Of a stretch of DNA of 42,323 nucleotides, positions 1 through 42,323 are shown in pieces; within the stretch, counting starts at the first letter, position 1, and the number at the start of each line of letters is the position of its first letter. The translations under genes were made by a program, and so were the position numbers. The DNA is taken from IMG/VR virus record IMGVR_UViG_3300031933_000299, positions 1 through 42,323 of that record; one strand, written 5' to 3'. The stretch is from a virus. The notes under the pieces were generated by a model. It was not told the origin of the DNA and did no database searches. It saw only the letters and a program-made list of their open reading frames with translations.

Positions 1-1
1 A

Positions 2-2118
2 ACAGATGCAGCCTCATTATCTAATAGATACTCTCAAATGGTGTTTGCAGAATCCATAAACAAATGGCATGACATTTCATCTAATCTGATAGCTTCTCCT
101 ATAAATTATAATAGAAATAAATGGAGATGATACTACGCACAAGTGAATCTAAAATAGATTATTATGTATACAGCAATTCAGGAGATTTACTTGGATCATT
201 AACAGATAGAAGCTATGCTTGTGGAAGTGGGCATTCTGGTTTTTCTCATATTGCATTTTATGGCGGTAGTATAGGCAGATATGCACAGGTTGATGTATAT
301 GATATTACTATCAGACAATATGCTAATACATCAGTCATAATAACTAATATGACCGATTATTATAAAATAGAAGTTACAAACAACGAAGAAACAGACCTTT
401 CAAATTATCAAATTCAATTAGATTCATCCGATTTAGGTATAGTTACAAACAATGAATCATGGTTATTTACTGATGTGATAGACCCTTATATAAATATTGA
501 ATTGGTTTCACCTGAAAACAATACCTACACATCAAACAATACGCTATCGTTTTCTGCAGATGGTGCTGGCAATTTATCAGCAGTATTATATATTGATTCT
601 AATCAAACGTGGGACGGTTCTATATCATCCGGGATTAACAATATAACGCCTTCTCTCTCACAAGGTTTGCATTCCTGGTATGTAAATGCATCATCTGTAT
701 ATAATGGAAGTACAGCATCCAATATAACAGGAACATGGACTTTTATATACGACACCATAAACCCCACAACAGCTAGCATAGACATTGATCCAGACTATAA
801 CAACATAGCCAATGGCACTATAGTCCAAACTAACATTGAATGGTCTGATACTAACCTAAAAAATGCATCATTCTATGTAGATTATGGCTCCGGTTACTCT
901 CTGGAAGATAGTACTACTTTCTCTGCCTCTACAGAATGGCTCAACACAAGTATAAACACCACAGGCTACACCGGGGAAACTATCTCATGGTATCAGATAG
1001 CCTACGATGAAGCCGGGAACAGCTACACATACAGCGATTCTTTCAACGTGGTTCTGAATGCTCTTAATATCTATGTCTATGATGAAACAACATCTCAATC
1101 TATTCTACCCTCTAATGTAGTGATCTATAACGAGGATATCAGCAAAGAAGCTACAATATCAGAAGTAACAAACATATCAAGCTTAAGTTATGATGGTCTT
1201 TCATCTGATAAATACATAGTAAGAGTTTCAGCAGACGGCTACTACTCAAGACAATCTATTCTCTATGTAGACATAACAAGCTTGTCTGAGCTTGACGTGT
1301 ACCTACCTTCAGAGGGTGAAACTGTAATCTTTGATCAGTTCGCTCTAACAGACAATACAGGCTCATATGATGAAGGCGACTGCATCATAAGATTAGACAA
1401 GCCTTTGGTAGATGGTACTGATACGGTATTCTCATCATATTTTGATTTTGACGGCGTGGCCTCTACTTACCTCATTGCATCAGATCAGTATATTCTCTAT
1501 GTGGAAACACCAGACAGAACCATAAGCTACGGTTGGCTCTCTCCTGACGCTGACGGCGTAATAGATATCATTATCAGTAATACGCCAGTAGGAGAAATAG
1601 AAGAATGGCTTAATTACTCACTCACTCACGATGACTACGGAGTAATTTCATTCTCTTATGAATCCAATTTAGCAATAGATAATGTAGACTTCTGGGTAAA
1701 TGCCACCAATGGCACAAATCTATACTCTGCATCCAGTGGCTCAGATATTGGCAGCTTCACTTATACAGGCTCAAACGACAGTACTTATTATGCCAGCTTC
1801 TCAGCTCTCAGTGAATCCGGTAAAACAATATCTATTACAAGAGTAATCACATTCACAGGTAGCGGCGTTCAGGATGACATGTTAAACTTCCTTCCTGAAG
1901 ATGCACCCGACTGGCTCTATAATCTCATTGGCGGCTCTATCGTTGTAATCTCTGTTCTTATGTTCGGTCAGTTCAGAATGGACGTAGGCTGCGTAATAGG
2001 CGCATCCTTGGCGGGTCTGTTCTGGTATTGGGGATTGCTGCAAATAGAAGGTATAGTAGTAGCTGTAGGTGCCATTATCGCAGTAGCTGCGGTTCTGAAT
2101 CGCTCCCGGAGGTCCTGA
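2..2118 (+). pseudogene. Surface-exposed beta-rich protein with C-terminal membrane anchor; 5' truncated and frame-broken
   Basis: The intact reading frame starts at ATG 121 (665 aa) directly after an in-frame TAA. The frame beginning at base 2 is open to about 128, and its translation ends in a motif (..NYNRNKWR) that runs naturally into the downstream frame (..MEMILRTSESK..), as in a LamG/concanavalin-type sandwich. I therefore read one gene that enters from the left edge and is broken by a single-base frameshift near 118-124. The downstream part has Ig/fibronectin-like beta repeats rich in N-x-S/T sequons, and two closely spaced hydrophobic segments in the last 70 residues ending in a basic tail (LNRSRRS). 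It is probably a cell-surface or envelope spike-like protein. The codons for the terminal RRS also form the GGAGGT ribosome binding site of the next gene. The function is inferred from architecture only. Confidence 0.6.
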
Positions 2119-2119
2119 C

Positions 2120-2491
2120 ATGGTATCATTTAAATCTGTAATAACTGCTCTATTGTTGATCCAGATTAGTATAGGTGTCATTAACATGACTGGAATATTC
2201 ACAGTCCAGGAAGATGTGAATGTAATTGACAGCGGTCAAATTGCTAATATTACAGATTCCCTTAACTCAAGTGCAAATAAGGACAGTAGCGCTCTCGATT
2301 ATTTCGCAACATTAGGTTCATTCGCATATAATGGTCTCAGATTGGCAATGCAGTTTTTCTGGATGGCTATAACCGGAGTTCCCACGATCTTAAAATTATT
2401 CCTTATGCCTGATGGACTTGCAGATCTGATAGGTTATGCAGTTGAAGTGCTCTTAGTGCTCGGAATAGTCTATAAATTATTCACGAGGTGA
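2120..2491 (+). CDS. Small membrane protein (123 aa) downstream of surface protein
   Basis: ATG 2120 lies 8 nt after GGAGGT, which is embedded in the end of the previous gene, so the two are translationally coupled. Residues 1-25 form a signal-anchor-like hydrophobic stretch. A polar, Asn/Ser-rich segment follows, and then about 50 hydrophobic residues (two possible helices) to a short basic end. I do not recognise a family. The position directly after a membrane-anchored surface protein suggests a partner in the same envelope complex or a structural membrane protein of a virus or element. Confidence 0.65.
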   Translation: MVSFKSVITALLLIQISIGVINMTGIFTVQEDVNVIDSGQIANITDSLNSSANKDSSALDYFATLGSFAYNGLRLAMQFFWMAITGVPTILKLFLMPDGLADLIGYAVEVLLVLGIVYKLFTR

Positions 2492-2496
2492 TATGA

Positions 2497-2853
2497 ATGG
2501 CTAACATAACACAGATAGACCCGGAAGCGTTCAATATCACCGCTTACCCCAGTATTATGAAATTCACTAACCTATCCAGCTATGATGCAATTTTCACACC
2601 TTTTACTGATATCTGGATAGGACAGGTTTATGGTCAATGGTGGTGGGTTCTTGTTTTGTTCGTTACGGTAGGAACAACCCTTGTTAAATCAAAAGAAATA
2701 TTCCCTACTGCCTTTGTTCTGTTAATAGTATCCTCAATACTCTCTCAGGCTGTACCTCCTGAGATTCAAACAATAATGTATCTGCTCATGGTATTGGGAT
2801 TCTTCGGAGCTTTGTATGGATGGTTTGAAGATCGTAACGGAGGAATGTACTGA
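2497..2853 (+). CDS. Small multi-pass membrane protein (118 aa)
   Basis: The start at 2497 follows GAGGTGATATGA. The first 40 residues are soluble-looking. Three hydrophobic helices follow (about residues 45-65, 70-88 and 92-108), then a short polar tail. It is spaced 5 nt from the previous gene and overlaps the next start (TGATG), so it belongs to one operon. No family recognised. Confidence 0.65.
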   Translation: MANITQIDPEAFNITAYPSIMKFTNLSSYDAIFTPFTDIWIGQVYGQWWWVLVLFVTVGTTLVKSKEIFPTAFVLLIVSSILSQAVPPEIQTIMYLLMVLGFFGALYGWFEDRNGGMY

Positions 2854-3014
2854 TGTTTGTAATTGATGATAGAGGCAAAGCCCGAAAAATAAGTGATATT
2901 GAAGATATAGAAAAAATCAACAAAAAGACAATGAGAGTCTTTGATGATGACGGCAAGATGTTAGCCAGGAAGATGTCTAAAAGTGCATTAAAAGCTAAAT
3001 TTGGAGGCAGATAA
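2853..3014 (+). CDS. Small basic protein (53 aa)
   Basis: The ATG at 2853 overlaps the preceding stop, and the gene ends immediately before the ATG at 3015. The protein is charged and lysine-rich, with no Cys and no membrane segment. It carries two similar short motifs (DDRGKARK near the start and DDDGKMLARK near residue 31), which suggests a small internal repeat. The tight packing on both sides is the main evidence that it is real. Confidence 0.6.
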   Translation: MFVIDDRGKARKISDIEDIEKINKKTMRVFDDDGKMLARKMSKSALKAKFGGR

Positions 3015-3404
3015 ATGAAGTTCTTGAAAAGAAAATATGCTGAGTTCAAAGAGGACAAAGCAAAGGAGAAAGCAATAGACAAGAAGATCAAGCAAGTCCA
3101 GGAAGGCCAGAAGATAGCAGCAGAAAAAAAGAATCTTATAAGCATGGGTCTATCTGATGATGAAGCAGAATTTAAGGCTCGCAAGAATATGAAGAAGGCT
3201 AACCGCAAAGAAAAGATTGATTCCTTGGTATCTGGAGTTGGTGGTGCTGTTGATGCTCTCTCTATGGATATGGGTATAGATTCAGATCTTCCAGCAAAAA
3301 AGAAAAGCTCAGGCTCAAAGAAGAAATCCAAACCCAAAAAAAAGAAAGGTAAAGGTGGAGGCGGTAATCCCTTGAATATGGATTTGCCGGGATTTAAGTT
3401 ATAA
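3015..3404 (+). CDS. Lysine-rich coiled-coil protein (129 aa)
   Basis: The protein is strongly basic. Residues 1-75 are predicted coiled coil (alternating K/E/A). The C-terminal 35 residues are a Lys/Gly/Ser-rich tail typical of nucleic-acid binding. It is the last gene of the left plus-strand cluster and converges on the minus-strand AN1 gene. A nucleic-acid-condensing or internal virion protein is possible, but this is inference. Confidence 0.6.
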   Translation: MKFLKRKYAEFKEDKAKEKAIDKKIKQVQEGQKIAAEKKNLISMGLSDDEAEFKARKNMKKANRKEKIDSLVSGVGGAVDALSMDMGIDSDLPAKKKSSGSKKKSKPKKKKGKGGGGNPLNMDLPGFKL

Positions 3405-3409
3405 TTAGG

Positions 3410-3802
3410 TTATGTATTTGATGTAAAATATTCTGTCATCACTTTTAATGAGTATATAATAATTACAAAAATCATTATGTAGATATATATCTCAATTTCT
3501 TTTTTATTTATAATGGGTTTCTTTATTCTTTCTGCTTTGCTGTTATCTATAATGTCTGGAGTAATATGCGTGGTAGTTCTGGAGTAATTTGTGTATTTGC
3601 TGTAGGGTTTCTTTATTGGTATTCTGGCACAATTATGAGTTTCAGGTAAACGATGTTTTGAACAGAAAGTTCCACCACAGCCCCGGCATGTAAAAGGAAG
3701 CGGCAAAGTTTTTGATTTTATTCTTTTATTGCCTCCGGTTTCATAAGAATAGGTATCTCCTCCTATCTCCTCTCCGCAAAAATCACATTTCATTTTTACC
3801 AC
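3410..3802 (-). CDS. AN1-type zinc finger protein with C-terminal transmembrane helix
   Basis: The spacing of cysteines and histidines (CDFC near residues 6-9, then C-x2-C-x4-C-x2-H-x5-H-x-C over about residues 39-58) matches the AN1 zinc finger. A basic linker follows, and one hydrophobic helix lies near the C-terminus (about residues 108-122). Archaeal AN1 proteins with membrane segments occur in many euryarchaeal chromosomes, so this may be a captured host gene or flanking host DNA. The start could also be the second Met, three codons later. An AT-rich TATA-like stretch lies just upstream on the minus strand. Confidence 0.65.
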   Translation of the reverse strand: MVKMKCDFCGEEIGGDTYSYETGGNKRIKSKTLPLPFTCRGCGGTFCSKHRLPETHNCARIPIKKPYSKYTNYSRTTTHITPDIIDNSKAERIKKPIINKKEIEIYIYIMIFVIIIYSLKVMTEYFTSNT

Positions 3803-3865
3803 TGTACACTATAATATTTTATACAATGGTTATTAATAATCATTAATAGCTTTTTTGCTATGTCT

Positions 3866-4050
3866 TTAAAGCACTTTGGGAGCACACTTCAAATACATCT
3901 TTTTTGCTTCAGGTGGCTTAATTCTATTATACAACTCCTCTGCATCCCTCGGAGCATCTCCTCTTATCCATCTGCGAAAATCTTTAGGCATTCCGTTTTG
4001 CCTTGCATGAGTGGTCCAGCAATGCCGGAAACAATCATGGTTTAAAAAAT
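3866..4050 (-). pseudogene. C-terminal remnant of a second tyrosine integrase
   Basis: Read on the minus strand, this stretch translates to NHDCFRHCWTTHARQNGMPK, then RGDAPRDAEELYNRI and a terminal ..CAPKVL before a stop. The H-x-x-R box with a following RGD..Y..I segment is the layout of the last third of a tyrosine recombinase, and it parallels SHCFRGFLVTH in the complete integrase just upstream. There is no start codon and no catalytic N-terminal half. It is an old integrase end left behind, possibly by successive insertion at the same site. Confidence 0.6.
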
Positions 4051-4059
4051 CAAAATAAG

Positions 4060-4965
4060 TTAATAATCAATCAGTCGAGGAACACTCCTTAAGTAATCCT
4101 TCCTGACAAGTTCCATGTCTACAGCGAGATAATGTCCTGTCCAGACCTTATCATTAAGGGAGTGGCCTAAAAGTGTCTTAATGTGCTCCTCCTTCATTCC
4201 TGCGCGCCGTAAATGGGTTACCAGAAAGCCACGGAAGCAATGACTTGTAAGCTGTGCTTCAAGTGGTCCTATAGGGTCATGTAGCCCGATGGGTTCCGCA
4301 TATGCCTGAATGAATTGGTTAATATAATCTTTGTGAACTCTGCCGCCAGTGTCAGAAATCCATAAGTAGCCTGTTTTACACTTCCCCAGTCGCGCGCGGG
4401 CATTCCTCCATGCAAGGTACTTTTCAAGAACTACGTGCAATTCATCATCTATGAATCTGATACGGTTCTTTGCTCGTTTCTTCCTGACAATTACAATCGT
4501 GTCTCTGGTAAGGTCAATGTCTTCCGGCTTTAGCTCTAACAGTTCTGACCTTCTGATACCTGTCTTTGCAAGGATCATAACTATGGCAATTTCCCGGATA
4601 AAATCAAGTGAGTTAATTAATTGTCTGGCCTGATCAATTGTCAGTACTTGCCTGCGGTCTGAATCGCATGATGTGTCAAGATATCTTTTTCTAAATCCTG
4701 ATACTGGATTCTTATCAGTGACCTGTTTGTAAATTAGAAATTCATAAAAAGACGAGATAGCAGAAAAGTTAGATTTCAGGGTGCTTACTTTTAATTCCCT
4801 CTCCAGTAAATGCCCTAAGTAGTATTCTAAATCTTCATAGGTTACGTTTTCAGGTTCTGGATTATGCTCTAAAAACTCTTTTACATTGCATGAATAGCTG
4901 CGTATTGTCCTGTGGGTGCGTCTACGCAATGCTAAATCATTCTCAAATTTCTTAAGTATCTCCAC
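4060..4965 (-). CDS. int: Tyrosine recombinase / integrase
   Basis: A 301-aa member of the phage integrase/XerC-D family, catalysing site-specific integration and excision. An N-terminal SAM-like core-binding domain covers about residues 1-85. In the catalytic domain the visible residues are R138 (TGIRRSELL), H242 and R245 (SHCFRG), H268 (LLGH) and the nucleophile Y279 (GHYLAVD). K163 lies in the beta-hairpin region. The set is complete, so the enzyme should be active. It points leftward, with the inverted-repeat region 5089-5200 just upstream of its start, the usual place for an attachment site. The function is well supported; the identity of the attachment site is not. Confidence 0.9.
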   Translation of the reverse strand: MEILKKFENDLALRRRTHRTIRSYSCNVKEFLEHNPEPENVTYEDLEYYLGHLLERELKVSTLKSNFSAISSFYEFLIYKQVTDKNPVSGFRKRYLDTSCDSDRRQVLTIDQARQLINSLDFIREIAIVMILAKTGIRRSELLELKPEDIDLTRDTIVIVRKKRAKNRIRFIDDELHVVLEKYLAWRNARARLGKCKTGYLWISDTGGRVHKDYINQFIQAYAEPIGLHDPIGPLEAQLTSHCFRGFLVTHLRRAGMKEEHIKTLLGHSLNDKVWTGHYLAVDMELVRKDYLRSVPRLIDY

Positions 4966-5088
4966 GTTTTAATCACCTTTTTTTAAGTGTTGCGGCTATA
5001 TGGAGCTTTACATGATTAATATATTATGAAAGAGTGTTTTTAAAAACAATAGGCTATGGCTTTAATCTTTGGAAAAACAAGAAGAAAA

Positions 5089-5155
5089 GGGTGAATGCGC
5101 CGACCGGGATTAGTTCCTCAATTTGAGGTTCCAATCCCGTGGCCTTCATTCACCC
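5089..5155. repeat. Nested inverted repeat upstream of int, possible attachment site
   Basis: The outer arms GGGTGAATG (5089-5097) and CATTCACCC (5147-5155) pair over 9 bp. The inner arms GGGATT (5106-5111) and AATCCC (5133-5138) pair, and the centre CCTCAATTTGAGG (5116-5128) is a 6-bp hairpin. On the minus strand, AATCCCGGTCGGCGC resembles the 3' end of an archaeal tRNA (T-arm and acceptor), a common integration target. A transcription terminator or an attachment site are both possible. Confidence 0.5.
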
Positions 5156-5168
5156 GATGATAACAAAG

Positions 5169-5198
5169 AAACCGTGGGATTAAGCAGAATCACGGTTT
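5169..5198. repeat. Hairpin AAACCGTG/CACGGTTT in the int upstream region
   Basis: An eight-base-pair inverted repeat (5169-5176 with 5191-5198), with inner ATT/AAT pairing possible. It lies 14 bp from the larger nested repeat. Together they fill the non-coding stretch 4966-5410, which otherwise holds only AT-rich sequence and a promoter. It could be an integrase arm site or a terminator. Confidence 0.4.
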
Positions 5199-5298
5199 TA
5201 ACCTGTTGGCGCAGGCTGCCACATCAGGACAATTAAGTATTGTATTTCGTAGTATTTTAATCTTTTTTCTGATGCTTATATAAATGTCATATATACAG

Positions 5299-5384
5299 TT
5301 CGTAAAAACACGAACAAACAGTACAATAAACTTTATATATCTTTCTTTCTAATCTTAGTTCAGTAAGAATTTGGCGATTCTTAC
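5299..5384 (+). promoter_or_regulatory. Promoter with TATA box, upstream palindrome and hairpin at the predicted transcript start
   Basis: A TATA box (TTTATATA, 5332-5339) predicts a start near 5362. The first bases of that transcript form the hairpin GTAAGAAT-TTGGCG-ATTCTTAC (5363-5384). Upstream of the TATA box, the palindrome TTCGT..ACGAA (5299-5314) sits where a regulator could bind. It would drive the rightward cluster beginning at 5411. Confidence 0.5.
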
Positions 5385-5410
5385 GGACAAAATCAACGAA
5401 GGATGAAGCA

Positions 5411-5617
5411 ATGAAAGACTTAATAACAAGTAGCGGAAGCTCTATTTTAAAAGCTTGCACAGAAGAAACACACTGTAAAAGGTGTAATAATCTATTCTCA
5501 ATCCAATCCCTACACCAGGGATATTGTTTTACCTGCTCAGTCGAGAACTTCAAAAAAGAGCAGCTTGCAAAATTAGGATTTGACTATATTTTACCAATAC
5601 TTGCAACGGAGGCCTAA
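5411..5617 (+). CDS. Small zinc-binding protein (68 aa)
   Basis: A CKRC...CFTC arrangement (about residues 23-26 and 41-44) forms a treble-clef or ribbon-like zinc site. It is the first gene after the promoter at 5332. GGATGAAGCA precedes the ATG. The gene ends 3 nt before the next ATG, whose GGAGG site lies within its last codons. No specific family recognised; a regulatory role is likely for such miniproteins. Confidence 0.6.
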   Translation: MKDLITSSGSSILKACTEETHCKRCNNLFSIQSLHQGYCFTCSVENFKKEQLAKLGFDYILPILATEA

Positions 5618-5620
5618 ACA

Positions 5621-5821
5621 ATGTCCTCCACACTTACCAATGATGAAGCGGACTCTATTTCTCCATGTACCATCACTCACTCCACAGGGTCCGCAAACAC
5701 TTCCCTTGAAAACAGCGCCTTTGAATCTCTCGGCTCCCAAAGGGCAAGAGATGCAGCCAGAGTAAGAGCAAGGCGCGTATTTTCACAATCAGGCCATACA
5801 GGGGGCCTAAACAATGAATGA
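5621..5821 (+). CDS. Hypothetical protein (66 aa), Ser/Thr- and Arg-rich
   Basis: The start at 5621 is preceded by GGAGGCCTAAACA, nearly identical to the leader of the next gene (GGGGGCCTAAACA). The protein is polar, with a Ser/Thr-rich N-terminal half and an Arg-rich segment (residues 45-55) that could contact nucleic acid. It overlaps the next start by 8 nt. No family recognised. Confidence 0.5.
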   Translation: MSSTLTNDEADSISPCTITHSTGSANTSLENSAFESLGSQRARDAARVRARRVFSQSGHTGGLNNE

Positions 5822-6059
5822 TATCTTTCATTATCCTGAAGAACTCGAAAGATGGCGCAAGCATAACAATCACTGTAAAAAAGTATCTTCTGCAGTTCGT
5901 AAAAGTGGCAATCAGCACAATCTCACATCAGAAAAAAGAAAGCAACAGGCCATTACACTATATATTAAACATGGTTCATTAGGTCACGTTTGCAGCACCT
6001 TACGTATGGGTCGTAACACCCTTGTTAATATTCTTAAGGAGGCTGGAGTCTATGAGTAA
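5814..6059 (+). CDS. Helix-turn-helix protein (81 aa)
   Basis: The C-terminal half reads as a helix-turn-helix (QQAITLYIKHGSLGHVCSTL followed by RMGRNTLVNILKEAGV), like the DNA-binding end of resolvase or terminase-small-subunit type proteins. The N-terminus is basic and hydrophilic. The leader GGGGGCCTAAACAATG matches that of the preceding gene. A transcriptional regulator is the simplest reading. Confidence 0.6.
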   Translation: MNDIFHYPEELERWRKHNNHCKKVSSAVRKSGNQHNLTSEKRKQQAITLYIKHGSLGHVCSTLRMGRNTLVNILKEAGVYE

Positions 6060-6318
6060 AACATGCGGCTCCTGTGCTCATGCCAAAGATCATGAAGAAA
6101 AAAGAGAGATTCTGCGTCATTGGTGCACTAATAAAAATCAATGGATGCTCTCAGACTGTAAACGCTGCACAGAAGGCATAGACGAATTAATGCATGTTCC
6201 TCACTGCTTACTCTGTACTCATGATAATTCAGGCTGTCTGGTATGTAAAGCAGGAGTTCTCAGAGTTCATACAGACGATGGCATTAAGGCACCTAAGAAC
6301 TGCTCTCGCTATAACTAA
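6052..6318 (+). CDS. Cysteine-rich zinc protein (88 aa)
   Basis: The start at 6052 is chosen because AAGGAGG ends 9 nt upstream; earlier in-frame starts lack a site. About ten cysteines occur in pairs (CGSC, CKRC, CLLC, CLVC), which suggests at least two zinc sites. It overlaps the previous stop and is followed 9 nt later by the DUF7845-like gene. The function is unknown. Confidence 0.6.
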   Translation: MSKTCGSCAHAKDHEEKREILRHWCTNKNQWMLSDCKRCTEGIDELMHVPHCLLCTHDNSGCLVCKAGVLRVHTDDGIKAPKNCSRYN

Positions 6319-6327
6319 GGTGCTCCA

Positions 6328-7794
6328 ATGGCTGATAAGTTCAAATTCGCCGAGCCTGTTACGCATGAGTTTGGTGCATTTTTCCTCTATAAAGAGCTGG
6401 ATCTATATAATTCAGTAATCAACTACTTCATGCACTCTGTAGATGATCCATATAACCACTATCTTACACTCAGCACTCGAAGGTTTAAATTCTTCTCAAA
6501 ACCCGGAGGACTAAAGAACCCAAAGACCGGGAAAATAGCATTTGAGTATATACTTACATGGAAAGATGCATTCGGAGCAAGTAAATGCACATTCACAATT
6601 AAGCCGCTCTTCGGAGCCGGCACCAAAACAAAAACAGGCAAAACCCTGAACCTACCAACAGTAGGCACTCAGATACAGGTTCAATCCAGTTACATAGAAC
6701 TCGATGAGCTACTAACTCTGTTTGAATCTTTCATGGATCAGATAGATGCTGCAAGGTTTGTCTATTCTCTTGACCGTAACAATTCTAAAATATACCAGAT
6801 GGCCCGGCACGTCAGGTATCATGAATCCTATGAGAACACAGTAGCCGGAATGCTCCAAAAAATAGAGCAGGAATCTTCCACCTTAGGAGATGTAAATCTA
6901 ACCAAACAAATGGACTCCGGCAAATACTACATGTACTATCTCTCAAACCCGGACTTCAAAGTATGTAATATTAATACAAAATTCAGTCACTCAGTAAAAA
7001 CATACAGAATCAAGAACTATAAAGAGCGCACTTCTGCAGACCCTCTCAGACATCCAAAGCTCGAAGTATTCTTGCATTCAGATGATAACAACCCTTCAAT
7101 TAATCAGTATCTCGAACTCAAAAGGGATTTAGACGACTTACTTATCAAACTATTAAGCTTTGTACAACCGATTGAATATGTTACAGACGAATACTTTGAC
7201 GGAGAAAGAGTCTTTGAATACAGAAACAAGCTCCCAATATGGGACTATGAAAACCTTCCAAACCCAGACATAGACGGTTTTGATCTCTGGCACCATCCTG
7301 AGAAAACATTATCCGTACTTGCCTACATTGCCACACAGTCAGAAGGCTGTACGGAGTTCAGGCAAATATCAGAAGCTCTTACTATTCCTATTCGTTCATT
7401 ATGGCGTTATATCAATCACTGGAAATGTGAGGGTGTATTAGATACAAAGCGCAAAGAATGCACCTATGTATTTTTCAAATCTAAGAGCCTCTGGCAATCT
7501 ATCAAAGAACCTATTCTACAGGTTTGCTCATTCCTAAAAATCAACTTTAAGAGGGTCTGGGGTCAGACGTTCATAGATTCTGGTGTAATCCGTAATTTCA
7601 GAGAACGCCGTAAAAAGAACTTGAAACCTCACAAAGTAACTGGCGATGATAAAAGAGAATTAGTTGTCGTTGACGATGCCAGGAAAGCAAACGCTCTTAG
7701 GAAGGAACTGAGGGAAGAGGGAGTATCACATTTATTCAAAATTGGGATAGCCTCCACAAAATCAAACATGCGGTATAGTCGGGTAATCAATTAG
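6328..7794 (+). CDS. DUF7845-like protein with winged-helix domain (488 aa)
   Basis: The layout matches what I recall of the haloarchaeal DUF7845 family. It has an N-terminal VTHEFGAFFLYKELDLY segment, a central HSVKTYRIKNYKERTSADP / HPKLEVF block (residues about 220-250), then DYFD near 290, and a C-terminal winged helix (about residues 325-375) for DNA binding. A basic tail follows. Family members occur on archaeal proviruses and plasmids, and the function is not established; a role in replication or regulation is plausible. It is the largest gene of the left arm and follows a run of zinc and HTH miniproteins. AAGGTG precedes the start. Confidence 0.65.
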   Translation: MADKFKFAEPVTHEFGAFFLYKELDLYNSVINYFMHSVDDPYNHYLTLSTRRFKFFSKPGGLKNPKTGKIAFEYILTWKDAFGASKCTFTIKPLFGAGTKTKTGKTLNLPTVGTQIQVQSSYIELDELLTLFESFMDQIDAARFVYSLDRNNSKIYQMARHVRYHESYENTVAGMLQKIEQESSTLGDVNLTKQMDSGKYYMYYLSNPDFKVCNINTKFSHSVKTYRIKNYKERTSADPLRHPKLEVFLHSDDNNPSINQYLELKRDLDDLLIKLLSFVQPIEYVTDEYFDGERVFEYRNKLPIWDYENLPNPDIDGFDLWHHPEKTLSVLAYIATQSEGCTEFRQISEALTIPIRSLWRYINHWKCEGVLDTKRKECTYVFFKSKSLWQSIKEPILQVCSFLKINFKRVWGQTFIDSGVIRNFRERRKKNLKPHKVTGDDKRELVVVDDARKANALRKELREEGVSHLFKIGIASTKSNMRYSRVIN

Positions 7795-7818
7795 CGTAAG
7801 CTATGGAGAAATGAAACA

Positions 7819-7905
7819 ATGAAAGAAAATAGAAAACAGGCATTCGTTGCAAGATTGAAAGTAAGACGTGAAATGAAGAAAGGAAAGGATTCCAAGAACC
7901 CATAG
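7819..7905 (+). CDS. Short basic peptide (28 aa)
   Basis: ATG 7819 follows GGAG by 10 nt. The product is Lys/Arg-rich. Its stop codon lies inside the conserved leader of the next gene (CCCATAG..), as with other genes of this array. Small size limits confidence. Confidence 0.4.
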   Translation: MKENRKQAFVARLKVRREMKKGKDSKNP

Positions 7906-7916
7906 ATAAGGAAGTG
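7899..7916 (+). repeat. Leader repeat copy 1
   Basis: CCCATAGATAAGGAAGTG, a variant of the shared intergenic leader. It ends 10 nt before ATG 7926. The AGGAAGTG part is a ribosome binding site; the conserved CCCATA part lies upstream of it. Confidence 0.7.
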
Positions 7917-7925
7917 ATTAATAAA

Positions 7926-8129
7926 ATGCCAATCGGAGAAATGACAGATTATAGGGGATGTGGTTTCGAAACTGACCACAAAGATGGGAGTAAGTTTTGG
8001 ACTACTTACATCTACAACAGGGTTGCCCCCTACGAGTATGAACTACTAACAATATTACAGTTCCTAGGTGAACCAACACTAGAGAGAATCCAGAAAAATA
8101 TAGACCAAGAGGTTTATGGCGAGTGGTGA
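7926..8129 (+). CDS. Hypothetical protein (67 aa)
   Basis: The start at 7926 is chosen because the leader repeat supplies AGGAAGTG at the right distance; GTG 7914 lies inside that site. The protein is acidic and aromatic-rich, with no cysteine pairs beyond a single Cys. No family recognised. Confidence 0.55.
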   Translation: MPIGEMTDYRGCGFETDHKDGSKFWTTYIYNRVAPYEYELLTILQFLGEPTLERIQKNIDQEVYGEW

Positions 8130-8174
8130 AACTGCCAAATAGAGGAAGTATGAACAATGGATAGATACAAACTA

Positions 8175-8192
8175 CCCATAGAAAAGGAAGTG
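8175..8192 (+). repeat. Leader repeat copy 2
   Basis: CCCATAGAAAAGGAAGTG, 5 nt before ATG 8198. A more degenerate copy (GCCAAATAGAGGAAGT) lies at 8134-8149. Confidence 0.7.
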
Positions 8193-8197
8193 AAGAG

Positions 8198-8527
8198 ATG
8201 AGTTTCAAACGAGGCCGGGATATTAAGGAAGCAAATCGCAGAATATCAGGTTTAATGAAGAGTATCAAAGAAGTGGAATCTCAAAATATTGAGATCAAAG
8301 AAAGAATTGCAGACAACAACGCCCAGATCTACTCTTTGCAGGACAATGTTTCTGAATTGCGTATTGAAAATGCTGCATATGAGGAATCAATCGAAGATAA
8401 TAATGAATGGATCGAGGAAGCAAAGACTGAGATTAACCAGTTAAAAAATATGTTTGAAGGTGTAGAGATAAGGGCATGTGATAAGCCACGACCTGACAGT
8501 GAGAAGCGGCTTACAGCATTCACATAA
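8198..8527 (+). CDS. Coiled-coil protein (109 aa)
   Basis: Almost the entire length from residue 15 to 90 is heptad-like, rich in E, I, N and K, with no transmembrane segment. The N-terminus is basic. The stop is followed directly by the next leader repeat at 8528. It is probably a structural or partner-binding small protein; no family recognised. It is the last gene before the 55-bp junction. Confidence 0.6.
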   Translation: MSFKRGRDIKEANRRISGLMKSIKEVESQNIEIKERIADNNAQIYSLQDNVSELRIENAAYEESIEDNNEWIEEAKTEINQLKNMFEGVEIRACDKPRPDSEKRLTAFT

Positions 8528-8582
8528 CCCATAATAAAGGAAGTGGAACGATGGAAGATGAAGATTTTATCATGGAAGAACC
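8528..8582 (+). repeat. 55-bp direct repeat, internal copy (assembly or circle junction)
   Basis: Identical over exactly 55 bases to the window end (42269-42323), with different bases immediately upstream of each copy. It contains a leader repeat (CCCATAATAAAGGAAGTG, 8528-8545) and the first codons of the gene at 8551. Joining the copies closes 8528-42268 into a circle. Confidence 0.95.
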
Positions 8583-8913
8583 CGAATGGGATAAAATAAA
8601 TGCAGAGATTCATGCAGAAGAGCAAGAGCAAGAGCGCAAAGATAAGGCCATTCTTGAGCAGGTTAAACAACAAGTCTCTCCTACAATTTACCAACAGATT
8701 CAATCAGAAATCGAGGAATCAGGATACACCCACGACTATCGAATTGTCGATGCTCCAAAGGGTGATTTTCAAGACCGTTCAAATGAATATGATGATTATT
8801 TTCTTAATATGTGGGTTGATCAGTACTCCGGGTATTTTGGAGATGATTTTCATGGAACAGTAGATATTGAGCTATCAGAAGGTAAATACCTGCGCTGGTC
8901 ATTTTCAATGTAA
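8551..8913 (+). CDS. Acidic hypothetical protein (120 aa)
   Basis: ATG 8551 follows the leader repeat by 5 nt. The protein is very acidic (about 30 Asp/Glu in the first 75 residues), with a charged helical N-terminal half and an aromatic, beta-like C-terminal half. If the genome closes on the 55-bp repeat, this gene follows the methylase-like gene and two mini-genes and precedes the portal operon. A DNA-mimic inhibitor is possible from the charge, but that is speculation. Confidence 0.65.
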   Translation: MEDEDFIMEEPEWDKINAEIHAEEQEQERKDKAILEQVKQQVSPTIYQQIQSEIEESGYTHDYRIVDAPKGDFQDRSNEYDDYFLNMWVDQYSGYFGDDFHGTVDIELSEGKYLRWSFSM

Positions 8914-8922
8914 TACCTAAAC

Positions 8923-8940
8923 CCCATAAAGAAGGAAGGA
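8923..8940 (+). repeat. Leader repeat copy 4
   Basis: CCCATAAAGAAGGAAGGA, 5 nt before ATG 8946. A close relative (CCCATAAAGAAGGAAAAC) stands at 42204. Confidence 0.65.
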
Positions 8941-8945
8941 TTAAC

Positions 8946-9014
8946 ATGTACTTTCGTGGCTTCACCTTTCATTTATTTGTACGTGGAAGCAATGAAACGG
9001 TTAAATCAAGATGA
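8946..9014 (+). CDS. Putative 22-aa peptide
   Basis: A 22-codon frame directly behind a leader repeat, and itself followed by another copy of the repeat. The position is the only evidence. Confidence 0.35.
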   Translation: MYFRGFTFHLFVRGSNETVKSR

Positions 9015-9015
9015 A

Positions 9016-9038
9016 TAAACCACCCAATAAAGGAAAAC
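9016..9038 (+). repeat. Leader repeat variant, identical to 42168-42190
   Basis: A 23-bp sequence containing CCACCCAATAAAGGAAAAC, repeated exactly at 42168-42190. No start codon follows this copy; it merges into a terminator-like hairpin. Confidence 0.65.
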
Positions 9039-9099
9039 TTCCAATAGAAAATTGATATTTTCCTTTTTCAGTATTATTATAAGGAAGTTTTTTTCCTAT
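9029..9099 (+). terminator. Tandem terminator-like hairpins before the late promoter
   Basis: AAAGGAAAA (9029-9037) pairs with TTTTCCTTT (9058-9066) and is followed by T's. A second GGAA..TTCC element with a seven-T run lies at 9082-9096. They would insulate the small-gene array from the late promoter at 9125. Confidence 0.5.
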
Positions 9100-9124
9100 A
9101 CAATGCACAAATCTGAAATTTATA

Positions 9125-9144
9125 TTTCAACTTTCCTTTTTATA
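9125..9144 (+). promoter_or_regulatory. Late promoter copy P1 (portal)
   Basis: TTTCAACTTTCC followed by the TATA box TTTTTATA (9137-9144). The box centre is 26.5 nt from ATG 9167, the standard archaeal TATA-to-start distance, so the portal mRNA should be leaderless. No ribosome binding site precedes the ATG, which agrees. Same 12-bp upstream element as P2-P4. Confidence 0.8.
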
Positions 9145-9166
9145 GTCATCGCCTGAATTTTTCTAC

Positions 9167-10870
9167 ATGTCAATTCTCAACAAACTCTTCTCATCGACTC
9201 CACCACAGCAAAAGAAAACATCACCTGTTGGTGCCTATGTAGGCGATGATCCTTATCAAACCTACATAACAACATTGAAATGGATCAAAGACACGAAAGC
9301 CAAAATGCCAGACGGGTCGGTGTTCGAAGTCACACCGTCCATGAGAGAGGAAGCCTTCGAAACAGATCCTCTACTGAAAGGAACGATCACACCGTTTCTT
9401 AAGAATTCCATTTTAGGAGATTACCAGCTGGCAACAGAAGACAACAAGAAATACGAACCTGCACTCAGGGAGATCAGGCAATATCTTAACGAAATTGGCC
9501 TACTTGATGCATTCAGAGATGACTTCAAGGACCTTACAATTATCCATGGTCATGCATACCGCCGCAAGGATCCTGACAAGGACAGTATAGAATCCCTTGC
9601 ACCTCTCAAAAATGCCACAATCACAACATATCGGGATCCGTGGGATAGCACTACAGTGGCATATCATCAGAAGATATATGTAGATGATTCGTGGACCGAG
9701 AATCCGTCAACATCTGAGTATAATTCCTGGTTCATTCCCAATGGTGGCAGATACATCAAAGGTGAGTATGAAGACCGTGGTGCAAAAGCACAGTTTGATT
9801 TCATCAAAACGAAGTATGGAATCACAGATACTACAAACCTGAGAGTAGATTCATCAGACCGCATTGTTGCCATGCATCGGGTGGATCCGGACGAACCTGC
9901 ACCGATTGATTCTGCAATTCTGGCCATATGGTTAAAGCGTCTACTTCTGACAAACTCACCTAATATCATTTTCAGAGTACTCTCGCCATTCGTTCACATC
10001 AAAAATGGACTTGTCCTTGAGACCACAGGAGCAGATGGTGGAAAGGATCTCATCACCACGGTACCGCAGCAACCACCAGAGGAAATGTCGACAACTGATC
10101 CAGAGAGATATGCAGCCGAGAGTTCAATCTACAATGCATGGGTCACTGCATGCAAGACAGCTGCAAAGAACGTACTTACATCATTGAAAGATGGTGGTAT
10201 CTTCAGTTCAGGTCCTGATACAGAACTCGAGGTCGTTGAATCCGGCAGGTCGGTACCTTCCTCATTCATCAAAACAATGCTGGACCTACTTGATCAGGAA
10301 ATAGGACAGGCATTTGGGTTCCCGGTTGCACTTGTGAAGGCGAATGGTTCTGAATTGGCAACTTCACGTACTATCCTGGAACTTTTCAACACAACCTATG
10401 CAGGTGTGAGAAGAGAATATGAGAAAGTAGCTGACAAACTCATCAGAGAGAGATTTGAGGGCATGTCATGGCAGTATGAGGTACCTACAAAAGATGGCGG
10501 TACCGAAACAGGCACGTTCACATTTGATGATATGGCCTGTCATTTCAAATTGTCTGTTACTGATGTAAGTGACCAGCTGAAGGAAGCCCAGGCCAAGTTG
10601 CAGAAGATGAAGATACTTCAGATAGCCAAGCAGGTCGGAGCTGACAGGTCAGACATTCAGGCGCTCGGAGAAGAATACGGCTTTGGAATGCTCGACCTTG
10701 ACAATTACGACAATGCTCAGGATATCCCACAAACACCCTTCGGGGACGGTGCCGGCATGTCAACCCGGAGTACTGCAGAAGACCTAGAACCCTCTGAAGC
10801 AACTGACCCAGCTGACGAACTATACCAAGTCTACCTCAATGCAAAGGACAAAATCAAGGAGTTAGTATGA
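9167..10870 (+). CDS. Portal protein
   Basis: At 567 aa it has the length and layout of siphovirus portal proteins (SPP1/HK97 type), which form the dodecameric ring at the capsid vertex through which DNA is packaged. It shows an N-terminal arm, a central alpha/beta region, and a long C-terminal helical part with a conserved-looking FGFPVALVKANGSELATSRT stretch (about residues 385-404), typical of the portal stem or crown boundary. It is followed by the MuF-like, protease and capsid genes. In the closed circle it lies a few small genes downstream of the large terminase, as expected. Translation is likely from a leaderless mRNA. Confidence 0.85.
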   Translation: MSILNKLFSSTPPQQKKTSPVGAYVGDDPYQTYITTLKWIKDTKAKMPDGSVFEVTPSMREEAFETDPLLKGTITPFLKNSILGDYQLATEDNKKYEPALREIRQYLNEIGLLDAFRDDFKDLTIIHGHAYRRKDPDKDSIESLAPLKNATITTYRDPWDSTTVAYHQKIYVDDSWTENPSTSEYNSWFIPNGGRYIKGEYEDRGAKAQFDFIKTKYGITDTTNLRVDSSDRIVAMHRVDPDEPAPIDSAILAIWLKRLLLTNSPNIIFRVLSPFVHIKNGLVLETTGADGGKDLITTVPQQPPEEMSTTDPERYAAESSIYNAWVTACKTAAKNVLTSLKDGGIFSSGPDTELEVVESGRSVPSSFIKTMLDLLDQEIGQAFGFPVALVKANGSELATSRTILELFNTTYAGVRREYEKVADKLIRERFEGMSWQYEVPTKDGGTETGTFTFDDMACHFKLSVTDVSDQLKEAQAKLQKMKILQIAKQVGADRSDIQALGEEYGFGMLDLDNYDNAQDIPQTPFGDGAGMSTRSTAEDLEPSEATDPADELYQVYLNAKDKIKELV

Positions 10871-10947
10871 CCGGCCTGATGTGGTTCTGTATTGGTGTTG
10901 TAACCGCTTTCATCTACACATGTGGAGTGCTCACAATTGGCCTCTGA
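10867..10947 (+). CDS. Putative 26-aa single-pass membrane peptide
   Basis: ATG 10867 overlaps the portal stop (ATGA) and the frame encodes one hydrophobic helix. It overlaps the start of the next gene by 26 nt and could serve to couple translation, since that gene lacks its own clear binding site. Confidence 0.35.
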   Translation: MTGLMWFCIGVVTAFIYTCGVLTIGL

Positions 10948-11734
10948 GATTGATCCTGAGACGTTTGACCAGCAGGTAGACCAACTACTCTTAGGTGTCA
11001 CTGCCACTCAGTCAGATGAGCTTGTGAAGTTGATTACAGCCTATTACAAAGCAGGTTCTGATGATGTTCGACCCAATACTCGCCTGACCAATGTTCAGAA
11101 GAATGCTATTAAGAAGCTTTCAGCTGAACACTTCGGCTACATCAGTGAGTTTAATCGCAATGTCGGTGACCAGATCAAGAACAAGGCAAGAGAGCTACTG
11201 AACGAGGGGAAAGGCTATGCTGAAATCTCAGAAGAAATCAGAACCTACGCAGAAGATGTATTTGGCGGGTCAGAGAGGGTTGTTATCGACAATACAGGAA
11301 AGAAGAGAACTGTCTTCAAAGTGGGAAAGGATGGCACAATTCGAAAGACATCAAAGATTATCGAACGTCCGTATGTGACCAACACTCAAGCATATTCTGA
11401 CATGCTTTCGAGGACTGCAACACATACAGCATGGGAGCAGGGCAGAGCAACGGAATACCAACGTATGGGTTTTTCTAAATTCCGGCTGACAGGTCCCGTG
11501 GATGAGAGAGCACGCCCCGATCATGTCGCAGCTTTAGGGTTTGTTTACGAGTATGGAACCGAGCAAGGTAACTATGCACTTTCATTATTAGAAGAACCCA
11601 ATTGCAGACATCGTCAGATTCCTATATTTGGTGACCCGAAGCTCGACACACCGATGTCATTCTTTGAAGAACAAAAAGAGAAAGCTGGCCTGTACTTCGA
11701 TGATGATGCAGGTGAGTGGAAGTTCAGAGAGTGA
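10922..11734 (+). CDS. Minor head protein, Mu gpF / SPP1 gp7-like
   Basis: A head morphogenesis protein bound to the portal and often ejected with DNA. The C-terminal third carries the family signature: R-x-A-T-H-T-A (about residues 165-171), ERARPDHVAALG (about 197-208) and NCRHRQIPIF (about 233-242), where most relatives have NCRC. The N-terminal 150 residues are helical. The start is uncertain: GTG 10922 is the longest, and TTG 10937 is an alternative. Directly downstream of portal, as in SPP1-like genomes. Confidence 0.8.
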   Translation: MECSQLASEIDPETFDQQVDQLLLGVTATQSDELVKLITAYYKAGSDDVRPNTRLTNVQKNAIKKLSAEHFGYISEFNRNVGDQIKNKARELLNEGKGYAEISEEIRTYAEDVFGGSERVVIDNTGKKRTVFKVGKDGTIRKTSKIIERPYVTNTQAYSDMLSRTATHTAWEQGRATEYQRMGFSKFRLTGPVDERARPDHVAALGFVYEYGTEQGNYALSLLEEPNCRHRQIPIFGDPKLDTPMSFFEEQKEKAGLYFDDDAGEWKFRE

Positions 11735-11754
11735 TTTCAACTTTCCTTTAAATA
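11735..11754 (+). promoter_or_regulatory. Late promoter copy P2 (protease-scaffold)
   Basis: TTTCAACTTTCCTTTAAATA, with TATA box TTTAAATA at 11747-11754. The box centre is 26.5 nt from ATG 11777, predicting a leaderless mRNA, exactly as for P1. Confidence 0.8.
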
Positions 11755-11776
11755 GTCACTCTTCAAAGTTCCGAGT

Positions 11777-12988
11777 ATGATTATTTCAACTGTTCTTTCA
11801 GAAAAACCACTCGTCGAAGGTAACAGTGTAACTCTGGCCATCTGCCGAGCAGGCACTAAAGCATATGACGAAAAGGGTAAAGAGTACACCATCACACAAT
11901 CTGCAATCGATTCAAGTGCCGATACATATTCAGGTGGAATCATCACCATCAATCACAAAGTCAAAGAAAATGGCAAGATCACAAAGTCTTGGCAAGACGG
12001 AGAGTTCATCAAAGCCACCGTGGAAGGACTTTCGCAGGCATGTGTGGATGCTATTAATTCAGCTGCTTATCGTGGTGTTTCGCAGGAATCTACTGACGCA
12101 GAGTTCGCTGACAAGAACAGCACCGATATTATCAAACTCAAAGGAACTGGTGTAACTTTTGTGTTCTATCCTGAGAATCCTGCATGTCCTTTGAATAAAG
12201 GATGTGGTGTTCCGATTGCTTCTACCATGGTAACGGCAGATGGGAACTATGAGAGACATTCTTTTGATGTAGCTGTCGAAAACAATGCAGGTACCCTTGT
12301 AAAAGTTAGTGAGATATCGGTGTACTTAGATGGTGATGAAATTGGTGATAAAGATATCCTCAAGAAAAGGATCCTGCAAGAAGCCATGTTCATAGGTGCC
12401 GGTCAGTACAAAATCTTCAATGTTGATACCTCACTCGAAACCGGTGATGTAATTCCTGCAGACAAAGAAGTTGTTCATGATGTGAATATTTCTGTATCAA
12501 TGTTAAAGAGTTTCAACTTTCCTTTAAATACCCATAATGAAAAACTTGAATCAAATACTCCTGGAGGGGTAAACATAACTGAAGCCGACCAAAGCGCAAA
12601 ACTTGAATCAACTGTCTCTGATCTCAAAACAGAGAACAAGGATCTCAAGTCCACTATCACTGAACTCCGTCAGGAGCTCAAAGAGAAGGACGGAAAGATT
12701 GAGAGCACGGTGAATGCAGCCGTGAAAGCTGCTCTGGAATCACACGACAAAGCACTCAAGGAACAGACCGAACGCGACTCTATTCTGACCGAACTCAAGT
12801 CAACCGTTTCTGATGAGACACTCGCTGGGTTCAAAGATGTACCAACATTTGCACTGAAAAGTACACTTGCAGCAATCAAGGAGAGCGCAGGGAAGCGCGT
12901 GGGAGCAAACAGCGGGACCGGTGTACAGAGCACCACAGATGAGGAGGACTATGCCTCACTGGGTGTAACATCAATCGAGGTGGAATAA
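11777..12988 (+). CDS. Prohead protease-scaffold fusion
   Basis: A 403-aa two-part protein. Residues about 1-160 resemble prohead maturation protease folds: a histidine in INHK at about residue 57, the segment WQDGEFIKATVEG, then GVSQES at about 99-104. Residues 265-350 are a charged coiled coil typical of internal scaffolds, followed by a flexible acidic tail. Protease and scaffold in one gene, with the scaffold also made separately from an internal start, is known in lambda (C/Nu3). Here a late promoter copy and a strong ribosome binding site lie exactly at the domain boundary (12511-12569). Assignment of the protease is by position and layout; catalytic residues are not certain. Confidence 0.7.
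   Translation: MIISTVLSEKPLVEGNSVTLAICRAGTKAYDEKGKEYTITQSAIDSSADTYSGGIITINHKVKENGKITKSWQDGEFIKATVEGLSQACVDAINSAAYRGVSQESTDAEFADKNSTDIIKLKGTGVTFVFYPENPACPLNKGCGVPIASTMVTADGNYERHSFDVAVENNAGTLVKVSEISVYLDGDEIGDKDILKKRILQEAMFIGAGQYKIFNVDTSLETGDVIPADKEVVHDVNISVSMLKSFNFPLNTHNEKLESNTPGGVNITEADQSAKLESTVSDLKTENKDLKSTITELRQELKEKDGKIESTVNAAVKAALESHDKALKEQTERDSILTELKSTVSDETLAGFKDVPTFALKSTLAAIKESAGKRVGANSGTGVQSTTDEEDYASLGVTSIEVE
12511..12569 (+). promoter_or_regulatory. Internal late promoter copy P3 and ribosome binding site for a scaffold-only product
   Basis: The 20-bp promoter at 12511-12530 is identical to P2 and P4 but lies inside coding sequence (encoding SFNFPLNT). It predicts a transcript start near 12553, followed by GGAGGGG at 12563-12569. 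Five bases later the in-frame codon is ATA (12575), not ATG. The product would be the coiled-coil scaffold alone (about 138 aa). Confidence 0.65.
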
Positions 12989-13425
12989 TGGCAGTTGGAG
13001 ATCTCAAGGGTGAGGAAGCGATTTGTATAAAACTTACACTCGGAGCAACGGCTACTACAGGCCAGGTCATCGCACTCCAGGCAGACGGCAAATGGGACCC
13101 TGTTACAACCGGGATGCCTGGTAAGTTCGCTGTAGCACTGGAGGGTGGAGATGATACAGAAGAAGTGATGGCATGTGTATATGGTCGCGTGGAAGTGCAG
13201 GCAACCGCAGCCACAATTCCAAAAGGTGCTCATGTCATTGCAGGCTCAACCGGGAAGATAGTGAAAGCTACAGCGATGACTGCACTCGATGCACCTGCAT
13301 CATATGTCGAGGCAACAGTACAGACCGAGCTTGACAAAATACAGGATCCACGTCTTCTCGTAGGTACTGTGATGGAAGCATTTGGTTCTGGTGAAACTGG
13401 AACACTCTTTGTAGGAATGGTGTAA
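12988..13425 (+). CDS. Capsid decoration protein (145 aa)
   Basis: A small, Gly/Ala/Thr-rich, beta-type protein (e.g. AVGDLKGEEA, ATTGQVIAL, IPKGAHVIAGSTGKIV) that resembles DUF2190-like decoration or cement proteins, which stabilise HK97-type shells. It sits between the scaffold and the major capsid gene, the canonical place. The start overlaps the previous stop (TAATG). Confidence 0.65.
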   Translation: MAVGDLKGEEAICIKLTLGATATTGQVIALQADGKWDPVTTGMPGKFAVALEGGDDTEEVMACVYGRVEVQATAATIPKGAHVIAGSTGKIVKATAMTALDAPASYVEATVQTELDKIQDPRLLVGTVMEAFGSGETGTLFVGMV

Positions 13426-13427
13426 TC

Positions 13428-14261
13428 ATGGCAGGAACTACAACCCCAACAACTATTGATGGCTCATTAGATGCCAAGAACATTGCAATGCGTGTCCTTA
13501 AGGGCGCAATCGAACTGACCGATCTTGCACCTCTCTGTATGTCCGTACAGGTGCCTGAACTCGTGGCAACCGTGCCAGTGTATTCCGTGCCAGCTGGAAA
13601 CGAAGACCTTGAACCGATGGAAGAGTCTGACATTGAAGGCTCTGAGTTCACCAATGTGGACTTTGACCTCAAGAAAGACCGTGTCAAGGTTGCAGTGACC
13701 GACGAGGCCAGATACAAGAGCAGGGCCGGAGATCCTCTCACACTTCAGATAGGCGGTGCATCAGACAGACTTGCACAGCTCCTGAACAAGAAGATCGTCA
13801 CAGCTGCAAACACCACACCACAGACTTCCGCGGGTGCCGATTGGTCCGGAGCCAACAATCCAATTGCAGACATCGCAACTGCAGTAGCTGCACTCAGACC
13901 ATATAAGGCAGATTACTGTCTCATGGGTTCAACTGCATTTGCCAACTATACCAGCCACTTCGACATTGCCACAACCACCGAGCTTGGTAATGCAATGGCG
14001 GTGGTTCCCGGATACAACATTCCAATAATGGTATCCACGGAGATTGATGATGTCATCGATGAGGCAGCTGCAGTTGTGGTTGCATCAAAGGCCCCCGGCA
14101 TGGTCATTGGTAACGGGCCTGTGAAGGTCAGACGTAAGGACCTCATGAGTGGTGCCGAGGTGTACCAGATCGATGTGTGGAGAGAAGTAGTTTCCAACAT
14201 CCACGATACTGGAAGCTCCACCAACGCAGCAGTGTACAAACTCACCGGACTGGACGGATAA
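13428..14261 (+). CDS. Major capsid protein, HK97 fold
   Basis: At 277 aa, a compact HK97-fold subunit. Visible landmarks are an N-terminal helix, the acidic E-loop-like segment ENLEPMEES-type (about residues 60-75), the long spine helix region around LAQLLNKKIVTA, the A-domain core PYKADYCLMGSTAFANY and a C-terminal strand GAEVYQIDVWREVVSNI. No long delta domain precedes it, which fits the separate scaffold upstream. It sits directly after decoration and before the connector genes. Confidence 0.85.
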   Translation: MAGTTTPTTIDGSLDAKNIAMRVLKGAIELTDLAPLCMSVQVPELVATVPVYSVPAGNEDLEPMEESDIEGSEFTNVDFDLKKDRVKVAVTDEARYKSRAGDPLTLQIGGASDRLAQLLNKKIVTAANTTPQTSAGADWSGANNPIADIATAVAALRPYKADYCLMGSTAFANYTSHFDIATTTELGNAMAVVPGYNIPIMVSTEIDDVIDEAAAVVVASKAPGMVIGNGPVKVRRKDLMSGAEVYQIDVWREVVSNIHDTGSSTNAAVYKLTGLDG

Positions 14262-14291
14262 TCCCGTCCTGCACTTTTTCCGGAGGCTATC

Positions 14292-14699
14292 ATGCCATCT
14301 TTGATTTCAAAAGAAGATGTTGAGTTGGAACTTCAGGAGAGTCTACCCACCGGGTACACTGACAGTTTCATCGTATCTCTATCGGACACCGCAGAGAGCA
14401 TCATCCAGAATGAAACCAATCGAACATCATTCACAGGTGGTGCAGCTGATCTCTATTCGCGGGCTGTTCTATGCTGGATTGTCAGCGCTCTGATTTCTCC
14501 AAATCCGTCTCTGATGAAAGGATCTGTCACACAGATCAAAGAAGGCGATTCCCAGATCACGTTTGGTAATGGTCGCGGAGTGGCAACATATGCAACTGAG
14601 TATGGTTCTCTGATAGCATCATTACGAATCCGGAACAGTGGAAGCAATTACACGTACACTAACGAAACGACATTCTATTCTGAGGAGGATTCTGAATGA
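14292..14699 (+). CDS. Head-tail connector (HK97 gp6 / SPP1 gp15-like)
   Basis: A 135-aa, mainly helical N-terminal half (residues 1-75) is followed by a short beta/turn segment, like the adaptor proteins that stack on the portal. GGAGG lies upstream. It is the first gene after the major capsid gene and is overlapped by the next gene (ATGA). Confidence 0.65.
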   Translation: MPSLISKEDVELELQESLPTGYTDSFIVSLSDTAESIIQNETNRTSFTGGAADLYSRAVLCWIVSALISPNPSLMKGSVTQIKEGDSQITFGNGRGVATYATEYGSLIASLRIRNSGSNYTYTNETTFYSEEDSE

Positions 14700-15130
14700 A
14701 GTACACTGATGAGTTCAAACAGGAAGTGGGGGACAAACCACGCGGAATCCCCCTGACAGATTCTGGTGGAACCGAACTCACACCAGATACCGATGCACCT
14801 GCTTTCTATGTTCTCGAAGCAACGGGCGCTGAAACTCTCAAATTCTACATTGATGCTGAAAAGTTGAGATACTACAGCATGATGGATGTCAACGTCACAG
14901 CAGATGCAAATGTGACACTTGCACTGTCCCTCAAATGGCGTATTCTCGGAGGAGACAAGGAGAAGTATGCATACTCGATGTCACTGACGGGAACACAGGC
15001 TCTGAATGGATGTAGTACCGCATATCCACTTGTTGAGGATGTTCCTCCTGGTACACAGGCATGGATTGAGGTGGCCACAGGCGGAGCTGCAAATGTGGCT
15101 CTCAATGTCATGGGGAGGTACAAAGCATGA
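14696..15130 (+). CDS. Putative virion protein (144 aa), beta-rich
   Basis: A beta-strand-rich protein with a Gly/Ala-rich C-terminal half and no Cys pair. It overlaps both neighbours by 4 nt, so it is translated within the connector operon. A virion accessory such as a head fibre or decoration protein is likely from position; the family is not recognised. Confidence 0.55.
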   Translation: MKYTDEFKQEVGDKPRGIPLTDSGGTELTPDTDAPAFYVLEATGAETLKFYIDAEKLRYYSMMDVNVTADANVTLALSLKWRILGGDKEKYAYSMSLTGTQALNGCSTAYPLVEDVPPGTQAWIEVATGGAANVALNVMGRYKA

Positions 15131-15438
15131 ACTACCCAACACATGCATTTGTCAAAGAGCAGATACGTTCAGGCAAGTGGCCAGCTAAAGAAGACGAGAT
15201 CCTTGACATTAGGTCACTCTCTGATAGAGAAGTCAAGATCATTGAACTCTATTACCAGGAAGAGATCATCAAACAGCTTCGCCAGATCAACGAAAAACTG
15301 GACAACAAAATAAATGCAAACAAGGTCATCGATGACCTGAACGAAGACAGTCAGAGTTCATATTTACAGGGTATCAAGGATTTTGCAACTGATTTTCTTG
15401 ATGATGGTCGTGTGAACGGCAGTTCTCGTGAGAGGTGA
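15127..15438 (+). CDS. Hypothetical protein (103 aa), helical
   Basis: Polar and helical, with a coiled-coil-like stretch (about residues 35-70, IIELYYQEEIIKQLRQINEK). It overlaps the previous gene by 4 nt and is overlapped by the ribosome binding site of the beta-helix gene. No family recognised. Confidence 0.55.
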   Translation: MNYPTHAFVKEQIRSGKWPAKEDEILDIRSLSDREVKIIELYYQEEIIKQLRQINEKLDNKINANKVIDDLNEDSQSSYLQGIKDFATDFLDDGRVNGSSRER

Positions 15439-15445
15439 CCGTGCT

Positions 15446-17617
15446 ATGAAGTACAGGTCACTTTTTCTTATTTTTCTTGTAATTGGATTGTTGTTTGTTG
15501 GTAGTGCATCTGCAACTAATTATTACGCTTCACCTACATTGGGTTCAGATTCTAATGATGGACTAAGTACAGGTGCACCATTCCTAAGTATTCAAACGGG
15601 TATTGATGCACTTTCGGCTGGAGACACGCTGTATTTGATGGATGGAACGTGGTATGATAACTCTTCATTTTTCAATGAATCTGGTACAGAAGGAAATCCA
15701 ATAACAATAACAAACTATACTGGTGCATTTCCAATACTTCAAGGAGATTACAATAAAATAACCGATTCTGAATATGTAGCATTTGGAGGAATAGGTAAAT
15801 CATACATTTCAATTTCAAATATAGAAATTTACGATTATCGTTCAGGAGTATGGTTTGATTATAATGGAGTTTCACCTTATCATGATATAACAATTGATAA
15901 TTTGAAAATTCATGATATATATAAAGGTGCTATTGTAATAGACCCATTTGGTTATGATGTTCTTATAGATGGATGTGAAGTATATGACAATGATGAAAGT
16001 GGTGATGGTAACATAATAGGTATATATGGTACTTATCCTGACAAAGATTCTGGATTATATACACATGATATAACTTTGAATGATACATGGATACATGGAC
16101 ATGTAGACCACTCTGCAATAGATTTATTTGGAGAAATGGAAAATATTACTGTGACGTATAATAGAATAGATACTGATTCAGGAAGTATATATTATCACAC
16201 CACACCAACGGAAGCTAAAAATGTATTATTGTATTCAAACATAAGTTATAATACTATAAATACAACTTCTAGTTATGGTATAAATGTATTAGCAAGTAAC
16301 AGTACATTCAATAATAATATTATAACAAATACAATGTCAGAGAGTATATATTTACCAACATATGCAAATACAACTACAAGTTTTTATCCTAATTATAATA
16401 CTATAAGTAATAATATTTGTGATGATGGAATCAAAATTACTGGTGATGAAAATACTGTAAACAATAACTCAGCTACATCATATGGATTGTATCCTTTTAA
16501 TGATTCAGTATTGAATCCTGTCGGAACTTCATATTTAGTAAGCAGAAATAGTGAACCAGGAACTACAAATGTAATATACACAAATGGGAAAGTAACGTCT
16601 AATACTCGTAACCTACCAATAACGTTCTACAATACAAATAGTACATTTTCGGTTGGAACACTGTTCGCAACTGTGACTGCATATGATTTGTATTTAGTTC
16701 CAAGCTCTGGATATTTGGATTCCTTCACTGAATTTAACCCATCGGGAGATAAATATAGTTTTTCAATATCGGCATCAGAAGATTCGTTAGATACTACTAT
16801 ATCAGCAACAATGGAAGAAGCAAATACAAATTATACTTTATCAATAGACGATTCTTATATAGAAATTGCAATGTCCGATGCTAATGGTTTTGTAGAATTT
16901 GCACCAACAGCATTGAACATTGCATCACAAACAATTGTAATAGAACAAACTCCAACAAATGAAGTATTAGAATATCAAGTATCACAGTCATCAGATGATG
17001 CATACGAACAAGGTTCTGGGTATTTCTCACTAACAACACCAATTGTAACGAAAACAAGTGATAATACATCTTCAAGTAATTATATTGGTGCGGGTATTCG
17101 ATTCCAAAATATAACAATTCCAGATAATGCAACAATAGAATCAGTGACATTGGATTTGTATTTAACATCAACCACTTATGATAATGCTGATTTGTCTATA
17201 TTCTTCATAAAGGAATTAGATACTGAAACATTTAGCTCTGCATCGTCAGATACAAAGGTATTAAATAGAGCACTTACAACAAATAGTACACTATGGTATG
17301 AACAAGGAATATCTATTGGATGGTCGTCATCTCCTGATATAACAGGTGCATTTAATGAAGTTATAAATCAGGATGGATGGACAAGTGGTAATGACGTTTC
17401 AATAATATTAATGCCAACTGTAAATGCAACAAATAGTGAAATGAGAGCAAATTCATATGATGATGACTCTACATTAGCACCAAAATTAATAATTGAATAT
17501 TCAATTCCTACAGAAGAATCCAGCGATAATACATTTGTAGTTGCTACTTTTGTGGCAAGTTCATTTGCGGGATTGGTTTTTGCTATTAATTCATGGTTAA
17601 ATAGACGGAGGTCTTGA
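15446..17617 (+). CDS. Secreted, membrane-anchored right-handed beta-helix protein
   Basis: Start at 15446 (GAGGTGA 8 nt upstream), giving 723 aa. It has an N-terminal signal peptide (residues 1-24, cleavage near GSASA), then a DUF1565-like opening (NYYASPTLGSDSNDG) and parallel beta-helix repeats (pectate-lyase-like, about residues 40-320). A further beta domain with a DNRLR/carbohydrate-binding-like segment covers about 520-690, and a single C-terminal transmembrane helix precedes LNRRRS. Asn/Ser/Thr-rich with many sequons. It is more AT-rich than its neighbours. A Sec signal and membrane anchor argue that it is displayed on the host surface rather than assembled into the tail. Possible roles are superinfection exclusion, surface glycan processing or a spike. 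It resembles the architecture of the gene at 2-2118. Confidence 0.75.
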   Translation: MKYRSLFLIFLVIGLLFVGSASATNYYASPTLGSDSNDGLSTGAPFLSIQTGIDALSAGDTLYLMDGTWYDNSSFFNESGTEGNPITITNYTGAFPILQGDYNKITDSEYVAFGGIGKSYISISNIEIYDYRSGVWFDYNGVSPYHDITIDNLKIHDIYKGAIVIDPFGYDVLIDGCEVYDNDESGDGNIIGIYGTYPDKDSGLYTHDITLNDTWIHGHVDHSAIDLFGEMENITVTYNRIDTDSGSIYYHTTPTEAKNVLLYSNISYNTINTTSSYGINVLASNSTFNNNIITNTMSESIYLPTYANTTTSFYPNYNTISNNICDDGIKITGDENTVNNNSATSYGLYPFNDSVLNPVGTSYLVSRNSEPGTTNVIYTNGKVTSNTRNLPITFYNTNSTFSVGTLFATVTAYDLYLVPSSGYLDSFTEFNPSGDKYSFSISASEDSLDTTISATMEEANTNYTLSIDDSYIEIAMSDANGFVEFAPTALNIASQTIVIEQTPTNEVLEYQVSQSSDDAYEQGSGYFSLTTPIVTKTSDNTSSSNYIGAGIRFQNITIPDNATIESVTLDLYLTSTTYDNADLSIFFIKELDTETFSSASSDTKVLNRALTTNSTLWYEQGISIGWSSSPDITGAFNEVINQDGWTSGNDVSIILMPTVNATNSEMRANSYDDDSTLAPKLIIEYSIPTEESSDNTFVVATFVASSFAGLVFAINSWLNRRRS

Positions 17618-17619
17618 AA

Positions 17620-17913
17620 ATGACTGAAAATGCCGACAACGAAACAACTCTTGAAGTCTCTGAAGACGAAGTAACGACTACGAACCCCACAGCACTTGCT
17701 ATCATAGCAATCATGAATGCTCTTGCAACCATGTTCACTAAGCTTGTTGACGAAGTCCTTGCCGTTCTCATGATGGCGGGTATTCTATACATCATAGTGA
17801 ATCAGGTGGAAATAGGCGAGTGGTTCAATTGGCTGTCAACGGTGGGAACCATGGTGATGACATACTACTTTGTCAAGAAAGCCACTACAAGCACAAGCAC
17901 ATCCAGCGAGTAA
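17620..17913 (+). CDS. Small membrane protein (97 aa), holin-like
   Basis: ATG 17620 is chosen over TTG 17614 because GGAGGT ends 7 nt upstream, embedded in the end of the beta-helix gene. An acidic 25-residue N-terminus is followed by two or three hydrophobic helices (about residues 27-50, 52-68 and 75-88) and a Ser/Thr tail. It may be a holin or a membrane partner of the preceding surface protein. Confidence 0.55.
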   Translation: MTENADNETTLEVSEDEVTTTNPTALAIIAIMNALATMFTKLVDEVLAVLMMAGILYIIVNQVEIGEWFNWLSTVGTMVMTYYFVKKATTSTSTSSE

Positions 17914-17923
17914 GGAGTGACAA

Positions 17924-18160
17924 ATGGCCGATCAGGACCTACTCAGTGAGATATGCAGGTCCTTGGGAAGAATTGAACAGAAAGTCGATGATGTCAGGGA
18001 TACAAATGCTAAACAATCAACAGCACACGACAAGCTTGATGAGAGAGTTTCTTTCCTTGAGCAGTGTAGGCAACACGACAAAGGAGTAATGGCAGGAATA
18101 TCATTGGCAGTATCTGTATTTGCATGGGTGCTGATGTACTTGGCAGGGAGGGTGGGCTAA
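17924..18160 (+). CDS. Small coiled-coil protein with C-terminal transmembrane helix (XhlA-like)
   Basis: A 78-aa protein: residues 1-50 are coiled coil (LGRIEQKVDDVRD..LDERVSFLEQ), residues 57-74 one hydrophobic helix. This is the layout of XhlA/hemolysin-type phage holin partners. GGAGTGA precedes the start, and its stop overlaps the next start (TAATG). Confidence 0.55.
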   Translation: MADQDLLSEICRSLGRIEQKVDDVRDTNAKQSTAHDKLDERVSFLEQCRQHDKGVMAGISLAVSVFAWVLMYLAGRVG

Positions 18161-18519
18161 TGTTCTCGTCCTTTAACTATCCGCGTCCAATCCTCAAGGT
18201 TGATGTCACCGAAGGATACACTGATCAAAGCACAGGAGATTGGATCCCAGAATCCACGTCAGAGACTTCGATAGAAGCACATATCAGTGACATCTCGTGG
18301 AAAGAAAGACAATATCTGGATGACAGTGTGATCGAAAAGGGAACTCGCAAACTCAGCTGCAGTTCAGATATAGCTCTGGCAGTTGGAGATCGTATCAAGA
18401 TCACGGAAGAAGATTCCACTGTAACTGAATGGATTGTAAATCAAAGACTATCTGAAACCAATCTCTTGAATTCTTATTTGAGTGAATCTCGAGAGACGTT
18501 CTTGTTAACAAGGAAATAA
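18160..18519 (+). CDS. Head closure / head-tail adaptor protein
   Basis: The start at 18160 overlaps the previous stop and has GGGAGGGTGGG upstream; the earlier in-frame ATG at 18124 would invade the membrane gene. The 119-residue beta-barrel-like protein contains the TGDWIPESTSETSIEAHISD and DRIKITEEDSTVTEWIV patterns common in small siphovirus head-tail adaptors (SPP1 gp16-like). The position after connectors and before the gp10-like gene fits. Confidence 0.6.
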   Translation: MFSSFNYPRPILKVDVTEGYTDQSTGDWIPESTSETSIEAHISDISWKERQYLDDSVIEKGTRKLSCSSDIALAVGDRIKITEEDSTVTEWIVNQRLSETNLLNSYLSESRETFLLTRK

Positions 18520-18555
18520 TTATATCATGTTAATAACTATATGTAGTTGTATAAA

Positions 18556-18804
18556 ATGTTCGTTTGCCGACGTGATGGATTGCTCCGAGTCTGTACATCA
18601 GACTGTCCTTATAGAAGTACCTGTGAACAGCACAGGCTTTCTCTTCTGCTACATTCGAACAATATGTCGTGCGTGTCTCCGAAGCAGACCGTGGACGACA
18701 TTCCCATTACTATTTTTTCAGGTATTGAAATACACCCAGACTCTTACATCAACGAGGTCGCTAACCATGACAAACATAGTTCAGGTATCCTGCAGCAATC
18801 CTGA
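18556..18804 (+). CDS. Putative small Cys-containing protein (82 aa)
   Basis: Two overlapping frames are open here. This one is preferred because its C-terminal half reads as ordinary coding sequence (DIPITIFSGIEIHPDSYINE). The N-terminus has a C-x3-C-x5-C cluster. The start is uncertain (TTG 18547 or ATG 18556), and a weak TATA-like stretch lies around 18522-18545. It overlaps the next gene by 38 nt. Confidence 0.4.
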   Translation: MFVCRRDGLLRVCTSDCPYRSTCEQHRLSLLLHSNNMSCVSPKQTVDDIPITIFSGIEIHPDSYINEVANHDKHSSGILQQS

Positions 18805-18958
18805 CTGTAATAATCTAATCCCAATGACAACAACACAGAAGCGGAAGTTCTTCTCAGTGTACTATGTCAAGTACGGTCAGGTTGTTTTGCCGTATTGCTG
18901 TAAGGACTGTCAAAAAAAGCATATGGAGGAACTCAAAGGTGCTAAATGTACATGCTGA
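18767..18958 (+). CDS. Zinc-binding protein (63 aa)
   Basis: The start at 18767 is chosen for GAGGT 8 nt upstream; the longer frame from 18527 has no coding character before it. Cysteines at CSNPDC and CCKDC, plus a terminal CTC, suggest one zinc site of the MYM/TRASH type (C-x..C..YCC-x2-C). It overlaps the start of the gp10-like gene. Confidence 0.55.
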   Translation: MTNIVQVSCSNPDCNNLIPMTTTQKRKFFSVYYVKYGQVVLPYCCKDCQKKHMEELKGAKCTC

Positions 18959-19337
18959 CACCGATGATGTCCTGAGAGGACTGAAAAAACTACAGGACAA
19001 CCTCAAAGACGATACTTCAAAAAAACTTGAAATTGTCGGTGTGTTCCTGGAATCAAAGATGACTGAAAAGATAGATTCGAGATTAAGACCACCGCTGAAA
19101 TCAAGTACGGTTGCACGCAAGAAAAGTTCACAACCTCTGTTTGATACTGGTGAACTATATGATCAGATAGATCATTTGTTGACAGATGATTCCGTCGAAG
19201 TTGGTGTTTTTGGTTCACGTGCTTCTGTGGCCCGTCATCATGAGTTTGGTGCGCCAAGGGCTAATATTCCGGAGAGGTCATTCATGCGTTCGGCATTTGG
19301 TGAGTCGAAAAGGAAAATTGTTAAGATGATGAAATGA
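18939..19337 (+). CDS. HK97 gp10-family tail/neck protein
   Basis: A 132-aa protein. GTG 18939 is chosen with GGAGG 9 nt upstream. The family signature is clear near the C-terminus: VARHHEFGAPRANIPERSFM, the conserved E-x-G-T..IPaRPFl motif of HK97 gp10-like proteins involved in head-tail joining or tail completion. The N-terminal half is helical, followed by the LFDTGELYDQI segment also typical of the family. Confidence 0.8.
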   Translation: MLNVHADTDDVLRGLKKLQDNLKDDTSKKLEIVGVFLESKMTEKIDSRLRPPLKSSTVARKKSSQPLFDTGELYDQIDHLLTDDSVEVGVFGSRASVARHHEFGAPRANIPERSFMRSAFGESKRKIVKMMK

Positions 19338-19341
19338 TGAT

Positions 19342-19361
19342 TTTCAACTTTCCTTTAAATA
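19342..19361 (+). promoter_or_regulatory. Late promoter copy P4 (tail genes)
   Basis: TTTCAACTTTCCTTTAAATA, identical to P2 and P3. The TATA box is at 19354-19361, predicting a start near 19384, 40 nt upstream of ATG 19424. Here a GGAG site (19412-19415) is present, so this transcript has a leader. Confidence 0.8.
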
Positions 19362-19423
19362 CTCAAAAACAAAACTCCACTCTGTAGAGAACCTACATTC
19401 TAATCACAAGTGGAGAACCCACG

Positions 19424-19858
19424 ATGTCAAGAGCAATCAGTAACACTCAGAAGAAAGCAATTTTTACGAATCTACCTGCAACCGTAACAATTGATGAGAC
19501 AGACATCACCGCATCAAAGATATGGTCAAACCAGGTCATCACGTCATATCCTACTATCACTCTCAACATCTCAAATGATGGAGTAACATCCATCCGTGAC
19601 GTAGATGATGGTATTTTGTACTACACCACTATCCTCACAGTCCATATTCTTACTGAAAACGCACAGGGCTTCAACGGTTCTATAATAGCCGAACAATTTG
19701 CATCTGATATTTGTGAGGAAATAGAAACGTGGACTACTCCACTCACATCTGATGTTCGTATTTTCAATCCTGATGAGGACATCAACAGCATTGGCAACAA
19801 TGGATATGAAGATGAGATTTTCGATTATGTTCTTTCAATCACACTCTATCATTCATAA
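19424..19858 (+). CDS. Tail terminator / tail completion protein
   Basis: A 144-aa alpha/beta protein. The order gp10-like, this gene, then tail tube matches siphoviruses where this slot holds the tail terminator (lambda gpU-like). Features include TITLNISNDGVTSIRDVDDG, an extended strand region, and the helix IAEQFASDICEEIETW. Assigned mainly by position and size. Confidence 0.6.
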   Translation: MSRAISNTQKKAIFTNLPATVTIDETDITASKIWSNQVITSYPTITLNISNDGVTSIRDVDDGILYYTTILTVHILTENAQGFNGSIIAEQFASDICEEIETWTTPLTSDVRIFNPDEDINSIGNNGYEDEIFDYVLSITLYHS

Positions 19859-19869
19859 GAGGAATCACT

Positions 19870-20232
19870 ATGGCAGAAAATGAAGCACCATCGGAAACAA
19901 CCGGACCTACAGAAGTCGAGATTCTAACTTCACAACTGCAAATAGCAGAAGCAACGATCATTGAACAGAAAGCAAAAATCGAAGGACTACAAGCTGAAAG
20001 AAATGAGATACTGATACTCATTAAGGACAACCAGCCGGCACAGGAAATACTTTCCACAGCTGCAGCTGCAATATCCAGTGATATTAACAAGAAGCAGACT
20101 GCAATCGTGGATATCCCTGAAGGACTTTCCAGCAAGGAAGTCCAGGTCCTGAAGGATGCCAGACAAGTGGAGATTGATGAACTGAAGGAAAGACAGGAGA
20201 AACTTAAGATGTACATTAGGAGTGAACTATAA
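19870..20232 (+). CDS. Coiled-coil protein of the tail operon (120 aa)
   Basis: Residues 15-60 and 85-118 are strongly predicted coiled coil, separated by an Ala-rich stretch. Tightly packed between the tail terminator and tail tube (ends in TAATG overlap). Unrecognised; an assembly factor or minor tail component is likely. Confidence 0.55.
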   Translation: MAENEAPSETTGPTEVEILTSQLQIAEATIIEQKAKIEGLQAERNEILILIKDNQPAQEILSTAAAAISSDINKKQTAIVDIPEGLSSKEVQVLKDARQVEIDELKERQEKLKMYIRSEL

Positions 20233-21143
20233 TGACGGTAATCGATGGCCGAACGGTCAAATTCGCAGACTGGGTAGACGAATCCTCATTCGGAACAACA
20301 CCCACCAATCCAACAATGAGTGCATTCCCGGGGGAATTGATCAACATTGAACCCACGTCAGGACCGGAAGTAGACAGCTACAAAGTGTTGCAGGGTGCAT
20401 CCGTGACAGATCCACTATCATGTGGAAAAACCGTCAAAACAGGGGAAACACATGGAATCAAGATTACTATCAAAGCATCTGCGCTCACATGGCTTCCATA
20501 TGCACTCATGGCCACGAACACGACCACGTATGCAACTGGGAAGGTAGAACATCCTATTTCAATTGGTCTGGTTTCTGATTCAGAATACTGTGTCTATTCT
20601 GGTTGTGTTCTGCAGGAAGCAGTGTGGGATTTCCCTGATATGAAAACAGCAAACACCCTGACACTCACGTACATGTGCCAGGATAAGAGCGACTGGTCAG
20701 GCACAGATTACATCGGAACAGGTTCACACGCAACTGCACCAACCGATACGCCGTACACACTTGCTGACCTGACTTCCTTCCAGTATGACAGTGCAGCTCC
20801 ATCCAGTTCGAATCTTATCATCGAATCATTCAAGATGACACTTTCTTATGATATGGAAGGTGTGACTGATCTATCCGAGAGTGCACCATCAAAGATTGCC
20901 GAGTTTTCCTTCAATTCAAGGAGCATACAGGTGGATACAAGTGCAACCGCAATGGCAATGGGTGCACATGATGACCTGATAGCAGGCGATGACCACACTA
21001 TCGATTTCACATGTGACACAAAGAATTTCACATTCAGTGCATTAAAGTGGACCAACAATCCAACTGTAGGAATGGGTCCAGCCGCCAGAGTTGGAATGTC
21101 GTTCACCAGTGACGGAGATGCAACAAGACTAGCAATTGCATGA
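20232..21143 (+). CDS. Major tail (tube) protein
   Basis: A 303-aa beta-rich protein with a typical tube-protein opening (DGRTVKFADWVDESSFGTTP), followed by the domain GETHGIKITIKASALTWLPYAL and an extended C-terminal domain. Related proteins assemble into hexameric rings around the tape measure. It directly precedes the frameshifted chaperone gene, the near-universal siphovirus order. Confidence 0.8.
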   Translation: MTVIDGRTVKFADWVDESSFGTTPTNPTMSAFPGELINIEPTSGPEVDSYKVLQGASVTDPLSCGKTVKTGETHGIKITIKASALTWLPYALMATNTTTYATGKVEHPISIGLVSDSEYCVYSGCVLQEAVWDFPDMKTANTLTLTYMCQDKSDWSGTDYIGTGSHATAPTDTPYTLADLTSFQYDSAAPSSSNLIIESFKMTLSYDMEGVTDLSESAPSKIAEFSFNSRSIQVDTSATAMAMGAHDDLIAGDDHTIDFTCDTKNFTFSALKWTNNPTVGMGPAARVGMSFTSDGDATRLAIA

Positions 21144-21607
21144 GGCTGATTCAAATGCAACTACATGGAATTGAAATCTATTCAGAACCACGCAGAGGTT
21201 CGGTTCGCAGAGTCCAGAATCTCAAAACATCCTGGTACCTGAAGCATTTACCACTCGGTAAACCCTATCAGCAGATGACAATTGACCAGGCATTCAAAGA
21301 GTCAATCAAAAAGGATCCTGCGCTTATGGCAGAGTTCATGACATTCCAGGCAGACGTTGAGACTGTTCAGAATATCATGCTTGCAACTACTCTCACTTAC
21401 GATGGTGTCCTGGAACTTGAGGACCAGCTTAGTGTGAAAGAGTTCAATGAATTTGTTGAAGCTTGTAAGAATGCCACCGGTGGTGGTGTTCAGGATTTTT
21501 CCAAAGAATCCGGTTCAGATATCAACTTGAAGAACCCGGAGAAAGTCACGGAGAACAATTCGTCTACGAACTCACCAGACCAGCATGGTGGTTCCACTCA
21601 AGAGTAG
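21140..21607 (+). CDS. Tail assembly chaperone, G-type product
   Basis: A 155-aa soluble protein that overlaps the tail tube stop by 4 nt. Residues 30-115 are helical. The last 40 residues are polar and low complexity (SGSDINLKNPEKVTENNSS..), as often found where a second frame constrains the sequence. Equivalent to lambda gpG, which binds the tape measure during tail assembly. Confidence 0.75.
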   Translation: MRLIQMQLHGIEIYSEPRRGSVRRVQNLKTSWYLKHLPLGKPYQQMTIDQAFKESIKKDPALMAEFMTFQADVETVQNIMLATTLTYDGVLELEDQLSVKEFNEFVEACKNATGGGVQDFSKESGSDINLKNPEKVTENNSSTNSPDQHGGSTQE

Positions 21608-21762
21608 ACTACGCTTACGAAGGAAAACGGTGCGAACTGCCTGAACTAGATGATTACATACTCTGCCAGGAATGGAACATGAAACCGGAAGAACTCGAAA
21701 TGGTGCCATATGAGAAATCATTGCAGTGGACTATTTTCATGAGTAGAAGAGGTGGTCCTTAA
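21469..21762 (+). CDS. Tail assembly chaperone T extension, reached by -1 frameshift (GT product)
   Basis: The -1 frame is open from 21469 to the TAA at 21760-21762. It has no ATG, GTG or TTG before 21679, so independent initiation would remove most of it. Its stop overlaps the ATG of the next gene (TAATG). The translated end (CELPELDDYILCQEWNMKPE..) has the W-x-M-x-P-E-E-L pattern of gpT-like tails. The shift must occur between 21469 and 21607. The T run at 21496-21500 (GAT TTT TCC in the zero frame) allows a perfect P-site re-pairing and is my best candidate. Confidence 0.7.
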   Translation, partial: ECHRWWCSGFFQRIRFRYQLEEPGESHGEQFVYELTRPAWWFHSRVDYAYEGKRCELPELDDYILCQEWNMKPEELEMVPYEKSLQWTIFMSRRGGP

Positions 21763-22727
21763 TGGATATAGGTAATGTAACTCTATCGGCAATCAATACA
21801 TTCAAGATAGGAGATATACAGAGTCCTAATGAAGCTGTACAAGGAATGGGTGCCCGTGGCTATATATTGGCCGAGTTCAAACAAAATCTTCCTTCTGTGG
21901 AACTCTCCGGATATCTCCTGCAGTTGTATGGTGGATCCAGAACACTGCAGCAATTCAGAGAAGATGTTCTTGCACTCCAGGAAAGGCGAGCAGCTTACAA
22001 TTATGTAAGCAATGTAAAAGGTAGGTCCGGGTGGATATCCTGCACCAACATTGATGTAGATGATGAAGTCGGTGAACTCTGGCCACTGGCCATACAGGGA
22101 ACGTGGTTTGATGCTTCGCAATACAAAGAAGAGTACACTTCGAATCCTGTCACCATGGCAAATAATTTCTCAATCACCGGGACATATGACCAGGATGCAG
22201 TTGAAGCTGCAGATGATGTTCAGTGCTTCGATGGTTCACCTGAAGTGTTATCAATCCATCATTCCTTCTCAGGCAACTGCACTATCAAAAATGGGCTGTA
22301 CCAGATTATTCTCTCGGAGAACACGATATCCATCTATTACTATGATTCAGGGTATGTCAAGATTGATGATTTTACAGCGGGCACCTTCGATACAATTACA
22401 CTTCTGGAATTGAATGAGGATATCTGCACAGTCAAAACGGATAATTCAATTGAGATCTCACTGGAAAGAGGAAGAATCCCTTATATCAATTCACCAGTTG
22501 ATCTGGAATGTTCTTTGTTGTCTCCTTCTGATCAGAGCACGTCAACTGATAATTATCTGGAATTGGGTACTGGCCTTTACGTTGCATCAAATGTCAGTTT
22601 TTCAATTGCTTCTTCTGTAATTGATGCTGGCAAAATGTGGATATTTTATACTGCATCTGACGTTTCGACTACTGCACATGATGCAATTGTGGAATCTAAT
22701 TTGAAAAGGAGAGTGGTTATCAGATGA
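21762..22727 (+). CDS. Minor tail protein (321 aa)
   Basis: Beta-rich throughout. The N-terminal 140 residues (GARGYILAEFKQNLPSVELS, then the W-rich WISCTNIDVDDEVGELWPL) resemble distal-tail or fibre-base domains, and the C-terminal part resembles a small carbohydrate-binding sandwich. Unusually, it is located between the chaperone and the tape measure. It could be a baseplate protein. Its start overlaps the T-frame stop. Confidence 0.5.
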   Translation: MDIGNVTLSAINTFKIGDIQSPNEAVQGMGARGYILAEFKQNLPSVELSGYLLQLYGGSRTLQQFREDVLALQERRAAYNYVSNVKGRSGWISCTNIDVDDEVGELWPLAIQGTWFDASQYKEEYTSNPVTMANNFSITGTYDQDAVEAADDVQCFDGSPEVLSIHHSFSGNCTIKNGLYQIILSENTISIYYYDSGYVKIDDFTAGTFDTITLLELNEDICTVKTDNSIEISLERGRIPYINSPVDLECSLLSPSDQSTSTDNYLELGTGLYVASNVSFSIASSVIDAGKMWIFYTASDVSTTAHDAIVESNLKRRVVIR

Positions 22728-22984
22728 ACTTTGAAAGTATAGTTCCTACGCCGATCATTCCAACAACGGCAGATATAATTGCTGCGAACACAACTGCAAA
22801 GAATTCAGCACCGCTGTCGATGGTGATCAATCCGGCAGCATTCACAATCAAAAGAAACAGTATAATCGGAACAAACAAAAGAACACTTGAAATTGAGTCA
22901 TCTTCCATATCAGAGACACTGATAACATTGTATAAAAATGTAGGGGTTTGTACATGGCCGGAGAAACAATCGAGAAACTTGTAA
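22724..22984 (+). CDS. Hypothetical protein (86 aa)
   Basis: ATG 22724 overlaps the previous stop (ATGA). The N-terminal half is Pro/Ala/Thr-rich, the C-terminal half beta-like. The end overlaps the tape measure start by 31 nt. Opposite-strand frames here are shadows. No family recognised. Confidence 0.5.
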   Translation: MNFESIVPTPIIPTTADIIAANTTAKNSAPLSMVINPAAFTIKRNSIIGTNKRTLEIESSSISETLITLYKNVGVCTWPEKQSRNL

Positions 22985-24528
22985 TACAAATACAGGCAGA
23001 CATAGCCAAAGCTCAACATGACCTCAACAAAGTCAAAGGTTCGCTCGGTGATGTTGGGGATGAAGCAGCTGTAGCCGGGAACAAAGTTCAAACATCTGGT
23101 CAAAAAATTAACGCTGTCCTTGCGTCCATGAAAATATATGCCGTGGCTGCTGCAGCTGCCCTTGGTGCAATTGGTGTCAAAGCTATACAAATTGCCGGAG
23201 ATGCGGTAGAAATAGAGAACAAGTTTGAGGCAGTATTCAAAAATACCTCGGACAGCGCAAGGAGATGGGCTGAAGACTTCTCCGACACTGTTGGTCGTTC
23301 TACTCTTGAAACATTGCAGTATCTCTCTACATTCCAGGATACATTTGTTCCGCTGGGATTTGACAGGACAGAAGCAGCACTTTTGTCAGAACAACTCACT
23401 GAGCTGTCTGTCGATCTTGCTTCTTTCAACAATATGGCAGATACTGAAACCATAACTGCATTACAGTCCGCACTGGTCGGAAACCATGAGACGATGAGAC
23501 GATATGGTGTCATAATCACTCAGACTACACTTGATCAAGAGCTCATGAACATGGGTATTGAGAAAGGAATACAGGGTGCAACTGAACAAGAGAAAGTAAT
23601 GGCACGTCTCAATATAATAATGAATTCAACCGAGGATGCGCAGGGCGATGCTGCAAGGACAGCTGATGAATATGCTAACCAGATGAGAGCATTGAAAGGC
23701 AATATACGTGATGTGATGGCAGAGGCCGGTAAGGAGGGAATGGAGGACCTGACTCAAACACTTGTTGAATTCAACGAATGGGGAACATCAGGTGGCTATG
23801 ACAACATCACAATGTTCCTGAGCGATGTTGCTTCGCTGGCCGCGGACGCTGCAAAGGGCGTCGCGATCCTGACACAGACATTTGGTGACCTGTATGGAAC
23901 ATTTGTTTCAGAAGGACCAATGCCGGAAGCAATGGGTACAAGTGGAACAATGCCAGGTGGTAATATCAGCGACTTCGTTGGTTTTTCAGATGAACAAATG
24001 ACAGAAATATACAGACAGTTTGGATACAACGAAGACGAAATCGCGGCAAAGCTGGAACACAGGAGACAGCTCATCGAGGAACAGAACGATGAGATTGATG
24101 ACCAAATCGACAAAACCAACCAGCTGGCAAACGCAACGTCATCTATTCCAGATTGGGCAGGCCATTCCGATTATATCCGTGGACAAATATCCAACAAAAG
24201 AAGTGAACTTGGTATAGAGTTTGATTCTGGCGACAGATCAACTCACATGAGCATTGATGATATCGTGAATACCGGAGTATCATCCGTTCCACAGACACAA
24301 CAGGTACAGGTTACAAGTCCAAGTATTGTATCCTCTCAATCATCACAGAGTGGGCAATCATCCATCATGACAGAAAGGATTCTAACGGATATTCTATCAA
24401 CGCTGCAGCAAGAACCACGTCAGGTTGATGTAGATGCCGATATCGAAATCAGAAACCACACAGACATCAAAGAACTTGCAAAAAAAGTAGCTGAGATTCT
24501 GCAGAGGGATATTACATATACATCATGA
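22954..24528 (+). CDS. Tail tape measure protein
   Basis: A 524-aa protein from ATG 22954 (an earlier TTG is in frame). It has an N-terminal coiled coil, an Ala-rich hydrophobic segment (about residues 49-75), then the conserved tape-measure block (EAVFKNTSDSARRWAEDFSD, LSTFQDTFVPLGF, ETMRRYGVIITQTTLDQEL; about 90-200), and a second coiled coil and Gln/Ser-rich tail. At roughly 1.5 Angstrom per residue the tail would be near 80 nm. It is short for a tape measure, so the tail is modest in length. Confidence 0.9.
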   Translation: MAGETIEKLVIQIQADIAKAQHDLNKVKGSLGDVGDEAAVAGNKVQTSGQKINAVLASMKIYAVAAAAALGAIGVKAIQIAGDAVEIENKFEAVFKNTSDSARRWAEDFSDTVGRSTLETLQYLSTFQDTFVPLGFDRTEAALLSEQLTELSVDLASFNNMADTETITALQSALVGNHETMRRYGVIITQTTLDQELMNMGIEKGIQGATEQEKVMARLNIIMNSTEDAQGDAARTADEYANQMRALKGNIRDVMAEAGKEGMEDLTQTLVEFNEWGTSGGYDNITMFLSDVASLAADAAKGVAILTQTFGDLYGTFVSEGPMPEAMGTSGTMPGGNISDFVGFSDEQMTEIYRQFGYNEDEIAAKLEHRRQLIEEQNDEIDDQIDKTNQLANATSSIPDWAGHSDYIRGQISNKRSELGIEFDSGDRSTHMSIDDIVNTGVSSVPQTQQVQVTSPSIVSSQSSQSGQSSIMTERILTDILSTLQQEPRQVDVDADIEIRNHTDIKELAKKVAEILQRDITYTS

Positions 24529-24538
24529 GGTGGACAAA

Positions 24539-25120
24539 ATGGATTTCAGGATAAAATACGATGTGCGTGCACAGAAATTCGGATACAATGCATATTCCCA
24601 TGGTGGTTCAAACTGGACATATTTAGCAGTGCCATCTGACCTCACACTTGGTAGCAACGCGGTTGTCAGTAATAGTTCACAGACAGGGGGTTCCGCGACA
24701 ATGGAACCAGAGTACAAGTTCATTATTCCAAAATCGTTTGATAATGCTGTCATAGATGGTGACATGTTCGTGGCGGCACAGGTTGAGCTACATGGGTACA
24801 CAGGCAGTTACACACACACCCAGACACTCACCCATATCTATGCAAATCTATACAAGGTAGATTCATCCGGAATAGAGACAAGTTTGCTCGAGGATCCGGA
24901 TGGAGTGGATATTCTTGGTGGAACTACCTACAGTGAGAACGACACGACGATTGTCAAGAAAATATTTGGGTGGGTACCAATACAGGACCAGTTGATCAAG
25001 CCGGACGAACGATTGGCATTCAGTATCAAACTCACGGGGTCTGGAGATAGTTTCACTTGGCTGAAATTAGATCATACAAAAGACACTGACGACACCTATG
25101 CCACCATCCCGTTTGTCTGA
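24539..25120 (+). CDS. Putative minor tail / receptor-binding protein (193 aa)
   Basis: ATG 24539 is chosen because GAGGTGG ends 6 nt before it. Beta-sandwich-like, with a Tyr/Thr/His-rich stretch (YTGSYTHTQTLTHIYANLYK) and alternating strands typical of fibre or lectin-like tail proteins. It follows the tape measure, where tip and fibre genes sit. Confidence 0.5.
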   Translation: MDFRIKYDVRAQKFGYNAYSHGGSNWTYLAVPSDLTLGSNAVVSNSSQTGGSATMEPEYKFIIPKSFDNAVIDGDMFVAAQVELHGYTGSYTHTQTLTHIYANLYKVDSSGIETSLLEDPDGVDILGGTTYSENDTTIVKKIFGWVPIQDQLIKPDERLAFSIKLTGSGDSFTWLKLDHTKDTDDTYATIPFV

Positions 25121-25129
25121 GGTATCAAT

Positions 25130-25927
25130 ATGACACTATATCCAAATATCATATACCATGCCGACACTGGAATAGAAGTGTTTTTGGACAGCCTGCAGAG
25201 GATAGGGAACGTTCGCTATGCCGACGTCGTGGACTATCATGGGAGTGGAGACGGAAACCTGAAAACGTTCATACGTTCTCAGGGACCAAGGTCAATGACA
25301 CTGGAAGGAAAGATATCGACGGACAATGAGAACACTATCAGAAGACAGTTGAACTACCTTATAGGAGAACAAGTCTATATCATGATGGGAGCCGAGGAAC
25401 TGGCTACGTTGGCAAAGATTAGGTCATGCGCTTTCAACAAAGCGGTCGGAACATATACTCCTCTAACCCTTGATGTCGTATGTGATGGGAGTTCCGAAGG
25501 TCAATTCTGGGACGGAACCGACTACTTCAGCACATCCAACTGTGCAGTTGAATCAGACGATGACTCGGTGAACGGAATCAGTGTAAGATTATACCAGTCT
25601 GGCAGTTATGTTCGTAATTTTGTTAAGCAGAGCGAATGGACATTGCCAGCAGGAGATTATATATTTTTTGCACGTGTGGTTGATCAGTACAATATTACTG
25701 ATGAAATCACCCTGGAAGTGAGGAATTATATCGATGACACGGCCATTGCTTCTGACACATATACTACAACGATGGGTGAAATTTTTCCAGAATACGCATT
25801 TGTGAAACTTGATTTTACAATAGATAGTGCTGATGACGGGGACGATGTACAATTCAAGGTAATCAAGAACACATCAAATGTGAACAATGTGTACCTTGGT
25901 GCATGGGGATTTGTGAGGACAGACTGA
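25130..25927 (+). CDS. Distal tail protein-like (265 aa)
   Basis: The N-terminal domain (residues 1-115) has the layout of Dit-type tail hub proteins (RSQGPRSMTLEGKISTDNEN, then the RRQLNYLIGEQVYI segment). The C-terminal domain (130-265) is a carbohydrate-binding-module-like beta sandwich (WTLPAGDYIFFARV..). A hub bearing a host-surface-binding module is a reasonable reading. GAGG precedes the start. Confidence 0.6.
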   Translation: MTLYPNIIYHADTGIEVFLDSLQRIGNVRYADVVDYHGSGDGNLKTFIRSQGPRSMTLEGKISTDNENTIRRQLNYLIGEQVYIMMGAEELATLAKIRSCAFNKAVGTYTPLTLDVVCDGSSEGQFWDGTDYFSTSNCAVESDDDSVNGISVRLYQSGSYVRNFVKQSEWTLPAGDYIFFARVVDQYNITDEITLEVRNYIDDTAIASDTYTTTMGEIFPEYAFVKLDFTIDSADDGDDVQFKVIKNTSNVNNVYLGAWGFVRTD

Positions 25928-26352
25928 TGCTTGCAGAACTTCTTAATATAGTGTTACCGGTTTCACAGCAGAAATCTGAAACAACAATGTCAAAGATATA
26001 TGTGATGCAGCTGTTCAAATCAGTGGACAATCTTCAGCTGACAGATACAAATTACAAACTTGTAGATGTTGATAAGTTGAAGACATTCCTCGCTCGTAAC
26101 TCAACCAGTTCAAGACAATATGTTTCTGATTCTAATGACTGTGATGATTTTGCGCTCATTCTCCTGGGAGATGTCACGAGATGGGATTCTTCACTTGCTT
26201 TCGGAATTGCATTTGTTGTGAAGGAAGATGGCGACTATCATGCTTTGAATGTATTGATATCCACACAAAAAAAGGTGTACTTGGTGGAACCTCAGTCGGA
26301 TGAAGTATTTGAGGTTCCTGAAGAGTGGGATATCAGATTTGTTTTGATGTGA
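25927..26352 (+). CDS. Putative papain/transglutaminase-fold cysteine peptidase (141 aa)
   Basis: ATG 25927 overlaps the previous stop. A likely catalytic triad is visible: C72 in SNDCDDFALILL, H105 in GDYHALNVLI and E121 in YLVEPQ, in the order and spacing of small Cys-His-acid hydrolases found in phages. It is the last gene of the late operon, after the tail tip, so it may cleave host surface layers at entry or release. The substrate is unknown. Residue identification is by eye. Confidence 0.55.
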   Translation: MLAELLNIVLPVSQQKSETTMSKIYVMQLFKSVDNLQLTDTNYKLVDVDKLKTFLARNSTSSRQYVSDSNDCDDFALILLGDVTRWDSSLAFGIAFVVKEDGDYHALNVLISTQKKVYLVEPQSDEVFEVPEEWDIRFVLM

Positions 26353-26483
26353 TGTGTTCCGTTTTGTCATGTGTCGAGGAAAATAACTTCCATATAATAT
26401 TGCTAAGTCTGTAAGGTTGGAAACTTGGATATCCGGAAGTAACATGAACTTGGCCACTACGTAGTGCTATTAAAAGAACGAAC

Positions 26484-26833
26484 TTACATAAATTCCTCGA
26501 ATTTCTCCGGATGCTTCTTGACATATTCGGACAGGACCTTCAGCATCTGTTGTTCATCGTCTTCTACTTCAAGAGCTGCTTCTGTTGTCAGGGCCATACT
26601 GCAGGATGAACAGTACTTTGCAGTAGGTCCATTCATGGTATTGCAGCGCGGACACTTTCTCGGCAACAGGTCGGATGCCGTTTCTTCTTTTTCCCTGAGG
26701 CCATAGTGTTCCAATAAGACATTGTGGGAATACCTTCCTCCTGCATTATCTCCTCCGCTTCCCGCTTTAGATTCGGGCTTATCGAAACCCCGATCTTCTC
26801 TTTCTTTGTATGCTGCATAACAGGTAGTATCAT
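26484..26833 (-). pseudogene. Leftward ribbon-helix-helix regulator with C-terminal zinc ribbon; reading frame interrupted
   Basis: The first frame (from 26833 or, better, 26818) encodes a ribbon-helix-helix start: strand KIGVSIS, helix PNLKREAEEIMQEEGI. At about 26720 the sense continues in the -1 frame: LLEHYGLREKEETASDLLPRKCPRC..., with CPRC/CSSC zinc ribbon and a helical tail to 26484. Joined, they give a normal protein of about 110 aa. Either a one-base error or mutation broke the gene, a -1 frameshift is used, or the zinc ribbon is translated alone (GGAGGAAGGT lies upstream of a TTG). It faces the operator region and its rightward counterpart. Confidence 0.6.
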
Positions 26834-26922
26834 GGTATAACTATTTAAGGCTGGTTTTAACTATAGTTAAACGTTGGTTTAACTATGGTTAACTATTTAT
26901 ATTGGTATAACCATAGTCATAC
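26832..26922. promoter_or_regulatory. Divergent promoter-operator region with four related sites
   Basis: Sites: GGTATAACTATTTAAGG (26834), GGTTTTAACTATAGTTAAAC (26853), GGTTTAACTATGGTTAAC (26876) and GGTATAACCATAGTCATAC (26904). The second holds the perfect 16-bp palindrome TTTAACTATAGTTAAA (26856-26871). TATA-like boxes for both directions lie within or beside the sites (TATTTATA 26894-26901 for rightward, TATTTAA 26842-26848 for leftward), so bound protein would block both promoters. Confidence 0.7.
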
Positions 26923-26934
26923 TTAGGTCATATC

Positions 26935-27171
26935 ATGGTATCCAAATTTATAGGCGTGAAAATGCCGGAAAACGAAGTCGCGAGAATTGAGCGCCTTGTT
27001 GATCGGGGTGAGTCGATGAATCTTAGCGATTTCATGAGACAGGCCGCACGCGAAAAACTAGCAATATGTGAAATGGAGGAAGAAAATGAGCAAAGTAAGG
27101 ATAGGCGGAACGGTGTCACCACTTGCATACAAGCAGCTTGTGGTGTCAGGAAGATCGCAGGAGTTGACTGA
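26935..27171 (+). CDS. Rightward ribbon-helix-helix regulator (78 aa)
   Basis: Strand KFIGVKMP, helix NEVARIERLVDRGE, then the MNLSDFMRQAAREKL helix: a textbook ribbon-helix-helix DNA-binding dimer. It is the first gene of the rightward early operon, with a TATA box about 35 nt upstream, so the mRNA has almost no leader. The C-terminal 35 residues overlap the next gene in another frame. It likely competes with the leftward regulator for the shared operators. Confidence 0.75.
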   Translation: MVSKFIGVKMPENEVARIERLVDRGESMNLSDFMRQAAREKLAICEMEEENEQSKDRRNGVTTCIQAACGVRKIAGVD

Positions 27172-27322
27172 GATGTCCCGGACATACAGTGGAAAACTCG
27201 AAGAGCAGATCGAGAAGTACGACCTCAGATACGACGAATCAATGGAGAACGAGTTTGCCGACGACGTTCAAGGATCCGAGGACTACCTGACAACCGTACA
27301 GAGAATCATAGGAGTGATCTGA
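27086..27322 (+). CDS. Hypothetical early protein (78 aa)
   Basis: ATG 27086 has GGAGGAAG upstream; the first 86 nt overlap the regulator gene. The N-terminal segment KVRIGGTVSPLAYKQLVVSG resembles the opening of archaeal ribbon-helix-helix or AbrB-like proteins, followed by an acidic helix. Ends in TGATG overlap with the next gene. Confidence 0.55.
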   Translation: MSKVRIGGTVSPLAYKQLVVSGRSQELTEMSRTYSGKLEEQIEKYDLRYDESMENEFADDVQGSEDYLTTVQRIIGVI

Positions 27323-27660
27323 TGGCATCCAGACGCAGCAGAGGAAGAGGTGTCACCCCGGGGACAATCCGTGGAAAAGACAAGAACTGGCTATCTGAAG
27401 GAATGGAACAGCGCAGGTACAGGTACGCTATGGATACTGCAAACGGTGCACTGAACAAAACAGAGACGTGCAAGAAGTGCGGTGGTCTTGCAGGATGTAT
27501 CAATGCAGCTGTCCTCAAGAACTTCGGTGTCAGAGCATATTGGAAGTGTACTGACTGTGGAAGAGAGTACACCAAAGAGATCTCATCGGAGAAGATGGAA
27601 CAATACTACCAGGAAGATCTTGCCAAGATGCACAGCAAGCCACAGGAGGCCGAAGCATGA
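27322..27660 (+). CDS. Zinc-ribbon protein (112 aa)
   Basis: A basic Arg-rich N-terminus is followed by a four-cysteine ribbon (CKKCGG at about 51-54 and CTDCG at about 75-78) and a charged helical tail. It overlaps both neighbours by 1-4 nt. A nucleic-acid-binding early regulator is plausible. Confidence 0.6.
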   Translation: MASRRSRGRGVTPGTIRGKDKNWLSEGMEQRRYRYAMDTANGALNKTETCKKCGGLAGCINAAVLKNFGVRAYWKCTDCGREYTKEISSEKMEQYYQEDLAKMHSKPQEAEA

Positions 27661-27872
27661 GCACTGCATTACCAGTTCCGGAACTCAATCCGGTAGCTCG
27701 CATGATGTTTCCTCGTGCACAGGACATGATCGACCAGCGCATCTGTCCGCAGTGTGGTGAAAAGATTGACCCTGTAGATGGATTCCGTGACGGATTATCA
27801 ATGAAAGAGTACATGATATCAGGCCTTTGCCAGTCGTGCCTGGACAGCGTCTCCGGAGATGATCAGCCATGA
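27657..27872 (+). CDS. Zinc-ribbon protein (71 aa)
   Basis: CPQCGEK near residue 30 and CQSC near 58 form a four-cysteine site. The ATGA start overlaps the previous stop. Function unknown. Confidence 0.6.
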   Translation: MSTALPVPELNPVARMMFPRAQDMIDQRICPQCGEKIDPVDGFRDGLSMKEYMISGLCQSCLDSVSGDDQP

Positions 27873-28012
27873 TCTCCGAGATACCTGAGATCATTGACGG
27901 GATATCCGTTGCCAGGTGTGTCTGTCCTCATGGACACACATTCAATGTAGCATGGGCCTGCCGGCACAACAGTCTGTACTGTCCTAAATGTAACGAAGGG
28001 GTGGAAGCATGA
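27869..28012 (+). CDS. Small Cys/His zinc protein (47 aa)
   Basis: ATG 27869 overlaps the previous stop. Cys and His at CVCPHGH, C, H, and CPKC (residues 17-41) indicate one or two zinc sites. The next gene starts within its last codons (GCATGAG). Confidence 0.55.
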   Translation: MISEIPEIIDGISVARCVCPHGHTFNVAWACRHNSLYCPKCNEGVEA

Positions 28013-28170
28013 GTGCAGCACCCTTTGAAATGATTGGTCCCGAGAGAATTGAAGCCATTCGCCAAGCCAAGCACGATAATCCATCTGTCACCTATAAGGA
28101 TCTGAGAATGATCCTTGGTGAGTCAGAGTATGCTATCGCAAAGGCACTGAAAGGCTACACTCCTGAGTGA
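28009..28170 (+). CDS. Small helix-turn-helix protein (53 aa)
   Basis: ATG 28009 overlaps the previous stop, with GGGGTGG upstream. The segment NPSVTYKDLRMILGESEYAI (residues 24-43) reads as a helix-turn-helix. It is the last gene before the structured non-coding region. Confidence 0.55.
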   Translation: MSAAPFEMIGPERIEAIRQAKHDNPSVTYKDLRMILGESEYAIAKALKGYTPE

Positions 28171-28182
28171 TAACTATGATCG

Positions 28183-28440
28183 CCCCCGGACAACTCCACT
28201 CCCACATAACCCCAATCCAACCAACATGTCCGGGGGATCTACCTCCAGACACGGAAAAATGAATCCTCCCGCTTGCCAGTGCGATAACTGGCACATTCTG
28301 CCACATCACAAAGCGCAATTGGTGCGTACCAACCGCGAAAGCGGCGGGTAACCTGTTCGAATCAGGTATGTGGCTTAGGCATGTGGTGGCTCTTTTCTAT
28401 ACCACCCAACGAAACCCCACTCCCACTGCCACCACATGCC
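28183..28440 (+). ncRNA. Structured non-coding region: two long hairpins flanking a tRNA-like element with a tetraloop in place of the anticodon arm
   Basis: No convincing frame exists in 28171-28448. H1: CCCCCGGACA (28183-28192) pairs with TGTCCGGGGG (28227-28236), with a 34-nt loop containing no G. H2: TGCCAGT/ACTGGCA (28274-28280, 28287-28293). The tRNA-like part has acceptor GCCACAT/ATGTGGC (28300-28306, 28368-28374), a D-arm GCGC-AATTGGT-GCGT (28313-28327) and a T-arm ACCTG-TTCGAAT-CAGGT (28351-28367). Where the anticodon arm belongs there is CCGC-GAAA-GCGG (28333-28344), a GNRA tetraloop. H4: 13 bp GGCATGTGGTGGC (28378-28390) with GCCACCACATGCC (28428-28440), loop 37 nt. The H1 and H4 loops share CCACTCCCAC (28196, 28417). 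The strand is inferred from the GAAA loop, the TTCGAAT T-loop and the operon direction. Whether it is a separate RNA or an mRNA element is unknown. Confidence 0.65.
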
Positions 28441-28448
28441 AAAACAAA

Positions 28449-28769
28449 ATGAAAAGAAGTGATAGATTGAAAGATTGTGAAACAACTGTGACAATTGATC
28501 TAGCCAGATTCCCCCGGGAATATTGGACAGGATCACAGAATCCATTTTTGAAAGTAGATGAACACCAGCTCAACGACATAGAGTCGTGGATCAAGAGCAT
28601 GGTCCCAGCCAGTGATGAGTACTGTGTAGAACTAATTGGCAGATGTCCCGGACCTGTCTCACTGTATATCGGTGCACTCCTTCGTGACATGAACTGTCAG
28701 AAGTTGACCTGCATCAATCCAGGAAGAGGAACATTCACGGTATGGGATTACACGGGGGCAGGAGAATGA
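28449..28769 (+). CDS. Hypothetical early protein (106 aa)
   Basis: ATG 28449 lies 8 nt after the 13-bp hairpin and has no ribosome binding site, so its translation may depend on the structured leader. Mixed alpha/beta, with the segment CPGPVSLYIGALLRDMNCQK then CINPGRGTFTVWDYTG. I do not recognise the family. It overlaps the next start by 4 nt. Confidence 0.55.
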   Translation: MKRSDRLKDCETTVTIDLARFPREYWTGSQNPFLKVDEHQLNDIESWIKSMVPASDEYCVELIGRCPGPVSLYIGALLRDMNCQKLTCINPGRGTFTVWDYTGAGE

Positions 28770-29131
28770 GCGAAATGATAGAAGAAATACAAGCCATCAA
28801 GGAACTCAAACTCCAAATGAAACTTGAACTCGGTGATCTGCCTGAACAGCGTGCTCTCCTGGAGGAAAAGATGAGAGACATTATGGATCCATTCATCGTT
28901 CGAATACAGGAACACGAAGATAACATCCGTAATATCACACTGATGAACGGGACGTCCTACAAAGGTGATGATGGAAGTAAGGTCACTTTCCGGAAAGAAC
29001 ATGTCAGAACATCATGGGATACAAAAGCACTCGAAGGATATGCAGCCGGTGGCCATGATGAGATATTGCAGTTCAAGAAGGAGACGGTTGTCAAACCCAA
29101 TGTGAGTATTTCAATTGCTGAGGTAGAATAA
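28766..29131 (+). CDS. Recombination-associated protein upstream of recT-like gene (121 aa)
   Basis: Start at 28766 (GGAG upstream, ATGA overlap). Residues 1-60 are a coiled coil; the C-terminal end (SWDTKALEGYAAGGHDEILQ followed by FKKE) is a pattern found in phage proteins encoded beside single-strand annealing proteins. Possibly an accessory or nuclease-modulating partner. The assignment is by context. Confidence 0.5.
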   Translation: MSEMIEEIQAIKELKLQMKLELGDLPEQRALLEEKMRDIMDPFIVRIQEHEDNIRNITLMNGTSYKGDDGSKVTFRKEHVRTSWDTKALEGYAAGGHDEILQFKKETVVKPNVSISIAEVE

Positions 29132-29147
29132 TAAGAGGTGAAAAATA

Positions 29148-30062
29148 ATGAAATTGGATAAGAATGCGATAATTCCAGCACTGGAAAAAAACAAGGCAAT
29201 GAAAGCCAACGATGATGTATATTCACTCATTGTCGATGGTGTCAAATGTGGAATTGATTTCAAGAAAAACGAGTTCTTCTGGATGGACGATCTCACCAGA
29301 ATGTCTGATGATAGTAATTGTGAAGAGCTCAAGAAGTTCAAGGAAATCTGCCTTGGTGCAATGTTTTCTAAGAATAAGAGTAGTGGTGAACCTTCCAAGT
29401 CTGCCCCATCTGATGCAACCGACCAAAGCGCAAGTGTGGAGGAGACTGATGAAGAAGGATACACCAATACAGAATATGACAATCCACCACATGAATCTTT
29501 TGTACCTGCACCAGTCACACAGAGACAAGTTGCAGCCGCACATAGCGTGGACTTCACACCCGACCAGATCGATACGATAAGGAACACTGTTGCCAAAGGT
29601 GCAACTGATGATGAGCTGGCAATGTTCATGCACCTGGCAAATACATATGGCCTTGATCCGTTCCTGAAGGAGATCTTCTATTCCAGCCAGATGAAAACCA
29701 TCATCACATCGAGAGATGGGTACCTGAAGGTTGCACAGAGAGATCCTGAATTCGATGGAATTCAGTCCATGGCAGTATGTGAGAATGATGACTTCTCAAT
29801 TGACATGGTGAACAATGTTGTCAATCACTCGTTTGGAAAGGGTGACCGGGGGTCTGTAATCGGTGCGTGGGCTGTCTGTTACAGGAAAGGACGCAGGCCA
29901 GTTATTGCATATGCTGACTATAATGAGTACAACAAGAACAACCCGATCTGGAAGACTTACAAGAGTGCAATGTGCTGTAAGGTTGCAGAGGTTTTTGCCT
30001 TGAAGAGACAGTTTGGCATTAGTGGTCTGGTGACTCAGGAAGAGATGGGGGTGGAAGCATGA
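29148..30062 (+). CDS. RecT/Bet-family single-strand annealing protein
   Basis: At 304 aa. After an acidic N-terminal linker (residues 1-135), the RecT/Bet core is clear: LANTYGLDPFLKEIFYSSQM, ITSRDGYLKVAQRDPEFDGI, GSVIGAWAVCYRKGRRPVIA and the C-terminal YKSAMCCKVAEVFALKRQFG. Such proteins anneal complementary single strands during phage recombination and repair. A partner exonuclease is not adjacent; the PD-(D/E)XK-like protein at 32723 or the ERCC4-like one at 35203 are candidates. GAGGTGA precedes the start. Confidence 0.85.
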   Translation: MKLDKNAIIPALEKNKAMKANDDVYSLIVDGVKCGIDFKKNEFFWMDDLTRMSDDSNCEELKKFKEICLGAMFSKNKSSGEPSKSAPSDATDQSASVEETDEEGYTNTEYDNPPHESFVPAPVTQRQVAAAHSVDFTPDQIDTIRNTVAKGATDDELAMFMHLANTYGLDPFLKEIFYSSQMKTIITSRDGYLKVAQRDPEFDGIQSMAVCENDDFSIDMVNNVVNHSFGKGDRGSVIGAWAVCYRKGRRPVIAYADYNEYNKNNPIWKTYKSAMCCKVAEVFALKRQFGISGLVTQEEMGVEA

Positions 30063-30181
30063 CCAAAAAGTCATACCAAATCAAGCGTGAACGCTTCAGC
30101 CCATTCATCCACGATGAAATTGAAGGCATGGTAGAAAAGCGCAGGCAAGCTGCAATTGACAATGGAGTGATAAAAGAGTAA
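30059..30181 (+). CDS. Small basic protein (40 aa)
   Basis: The start overlaps the recT-like stop (GCATGA, with GGGGGTGG upstream). Basic and helical. The stop codon lies in the left arm of the terminator hairpin. Confidence 0.5.
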   Translation: MTKKSYQIKRERFSPFIHDEIEGMVEKRRQAAIDNGVIKE

Positions 30182-30208
30182 TTTTTTGTAAGTTACTCTT
30201 TCTTTTTT
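30173..30208 (+). terminator. Hairpin plus T-tract terminator
   Basis: AAAGAGTAA (30173-30181) pairs perfectly with TTACTCTTT (30193-30201), followed by CTTTTTT. It ends the recombination gene block; the next genes would need read-through or a promoter of their own. Confidence 0.6.
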
Positions 30209-30229
30209 GATGTAACGGAGAGTTAAACA

Positions 30230-30286
30230 ATGACAACACAAATAGAAAAACATCAGAACGCAATTGAATATCTGAAGGAGAGATAA
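30230..30286 (+). CDS. Putative 18-aa peptide
   Basis: ATG 30230 has CGGAG upstream. The frame ends with GGAGAGATAA, which supplies the binding site for the gene at 30291. It may be a leader for coupling. Confidence 0.35.
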   Translation: MTTQIEKHQNAIEYLKER

Positions 30287-30290
30287 ATAA

Positions 30291-31028
30291 ATGAAATTAA
30301 TATATGTAGCTGGAGCATACACAAGCAACCCATTAAAAAACATGGAAATTGCAGAAAAAGCAAGCATTGACTTAATACGCAATGGATTTGCTGTTTTTAC
30401 CCCCCATAAGAACTTTTACGATTATCAAAAGTACGAAGATGTAGATTATGAAACATATCTTCAAATCGACTTTGATATTATTTCAAGATGTGATGCCGTT
30501 TACGTTCTTGATAACTGGAATGAATCTCCAGGAACAAAAAGAGAAATAGAGTACTGTATTTCAGTGGGTATTCCGGTTTTGTACCAATCTGTTTTTAATG
30601 CGCGTGATTTGTTGCCAGAAAGTGTTTCTGAAAATAAAGAAGAGGAAATACGCACAGAAGCCATTAAACATTATGGCAAACCTGCTCAGGTTTTGAAGTG
30701 TATTGAAGAACTTGCAGAACTTCAAATTGAACTCATACAGAGCCTCGATACAATGGTAAACGAGGAAAACAAACCATGGTGTCATTTACACCAGATTGAG
30801 CAAGAAGCCCGATGCATATGGCATTGGACACAAGAAATCAATCCAAAGGATATCACCATGTATGATGATATCCAAGCGGACAAAGTTGTTTCTGAACTCG
30901 CCGACGTCTCCATCACAACCTCTCAAATGAAGAAAATATTCACCACCTCGGACGAGTTCGAGAAGGTAAAACAAGCAAAGTTGAGTAGACTTGTTGAGAG
31001 GATGAACGGGGATGGTGATTCTCAATGA
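30291..31028 (+). CDS. DUF4406/deoxyribosyltransferase-like domain fused to a MazG-like domain
   Basis: Residues 1-105 form a Rossmann-like nucleoside 2-deoxyribosyltransferase/DUF4406 domain: GAYTSNP near residue 8, FTPHKN near 42, and DNWNESPGTKREIEYC near 75-90 with the acidic residue expected for base exchange. Residues about 125-240 are all-helical, with KCIEELAELQIELIQ and KVVSELADVSITTSQM. These are the E-x2-E and E-x2-D pairs of MazG-type NTP pyrophosphatases. The fusion suggests nucleotide-pool clean-up or modified-base metabolism during replication. Both activities are inferred from motifs. Confidence 0.7.
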   Translation: MKLIYVAGAYTSNPLKNMEIAEKASIDLIRNGFAVFTPHKNFYDYQKYEDVDYETYLQIDFDIISRCDAVYVLDNWNESPGTKREIEYCISVGIPVLYQSVFNARDLLPESVSENKEEEIRTEAIKHYGKPAQVLKCIEELAELQIELIQSLDTMVNEENKPWCHLHQIEQEARCIWHWTQEINPKDITMYDDIQADKVVSELADVSITTSQMKKIFTTSDEFEKVKQAKLSRLVERMNGDGDSQ

Positions 31029-31831
31029 TTGCATGTACCGTTTGCCCCACATGTAGAAGAGAGACCAACACCGACCATATCAGCTACCACGCAAAAACCA
31101 TCAACGGAACACTGAATGAGATAACCACGTGGAGATGCAGTGAATGTGATATTTTTTTCGTGGAACGAGTTGAAAAAATAAGCACAGTGTATCTGTTGTC
31201 ACCCGTGACTACCGCTCTCAGTTCACCTGAAATTCCCACGGAGGAAGAAGTCCAGCAACATATCAAAGAAAACACTTACACCTGCTCGAAGTGTGGCAAA
31301 GAATTCGTTGCCGATGCAGATGTGGAACCATGTGAACTCGAAAACAAAGTCGTTTGTCATGACTGCTACAATGTGGCCTACCAAGAAGACAGGGGTGGAA
31401 CTCAACCAGACGATGATCAATTCCTTTGCGCATACTGTGGCACTCTCAACGATGCTTCTGTCATATACTACAGTGATGATGGCCTGAAAATCTGTGCTGC
31501 GTGCAACGATCAGAAAGACAGATCATGGACAGATGCACCCGTGGAGCAAGAACCACCTGAACCAGAATACGTCCCGCTTCCAGATTCCAGAACAGTATCC
31601 TATTGCATAGACGAGGACACCATCAAACTGCAGTACAAAGGCAGTGACTGTAATGCCTACGCTTCTGATATGATTTGGGATATAGTTGATTCCCCACAAT
31701 CCAAATGGATGTCACGGATTGATGAGATACTGGCAGATGAAAAAAACCGTATCCTGAAAGCAAGTGCATTGAATCAGCTGTGTAAGGCAGTGAGCAAAGG
31801 AATTGTGAAGATTCCGGGAAGTGATGAGTGA
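31025..31831 (+). CDS. Multi-zinc-ribbon protein (268 aa)
   Basis: Three or more Cys-pair zinc sites: CPTC/CSEC (residues 8-39), CSKCGK/CHDC (about 87-118) and CAYCG/CAAC (about 139-160). A C-terminal helical domain (about 200-268) follows. No catalytic motif seen. It overlaps the MazG-fusion stop. Probably binds nucleic acid or proteins. Confidence 0.6.
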   Translation: MIACTVCPTCRRETNTDHISYHAKTINGTLNEITTWRCSECDIFFVERVEKISTVYLLSPVTTALSSPEIPTEEEVQQHIKENTYTCSKCGKEFVADADVEPCELENKVVCHDCYNVAYQEDRGGTQPDDDQFLCAYCGTLNDASVIYYSDDGLKICAACNDQKDRSWTDAPVEQEPPEPEYVPLPDSRTVSYCIDEDTIKLQYKGSDCNAYASDMIWDIVDSPQSKWMSRIDEILADEKNRILKASALNQLCKAVSKGIVKIPGSDE

Positions 31832-32055
31832 TGCCACTTGAAATCACCCTAGAAGAGTCACAGAGACTGCGCGATGTCATCAAAAACAACAGCGGTACAG
31901 GAACATTCAGGACACAATCAAAAGACCCTCGCATCAGAAACAGAGTATTGTTTTCGTACCTTGTGAACCGCAGCATTTCAAAAACGAATCGAAGATGTGG
32001 TCATTCTGTACATGTTGTAAGAGACATTTTGAAAAAGGAGGGTGTGATTAGATGA
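31831..32055 (+). CDS. Small HTH-like protein (74 aa)
   Basis: The start at 31831 overlaps the previous stop (TGATG). The C-terminal part (SISKTNRRCGHSVHVVRDIL followed by KKEGVI) has the helix-turn-helix form seen also at 32207 and 5814. No family name assigned. Confidence 0.55.
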   Translation: MPLEITLEESQRLRDVIKNNSGTGTFRTQSKDPRIRNRVLFSYLVNRSISKTNRRCGHSVHVVRDILKKEGVIR

Positions 32056-32207
32056 CCTGTTCAGCAATGTTATGCCGTCAGCATGGCTGTGATAAGCTCA
32101 AGCGTGTCCGTGTTGAGATTGCCGGTGGTATTCGTATGCGTACTTATTGTTCTGTCACTGACAAGGTTCCTGGTGACATGAAAGAATGTCCTTTGGGGGT
32201 GTACTAA
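32052..32207 (+). CDS. Small Cys-rich protein (51 aa)
   Basis: ATG 32052 overlaps the previous stop and its own stop overlaps the next ATG. Five cysteines (residues 3, 8, 13, 33, 45) and one histidine suggest a zinc site. Confidence 0.55.
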   Translation: MTCSAMLCRQHGCDKLKRVRVEIAGGIRMRTYCSVTDKVPGDMKECPLGVY

Positions 32208-32419
32208 TGAAGCTCACTCCTGAAGAACAACAGAGATGGAACGAACACCAACTCCGTGCAAGTCGTGCAGGAATGGGACACGGCATTTCACTTGAGAAGG
32301 AACAGGCAATTGTGAATGCCTGGAAAGAAACGCCCACAATAGCAAATGTCACCAGGACTGCGGGGACAGGTGCTGCACAGGCATATCGTGTTTTGAGGAA
32401 GAGGGGGTTGATTCAATGA
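32207..32419 (+). CDS. HTH protein (70 aa)
   Basis: ATG 32207 (TAATG overlap). Residues 34-66 (EKEQAIVNAWKETPTIANVT then GTGAAQAYRVLRKRG) form a resolvase/terminase-small-subunit-like helix-turn-helix. Confidence 0.6.
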   Translation: MKLTPEEQQRWNEHQLRASRAGMGHGISLEKEQAIVNAWKETPTIANVTRTAGTGAAQAYRVLRKRGLIQ

Positions 32420-32487
32420 CTTCCATTTCTATTTTTTACAGGCACGATTGCAGATGTGTTCAGATACTGGAAGTGCTTGAAGTATGA
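32416..32487 (+). CDS. Putative 23-aa peptide
   Basis: The frame overlaps the previous stop and the next start by 4 nt each (ATGA at both ends). This tiling, seen throughout the operon, is the only support. Confidence 0.4.
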   Translation: MTSISIFYRHDCRCVQILEVLEV

Positions 32488-32726
32488 CCTTCAAAGTATA
32501 CGCTGCTTGGTGGAACGGCAAAGAATACGAATGTGTCACGAAAGAAGCAGATACCAAAAAAGCTGCCATCGGTGCAGCGTCTCTTCTTCTGAGAGAATGT
32601 AATCCCAAACAAATATGGATCATTGATCTCGACAACAAAGAACCTATACCAGATGACCTGGGAGCCGTTGCATGTAGTCTGAACAAAACAGATACCGCAC
32701 AAACGACACTGGAGGTCACCGAATGA
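32484..32726 (+). CDS. Hypothetical protein (80 aa)
   Basis: An alpha/beta miniprotein opening with TFKVYAAWWNGKEYECVTKE and then a helix (KKAAIGAASLLLRE), the pattern of a small double-stranded-RNA-binding-like or Arc-like fold. Unrecognised. Overlaps both neighbours. Confidence 0.55.
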   Translation: MTFKVYAAWWNGKEYECVTKEADTKKAAIGAASLLLRECNPKQIWIIDLDNKEPIPDDLGAVACSLNKTDTAQTTLEVTE

Positions 32727-33094
32727 TTCCGGAATCTAACACTATAGCGTCCCGCAATGGCAGAACAATAGAATCCACAATCTGTGACTATCTGGGAATC
32801 ACCCACAACTATAATGACATTGTTGATGCTGAACTCGATGGCCATCCATTTGAGATCAAGTCATGTCAAGAGTATATCGGTGATTCCAGTCACAACAACG
32901 GCAGAAGATCAGGCAGATTTCAACTGAACGAAGAACAGCATCAATATCTCGTTGAGAACAATGGCATTTATGCTTTTGTTGTTCACTCAGACGGTGAAAT
33001 CAAGAGAACTTGTCTTAAAAGGGCTTCTGCAGTGGGTGAGATTGTTGGGCGGTCTTGTGGTAGGACATGGAGAGGGGTGATGGCAAGTGTCTAA
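32723..33094 (+). CDS. Putative PD-(D/E)XK nuclease (123 aa)
   Basis: The order helix with Glu (NGRTIESTICDYLG), then DAELDGHPFEIKSC (D..x..E-x-K at about residues 36-48), then the SGRFQLNEEQHQYL strand-helix is that of PD-(D/E)XK resolvase/restriction-type nucleases. It may act as a Holliday-junction resolvase or as a recombination nuclease for the RecT-like protein. Motif-based; moderate confidence. Confidence 0.6.
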   Translation: MIPESNTIASRNGRTIESTICDYLGITHNYNDIVDAELDGHPFEIKSCQEYIGDSSHNNGRRSGRFQLNEEQHQYLVENNGIYAFVVHSDGEIKRTCLKRASAVGEIVGRSCGRTWRGVMASV

Positions 33095-33833
33095 CTACAA
33101 GGTCATCTACAAACCCAAAGGCAAAGCCGGGGAATACTGCGACGGATATGCAGCCAATCTCTACAGAGGATGTGGTCACAAATGCACCTACTGTTATGCT
33201 CCACGGGTACTCCATATGAAGAGTGATGAGTTCTTCAATGACCCAAAACCACGCAAGGATATCCTTGAAAACCATTTTGCTGACATCGACAAAATGGTTG
33301 CTGAAGGTGATATTCAGGAAGTATTCCTCTGCTTTACATGTGACCCATTGCAGCCGATAGAAGGTACCGAAGAGATTACCGAGAGAGCTATCAGGCACAT
33401 GGAAAAGATGGGTGTCCCGTACAGGATACTCACAAAGGCGGGATATCAACAGGCCAAGGATTATCTTTTGTACTTCATGTCTCCTGATCTGGCAACCATA
33501 GGTTCAACGTTGGTATTCTGCAAGGATAAGCACTCTGAAAGGTTCGAACCGGGTGCTCCAGTGACATCAGACCGGCTTAATCTTCTCTGGCAGGCACACC
33601 GCCTCAAGTTCAAAACATGGGTATCCCTGGAACCTGTCTGGACTCCCACAGATGCAATTGCACTCATAAAACGAACTCATGAATTTGTTGATGAGTTCAG
33701 GATTGGAAAGTTGAATTACCATCCACAGAGCAAGAATGTCGATTGGGTGAAGTTTGCCCGAGAGATATCTGATTTTTGTGATGATCTTGGTGTGAAGTAT
33801 ACGTTGAAGGAAGATTTGAGGAGGTTGCTCTGA
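33087..33833 (+). CDS. Radical SAM protein, spore photoproduct lyase-like family
   Basis: At 248 aa. GTG 33087 has GGGGTGATGG upstream. The 4Fe-4S motif is C29-x3-C33-x2-C36 in RGCGHKCTYCYAPR, followed by the family's FLCFTCDPLQPIE, YRILTKAG and TWVSLEPVWTP segments of the TIM barrel. Members are common in phages and archaea. Repair of DNA photoproducts is known only for the true lyase, so the substrate here is open. It may be involved in base modification or repair. Confidence 0.85.
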   Translation: MSNYKVIYKPKGKAGEYCDGYAANLYRGCGHKCTYCYAPRVLHMKSDEFFNDPKPRKDILENHFADIDKMVAEGDIQEVFLCFTCDPLQPIEGTEEITERAIRHMEKMGVPYRILTKAGYQQAKDYLLYFMSPDLATIGSTLVFCKDKHSERFEPGAPVTSDRLNLLWQAHRLKFKTWVSLEPVWTPTDAIALIKRTHEFVDEFRIGKLNYHPQSKNVDWVKFAREISDFCDDLGVKYTLKEDLRRLL

Positions 33834-34138
33834 TGGGCGAGATTGTATACCTCACTCGAAAAACTCTCGACATACTAGAAGAGTACCAACTCCAATATGG
33901 CGTGGACACTTACAACGATGCTATTCAGGCAATGGAAGACCACATTAATGAAGTTAGCAAAGAGTACAATCGTCCTGCAGATGAGCTTATCGTCTCGTTA
34001 CTTGGACAACTAAGTGACTACGGAAATGCCCCATATGCAATTGACTGTTGTAGTCATGGGTTTCATCTGAGAACAATCAGTGCATGGTCCACTGAGCAAT
34101 TGGTTACAGAACTGAAAAAAAGGAGGTGTTCAAAGTGA
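33833..34138 (+). CDS. Hypothetical protein (101 aa) with RHH-like N-terminus
   Basis: Opens with strand EIVYLTRKTLDILEEYQLQY and a helix like a ribbon-helix-helix. A longer helical part contains CCSHGFH, a possible metal site. Contiguous with the genes on both sides. Function unknown. Confidence 0.5.
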   Translation: MGEIVYLTRKTLDILEEYQLQYGVDTYNDAIQAMEDHINEVSKEYNRPADELIVSLLGQLSDYGNAPYAIDCCSHGFHLRTISAWSTEQLVTELKKRRCSK

Positions 34139-34863
34139 GCACCCAACTTACTTTTGATGCTGTCCCACCGTCACCCGTCCACCTGATCGAACAACCACAA
34201 CCAGAAGTCAACTTAAGATCACTCCCAGAAATTAAAAAAGACTTCCACGACACCATTAAGAAACTCTCATATTCCCGTCACACATGGCAAGTGTGGGAAG
34301 ATTTCTGCGAACTTGGTGCCATGGCACTTGCCAACTCCATGTTGTTCTCAGATGAGCGAGAAGCCCGGTATATGGCCACTATTAAGAGATATGAACCAGA
34401 GGAAGTACAACTCTTCCCTCGCCTCCTTGGAATGGTCACAGAAGCTCTTGAGATAGAGTTTCAGGACTTTCTTGGTGAGATGTTCATGGAATTGGAGATG
34501 GGGAACAAGTGGCATGGCCAGTTCTTCACTCCATACCCTCTCTGCAAGGCAATGTCTGCACTTTCAATGAGTGATGAACCGTTTGACAGCAAGGATATTG
34601 TTACAGTCAATGAGCCTGCTTGCGGAGCCGGTGCTATGTGTGTTGCTCTATGTGATCATCTCATCAATGATAGGAAAATCAACTATCAGGACCGTATCAG
34701 GATAGTTGCTCAAGATGTTGACAGGACAGCTGCACACATGTGTTACATTCAGCTTTCCTTGATTGGTGCTCATGCTCGGGTAGTCTGGGGAGATTCACTG
34801 AAGGTTGAAGCGAAGGATGTGTATGTGACTCCATTTGCTGTTATGAAGGGGTGGTTGAATTGA
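34135..34863 (+). CDS. N6-adenine methyltransferase-like protein lacking the catalytic NPPY motif
   Basis: GTG 34135 is chosen: AGGAGGTG ends 5 nt upstream. The 242-aa protein has motif X-like GQFFTPYPL (128-136) and AdoMet-binding motif I NEPACGAGAM (159-168), with a motif II-like AQDVD. It ends soon after GDSL, where an NPPY/F motif would be needed. Similar short proteins occur on plasmids and phages. It may bind AdoMet or DNA without methylating, or act on another substrate. Confidence 0.7.
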   Translation: MSTQLTFDAVPPSPVHLIEQPQPEVNLRSLPEIKKDFHDTIKKLSYSRHTWQVWEDFCELGAMALANSMLFSDEREARYMATIKRYEPEEVQLFPRLLGMVTEALEIEFQDFLGEMFMELEMGNKWHGQFFTPYPLCKAMSALSMSDEPFDSKDIVTVNEPACGAGAMCVALCDHLINDRKINYQDRIRIVAQDVDRTAAHMCYIQLSLIGAHARVVWGDSLKVEAKDVYVTPFAVMKGWLN

Positions 34864-35030
34864 TAGAAATACACAACACCTTCGTACAGACATGTGACAG
34901 CTGCCCGTCGAACTGGGATTTGAAAGCTATCCATGTCTCACCTATCGGGGACAGATCAGAGACTATTCTTGTCCTATGTGGTGGGTGTAGGTATGAACTG
35001 AAAAAGAAGCTGGATAAGGAGGTGGTCTGA
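34860..35030 (+). CDS. Small zinc-ribbon protein (56 aa)
   Basis: Probable TTG start at 34860, overlapping the previous stop. Cysteines at CDSC (residues 12-15) and CGGC (40-43) make a four-Cys ribbon. The stop overlaps the next ATG (TGATG), with GGAGGTGG just before. Confidence 0.5.
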   Translation: MIEIHNTFVQTCDSCPSNWDLKAIHVSPIGDRSETILVLCGGCRYELKKKLDKEVV

Positions 35031-35203
35031 TGACTACAATTCAACGCCACGACCCGATCACCGTCGGCAAAAACGGAAAGGTCAGGAAAGCAAAGGAAGG
35101 AGACCCGATTATCGGATATGCTTGGATACACGAACGCAGATCAGGCGTTTTGGTGGCAATTCCTGGTACAGCATGGCTCATAAAAATGGAGGTGGAAAGG
35201 TAA
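35030..35203 (+). CDS. Hypothetical protein (57 aa), beta-rich
   Basis: The start overlaps the previous stop; GGAGGTGG upstream. The pattern GKVRKAKEGDPIIGYAWI and then VLVAIPGTAW resembles small beta-barrel or decoration-like folds. Unrecognised. Ends in TAATG overlap. Confidence 0.5.
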   Translation: MTTIQRHDPITVGKNGKVRKAKEGDPIIGYAWIHERRSGVLVAIPGTAWLIKMEVER

Positions 35204-35913
35204 TGCCACTCCATGACATTGACAAACTGGTTGACCTCGAAACCGAAATCATCCAGTACGACGACCACCTCAGACGCTATCCGGATGATACAAAAACAGA
35301 AGGGAAACTCAAAAGACGTCTATCTAAATGGGTAGACAACCTCGAAATCACAATCTTTGTAGCCAGGAATGAGCAGAAACCATGGTCTGAACTTGAACTG
35401 GGATATCCAACCAGGCCAATGCCAACGAAGGCTATGATAGGGAGAGACCAGGTCGGTGACTATCAATGCTACATTGATCGGGGCGGCAGGATGCAGGACA
35501 ACTTTGCATCTTTTGTAGTTGACCGCAAGGAGTGTTCTGATTTCTATTCGACATTGTTCTCAAAAGGCCAGAGCGGGAAGAACCGGGATAGGTTCTATCG
35601 GGAACTGGACCGGTTTGAGAGAGATCCTCGCTTTGACGAGTTCTACGTCTTCGTTGAATGTGACTTCATCACCTGGTTGAATTATGTTCCACCTGGGAAC
35701 TCTGGTAACCTGATGGTTCCACAGAAACTTGCATCTGTGGCATCATTGGAAGCTCGTGGTGCTCATGTTGTCTGGAATGGTAACAGGAAGATTGCCTGCC
35801 GGATGTACCGGGAACTTTGCAGGCAGTATTGTTTGAAGAATTATCGTAAAATCATCAATGGACATGCTGAAGTTGAACAGGTATGTGATGTTGGGAGGTT
35901 GGGATTTGCATGA
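35203..35913 (+). CDS. ERCC4/XPF-type nuclease (236 aa)
   Basis: Start at 35203 (GGAGGTGG upstream; overlap with previous stop). The nuclease core reads IGRDQVGDYQCYIDRGG (80-96), FVVDRKECSDFY (104-115; the E/D-R-K-x3-D motif), RDRFYRELDRFE (128-139) and VFVECDF (149-155). This is the XPF/ERCC4 order, without the helicase or HhH domains. It probably cuts branched DNA in viral recombination or replication. Confidence 0.7.
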   Translation: MPLHDIDKLVDLETEIIQYDDHLRRYPDDTKTEGKLKRRLSKWVDNLEITIFVARNEQKPWSELELGYPTRPMPTKAMIGRDQVGDYQCYIDRGGRMQDNFASFVVDRKECSDFYSTLFSKGQSGKNRDRFYRELDRFERDPRFDEFYVFVECDFITWLNYVPPGNSGNLMVPQKLASVASLEARGAHVVWNGNRKIACRMYRELCRQYCLKNYRKIINGHAEVEQVCDVGRLGFA

Positions 35914-36056
35914 GGTGTAAATATCTTGTTTCAAAACGATGTTCCTATGCCTCGCCTGCATCATATGTGTGTATGAACGGCGGTGGATCTTATTGTGGAA
36001 AATGGAGAGAATTTGAAAAGAATGGTGTAAACGATGAGCACAAGTTACGTAGATAA
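35910..36056 (+). CDS. Small Cys-rich protein (48 aa)
   Basis: The ATGA start overlaps the nuclease stop. Four cysteines (residues 3, 11, 21, 29) suggest a metal site. Overlaps the next gene by 23 nt. Confidence 0.5.
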   Translation: MRCKYLVSKRCSYASPASYVCMNGGGSYCGKWREFEKNGVNDEHKLRR

Positions 36057-36246
36057 ATATCAGATATGTGAGCTAACTCTCAATGAGTGGGAATATGAGT
36101 ATGTCATGGATGCATTATATTATTATCAGTATCATGAAAAGCTTAAGGATTCCAGGCAAAAACAATTCATTGAAGAGATTGATCTTGATAAAGATGTTAG
36201 CAAAAAGGTATTTCAGGAAAAGCTCAAGGAATGCAAACATTCCTGA
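36034..36246 (+). CDS. Hypothetical protein (70 aa), helical and acidic
   Basis: Aromatic-rich helix (EWEYEYVMDALYYYQYHEKL) followed by a charged helix. No family recognised. Last gene before the second cluster of leader repeats. Confidence 0.5.
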   Translation: MSTSYVDKYQICELTLNEWEYEYVMDALYYYQYHEKLKDSRQKQFIEEIDLDKDVSKKVFQEKLKECKHS

Positions 36247-36248
36247 CC

Positions 36249-36266
36249 CCCATAATAAAGGAAGTG
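36249..36266 (+). repeat. Leader repeat copy (CCCATAATAAAGGAAGTG)
   Basis: Identical over 18 bp to the copies at 8528 and 42269. Six nt separate it from ATG 36273. Confidence 0.75.
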
Positions 36267-36272
36267 ATAAAG

Positions 36273-36467
36273 ATGTCATTATTTTTGGAAACAATAAACG
36301 AAGTAGCAGAAGAAATGAAAGAGCAATGTGATGATCTTGAAAAGATTGTCAATCTCTGTACTGAATATCTCAAGAAATATGGACTTGATCAAGACCAGCT
36401 TAAGTTAGACCTTGACTTAATCCTTGAAGGAAAAAGGGATGAGTTAGACGAATTTGTGACAACCTGA
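36273..36467 (+). CDS. Acidic helical protein (64 aa)
   Basis: ATG 36273 follows the leader repeat; upstream in-frame starts would run through it. The protein is a charged helix bundle (ETINEVAEEMKEQCDDLEKI..). Unrecognised. Confidence 0.6.
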   Translation: MSLFLETINEVAEEMKEQCDDLEKIVNLCTEYLKKYGLDQDQLKLDLDLILEGKRDELDEFVTT

Positions 36468-36469
36468 AC

Positions 36470-36488
36470 CCCATAATAAAGGAAGGTG
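36470..36488 (+). repeat. Leader repeat copy (CCCATAATAAAGGAAGGTG)
   Basis: One-base insertion relative to the consensus; 7 nt before ATG 36496. Confidence 0.75.
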
Positions 36489-36495
36489 AAGAACG

Positions 36496-36699
36496 ATGAT
36501 AGATGTCAAAAAAGAATATGTTGAAGATCCTGAAATGCTTAAGTCATGGAACTATAATGAGCCAGTCCTGGCAATATCAACACCATATTCACATTCAGTT
36601 ATTCCGATGAGTCATATTTGCTATCGTGAAATTAAGCGGATTGTCAACGATGCAAAGAGTAAGGTTCAGCGCATAGAAGAGGCTGACAAAAACCCATAA
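36496..36699 (+). CDS. Hypothetical protein (67 aa)
   Basis: Behind a leader repeat. Mixed alpha/beta, no Cys pair, Lys/Glu-rich ends. Its stop lies inside the next leader repeat. Unrecognised. Confidence 0.55.
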   Translation: MIDVKKEYVEDPEMLKSWNYNEPVLAISTPYSHSVIPMSHICYREIKRIVNDAKSKVQRIEEADKNP

Positions 36700-36710
36700 T
36701 AGGGGAAGTG
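36693..36710 (+). repeat. Leader repeat copy without a following gene
   Basis: CCCATAATAGGGGAAGTG. No credible frame follows; a T-rich stretch (36730-36770) comes next and may terminate transcription. The rest of 36711-36815 holds nothing I can assign. Confidence 0.6.
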
Positions 36711-36816
36711 TTGAGTAACCCACTGAAACTCCCTTTTTTACTTTTATACAATTTCATTTTTTTTTATGTAACATACTGGTTGCAATACATTTATAATGCA
36801 TATCAATACGGCTACT

Positions 36817-36847
36817 TTTATATATTATGTGATACATACGTAATGTT
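36817..36847 (+). promoter_or_regulatory. Promoter of the AbrB-DUF927 operon
   Basis: TATA box TTTATATA (36817-36824) predicts a start near 36847, 13 nt before ATG 36860. The region 36828-36860 is rich in ATAC/GTAT steps (GATACATACGTAATG, GTGTATATAA) and may bind the AbrB product. Confidence 0.55.
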
Positions 36848-36859
36848 TAGGTGTATATA

Positions 36860-37015
36860 ATGGATTACAAATTTCCATCAAGTATAAGGATGGCAGGCAA
36901 TTCTCTTGTTGTTGGTGTTCCTGCGCCGGTGGTGCGGGAGCTTGGTCTGGTGCCGAAAAAGGTCGGTATCGATGTATCTGATGACAGGAAGAGACTGATA
37001 ATAGAGTTGGAGTGA
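36860..37015 (+). CDS. AbrB/SpoVT-type DNA-binding protein (51 aa)
   Basis: The opening SSIRMAGNSLVVGVPAPVVR and LGL plus the basic/acidic strand at the end match the swapped-hairpin AbrB fold used by archaeal antitoxins and regulators. It precedes the replication helicase by 6 nt and likely autoregulates this operon. Confidence 0.75.
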   Translation: MDYKFPSSIRMAGNSLVVGVPAPVVRELGLVPKKVGIDVSDDRKRLIIELE

Positions 37016-37021
37016 TACGCG

Positions 37022-38983
37022 GTGGTTGTCGAAGGCGATATCCTCAGTATCAATGATGTGAAGCACTGCAAACTCGCTTTCTGTCCGGAAGGAGACAGCA
37101 TCAGATACACAATTCACTCTCCAATCTTTTACAAGGAAAAACAGCCCGCTACAGACACGTTTCCAAATGGTATCTTGGATAGTAGACTCGTGAACATCAT
37201 TAAATCACGTGTGCTTGACTATTTAATAGACGATAATCGTGATGACATGGACAACAGTGCCCTGCGGGAAGATGTTGCTATTGGGTTGTCTGTTCACAAA
37301 ATATGCGAAGAGGTATGTGAACAGGATTGGTATTACTCGAATAGTCAACGAAAGGGGAAGTGGTTCGGGTACACTGTTCCACCCGGCTATGACATCAATG
37401 CTGGGTGTATCCGTTTGGAAAAGTACTCGGGCGACGAGCCATACTACATCACTTTCTGTAGGACACCCTGTATACCAATTGCCACCGGTCAGAACATCGA
37501 CACCGGTGAATATTGGGTTCAGCTCAGGTTCATGAATATCTACAACAGAGTGCATGATGAGTGGGTATCTCAACAAGATGCACTGAGTAGACGAGGTATC
37601 ATGAAACTTGCGGACCGCGGGATCAATCTAATCGAGAAGGACAGCTCAACGATGAATGCATATCTCAGTACATGTCTACAAGTGAACGGAATGGACATGC
37701 CGCGAAGATTCGTGACGGAGAAAAACGGATGGAAATGTGATAATACCATATTTGCATTCGGAAAACGTGGATTTTCAAATGGTGAGATATTGAACATAGT
37801 TCCACTTAGAAAAGAGGCATACAATGGACTCCGGGTATGTGGTGATATCAATACATGGATTAATGCAGTCAGACCAATCATACACTTGCCACTTGTGCGG
37901 TTGAAGATGTATGCGGTTTTTGCATCTCCTCTGCTGAGATTATTGAACGTACAATCATTCATTCTTGATCATAATGGTGAGTCGTCAATTGGTAAAACGT
38001 TCACAAACGATCTGGCAATGTCGATGATTGGTGATGCTGATACCCTGAGGTTCAATGGTGATACAACCAAGACAGCTGCAGAGATCCTCGCAGAAATGTA
38101 CACAGATCTACCACTCTACCTGGATGAGACGGGTACTCAACAATCTGATGATGTTTTGAAGGCACTCATATACATGCTTGCTAATGAACAGGGGAGGATG
38201 AGAGGCCACAAGGACGGTGGACTGCGTGAAACGGGCAAATGGAAGACCGTGGCACTCACTACAGGGGAAAAGCCACTAACCTCCCACAAGTCGTTCTCTG
38301 GCCAGCAGGTGAGAGTCATTGAGGTCCGGGGTGGACTGTCACAGGGTGTTATTGATGATGTTAAAGTTGCTGCAGATGTTCGAAAGGAGAACTATGGACA
38401 TTTTGCAGAGCTATATTTTGCTAAACTTGCCGAATATGCTCCAAGACTTCGCGACATGTACGACATGACAAGGTCTAGGTACACGACCAAGGACAACGTC
38501 AAAACAAACCGGGTTGCAAGTTCTTTCGCAGCTATGATGGTTGCGGGTATGCTACTTGAGGATATCTTCAGCGACGTGGGTATTGATCCAGCTGAGCCAC
38601 ATACTATTGTTGACAGGTTCTTTGCCAAAACTATAGACAACAGTGTTACAGAGAACTATTCTACAAGAGCACTGCAAACATTGATCGACTGGGTGCAAAC
38701 CAAGAACGCGTGTTTCTATGATGCTGGAAATCCCGAGAACCAGAAAGGAAACGAATTCTATGGATGGATCGAGAACGGATATCTTGATATTATAATCACA
38801 GAAGCAAGAAAGACACTTGAAAAGAACGGATATGATCCCACCCGATCAATCAACGACTGGAAAGACGACGGTATAACAAAAACATCGAAGGGGAGAAACG
38901 ACTACCTTGCCAAACACAATGGCAAAAATCACAGGGTAATTAGATTGTTGTTAGAAGAGGTGAATAATGTACTGCATAGATAA
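37022..38983 (+). CDS. DUF927-domain replication helicase/ATPase
   Basis: A 653-aa protein from GTG 37022. The DUF927 core spans about residues 225-430: RRFVTEKNGWKCD, AVFASPLLRLL (298-308), Walker A NGESSIGKT (318-326), Walker B LPLYLDE (363-369), then ALIYMLANEQGRMRG and the sensor-like TGEKPL. The N-terminal part may be a primase-like or DNA-binding module. Such proteins are replication ATPases of phages and plasmids. The iteron array begins just after its stop, supporting a role as replication initiator or helicase. Confidence 0.8.
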   Translation: MVVEGDILSINDVKHCKLAFCPEGDSIRYTIHSPIFYKEKQPATDTFPNGILDSRLVNIIKSRVLDYLIDDNRDDMDNSALREDVAIGLSVHKICEEVCEQDWYYSNSQRKGKWFGYTVPPGYDINAGCIRLEKYSGDEPYYITFCRTPCIPIATGQNIDTGEYWVQLRFMNIYNRVHDEWVSQQDALSRRGIMKLADRGINLIEKDSSTMNAYLSTCLQVNGMDMPRRFVTEKNGWKCDNTIFAFGKRGFSNGEILNIVPLRKEAYNGLRVCGDINTWINAVRPIIHLPLVRLKMYAVFASPLLRLLNVQSFILDHNGESSIGKTFTNDLAMSMIGDADTLRFNGDTTKTAAEILAEMYTDLPLYLDETGTQQSDDVLKALIYMLANEQGRMRGHKDGGLRETGKWKTVALTTGEKPLTSHKSFSGQQVRVIEVRGGLSQGVIDDVKVAADVRKENYGHFAELYFAKLAEYAPRLRDMYDMTRSRYTTKDNVKTNRVASSFAAMMVAGMLLEDIFSDVGIDPAEPHTIVDRFFAKTIDNSVTENYSTRALQTLIDWVQTKNACFYDAGNPENQKGNEFYGWIENGYLDIIITEARKTLEKNGYDPTRSINDWKDDGITKTSKGRNDYLAKHNGKNHRVIRLLLEEVNNVLHR

Positions 38984-39002
38984 ACAATGTAATAATCATA
39001 TA

Positions 39003-39267
39003 GTAACCTACGGTAACCATATAGTAACCTATAATAATAATAATAAAAACAATAACAGTAGACATATAGTAACCAAGGTAACCAAGGTAACCAATATATT
39101 ACATAATGTGTGTAAAATCCACATACTACTAGTAACAATTTATAAAGTATTAAATTCCCATATATACACACAAAAACTTGGTTACAGTGGTTACTTTGGT
39201 TACCTATGCCTTTTGATATCGTTTTTTGTAAAATTTGCTTGGTTACCTGTAAAAATAGGGTGGTTAC
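39003..39267. other. Iteron-type putative replication origin
   Basis: Six GTAACC sites (39003, 39013, 39024, 39069, 39078, 39087) are followed by five inverted GGTTAC sites (39180, 39189, 39198, 39241, 39262). Within each cluster the period is 9-11 bp, one helical turn. Between them lies very AT-rich DNA (39030-39060 and 39093-39170) suitable for unwinding. No credible gene occupies 38984-39268. It is immediately downstream of the DUF927 helicase gene. Confidence 0.7.
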
Positions 39268-39268
39268 T

Positions 39269-39541
39269 ATGAGCAAGTTTCTTGACGACTACTTGACAAG
39301 GTTCCCAGATTTGCCAAAACCGAAGTTGGAAATTAGGACAGACGGGAAGGAAATAAAAAACGTAAGAGGCGAACTTGCATGTTTAGATCAGGCAATTATC
39401 AATCATGTGAGGAAAAAGTATCCTTCAATGTTTGTTCCTGATCTTAACGAGTTTGTTCTTGAATTCTGCAATGAACATCCTTACAGAGGATCAATTGTTC
39501 AGAGTCGTGCTGAAAAGCTAAGGTCTAGAGGGTGGAAATGA
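39269..39541 (+). CDS. Hypothetical protein (90 aa)
   Basis: ATG 39269 is chosen; upstream in-frame codons lie in the iteron region. The last iteron GGTTAC ends 1 nt before this ATG, so the gene may be controlled by the origin-binding protein. Alpha/beta, no motif recognised. Overlaps the next gene by 4 nt. Confidence 0.55.
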   Translation: MSKFLDDYLTRFPDLPKPKLEIRTDGKEIKNVRGELACLDQAIINHVRKKYPSMFVPDLNEFVLEFCNEHPYRGSIVQSRAEKLRSRGWK

Positions 39542-39714
39542 AACCATATTTCAAACCCTTCCACACCCGGTGTCCTTCCTGCCGAAAACACATCTACATC
39601 ATGTCAGAAGATCAGAAGACAGTGTTCTGTGCAAATTGTGGTGATAAGTGGAACATCACGTTCACGATTCGCAAGAAAGTGAAGTTATCGAAGATAACAT
39701 CCGGAGGAAAATAA
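39538..39714 (+). CDS. Zinc-ribbon protein (58 aa)
   Basis: CPSCRK near residue 13 and CANCGD near 31 form a rubredoxin-like ribbon with a basic tail. Start at 39538 with GAGGGTGG upstream; ends in TAATG overlap with the terminase small subunit. Confidence 0.6.
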   Translation: MKPYFKPFHTRCPSCRKHIYIMSEDQKTVFCANCGDKWNITFTIRKKVKLSKITSGGK

Positions 39715-40169
39715 TGTCCACACAAAAACTAACAAAATGGAATTGGACCCATCAAAGGATGAAAGCAGCTAAACTGATGGCAACCACCAGCATGACACAT
39801 GAAGAAATTTCAAAAGAATGTGGGGTCAGAAGAGAGACTGTCACCGTTTGGAACCAACATCCCGATTTTAAAGAGAAGGTTACAGAGTTGATTCTCCTCG
39901 ATGAGAGAGCAACAAAGGCAGGCATTCTCAAAAGAGCAATGGATTCGCTTGAAAAGAAGACAGAAAAAGTCGACGATGACAAGACCACCGAATTGGATTA
40001 TCTCAAATTCATCTCAGAGTTCCAGGGCCACACAAAGCAAGGTGGTGATCTCATTATCAATAATGCTACTGCAGTTGTGATGTCACCAGAGGTTTCCGAA
40101 AAGGCGAACGAGTTGTCAAGGATTTTGACATTGAATGCGATTGAGCAGGAGGAAGCTGATGAGCAGTGA
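39714..40169 (+). CDS. terS: Terminase small subunit
   Basis: A 151-aa protein: an N-terminal helix-turn-helix (KLMATTSMTHEEISKECGVR, ETVTVWNQHP; about residues 20-50), then a helical oligomerisation core and a C-terminal tail. It recognises viral DNA for packaging. GGAGG precedes the start and the end overlaps the large subunit, as usual. Confidence 0.8.
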   Translation: MSTQKLTKWNWTHQRMKAAKLMATTSMTHEEISKECGVRRETVTVWNQHPDFKEKVTELILLDERATKAGILKRAMDSLEKKTEKVDDDKTTELDYLKFISEFQGHTKQGGDLIINNATAVVMSPEVSEKANELSRILTLNAIEQEEADEQ

Positions 40170-41574
40170 AATACCTCCCGAAATGTATACAGTCACACCG
40201 GCACTCTTTGCACAGTACTGCAGCCGGTTCAAGTGGTTTGCTTATGAATATCTTCTTGTGCTGTCAGATGCTCTTATCAAAGTTGCAACCGGGGAAACAA
40301 AGCACCTCATGATATTCATGCCACCAAGACATGGGAAATCCGAGCTTGCATCAAAGTATTTCCCTGCCTGGTTCCTTGGACACAACCCTGACAAAAGAGT
40401 CATGTTGACTTCATATGAAGCAGACTTTGCAGCTTCTTGGGGATACAAGGCCAGAAACATCCTTGATGAAAATGGTCACCTGTTTGGCCTGAAAGTATCC
40501 GGTGCATCTGCCGCAAGAAACAGGTGGGACATTGAAGGACACAACGGTGGAATGGTCACTGCTGGTGTAGGTGGCCCAATCACAGGAAAGGGAGCTCACC
40601 TTCTAATCATTGATGATCCTGTCAAGAACTCCGAGGATGCCAATTCAAAGACCATGCGAGACAAGGCAGCCGAATGGTACAAGTCAACTGCATATACCAG
40701 ACTTGAACCAGGTGGAGCTGTTATCATCATTCAAACAAGGTGGCATGAAGATGATCTGTCAGGCAGACTACTTGAAGAAGAACCTGACAAATGGACCGTT
40801 ATCAATCTACCTGCGATTGCAGAGGAAGAAGATCCTTTGGGCAGGATGCCTGGTGAAGCACTATCACCTCATCGTTACACCGTTGAAGATCTCACAGAGA
40901 TTAAGAACACACTTGGTCCACATTGGTTCAGTGCTCTTTATCAGCAGCATCCACAGCCACTTGAAGGAGCTATCTTCAAACAACCACATTTCAAATACTG
41001 GAAACCTATCTCAGACGGATATGATCTCGGTGGGAAGAGAGTTCCTGCTTCAACATGCAGGGTATTTCAGACATGTGATCCAGCGGCTTCTACCAAATCC
41101 ACTGCTGATTATTTTGTACTTGGAACATGGGCACAGACAAAAGATAACGACTTGATTCTGCTTGATCTGTTGAGGAACAGGCTCGAAGGACCTGACCAGG
41201 TCAACCTCTTCAAATCTCAATATCAAAAGTACAGTCCAGCATTCCAGGCAGTTGAATCAAACGGTGCTGGTAAGGTTCTCTATCAGATGCTTGTGAGGGA
41301 AGGACTGCCAGTGAGGGAACTCAAAGCTGACAAAGACAAGGTCACAAGGGCTTTACCTGCAGCTGCACGAATGGAAGCCGGTACAATATATTTTCCCGCA
41401 AAAGCTCCATGGTTGGGTGATTTTGAGAACGAGCTTTTATCGTTCCCGTCTGGTGTGCATGATGACCAGGTTGATGTTTTGAGTTATGCAGTTCAGCTTG
41501 TGATTCAGAAGAGAGAGTCAAAGGTTCCAAAATTCAATACAGGTTTTGGAATTTCAGGTGGGATGAGAATATGA
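40159..41574 (+). CDS. terL: Terminase large subunit
   Basis: At 471 aa with start at 40159 (GGAGGAAG upstream). ATPase: Walker A MPPRHGKSE (54-62), Walker B LLIIDDP (148-154), coupling motif IIIQTRWHEDDLSG (about 190-203). The RNaseH-like nuclease begins at CDPAASTKSTADYF (about 311-325), followed by AVESNGAGKVL and a distal HDDQVDVLSY (about 440-449). All core motifs are present, so a functional packaging motor is expected. In the closed circle portal lies about 1.4 kb further on. Confidence 0.95.
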   Translation: MSSEIPPEMYTVTPALFAQYCSRFKWFAYEYLLVLSDALIKVATGETKHLMIFMPPRHGKSELASKYFPAWFLGHNPDKRVMLTSYEADFAASWGYKARNILDENGHLFGLKVSGASAARNRWDIEGHNGGMVTAGVGGPITGKGAHLLIIDDPVKNSEDANSKTMRDKAAEWYKSTAYTRLEPGGAVIIIQTRWHEDDLSGRLLEEEPDKWTVINLPAIAEEEDPLGRMPGEALSPHRYTVEDLTEIKNTLGPHWFSALYQQHPQPLEGAIFKQPHFKYWKPISDGYDLGGKRVPASTCRVFQTCDPAASTKSTADYFVLGTWAQTKDNDLILLDLLRNRLEGPDQVNLFKSQYQKYSPAFQAVESNGAGKVLYQMLVREGLPVRELKADKDKVTRALPAAARMEAGTIYFPAKAPWLGDFENELLSFPSGVHDDQVDVLSYAVQLVIQKRESKVPKFNTGFGISGGMRI

Positions 41575-41597
41575 ATACGTTTTTTGGGTTCCGCTCT

Positions 41598-41614
41598 CCC
41601 ATAGTATAGGAAGT
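41598..41614 (+). repeat. Leader repeat copy before the methylase-like gene
   Basis: CCCATAGTATAGGAAGT, 7 nt before ATG 41622. Confidence 0.65.
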
Positions 41615-41621
41615 TTTGAAC

Positions 41622-42170
41622 ATGAAAGTTTTGATAGCTTGTGAGTTTAGCGGAATTGTCAGAACTGCATTTGAGGAAGCCGGACACGATGCTATGTCAT
41701 GCGATCTTTTGCCTTCGGAGATTCCAGGTAATCACTATCAAGGTGATGTTAGAGAGGTTCTTAATAATGGTTGGGATATGATGGTTTGTCATCCTCCGTG
41801 TACTCATCTGGCTGTGTCTGGTGCTAGATGGTTCAAAGGCAAGCAGGAAGAACAAAAGGAAGCTCTGGAGTTTGTCAGGATTCTAATGTCTGCTCCTATT
41901 GAAAAGATAGCTCTGGAGAATCCTGTGAGCATAATTAGTTCACATATCAGGAAACCAGATCAATATATTCAACCGTGGCAATTCGGACACCCAGAAACCA
42001 AAAAAACAGGATTGTGGTTAAAGGGTTTGCCTTGTCTGAAACCTACTAAAATAGTAGAAGGCAGAGAAAACAGAGTGCATAGAATGCCACCATCAGAGGA
42101 TAGATGGAAGGAACGAAGCCGGACTTATACGGGTATTGCTAAAGCTATGGCTGAACAGTGGACTACCTAA
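41622..42170 (+). CDS. Cytosine-C5 DNA methyltransferase-like protein (short phage type)
   Basis: ATG 41622 is preferred over TTG 41616 (GGAAG 8 nt upstream). The 182-aa protein carries the motif I-like ACEFSGIVR (6-14), motif IV HPPCTHLAVSG (57-67) with the nucleophile-type Cys60, and motif VI ENPVS (99-103). It lacks a separate target recognition domain, as in short phage enzymes. It may modify viral DNA to evade host restriction. Confidence 0.75.
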   Translation: MKVLIACEFSGIVRTAFEEAGHDAMSCDLLPSEIPGNHYQGDVREVLNNGWDMMVCHPPCTHLAVSGARWFKGKQEEQKEALEFVRILMSAPIEKIALENPVSIISSHIRKPDQYIQPWQFGHPETKKTGLWLKGLPCLKPTKIVEGRENRVHRMPPSEDRWKERSRTYTGIAKAMAEQWTT

Positions 42171-42190
42171 ACCACCCAATAAAGGAAAAC
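42168..42190 (+). repeat. Leader repeat variant, identical to 9016-9038
   Basis: A 23-bp exact duplicate overlapping the methylase-like stop codon. A short frame (ATG 42194, 15 codons) follows. Confidence 0.65.
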
Positions 42191-42203
42191 AGAATGAAGA
42201 TAA

Positions 42204-42221
42204 CCCATAAAGAAGGAAAAC
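42204..42221 (+). repeat. Leader repeat copy
   Basis: CCCATAAAGAAGGAAAAC, directly before ATG 42222. Confidence 0.65.
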
Positions 42222-42275
42222 ATGAACAGAAAACTACGTGAGTGGATAGATCAGAAGTATTCAGAAACCCCATAA
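42222..42275 (+). CDS. Putative 17-aa peptide
   Basis: A frame flanked by leader repeats on both sides; its stop lies inside the following repeat. Positional support only. Confidence 0.35.
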   Translation: MNRKLREWIDQKYSETP

Positions 42276-42323
42276 TAAAGGAAGTGGAACGATGGAAGAT
42301 GAAGATTTTATCATGGAAGAACC
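42269..42323 (+). repeat. 55-bp direct repeat, terminal copy
   Basis: Identical to 8528-8582. It contains a leader repeat and the start (ATG 42292) of a second, truncated copy of the gene at 8551. Confidence 0.95.

Follow-up and report, generated by a model that had tools for sequence, protein, structure and literature searches.

In phage lambda, the cI repressor gene diverges from cro and the early lytic operon over several shared operators, and both heteroimmune swaps and vir-type operator mutants of this region are known. In Salmonella phage P22, the genes for two small ribbon-helix-helix (RHH) proteins, Mnt and Arc, point away from each other across a short region whose operators cover both promoters, so that a cI/cro layout with RHH proteins is already precedented in phage. 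This immI region, with the gene content mnt / arc-ant, is a secondary immunity region that controls ant (PMC8022706, together with general knowledge). Among archaeal viruses, the RHH protein F55 of SSV1 acts on repeated sites over the early promoters and its own, and was described as CI-like, while AvtR of AFV6 (gp29/gp30), also an RHH regulator, protects a stretch of about 100 nt lying between two promoters; one of these serves the neighbour of the AvtR gene, gp30, which is predicted to encode a second RHH protein (PMC5569661).

The locus described here is probably the immunity (lysis-lysogeny) region of a tailed virus of the Methanosarcinales, CI/Cro-like and Mnt/Arc-like, present in the analysed DNA as a deletion derivative. 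Its leftward gene is called RHH-L, and the rightward genes RHH-A and RHH-B. The nearest structural precedent is P22 immI, whose two divergent RHH genes are matched in layout by about eleven relatives, one partner being truncated in the window; the operators are putatively shared. P22 immI, however, lies in the late region and controls the antirepressor gene ant there, whereas here the pair heads the early operon by attP/int; the locus further differs from P22 in its third RHH gene and its archaeal host, and no cI-type region was noticed elsewhere. The likeness to lambda, by sequence only, consists of shared operators, heteroimmune cassettes, and operator mutants. The lambda proteins are of the helix-turn-helix type and CI carries an autocleavage domain, whereas RHH-L (77 aa in provirus G003) is without such a domain, and the RHH proteins of the viruses read are 66-78 aa long and have no peptidase domain. 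SSV1 F55 is likewise an archaeal-virus RHH regulator with repeated promoter sites, but it is a single regulator from a fusellovirus of a crenarchaeon and acts on tandem ATAGATAG sites, and a divergent, opposing RHH pair is not described there. AvtR carries two tandem RHH motifs per chain, belongs to a filamentous virus, and has no reported lysogeny function. A non-exhaustive search of the literature found no account of tailed methanogen viruses with an immunity region built from RHH proteins.

The analysed stretch (the window, G000) is the IMG/VR virus record IMGVR_UViG_3300031933_000299 over its 42,323 bp, and its genes include those for terminase, capsid, tape-measure, RecT-like, and primase/helicase proteins. 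The last 55 bp (42269-42323) are identical to positions 8528-8582; this repeat suggests that the virus is a circle of about 33.7 kb (8528-42268), accompanied in the record by an 8.5-kb side arm (1-8527). This arm encodes a 301-aa integrase, a 488-aa regulator-like protein, and a 665-aa surface-like protein; it resembles an assembly side arm or an insertion variant, and may be another element. The sole integrase match of the record (4060-4965) lies within the arm and outside the likely viral circle, and no integrase match was found in the circular part. A radical-SAM-like protein with the motif GCGHKCTYCYAP is encoded in the early region, at 33087-33833. Judging from related proviruses, the likely hosts are Methanolobus and other Methanosarcinales. 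One contig (C12) of a Methanolobus MAG (G005) matches G003 at 100% over 3.6 kb and then continues into host chemotaxis genes, which places this provirus in the MAG beside those genes.

A sequence-only reading of the window had proposed four GGTWT(T)AACTAT-type sites, one of them a perfect 16-bp palindrome, in a divergent gap of about 100 bp, overlapping both promoters; the sites and the palindrome were recovered. Searching both strands of the whole window gave matches that begin at 26834, 26853, 26876, and 26887, and none outside the 101-bp gap. Site 1 (GGTATAACTAT, 26834-26844, plus strand) overlaps a putative leftward TATA-like box, TTAAATAG (26841-26848, minus strand), which was assigned by reading and with which the element TATAAATAGTC aligns in provirus G076. 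Site 2 (26853-26871) holds the palindrome TTTAACTATAGTTAAA at 26856-26871, one of three perfect 16-bp palindromes in the 42 kb. Sites 3 and 3b (GGTTTAACTAT and GGTTAACTAT, 26876-26897, plus strand) lie just upstream of, and touch, a putative rightward TATA-like box, ATTTATAT (26895-26902, plus strand), also assigned by reading. Site 4, which is inverted (GGTATAACCATAGTC, 26904-26918, minus strand), is located between this box and the start codon, and includes a further inverted element, TAACCATAGTC, at 26908-26918; this 11-mer is exactly kept upstream of RHH-L in G076. The predicted sites overlap or bracket both presumed TATA-like boxes. The gap region is 71% A+T, and the two further 16-bp palindromes in the window would also suit repeats produced by chance in an AT-rich promoter region. 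However, the gap contains 39 pairs of similar 10-mers (at most one mismatch, either strand), whereas 60 dinucleotide-preserving shuffles averaged 2.9 and never exceeded 10, and this excess, the confinement of the four sites to the gap, and the conservation of the 11-mer in G076 already disfavour chance, which we consider highly improbable.

Rightward of the gap, the first gene of the early operon, RHH-A (26935-27171, plus strand), encodes an intact RHH domain (Pfam RHH_1; E = 1.8e-7 in the window and 2.2e-10 in locus L002, from G001), and positional homologues were found at at least 10 loci. A direct search of viral contigs with RHH-A found no relatives, whereas searches with the flanking genes did find them. 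The third RHH gene, RHH-B, lies 3′ of RHH-A and was not mentioned in the sequence-only reading. RHH-B is intact in G001 (L002/L004) and G003 (L006), and is truncated in the window, where a deletion has left an N-terminal fragment, MSKVRIGGTVSPLAYKQL..., at 27086-27150 (plus strand). This fragment reads as one open reading frame with a 49-aa gene (27172-27322, plus strand) that is homologous to a separate 48-aa gene of L005/L006. Genes for RHH-B, a 112-aa zinc-binding protein, RecT, and a primase/helicase follow RHH-A and constitute the early operon; neither deposited phage records nor the first genome scan yielded a match to the 112-aa gene.

The sequence-only reading had paired RHH-A with a leftward RHH gene ending at 26484. 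The rightward member of this pair stands, but the leftward one is not a single gene. Its first 121 bp (26713-26833, minus strand), with in-frame ATG codons at 26833 and 26818, show 76% nucleotide identity by blastn to the intact 90-aa RHH-L of G076, and the encoded N-terminus is 81% identical to that of G076. The family HMM covers only positions 1-35 of 77, corresponding to the strand and helix A of the putative repressor; the homology ends at 26713, and complete helix B is absent. At precisely this position it abuts the tail of a zinc-ribbon tyrosine recombinase (26484-26713, minus strand), which lies in another frame, shows 81% nucleotide identity to the integrase C-termini of G058 and G003, and matches Pfam Zn_Ribbon_1. 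The tail could be recognised because the 381-aa integrase of G003, encoded between the late genes and the switch, has the same zinc-ribbon C-terminus, and because about 100 Methanosarcinales-class genomes match the tail, mostly in frames of about 380-430 aa, with the similarity to the fused query beginning near its residue 28. The possibility of one RHH-zinc-ribbon protein interrupted by a frameshift was ruled out by the intact G076 homologue, in which the RHH frame continues to ...PTMS, while the remainder in the window is the out-of-frame integrase tail. An in-frame RHH-L/integrase-tail fusion of 71 aa, joined at another integrase position, was found in G001; it looks independent of the fusion in the window, and might be a functional chimera.

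RHH-L alone falls short of the Pfam RHH models and is assigned to the RHH proteins by profile match to RHH-A only (hhalign 81%, E = 1.2e-5; A9 HMM, E = 2.6e-5 on one member). Comparison of the RHH-L profile with PDB sequences gave no convincing RHH match, and single-sequence structure predictions were of low confidence (pLDDT about 58), too weak for a fold search.

HMM searches of the fetched loci revealed that RHH-L diverges from RHH-A in about eleven Methanosarcinales viruses or proviruses, with the pair present in G001, G002/G003, G064, G031, G085 (twice), G046, G047, G055, G034, and, more weakly matched, G168. Two of these proviruses, G047 and G085, carry tape-measure and terminase genes, and in them the integrase and RHH-L occupy opposite ends, separated by 29-34 kb. 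Circularisation of such a provirus would bring RHH-L and the integrase side by side in the same direction, and a single deletion could therefore fuse both. In a provirus-like region of G076, intact RHH-L diverges directly from recT without RHH-A, and the two-protein form is not universal on this reading of the relatives. The G076 terminase is 70% identical to that of the window, and G076 was the sole switch-bearing genome matched in a search with the window terminase, which suggests that the switch travels among otherwise different viruses. The late-side relative G004 (L011) carries a different, non-RHH module in place of the switch; a helix-turn-helix-like 89-aa frame and a 283-aa frame occupy this position (L011 6425-7440). 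In G085 (L037), the RHH-L frame is extended at its C-terminus by a TPR-like region (Pfam TPR_1, E = 6.8e-10), which suggests that this repressor has a domain for sensing or for binding a partner. In G003 (L006/L018; 2003-2073 and 3284-3354), the 3′ end of RHH-L has a 71-bp copy, 94% alike, that flanks an hsdR-N-like gene adjoining the provirus end; the repeat is possibly related to the attachment site or to insertion of this gene.

Comparison of the window with G001 revealed replacement of a cassette. The aligned parts of the flanks are 98.4% (left) and 99.2% (right) identical, while between about 26565 and about 27297 the sequence is replaced, with abrupt edges, and RHH-L, RHH-A, RHH-B, and the sites all differ. 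This swap appears heteroimmunity-like. The G001 palindrome, ACTATAGT, has exactly two copies in 31.9 kb, one beside each divergent start codon, and the motif ACTATRGT is common to the window and G001. G003 and G064, whose RHH-L proteins are 74% identical, have TTGCAAYA and CAATAG sites in common, and their dyads, AACAATTGCAATACAATTGTT and AACTATTGCAATACTATAGTT, differ symmetrically; the symmetry is therefore kept. The sequence TAATTATGRCAT is common to G031, G046, G047, and G055. The self-similarity test was not significant for G046, G047, and G055 (26, 13, and 3 of 60 shuffles, respectively), and the sites of these genomes are supported instead by conservation between species. Conservation of the sites in relatives, on which the sequence-only reading had made its proposal depend, was checked, and the sites were kept wherever RHH-L was kept. 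By these comparisons, the operator motif tracks the RHH-L type, being kept with RHH-L and changed when the proteins change. The positions of the DNA-reading strand, which we take, by analogy with Arc and CopG, to be the alternating residues before the SP motif, give RHH-L/RHH-B contact triads of KGT/KGT in G001, LTS/LTS in G003 and G064, SHT/SHT in G031, and KGS/RGT in the window. The matching triads suggest that the Cro-like role belongs to RHH-B and not to RHH-A alone.

A candidate natural operator mutant was found in G002, which, together with G003, comes from IMG records with neighbouring numbers. At the contig level, without reads, the two differ by six substitutions over about 26.8 kb, of which two lie at a contig edge and four in the interior. 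Of the interior substitutions, two affect the perfect dyad AACAATTG-CAATA-CAATTGTT, upstream of RHH-A, one in each arm, at positions that are both conserved between G003 and G064. Beside the mutated dyad, a 65-bp deletion in G002 removes the remaining sites and the RHH-L start, and the number of self-similar site pairs falls from 24 in G003 to 0 in G002; the 151-bp gap makes up 0.6% of the G002/G003 alignment. The left end of G002 is a junction of an integrase tail with another gene. About 2.55 kb of early-region sequence in G003 (near G003 5880-8435) is also missing from G002, the rest being nearly identical, and both genomes contain a long tandem-repeat region in a late gene (about 13.1-14.4 kb in G003), with units about 75-80% alike.

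These variants bear on whether RHH-A and RHH-L might be ordinary autoregulators unrelated to lysogeny, acting in CopG-like copy-number control or as ParD-like antitoxins. The RHH-A family profile does match NikR and ParD-type structures, and autoregulation is frequent among RHH genes. However, no toxin family was found near the window genes, whose neighbours are early viral genes and either an integrase or its tail; moreover, the genes sit at the provirus edge opposite the integrase and head the early operon, the cassette is swapped between otherwise near-identical viruses, and operator-clearing variants are found in nature. Such a role is quite unlikely, and an immunity function is preferred.

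From the anatomy, homologies, junctions, operator statistics, and variant pattern, we infer how binding, repression, and lifestyle would be connected in an immunity region. In intact temperate relatives, the leftward operon would consist of RHH-L, followed by attP and the integrase, and the rightward operon of RHH-A and RHH-B, followed by the early genes, each operon with its own TATA promoter and the two promoters diverging across about 100-150 bp. Dimers of RHH-L would bind several half-site and palindromic operators over both TATA boxes, and would block TBP, TFB, and RNA polymerase at the rightward promoter, keeping the provirus silent. RHH-B, with a DNA-reading strand like that of RHH-L, and RHH-A would serve as the lytic-side regulators of the same region, in a Cro-like manner.

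In the window virus, one deletion would have cost RHH-L its helix B and C-terminus and would also have removed attP and the integrase body; with RHH-B cut by a second deletion, the early operon would be limited only by RHH-A. The view that the locus is a cI/cro layout built from RHH proteins, controlling the early operon of an archaeal virus, is supported in the relatives by the layout, operator tracking, swaps, and operator mutants, but does not carry over to the window itself, where a working two-protein switch is unlikely because the leftward protein is a deletion remnant. A truncated RHH-L of 61-66 aa, or a fusion like that of G001, might still dimerise and repress, and the virus would then be temperate. 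The in-frame fusion in G001, the retention of the operators, both promoters, and the DNA-reading strand of RHH-L in the window and G001, and the other integrase on the window contig (4060-4965) are compatible with this possibility, but RHH dimers need helix B, which is missing in the window frame, the integrase lies outside the likely viral circle, and no integrase match was found in G001, which is complete, with a 127-bp terminal repeat; we consider a working switch unlikely. Neither an intact repressor nor an integrase is present in the viral circle of the window, RHH-L being truncated and the integrase located in the side arm. Since the operators and RHH-A are what remains, the window virus is most likely an obligately lytic derivative, and it and the G001 virus each seem to descend by deletion from a temperate parent and to have become obligately lytic. 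Mycobacteriophage D29, a lytic phage and apparent deletion derivative of a temperate parent (PMC5712189), is analogous, although its regulators and host differ and, unlike in D29, the deletion in the window fuses a repressor remnant to an integrase tail.

More broadly, we lean modestly towards the view that tailed proviruses of the Methanosarcinales share a three-protein, all-RHH immunity system, in which the specificity of the repressor and RHH-B co-varies with the operators, many heteroimmune types are exchanged as cassettes, and virulent escape mutants arise in the operator (G002) or in the repressor and integrase (the window and G001). The choice between dormancy and lysis is poorly known in tailed archaeal viruses, and the described archaeal RHH lysogeny regulator, F55, comes from a spindle-shaped Sulfolobus virus. 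The compact candidate switch described here recurs in methanogen proviruses and comes with built-in controls, in the form of heteroimmune relatives, operator mutants, and repressor deletions, making immunity specificity and the induction of methanogen proviruses directly testable.

Follow-up and report, generated by a model that had tools for sequence, protein, structure and literature searches.

The punctuation of mRNAs by tRNAs is a textbook feature of mitochondria, and the acceptor/T-arm minihelix is the part of the molecule that tRNA-processing enzymes recognise. In plant mitochondria, tRNA-like structures known as t-elements occur in the UTRs of mRNAs (Forner et al. 2007, cited in PMC4368725). 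Enzymes that process tRNAs are reported or proposed to set mRNA ends at them, with a role of RNase P that is debated (PMC4368725). The tRNase Z of Haloferax cuts a tRNA-like structure in pre-5S rRNA, as related in the citation of Holzle et al. 2008 in PMC3296008. RNase P substrates include phage M3 RNA and C4 RNA, as well as polycistronic mRNAs in E. coli (PMC11143913), and plant RNA viruses carry 3' tRNA-like structures (named in PMC11143913). In the open literature searched, we found no description of a conserved, anticodon-less tRNA-derived family in archaeal viruses or chromosomes. Here, we analyse an element of this kind in an intergenic gap of the window, that is, the whole 42,323-nucleotide stretch of viral DNA under study, together with its relatives.

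An anticodon-less tRNA-like fold in the window

The element, its parts and its two flanking genes are on the + strand of the window. The element lies between a 53-aa ORF (28009..28170, with the stop at 28170), the last gene 5' of it, and a gene of about 100 codons (28467..28769). The 278-nt gap of the preliminary description (28171-28448) is real, strongly structured and folds as described there, its minimum free energy (MFE) being -93.05 kcal/mol against -65.5 +/- 4.5 in dinucleotide shuffles (z -6.17, 0/200); its end needs correction. LKDCE..., read from TTG 28467, aligns with MKDCE... of a related virus (locus L025), and the downstream gene probably starts at this TTG, so that the gap is nearer 28171-28466.

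The tRNA-like core (28300..28374) is itself more stable than its dinucleotide shuffles (z -4.77, 0/200). A perfect 7-bp acceptor (28300-28306/28368-28374) is stacked on a perfect 5-bp T-arm with a TTCRA loop (ACCTG-TTCGAAT-CAGGT, 28351-28367); the D-arm (GCGC..GCGT, 28313-28327) is preceded by four extra nucleotides, and CCA is not encoded, as first noted. The loop of the D-arm has GG. The D- to T-arm spacing is exactly 23 nt, the canonical length of segment 26-48, which leaves no room for an intron and rules out an archaeal intron-containing tRNA. These 23 nt, where an anticodon arm with its variable loop would be expected, form a GAAA-capped hairpin (28327-28350). We found no anticodon stem-loop with U33, since ACCAACCGCGAAAGCGGCGGGTA has no 27-43 stem and lacks U33; ARAGORN finds no tRNA gene at the element, and Rfam gives no match at gathering and no tRNA match up to E = 10. 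The GAAA hairpin said to replace the anticodon arm is confirmed. A blind scan for a perfect T-arm plus acceptor had no match in 2.66 Mb of shuffled sequence.

The 10-bp and 13-bp flanking hairpins reported at the outset are also present. H1 (28183..28236; 28183-28192/28227-28236) has a 10-bp stem and a G-free, C-rich loop, and is followed shortly by TACCTCC (28240..28246). H3 (28378..28440; 28378-28390/28428-28440), 3 nt 3' of the acceptor, has a 13-bp stem, longer than that of any other perfect hairpin detected across the window, and carries TTCTATACCACCC...AACCCC in its loop. Between H1 and the core is a third hairpin, TGCCAGT-GCGATA-ACTGGCA (28274..28293), ending 6 nt 5' of the acceptor. 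The sharing of sequence by the two loops holds as a 10-nt match within the window, where CCACTCCCAC occurs exactly twice (28196 and 28417), but it is not kept in the relatives. Two functional suggestions found no support. Pairing of the C-rich loops with G-rich ribosome binding sites finds no + strand match in the window to GTGGGAGTGG or GGGTGGTA, and the alternative pairing through the repeated ATGTGG, proposed as a switch, is 22 kcal/mol worse when forced (-37.4 vs -59.8 kcal/mol), the repeat not being common to the relatives.

Several observations concern the surroundings of the element. The product of 28467-28769 is predicted to fold as beta-alpha-beta-alpha-beta-beta (pLDDT 80) and has no sequence or fold match; its identity as a Csx3 ring nuclease, which was considered, is unsupported by HMM or Foldseek. 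In a phage GenBank collection, window positions 24001-32000 had no DNA match and the downstream protein had none either. A palindrome cluster on GTTTAACTATGGTTAAC, 5' of the operon (26857-26917), is perhaps an operator, and TTTCAACTTTCCTTTAAATAC, repeated at window positions 12511 and 19340 and partly matched in L046 at 5588, resembles a shared archaeal promoter.

Relatives in viruses, proviruses and chromosomes

A structured element also occupies this site in related viruses and proviruses, whose hosts are Methanolobus and its relatives (Methanosarcinaceae); the order is zinc-ribbon or small gene, element, ~100-aa gene. The window is from an archaeal virus, as first supposed, and one of methanogens; the host genus is named by terminase matches in genome contigs. 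Besides a near-identical copy of the window locus (L002 in G001), there are two other full-size versions, L025 and L048, and the stems of the three, including those of H1, all differ. L025 comes from G005, a virus (also represented by G002) that was reached via terminase relatives; the upstream genes share 70% DNA identity with those of the window and the downstream gene product 48% protein identity. Its gap (L025 2343-2586) contains H1, again followed by TACCTCC, the T-arm TCCGG-TTCGACT-CCGGA, an acceptor weakened by T-T and A-C mismatches and a 12-bp H3 with a stem entirely unlike that of the window; the MFE fold of L025 is not tRNA-like. L048, found among 112 genomes of the same family with the downstream protein as query, has its parts in the same order: H1 with a stop codon in the loop, an acceptor (TGATGAT/ATCATCA) enclosing a pair of small arms, and an H3 of 12 bp. 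The stems are perfect in the window and in L048, and the H3 loop keeps TTCTRTACCACCC in all three full-size versions. Scanning IMG/VR for this loop motif returned as real only the loci already known, the other matches having no flanking stem; in the 112 family genomes the only match, L060, is the L048 locus. Relatives of the gene after next (L010, L011) were too distant to inform. On the reverse strand of L048, a 49-aa ORF (1345-1494, MSSSITSVFDD...GLLRK) starting from an ATGA overlap spans the whole structured region; no such frame is present in the window.

With the upstream zinc-ribbon protein as query, further loci were found; the provirus that contains the one in G055 also has terminase and Mu-F-like genes. 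Ten of the loci (L098-L103, L105-L107 and L110) carry minimal versions. These consist of a 7-nt acceptor, a 3-bp D-arm with a loop ending in GG, and a T-arm, the anticodon arm being absent; the layout is ACTCCGG, GAC-NNNNGG-GTC, four linker nucleotides, the T-arm and CCGGAGC, then H3, and the acceptor has a terminal A-C mismatch. In the minimal elements ACCTC(C) is simply the 3' arm of H1, for L101 and L102 as judged by reading the sequence, and an anti-Shine-Dalgarno reading of TACCTCC was rejected on this account. RNAalifold recovered the fold by itself from the ten proviral elements (acceptor, D-arm, T-arm and H3), and the T-stem shows compensatory changes. In another related provirus (L104 in G064:C51, reverse orientation, 1967-2206), genuine tRNA-Thr(TGT) and tRNA-Gln(TTG) genes, as called by ARAGORN, stand at the place of the element and are followed by the same kind of H3. 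The ~100-aa gene was found wherever a viral-locus element was found, and is gone together with it in L108 and L109.

Viruses are not the only place where the fold occurs. When 186 genomes of the order were scanned with a covariance model built from the minimal set (R1), the ten known elements scored 72-98 bits, and new ones (L142-L148) followed at 21-37 bits. In all, nine additional elements lie between genes of chromosomes in this archaeal order; two of the nine are second copies in a gene row, one in L142 and one in L144, each 5' of the next paralogous gene. The new loci, which have no recognised viral genes, have the element between or ahead of co-directional genes, directly 5' of genes for probable secreted, repeat-rich proteins, and each element is followed by an H3, with a short loop unrelated to the others. 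L148 also lacks the D-arm. In four of these loci (L143, L145, L146 and L147) the upstream gene, which is lipoprotein-like, ends inside the fold, with its stop codon in the D- to T-arm linker. Those checked among the weak R1 and R2 matches (L123, L125-L134, L149 and L150) proved to be ordinary tRNAs, and a 394-genome sample of the phylum held no further member. The window element had no match to model R2 at E <= 5 and is tied to the minimal family by synteny and shared architecture only.

Stem conservation was examined in two sets. In an alignment of 17 elements, 97% of the cells are paired and both sides change in 13 of the 20 pairs (46 cells), which none of 500 shuffles reaches; because the alignment was fitted to the model, the slid controls, with at most 7 double-sided cells, matter most. 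Among ten representatives including the window, 172 of 179 cells in the acceptor, T-arm and H3 stems are paired, and none of 2000 shuffles exceeded 121; this is a supportive result only, as the stems were chosen by eye. Compensatory base-pair changes beyond the controls thus occur in the relatives' stems, as in a structured RNA under selection, and the central proposal of the preliminary description, a structured RNA with an anticodon-less tRNA-like fold, is borne out.

Probable punctuation of polycistronic mRNA and its alternatives

With a probability of about 0.6, we regard the elements as tRNA-derived mRNA punctuation, cut by tRNase Z and possibly by RNase P, that leaves a hairpin-capped downstream mRNA. 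The acceptor and T-arm are retained (weakened in L025), and the anticodon arm, in L148 also the D-arm, is lost or replaced; it is because the minihelix known to processing enzymes is kept, the decoding part lost and H3 close by that tRNase Z-type punctuation is favoured. As in t-elements, a tRNA-like fold lies between cistrons or in a UTR, and an acceptor/T-arm helix with no CCA 3' of the acceptor, in the elements examined, makes for a putative tRNase Z substrate. The operon would be transcribed as one mRNA, in which the minihelix, with the D/T elbow where kept, would be recognised by the host tRNase Z, the tRNA 3' endonuclease; in the viral cases RNase P might recognise it also, as an optional step. 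A cut just 3' of the acceptor and discriminator would divide the transcript into an upstream and a downstream mRNA. Since H3 begins within 1-7 nt (mostly 3-4) 3' of the acceptor nearly everywhere, the new 5' end of the downstream mRNA would then have a hairpin only a few nucleotides away, which may protect it. In several viral loci, a hairpin just 5' of the acceptor would likewise cap the 3' end of the upstream mRNA. Splitting of the operon mRNA by RNase P and tRNase Z, one of the functions suggested from the window alone, is thus the one that fits best, although the cutting itself is something we infer. The covariation of the stems, the fold that RNAalifold gives for the minimal set, the tRNA genes of L104, the chromosomal elements with their second copies and the Haloferax precedent also speak for it. 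Against it stand the A-C mismatch of the minimal elements, the failure of R2 to score the window, the weak acceptor and non-tRNA-like MFE fold of L025, and the debate over RNase P at plant t-elements. Moreover, in the four loci whose upstream gene ends within the element, a cut by RNase P would take away the stop codon; either tRNase Z would have to act alone there, or the upstream mRNA would have to be given up deliberately.

An uncut, cis-acting leader or intercistronic structure, in which the fold and H3 control downstream translation or stability by binding ribosomes or a protein, seems to us unlikely, though it accommodates several observations: the element ends shortly 5' of the downstream start codon, the H3 loop motif is kept in the three full-size versions and the upstream stop codon lies inside the fold in several chromosomal cases. 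However, it leaves unexplained both the retention of the acceptor and T-arm and the genuine tRNA genes in the same slot of L104, and the H3 loops of the chromosomal elements are short and unrelated.

We are more doubtful still of a tRNA mimic acting in trans, in which the excised RNA would itself do the work, for instance as a decoy bound by tRNA-cutting defence nucleases or by tRNA-modifying or tRNA-binding proteins. The minimal set keeps the D-loop GG and T-loop TTCRA that form the elbow while the remaining D-loop letters vary, its T-arm and acceptor are alike host tRNA-Glu at 24/30 nt, and there is no anticodon to cut. Yet the elements also lie between chromosomal genes, sometimes twice per gene row, L148 does without the D-arm, and H3 always follows.

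Decaying tRNA genes with no present function are a very improbable source of the family. The real tRNAs of L104, the weak acceptor of L025 and the 5' acceptor half of the window, which matches the tRNA-Thr of L104 in 6/7 nt, would suit decay, but the covariation in the minimal set and across the 17 elements already disfavours it, as do the perfect stems of the window and L048 and the presence of elements in unrelated chromosomal loci. Finally, a coding sequence or DNA-level element (a small ORF, or a recombination or attachment site) can be given hardly any credence: the 49-aa ORF of L048 and a 65-aa frame of L025 (from ATG 2342, or listed from 2315) run through the region, and the minimal elements resemble tRNA-Glu, tRNA genes being common attachment sites, but no frame is common to the window, L025, L048 and the minimal set, the elements lie inside the provirus operon rather than at its ends, and the stems of the 17-element set use G-U pairs, which fits RNA.

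In a wider reading, anticodon-less tRNA mimics may be movable cut marks in polycistronic mRNA, used by archaeal viruses and at chromosomal loci of the same order (not flagged viral), in several lineages, with unrelated stems and a 5' hairpin cap; to this wider notion, a prokaryotic tRNA punctuation of mRNA, we give even odds. The elements would have originated from tRNA genes, and the unrelated stem sequences of the lineages perhaps reflect independent origins. Such a family would show how tRNA genes turn into mRNA-processing signals and would explain unequal expression of neighbouring genes in these operons. It would also offer a substrate series for archaeal tRNase Z and RNase P, from true tRNA through full tRNA-like fold and D-arm plus T-arm to bare minihelix.

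Comparison with described systems

Virus-encoded tRNA genes, two of which occupy the slot in L104, resemble the element in the acceptor, D- and T-arm; in contrast to them, the element has no anticodon arm and hence no decoding function. The 3' tRNA-like structures of plant RNA viruses are likewise viral mimics of tRNA without decoding, but they are located at genome 3' ends and are often pseudoknotted, whereas the element is intercistronic in archaeal DNA viruses. M3 and C4 RNAs and the E. coli mRNAs are phage or operon RNAs that serve as substrates of the tRNA 5' enzyme; they are bacterial, however, and no conserved anticodon-less tRNA fold is described for them (PMC11143913). The haloarchaeal pre-5S structure (Holzle et al. 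2008, cited in PMC3296008) is both archaeal and tRNA-like, and its cut by tRNase Z makes the 5' end of the downstream RNA; it belongs to an rRNA operon, whereas the present elements lie in mRNA operons, and the two are not known to be related. Plant t-elements, as portrayed in PMC4368725, offer a functional parallel, with a tRNA-like fold in the UTR of an mRNA. They are organellar and of no known homology, whereas the elements described here lie in operons of archaeal viruses and chromosomes and form a conserved family whose stems covary and which has a hairpin at a fixed place downstream.
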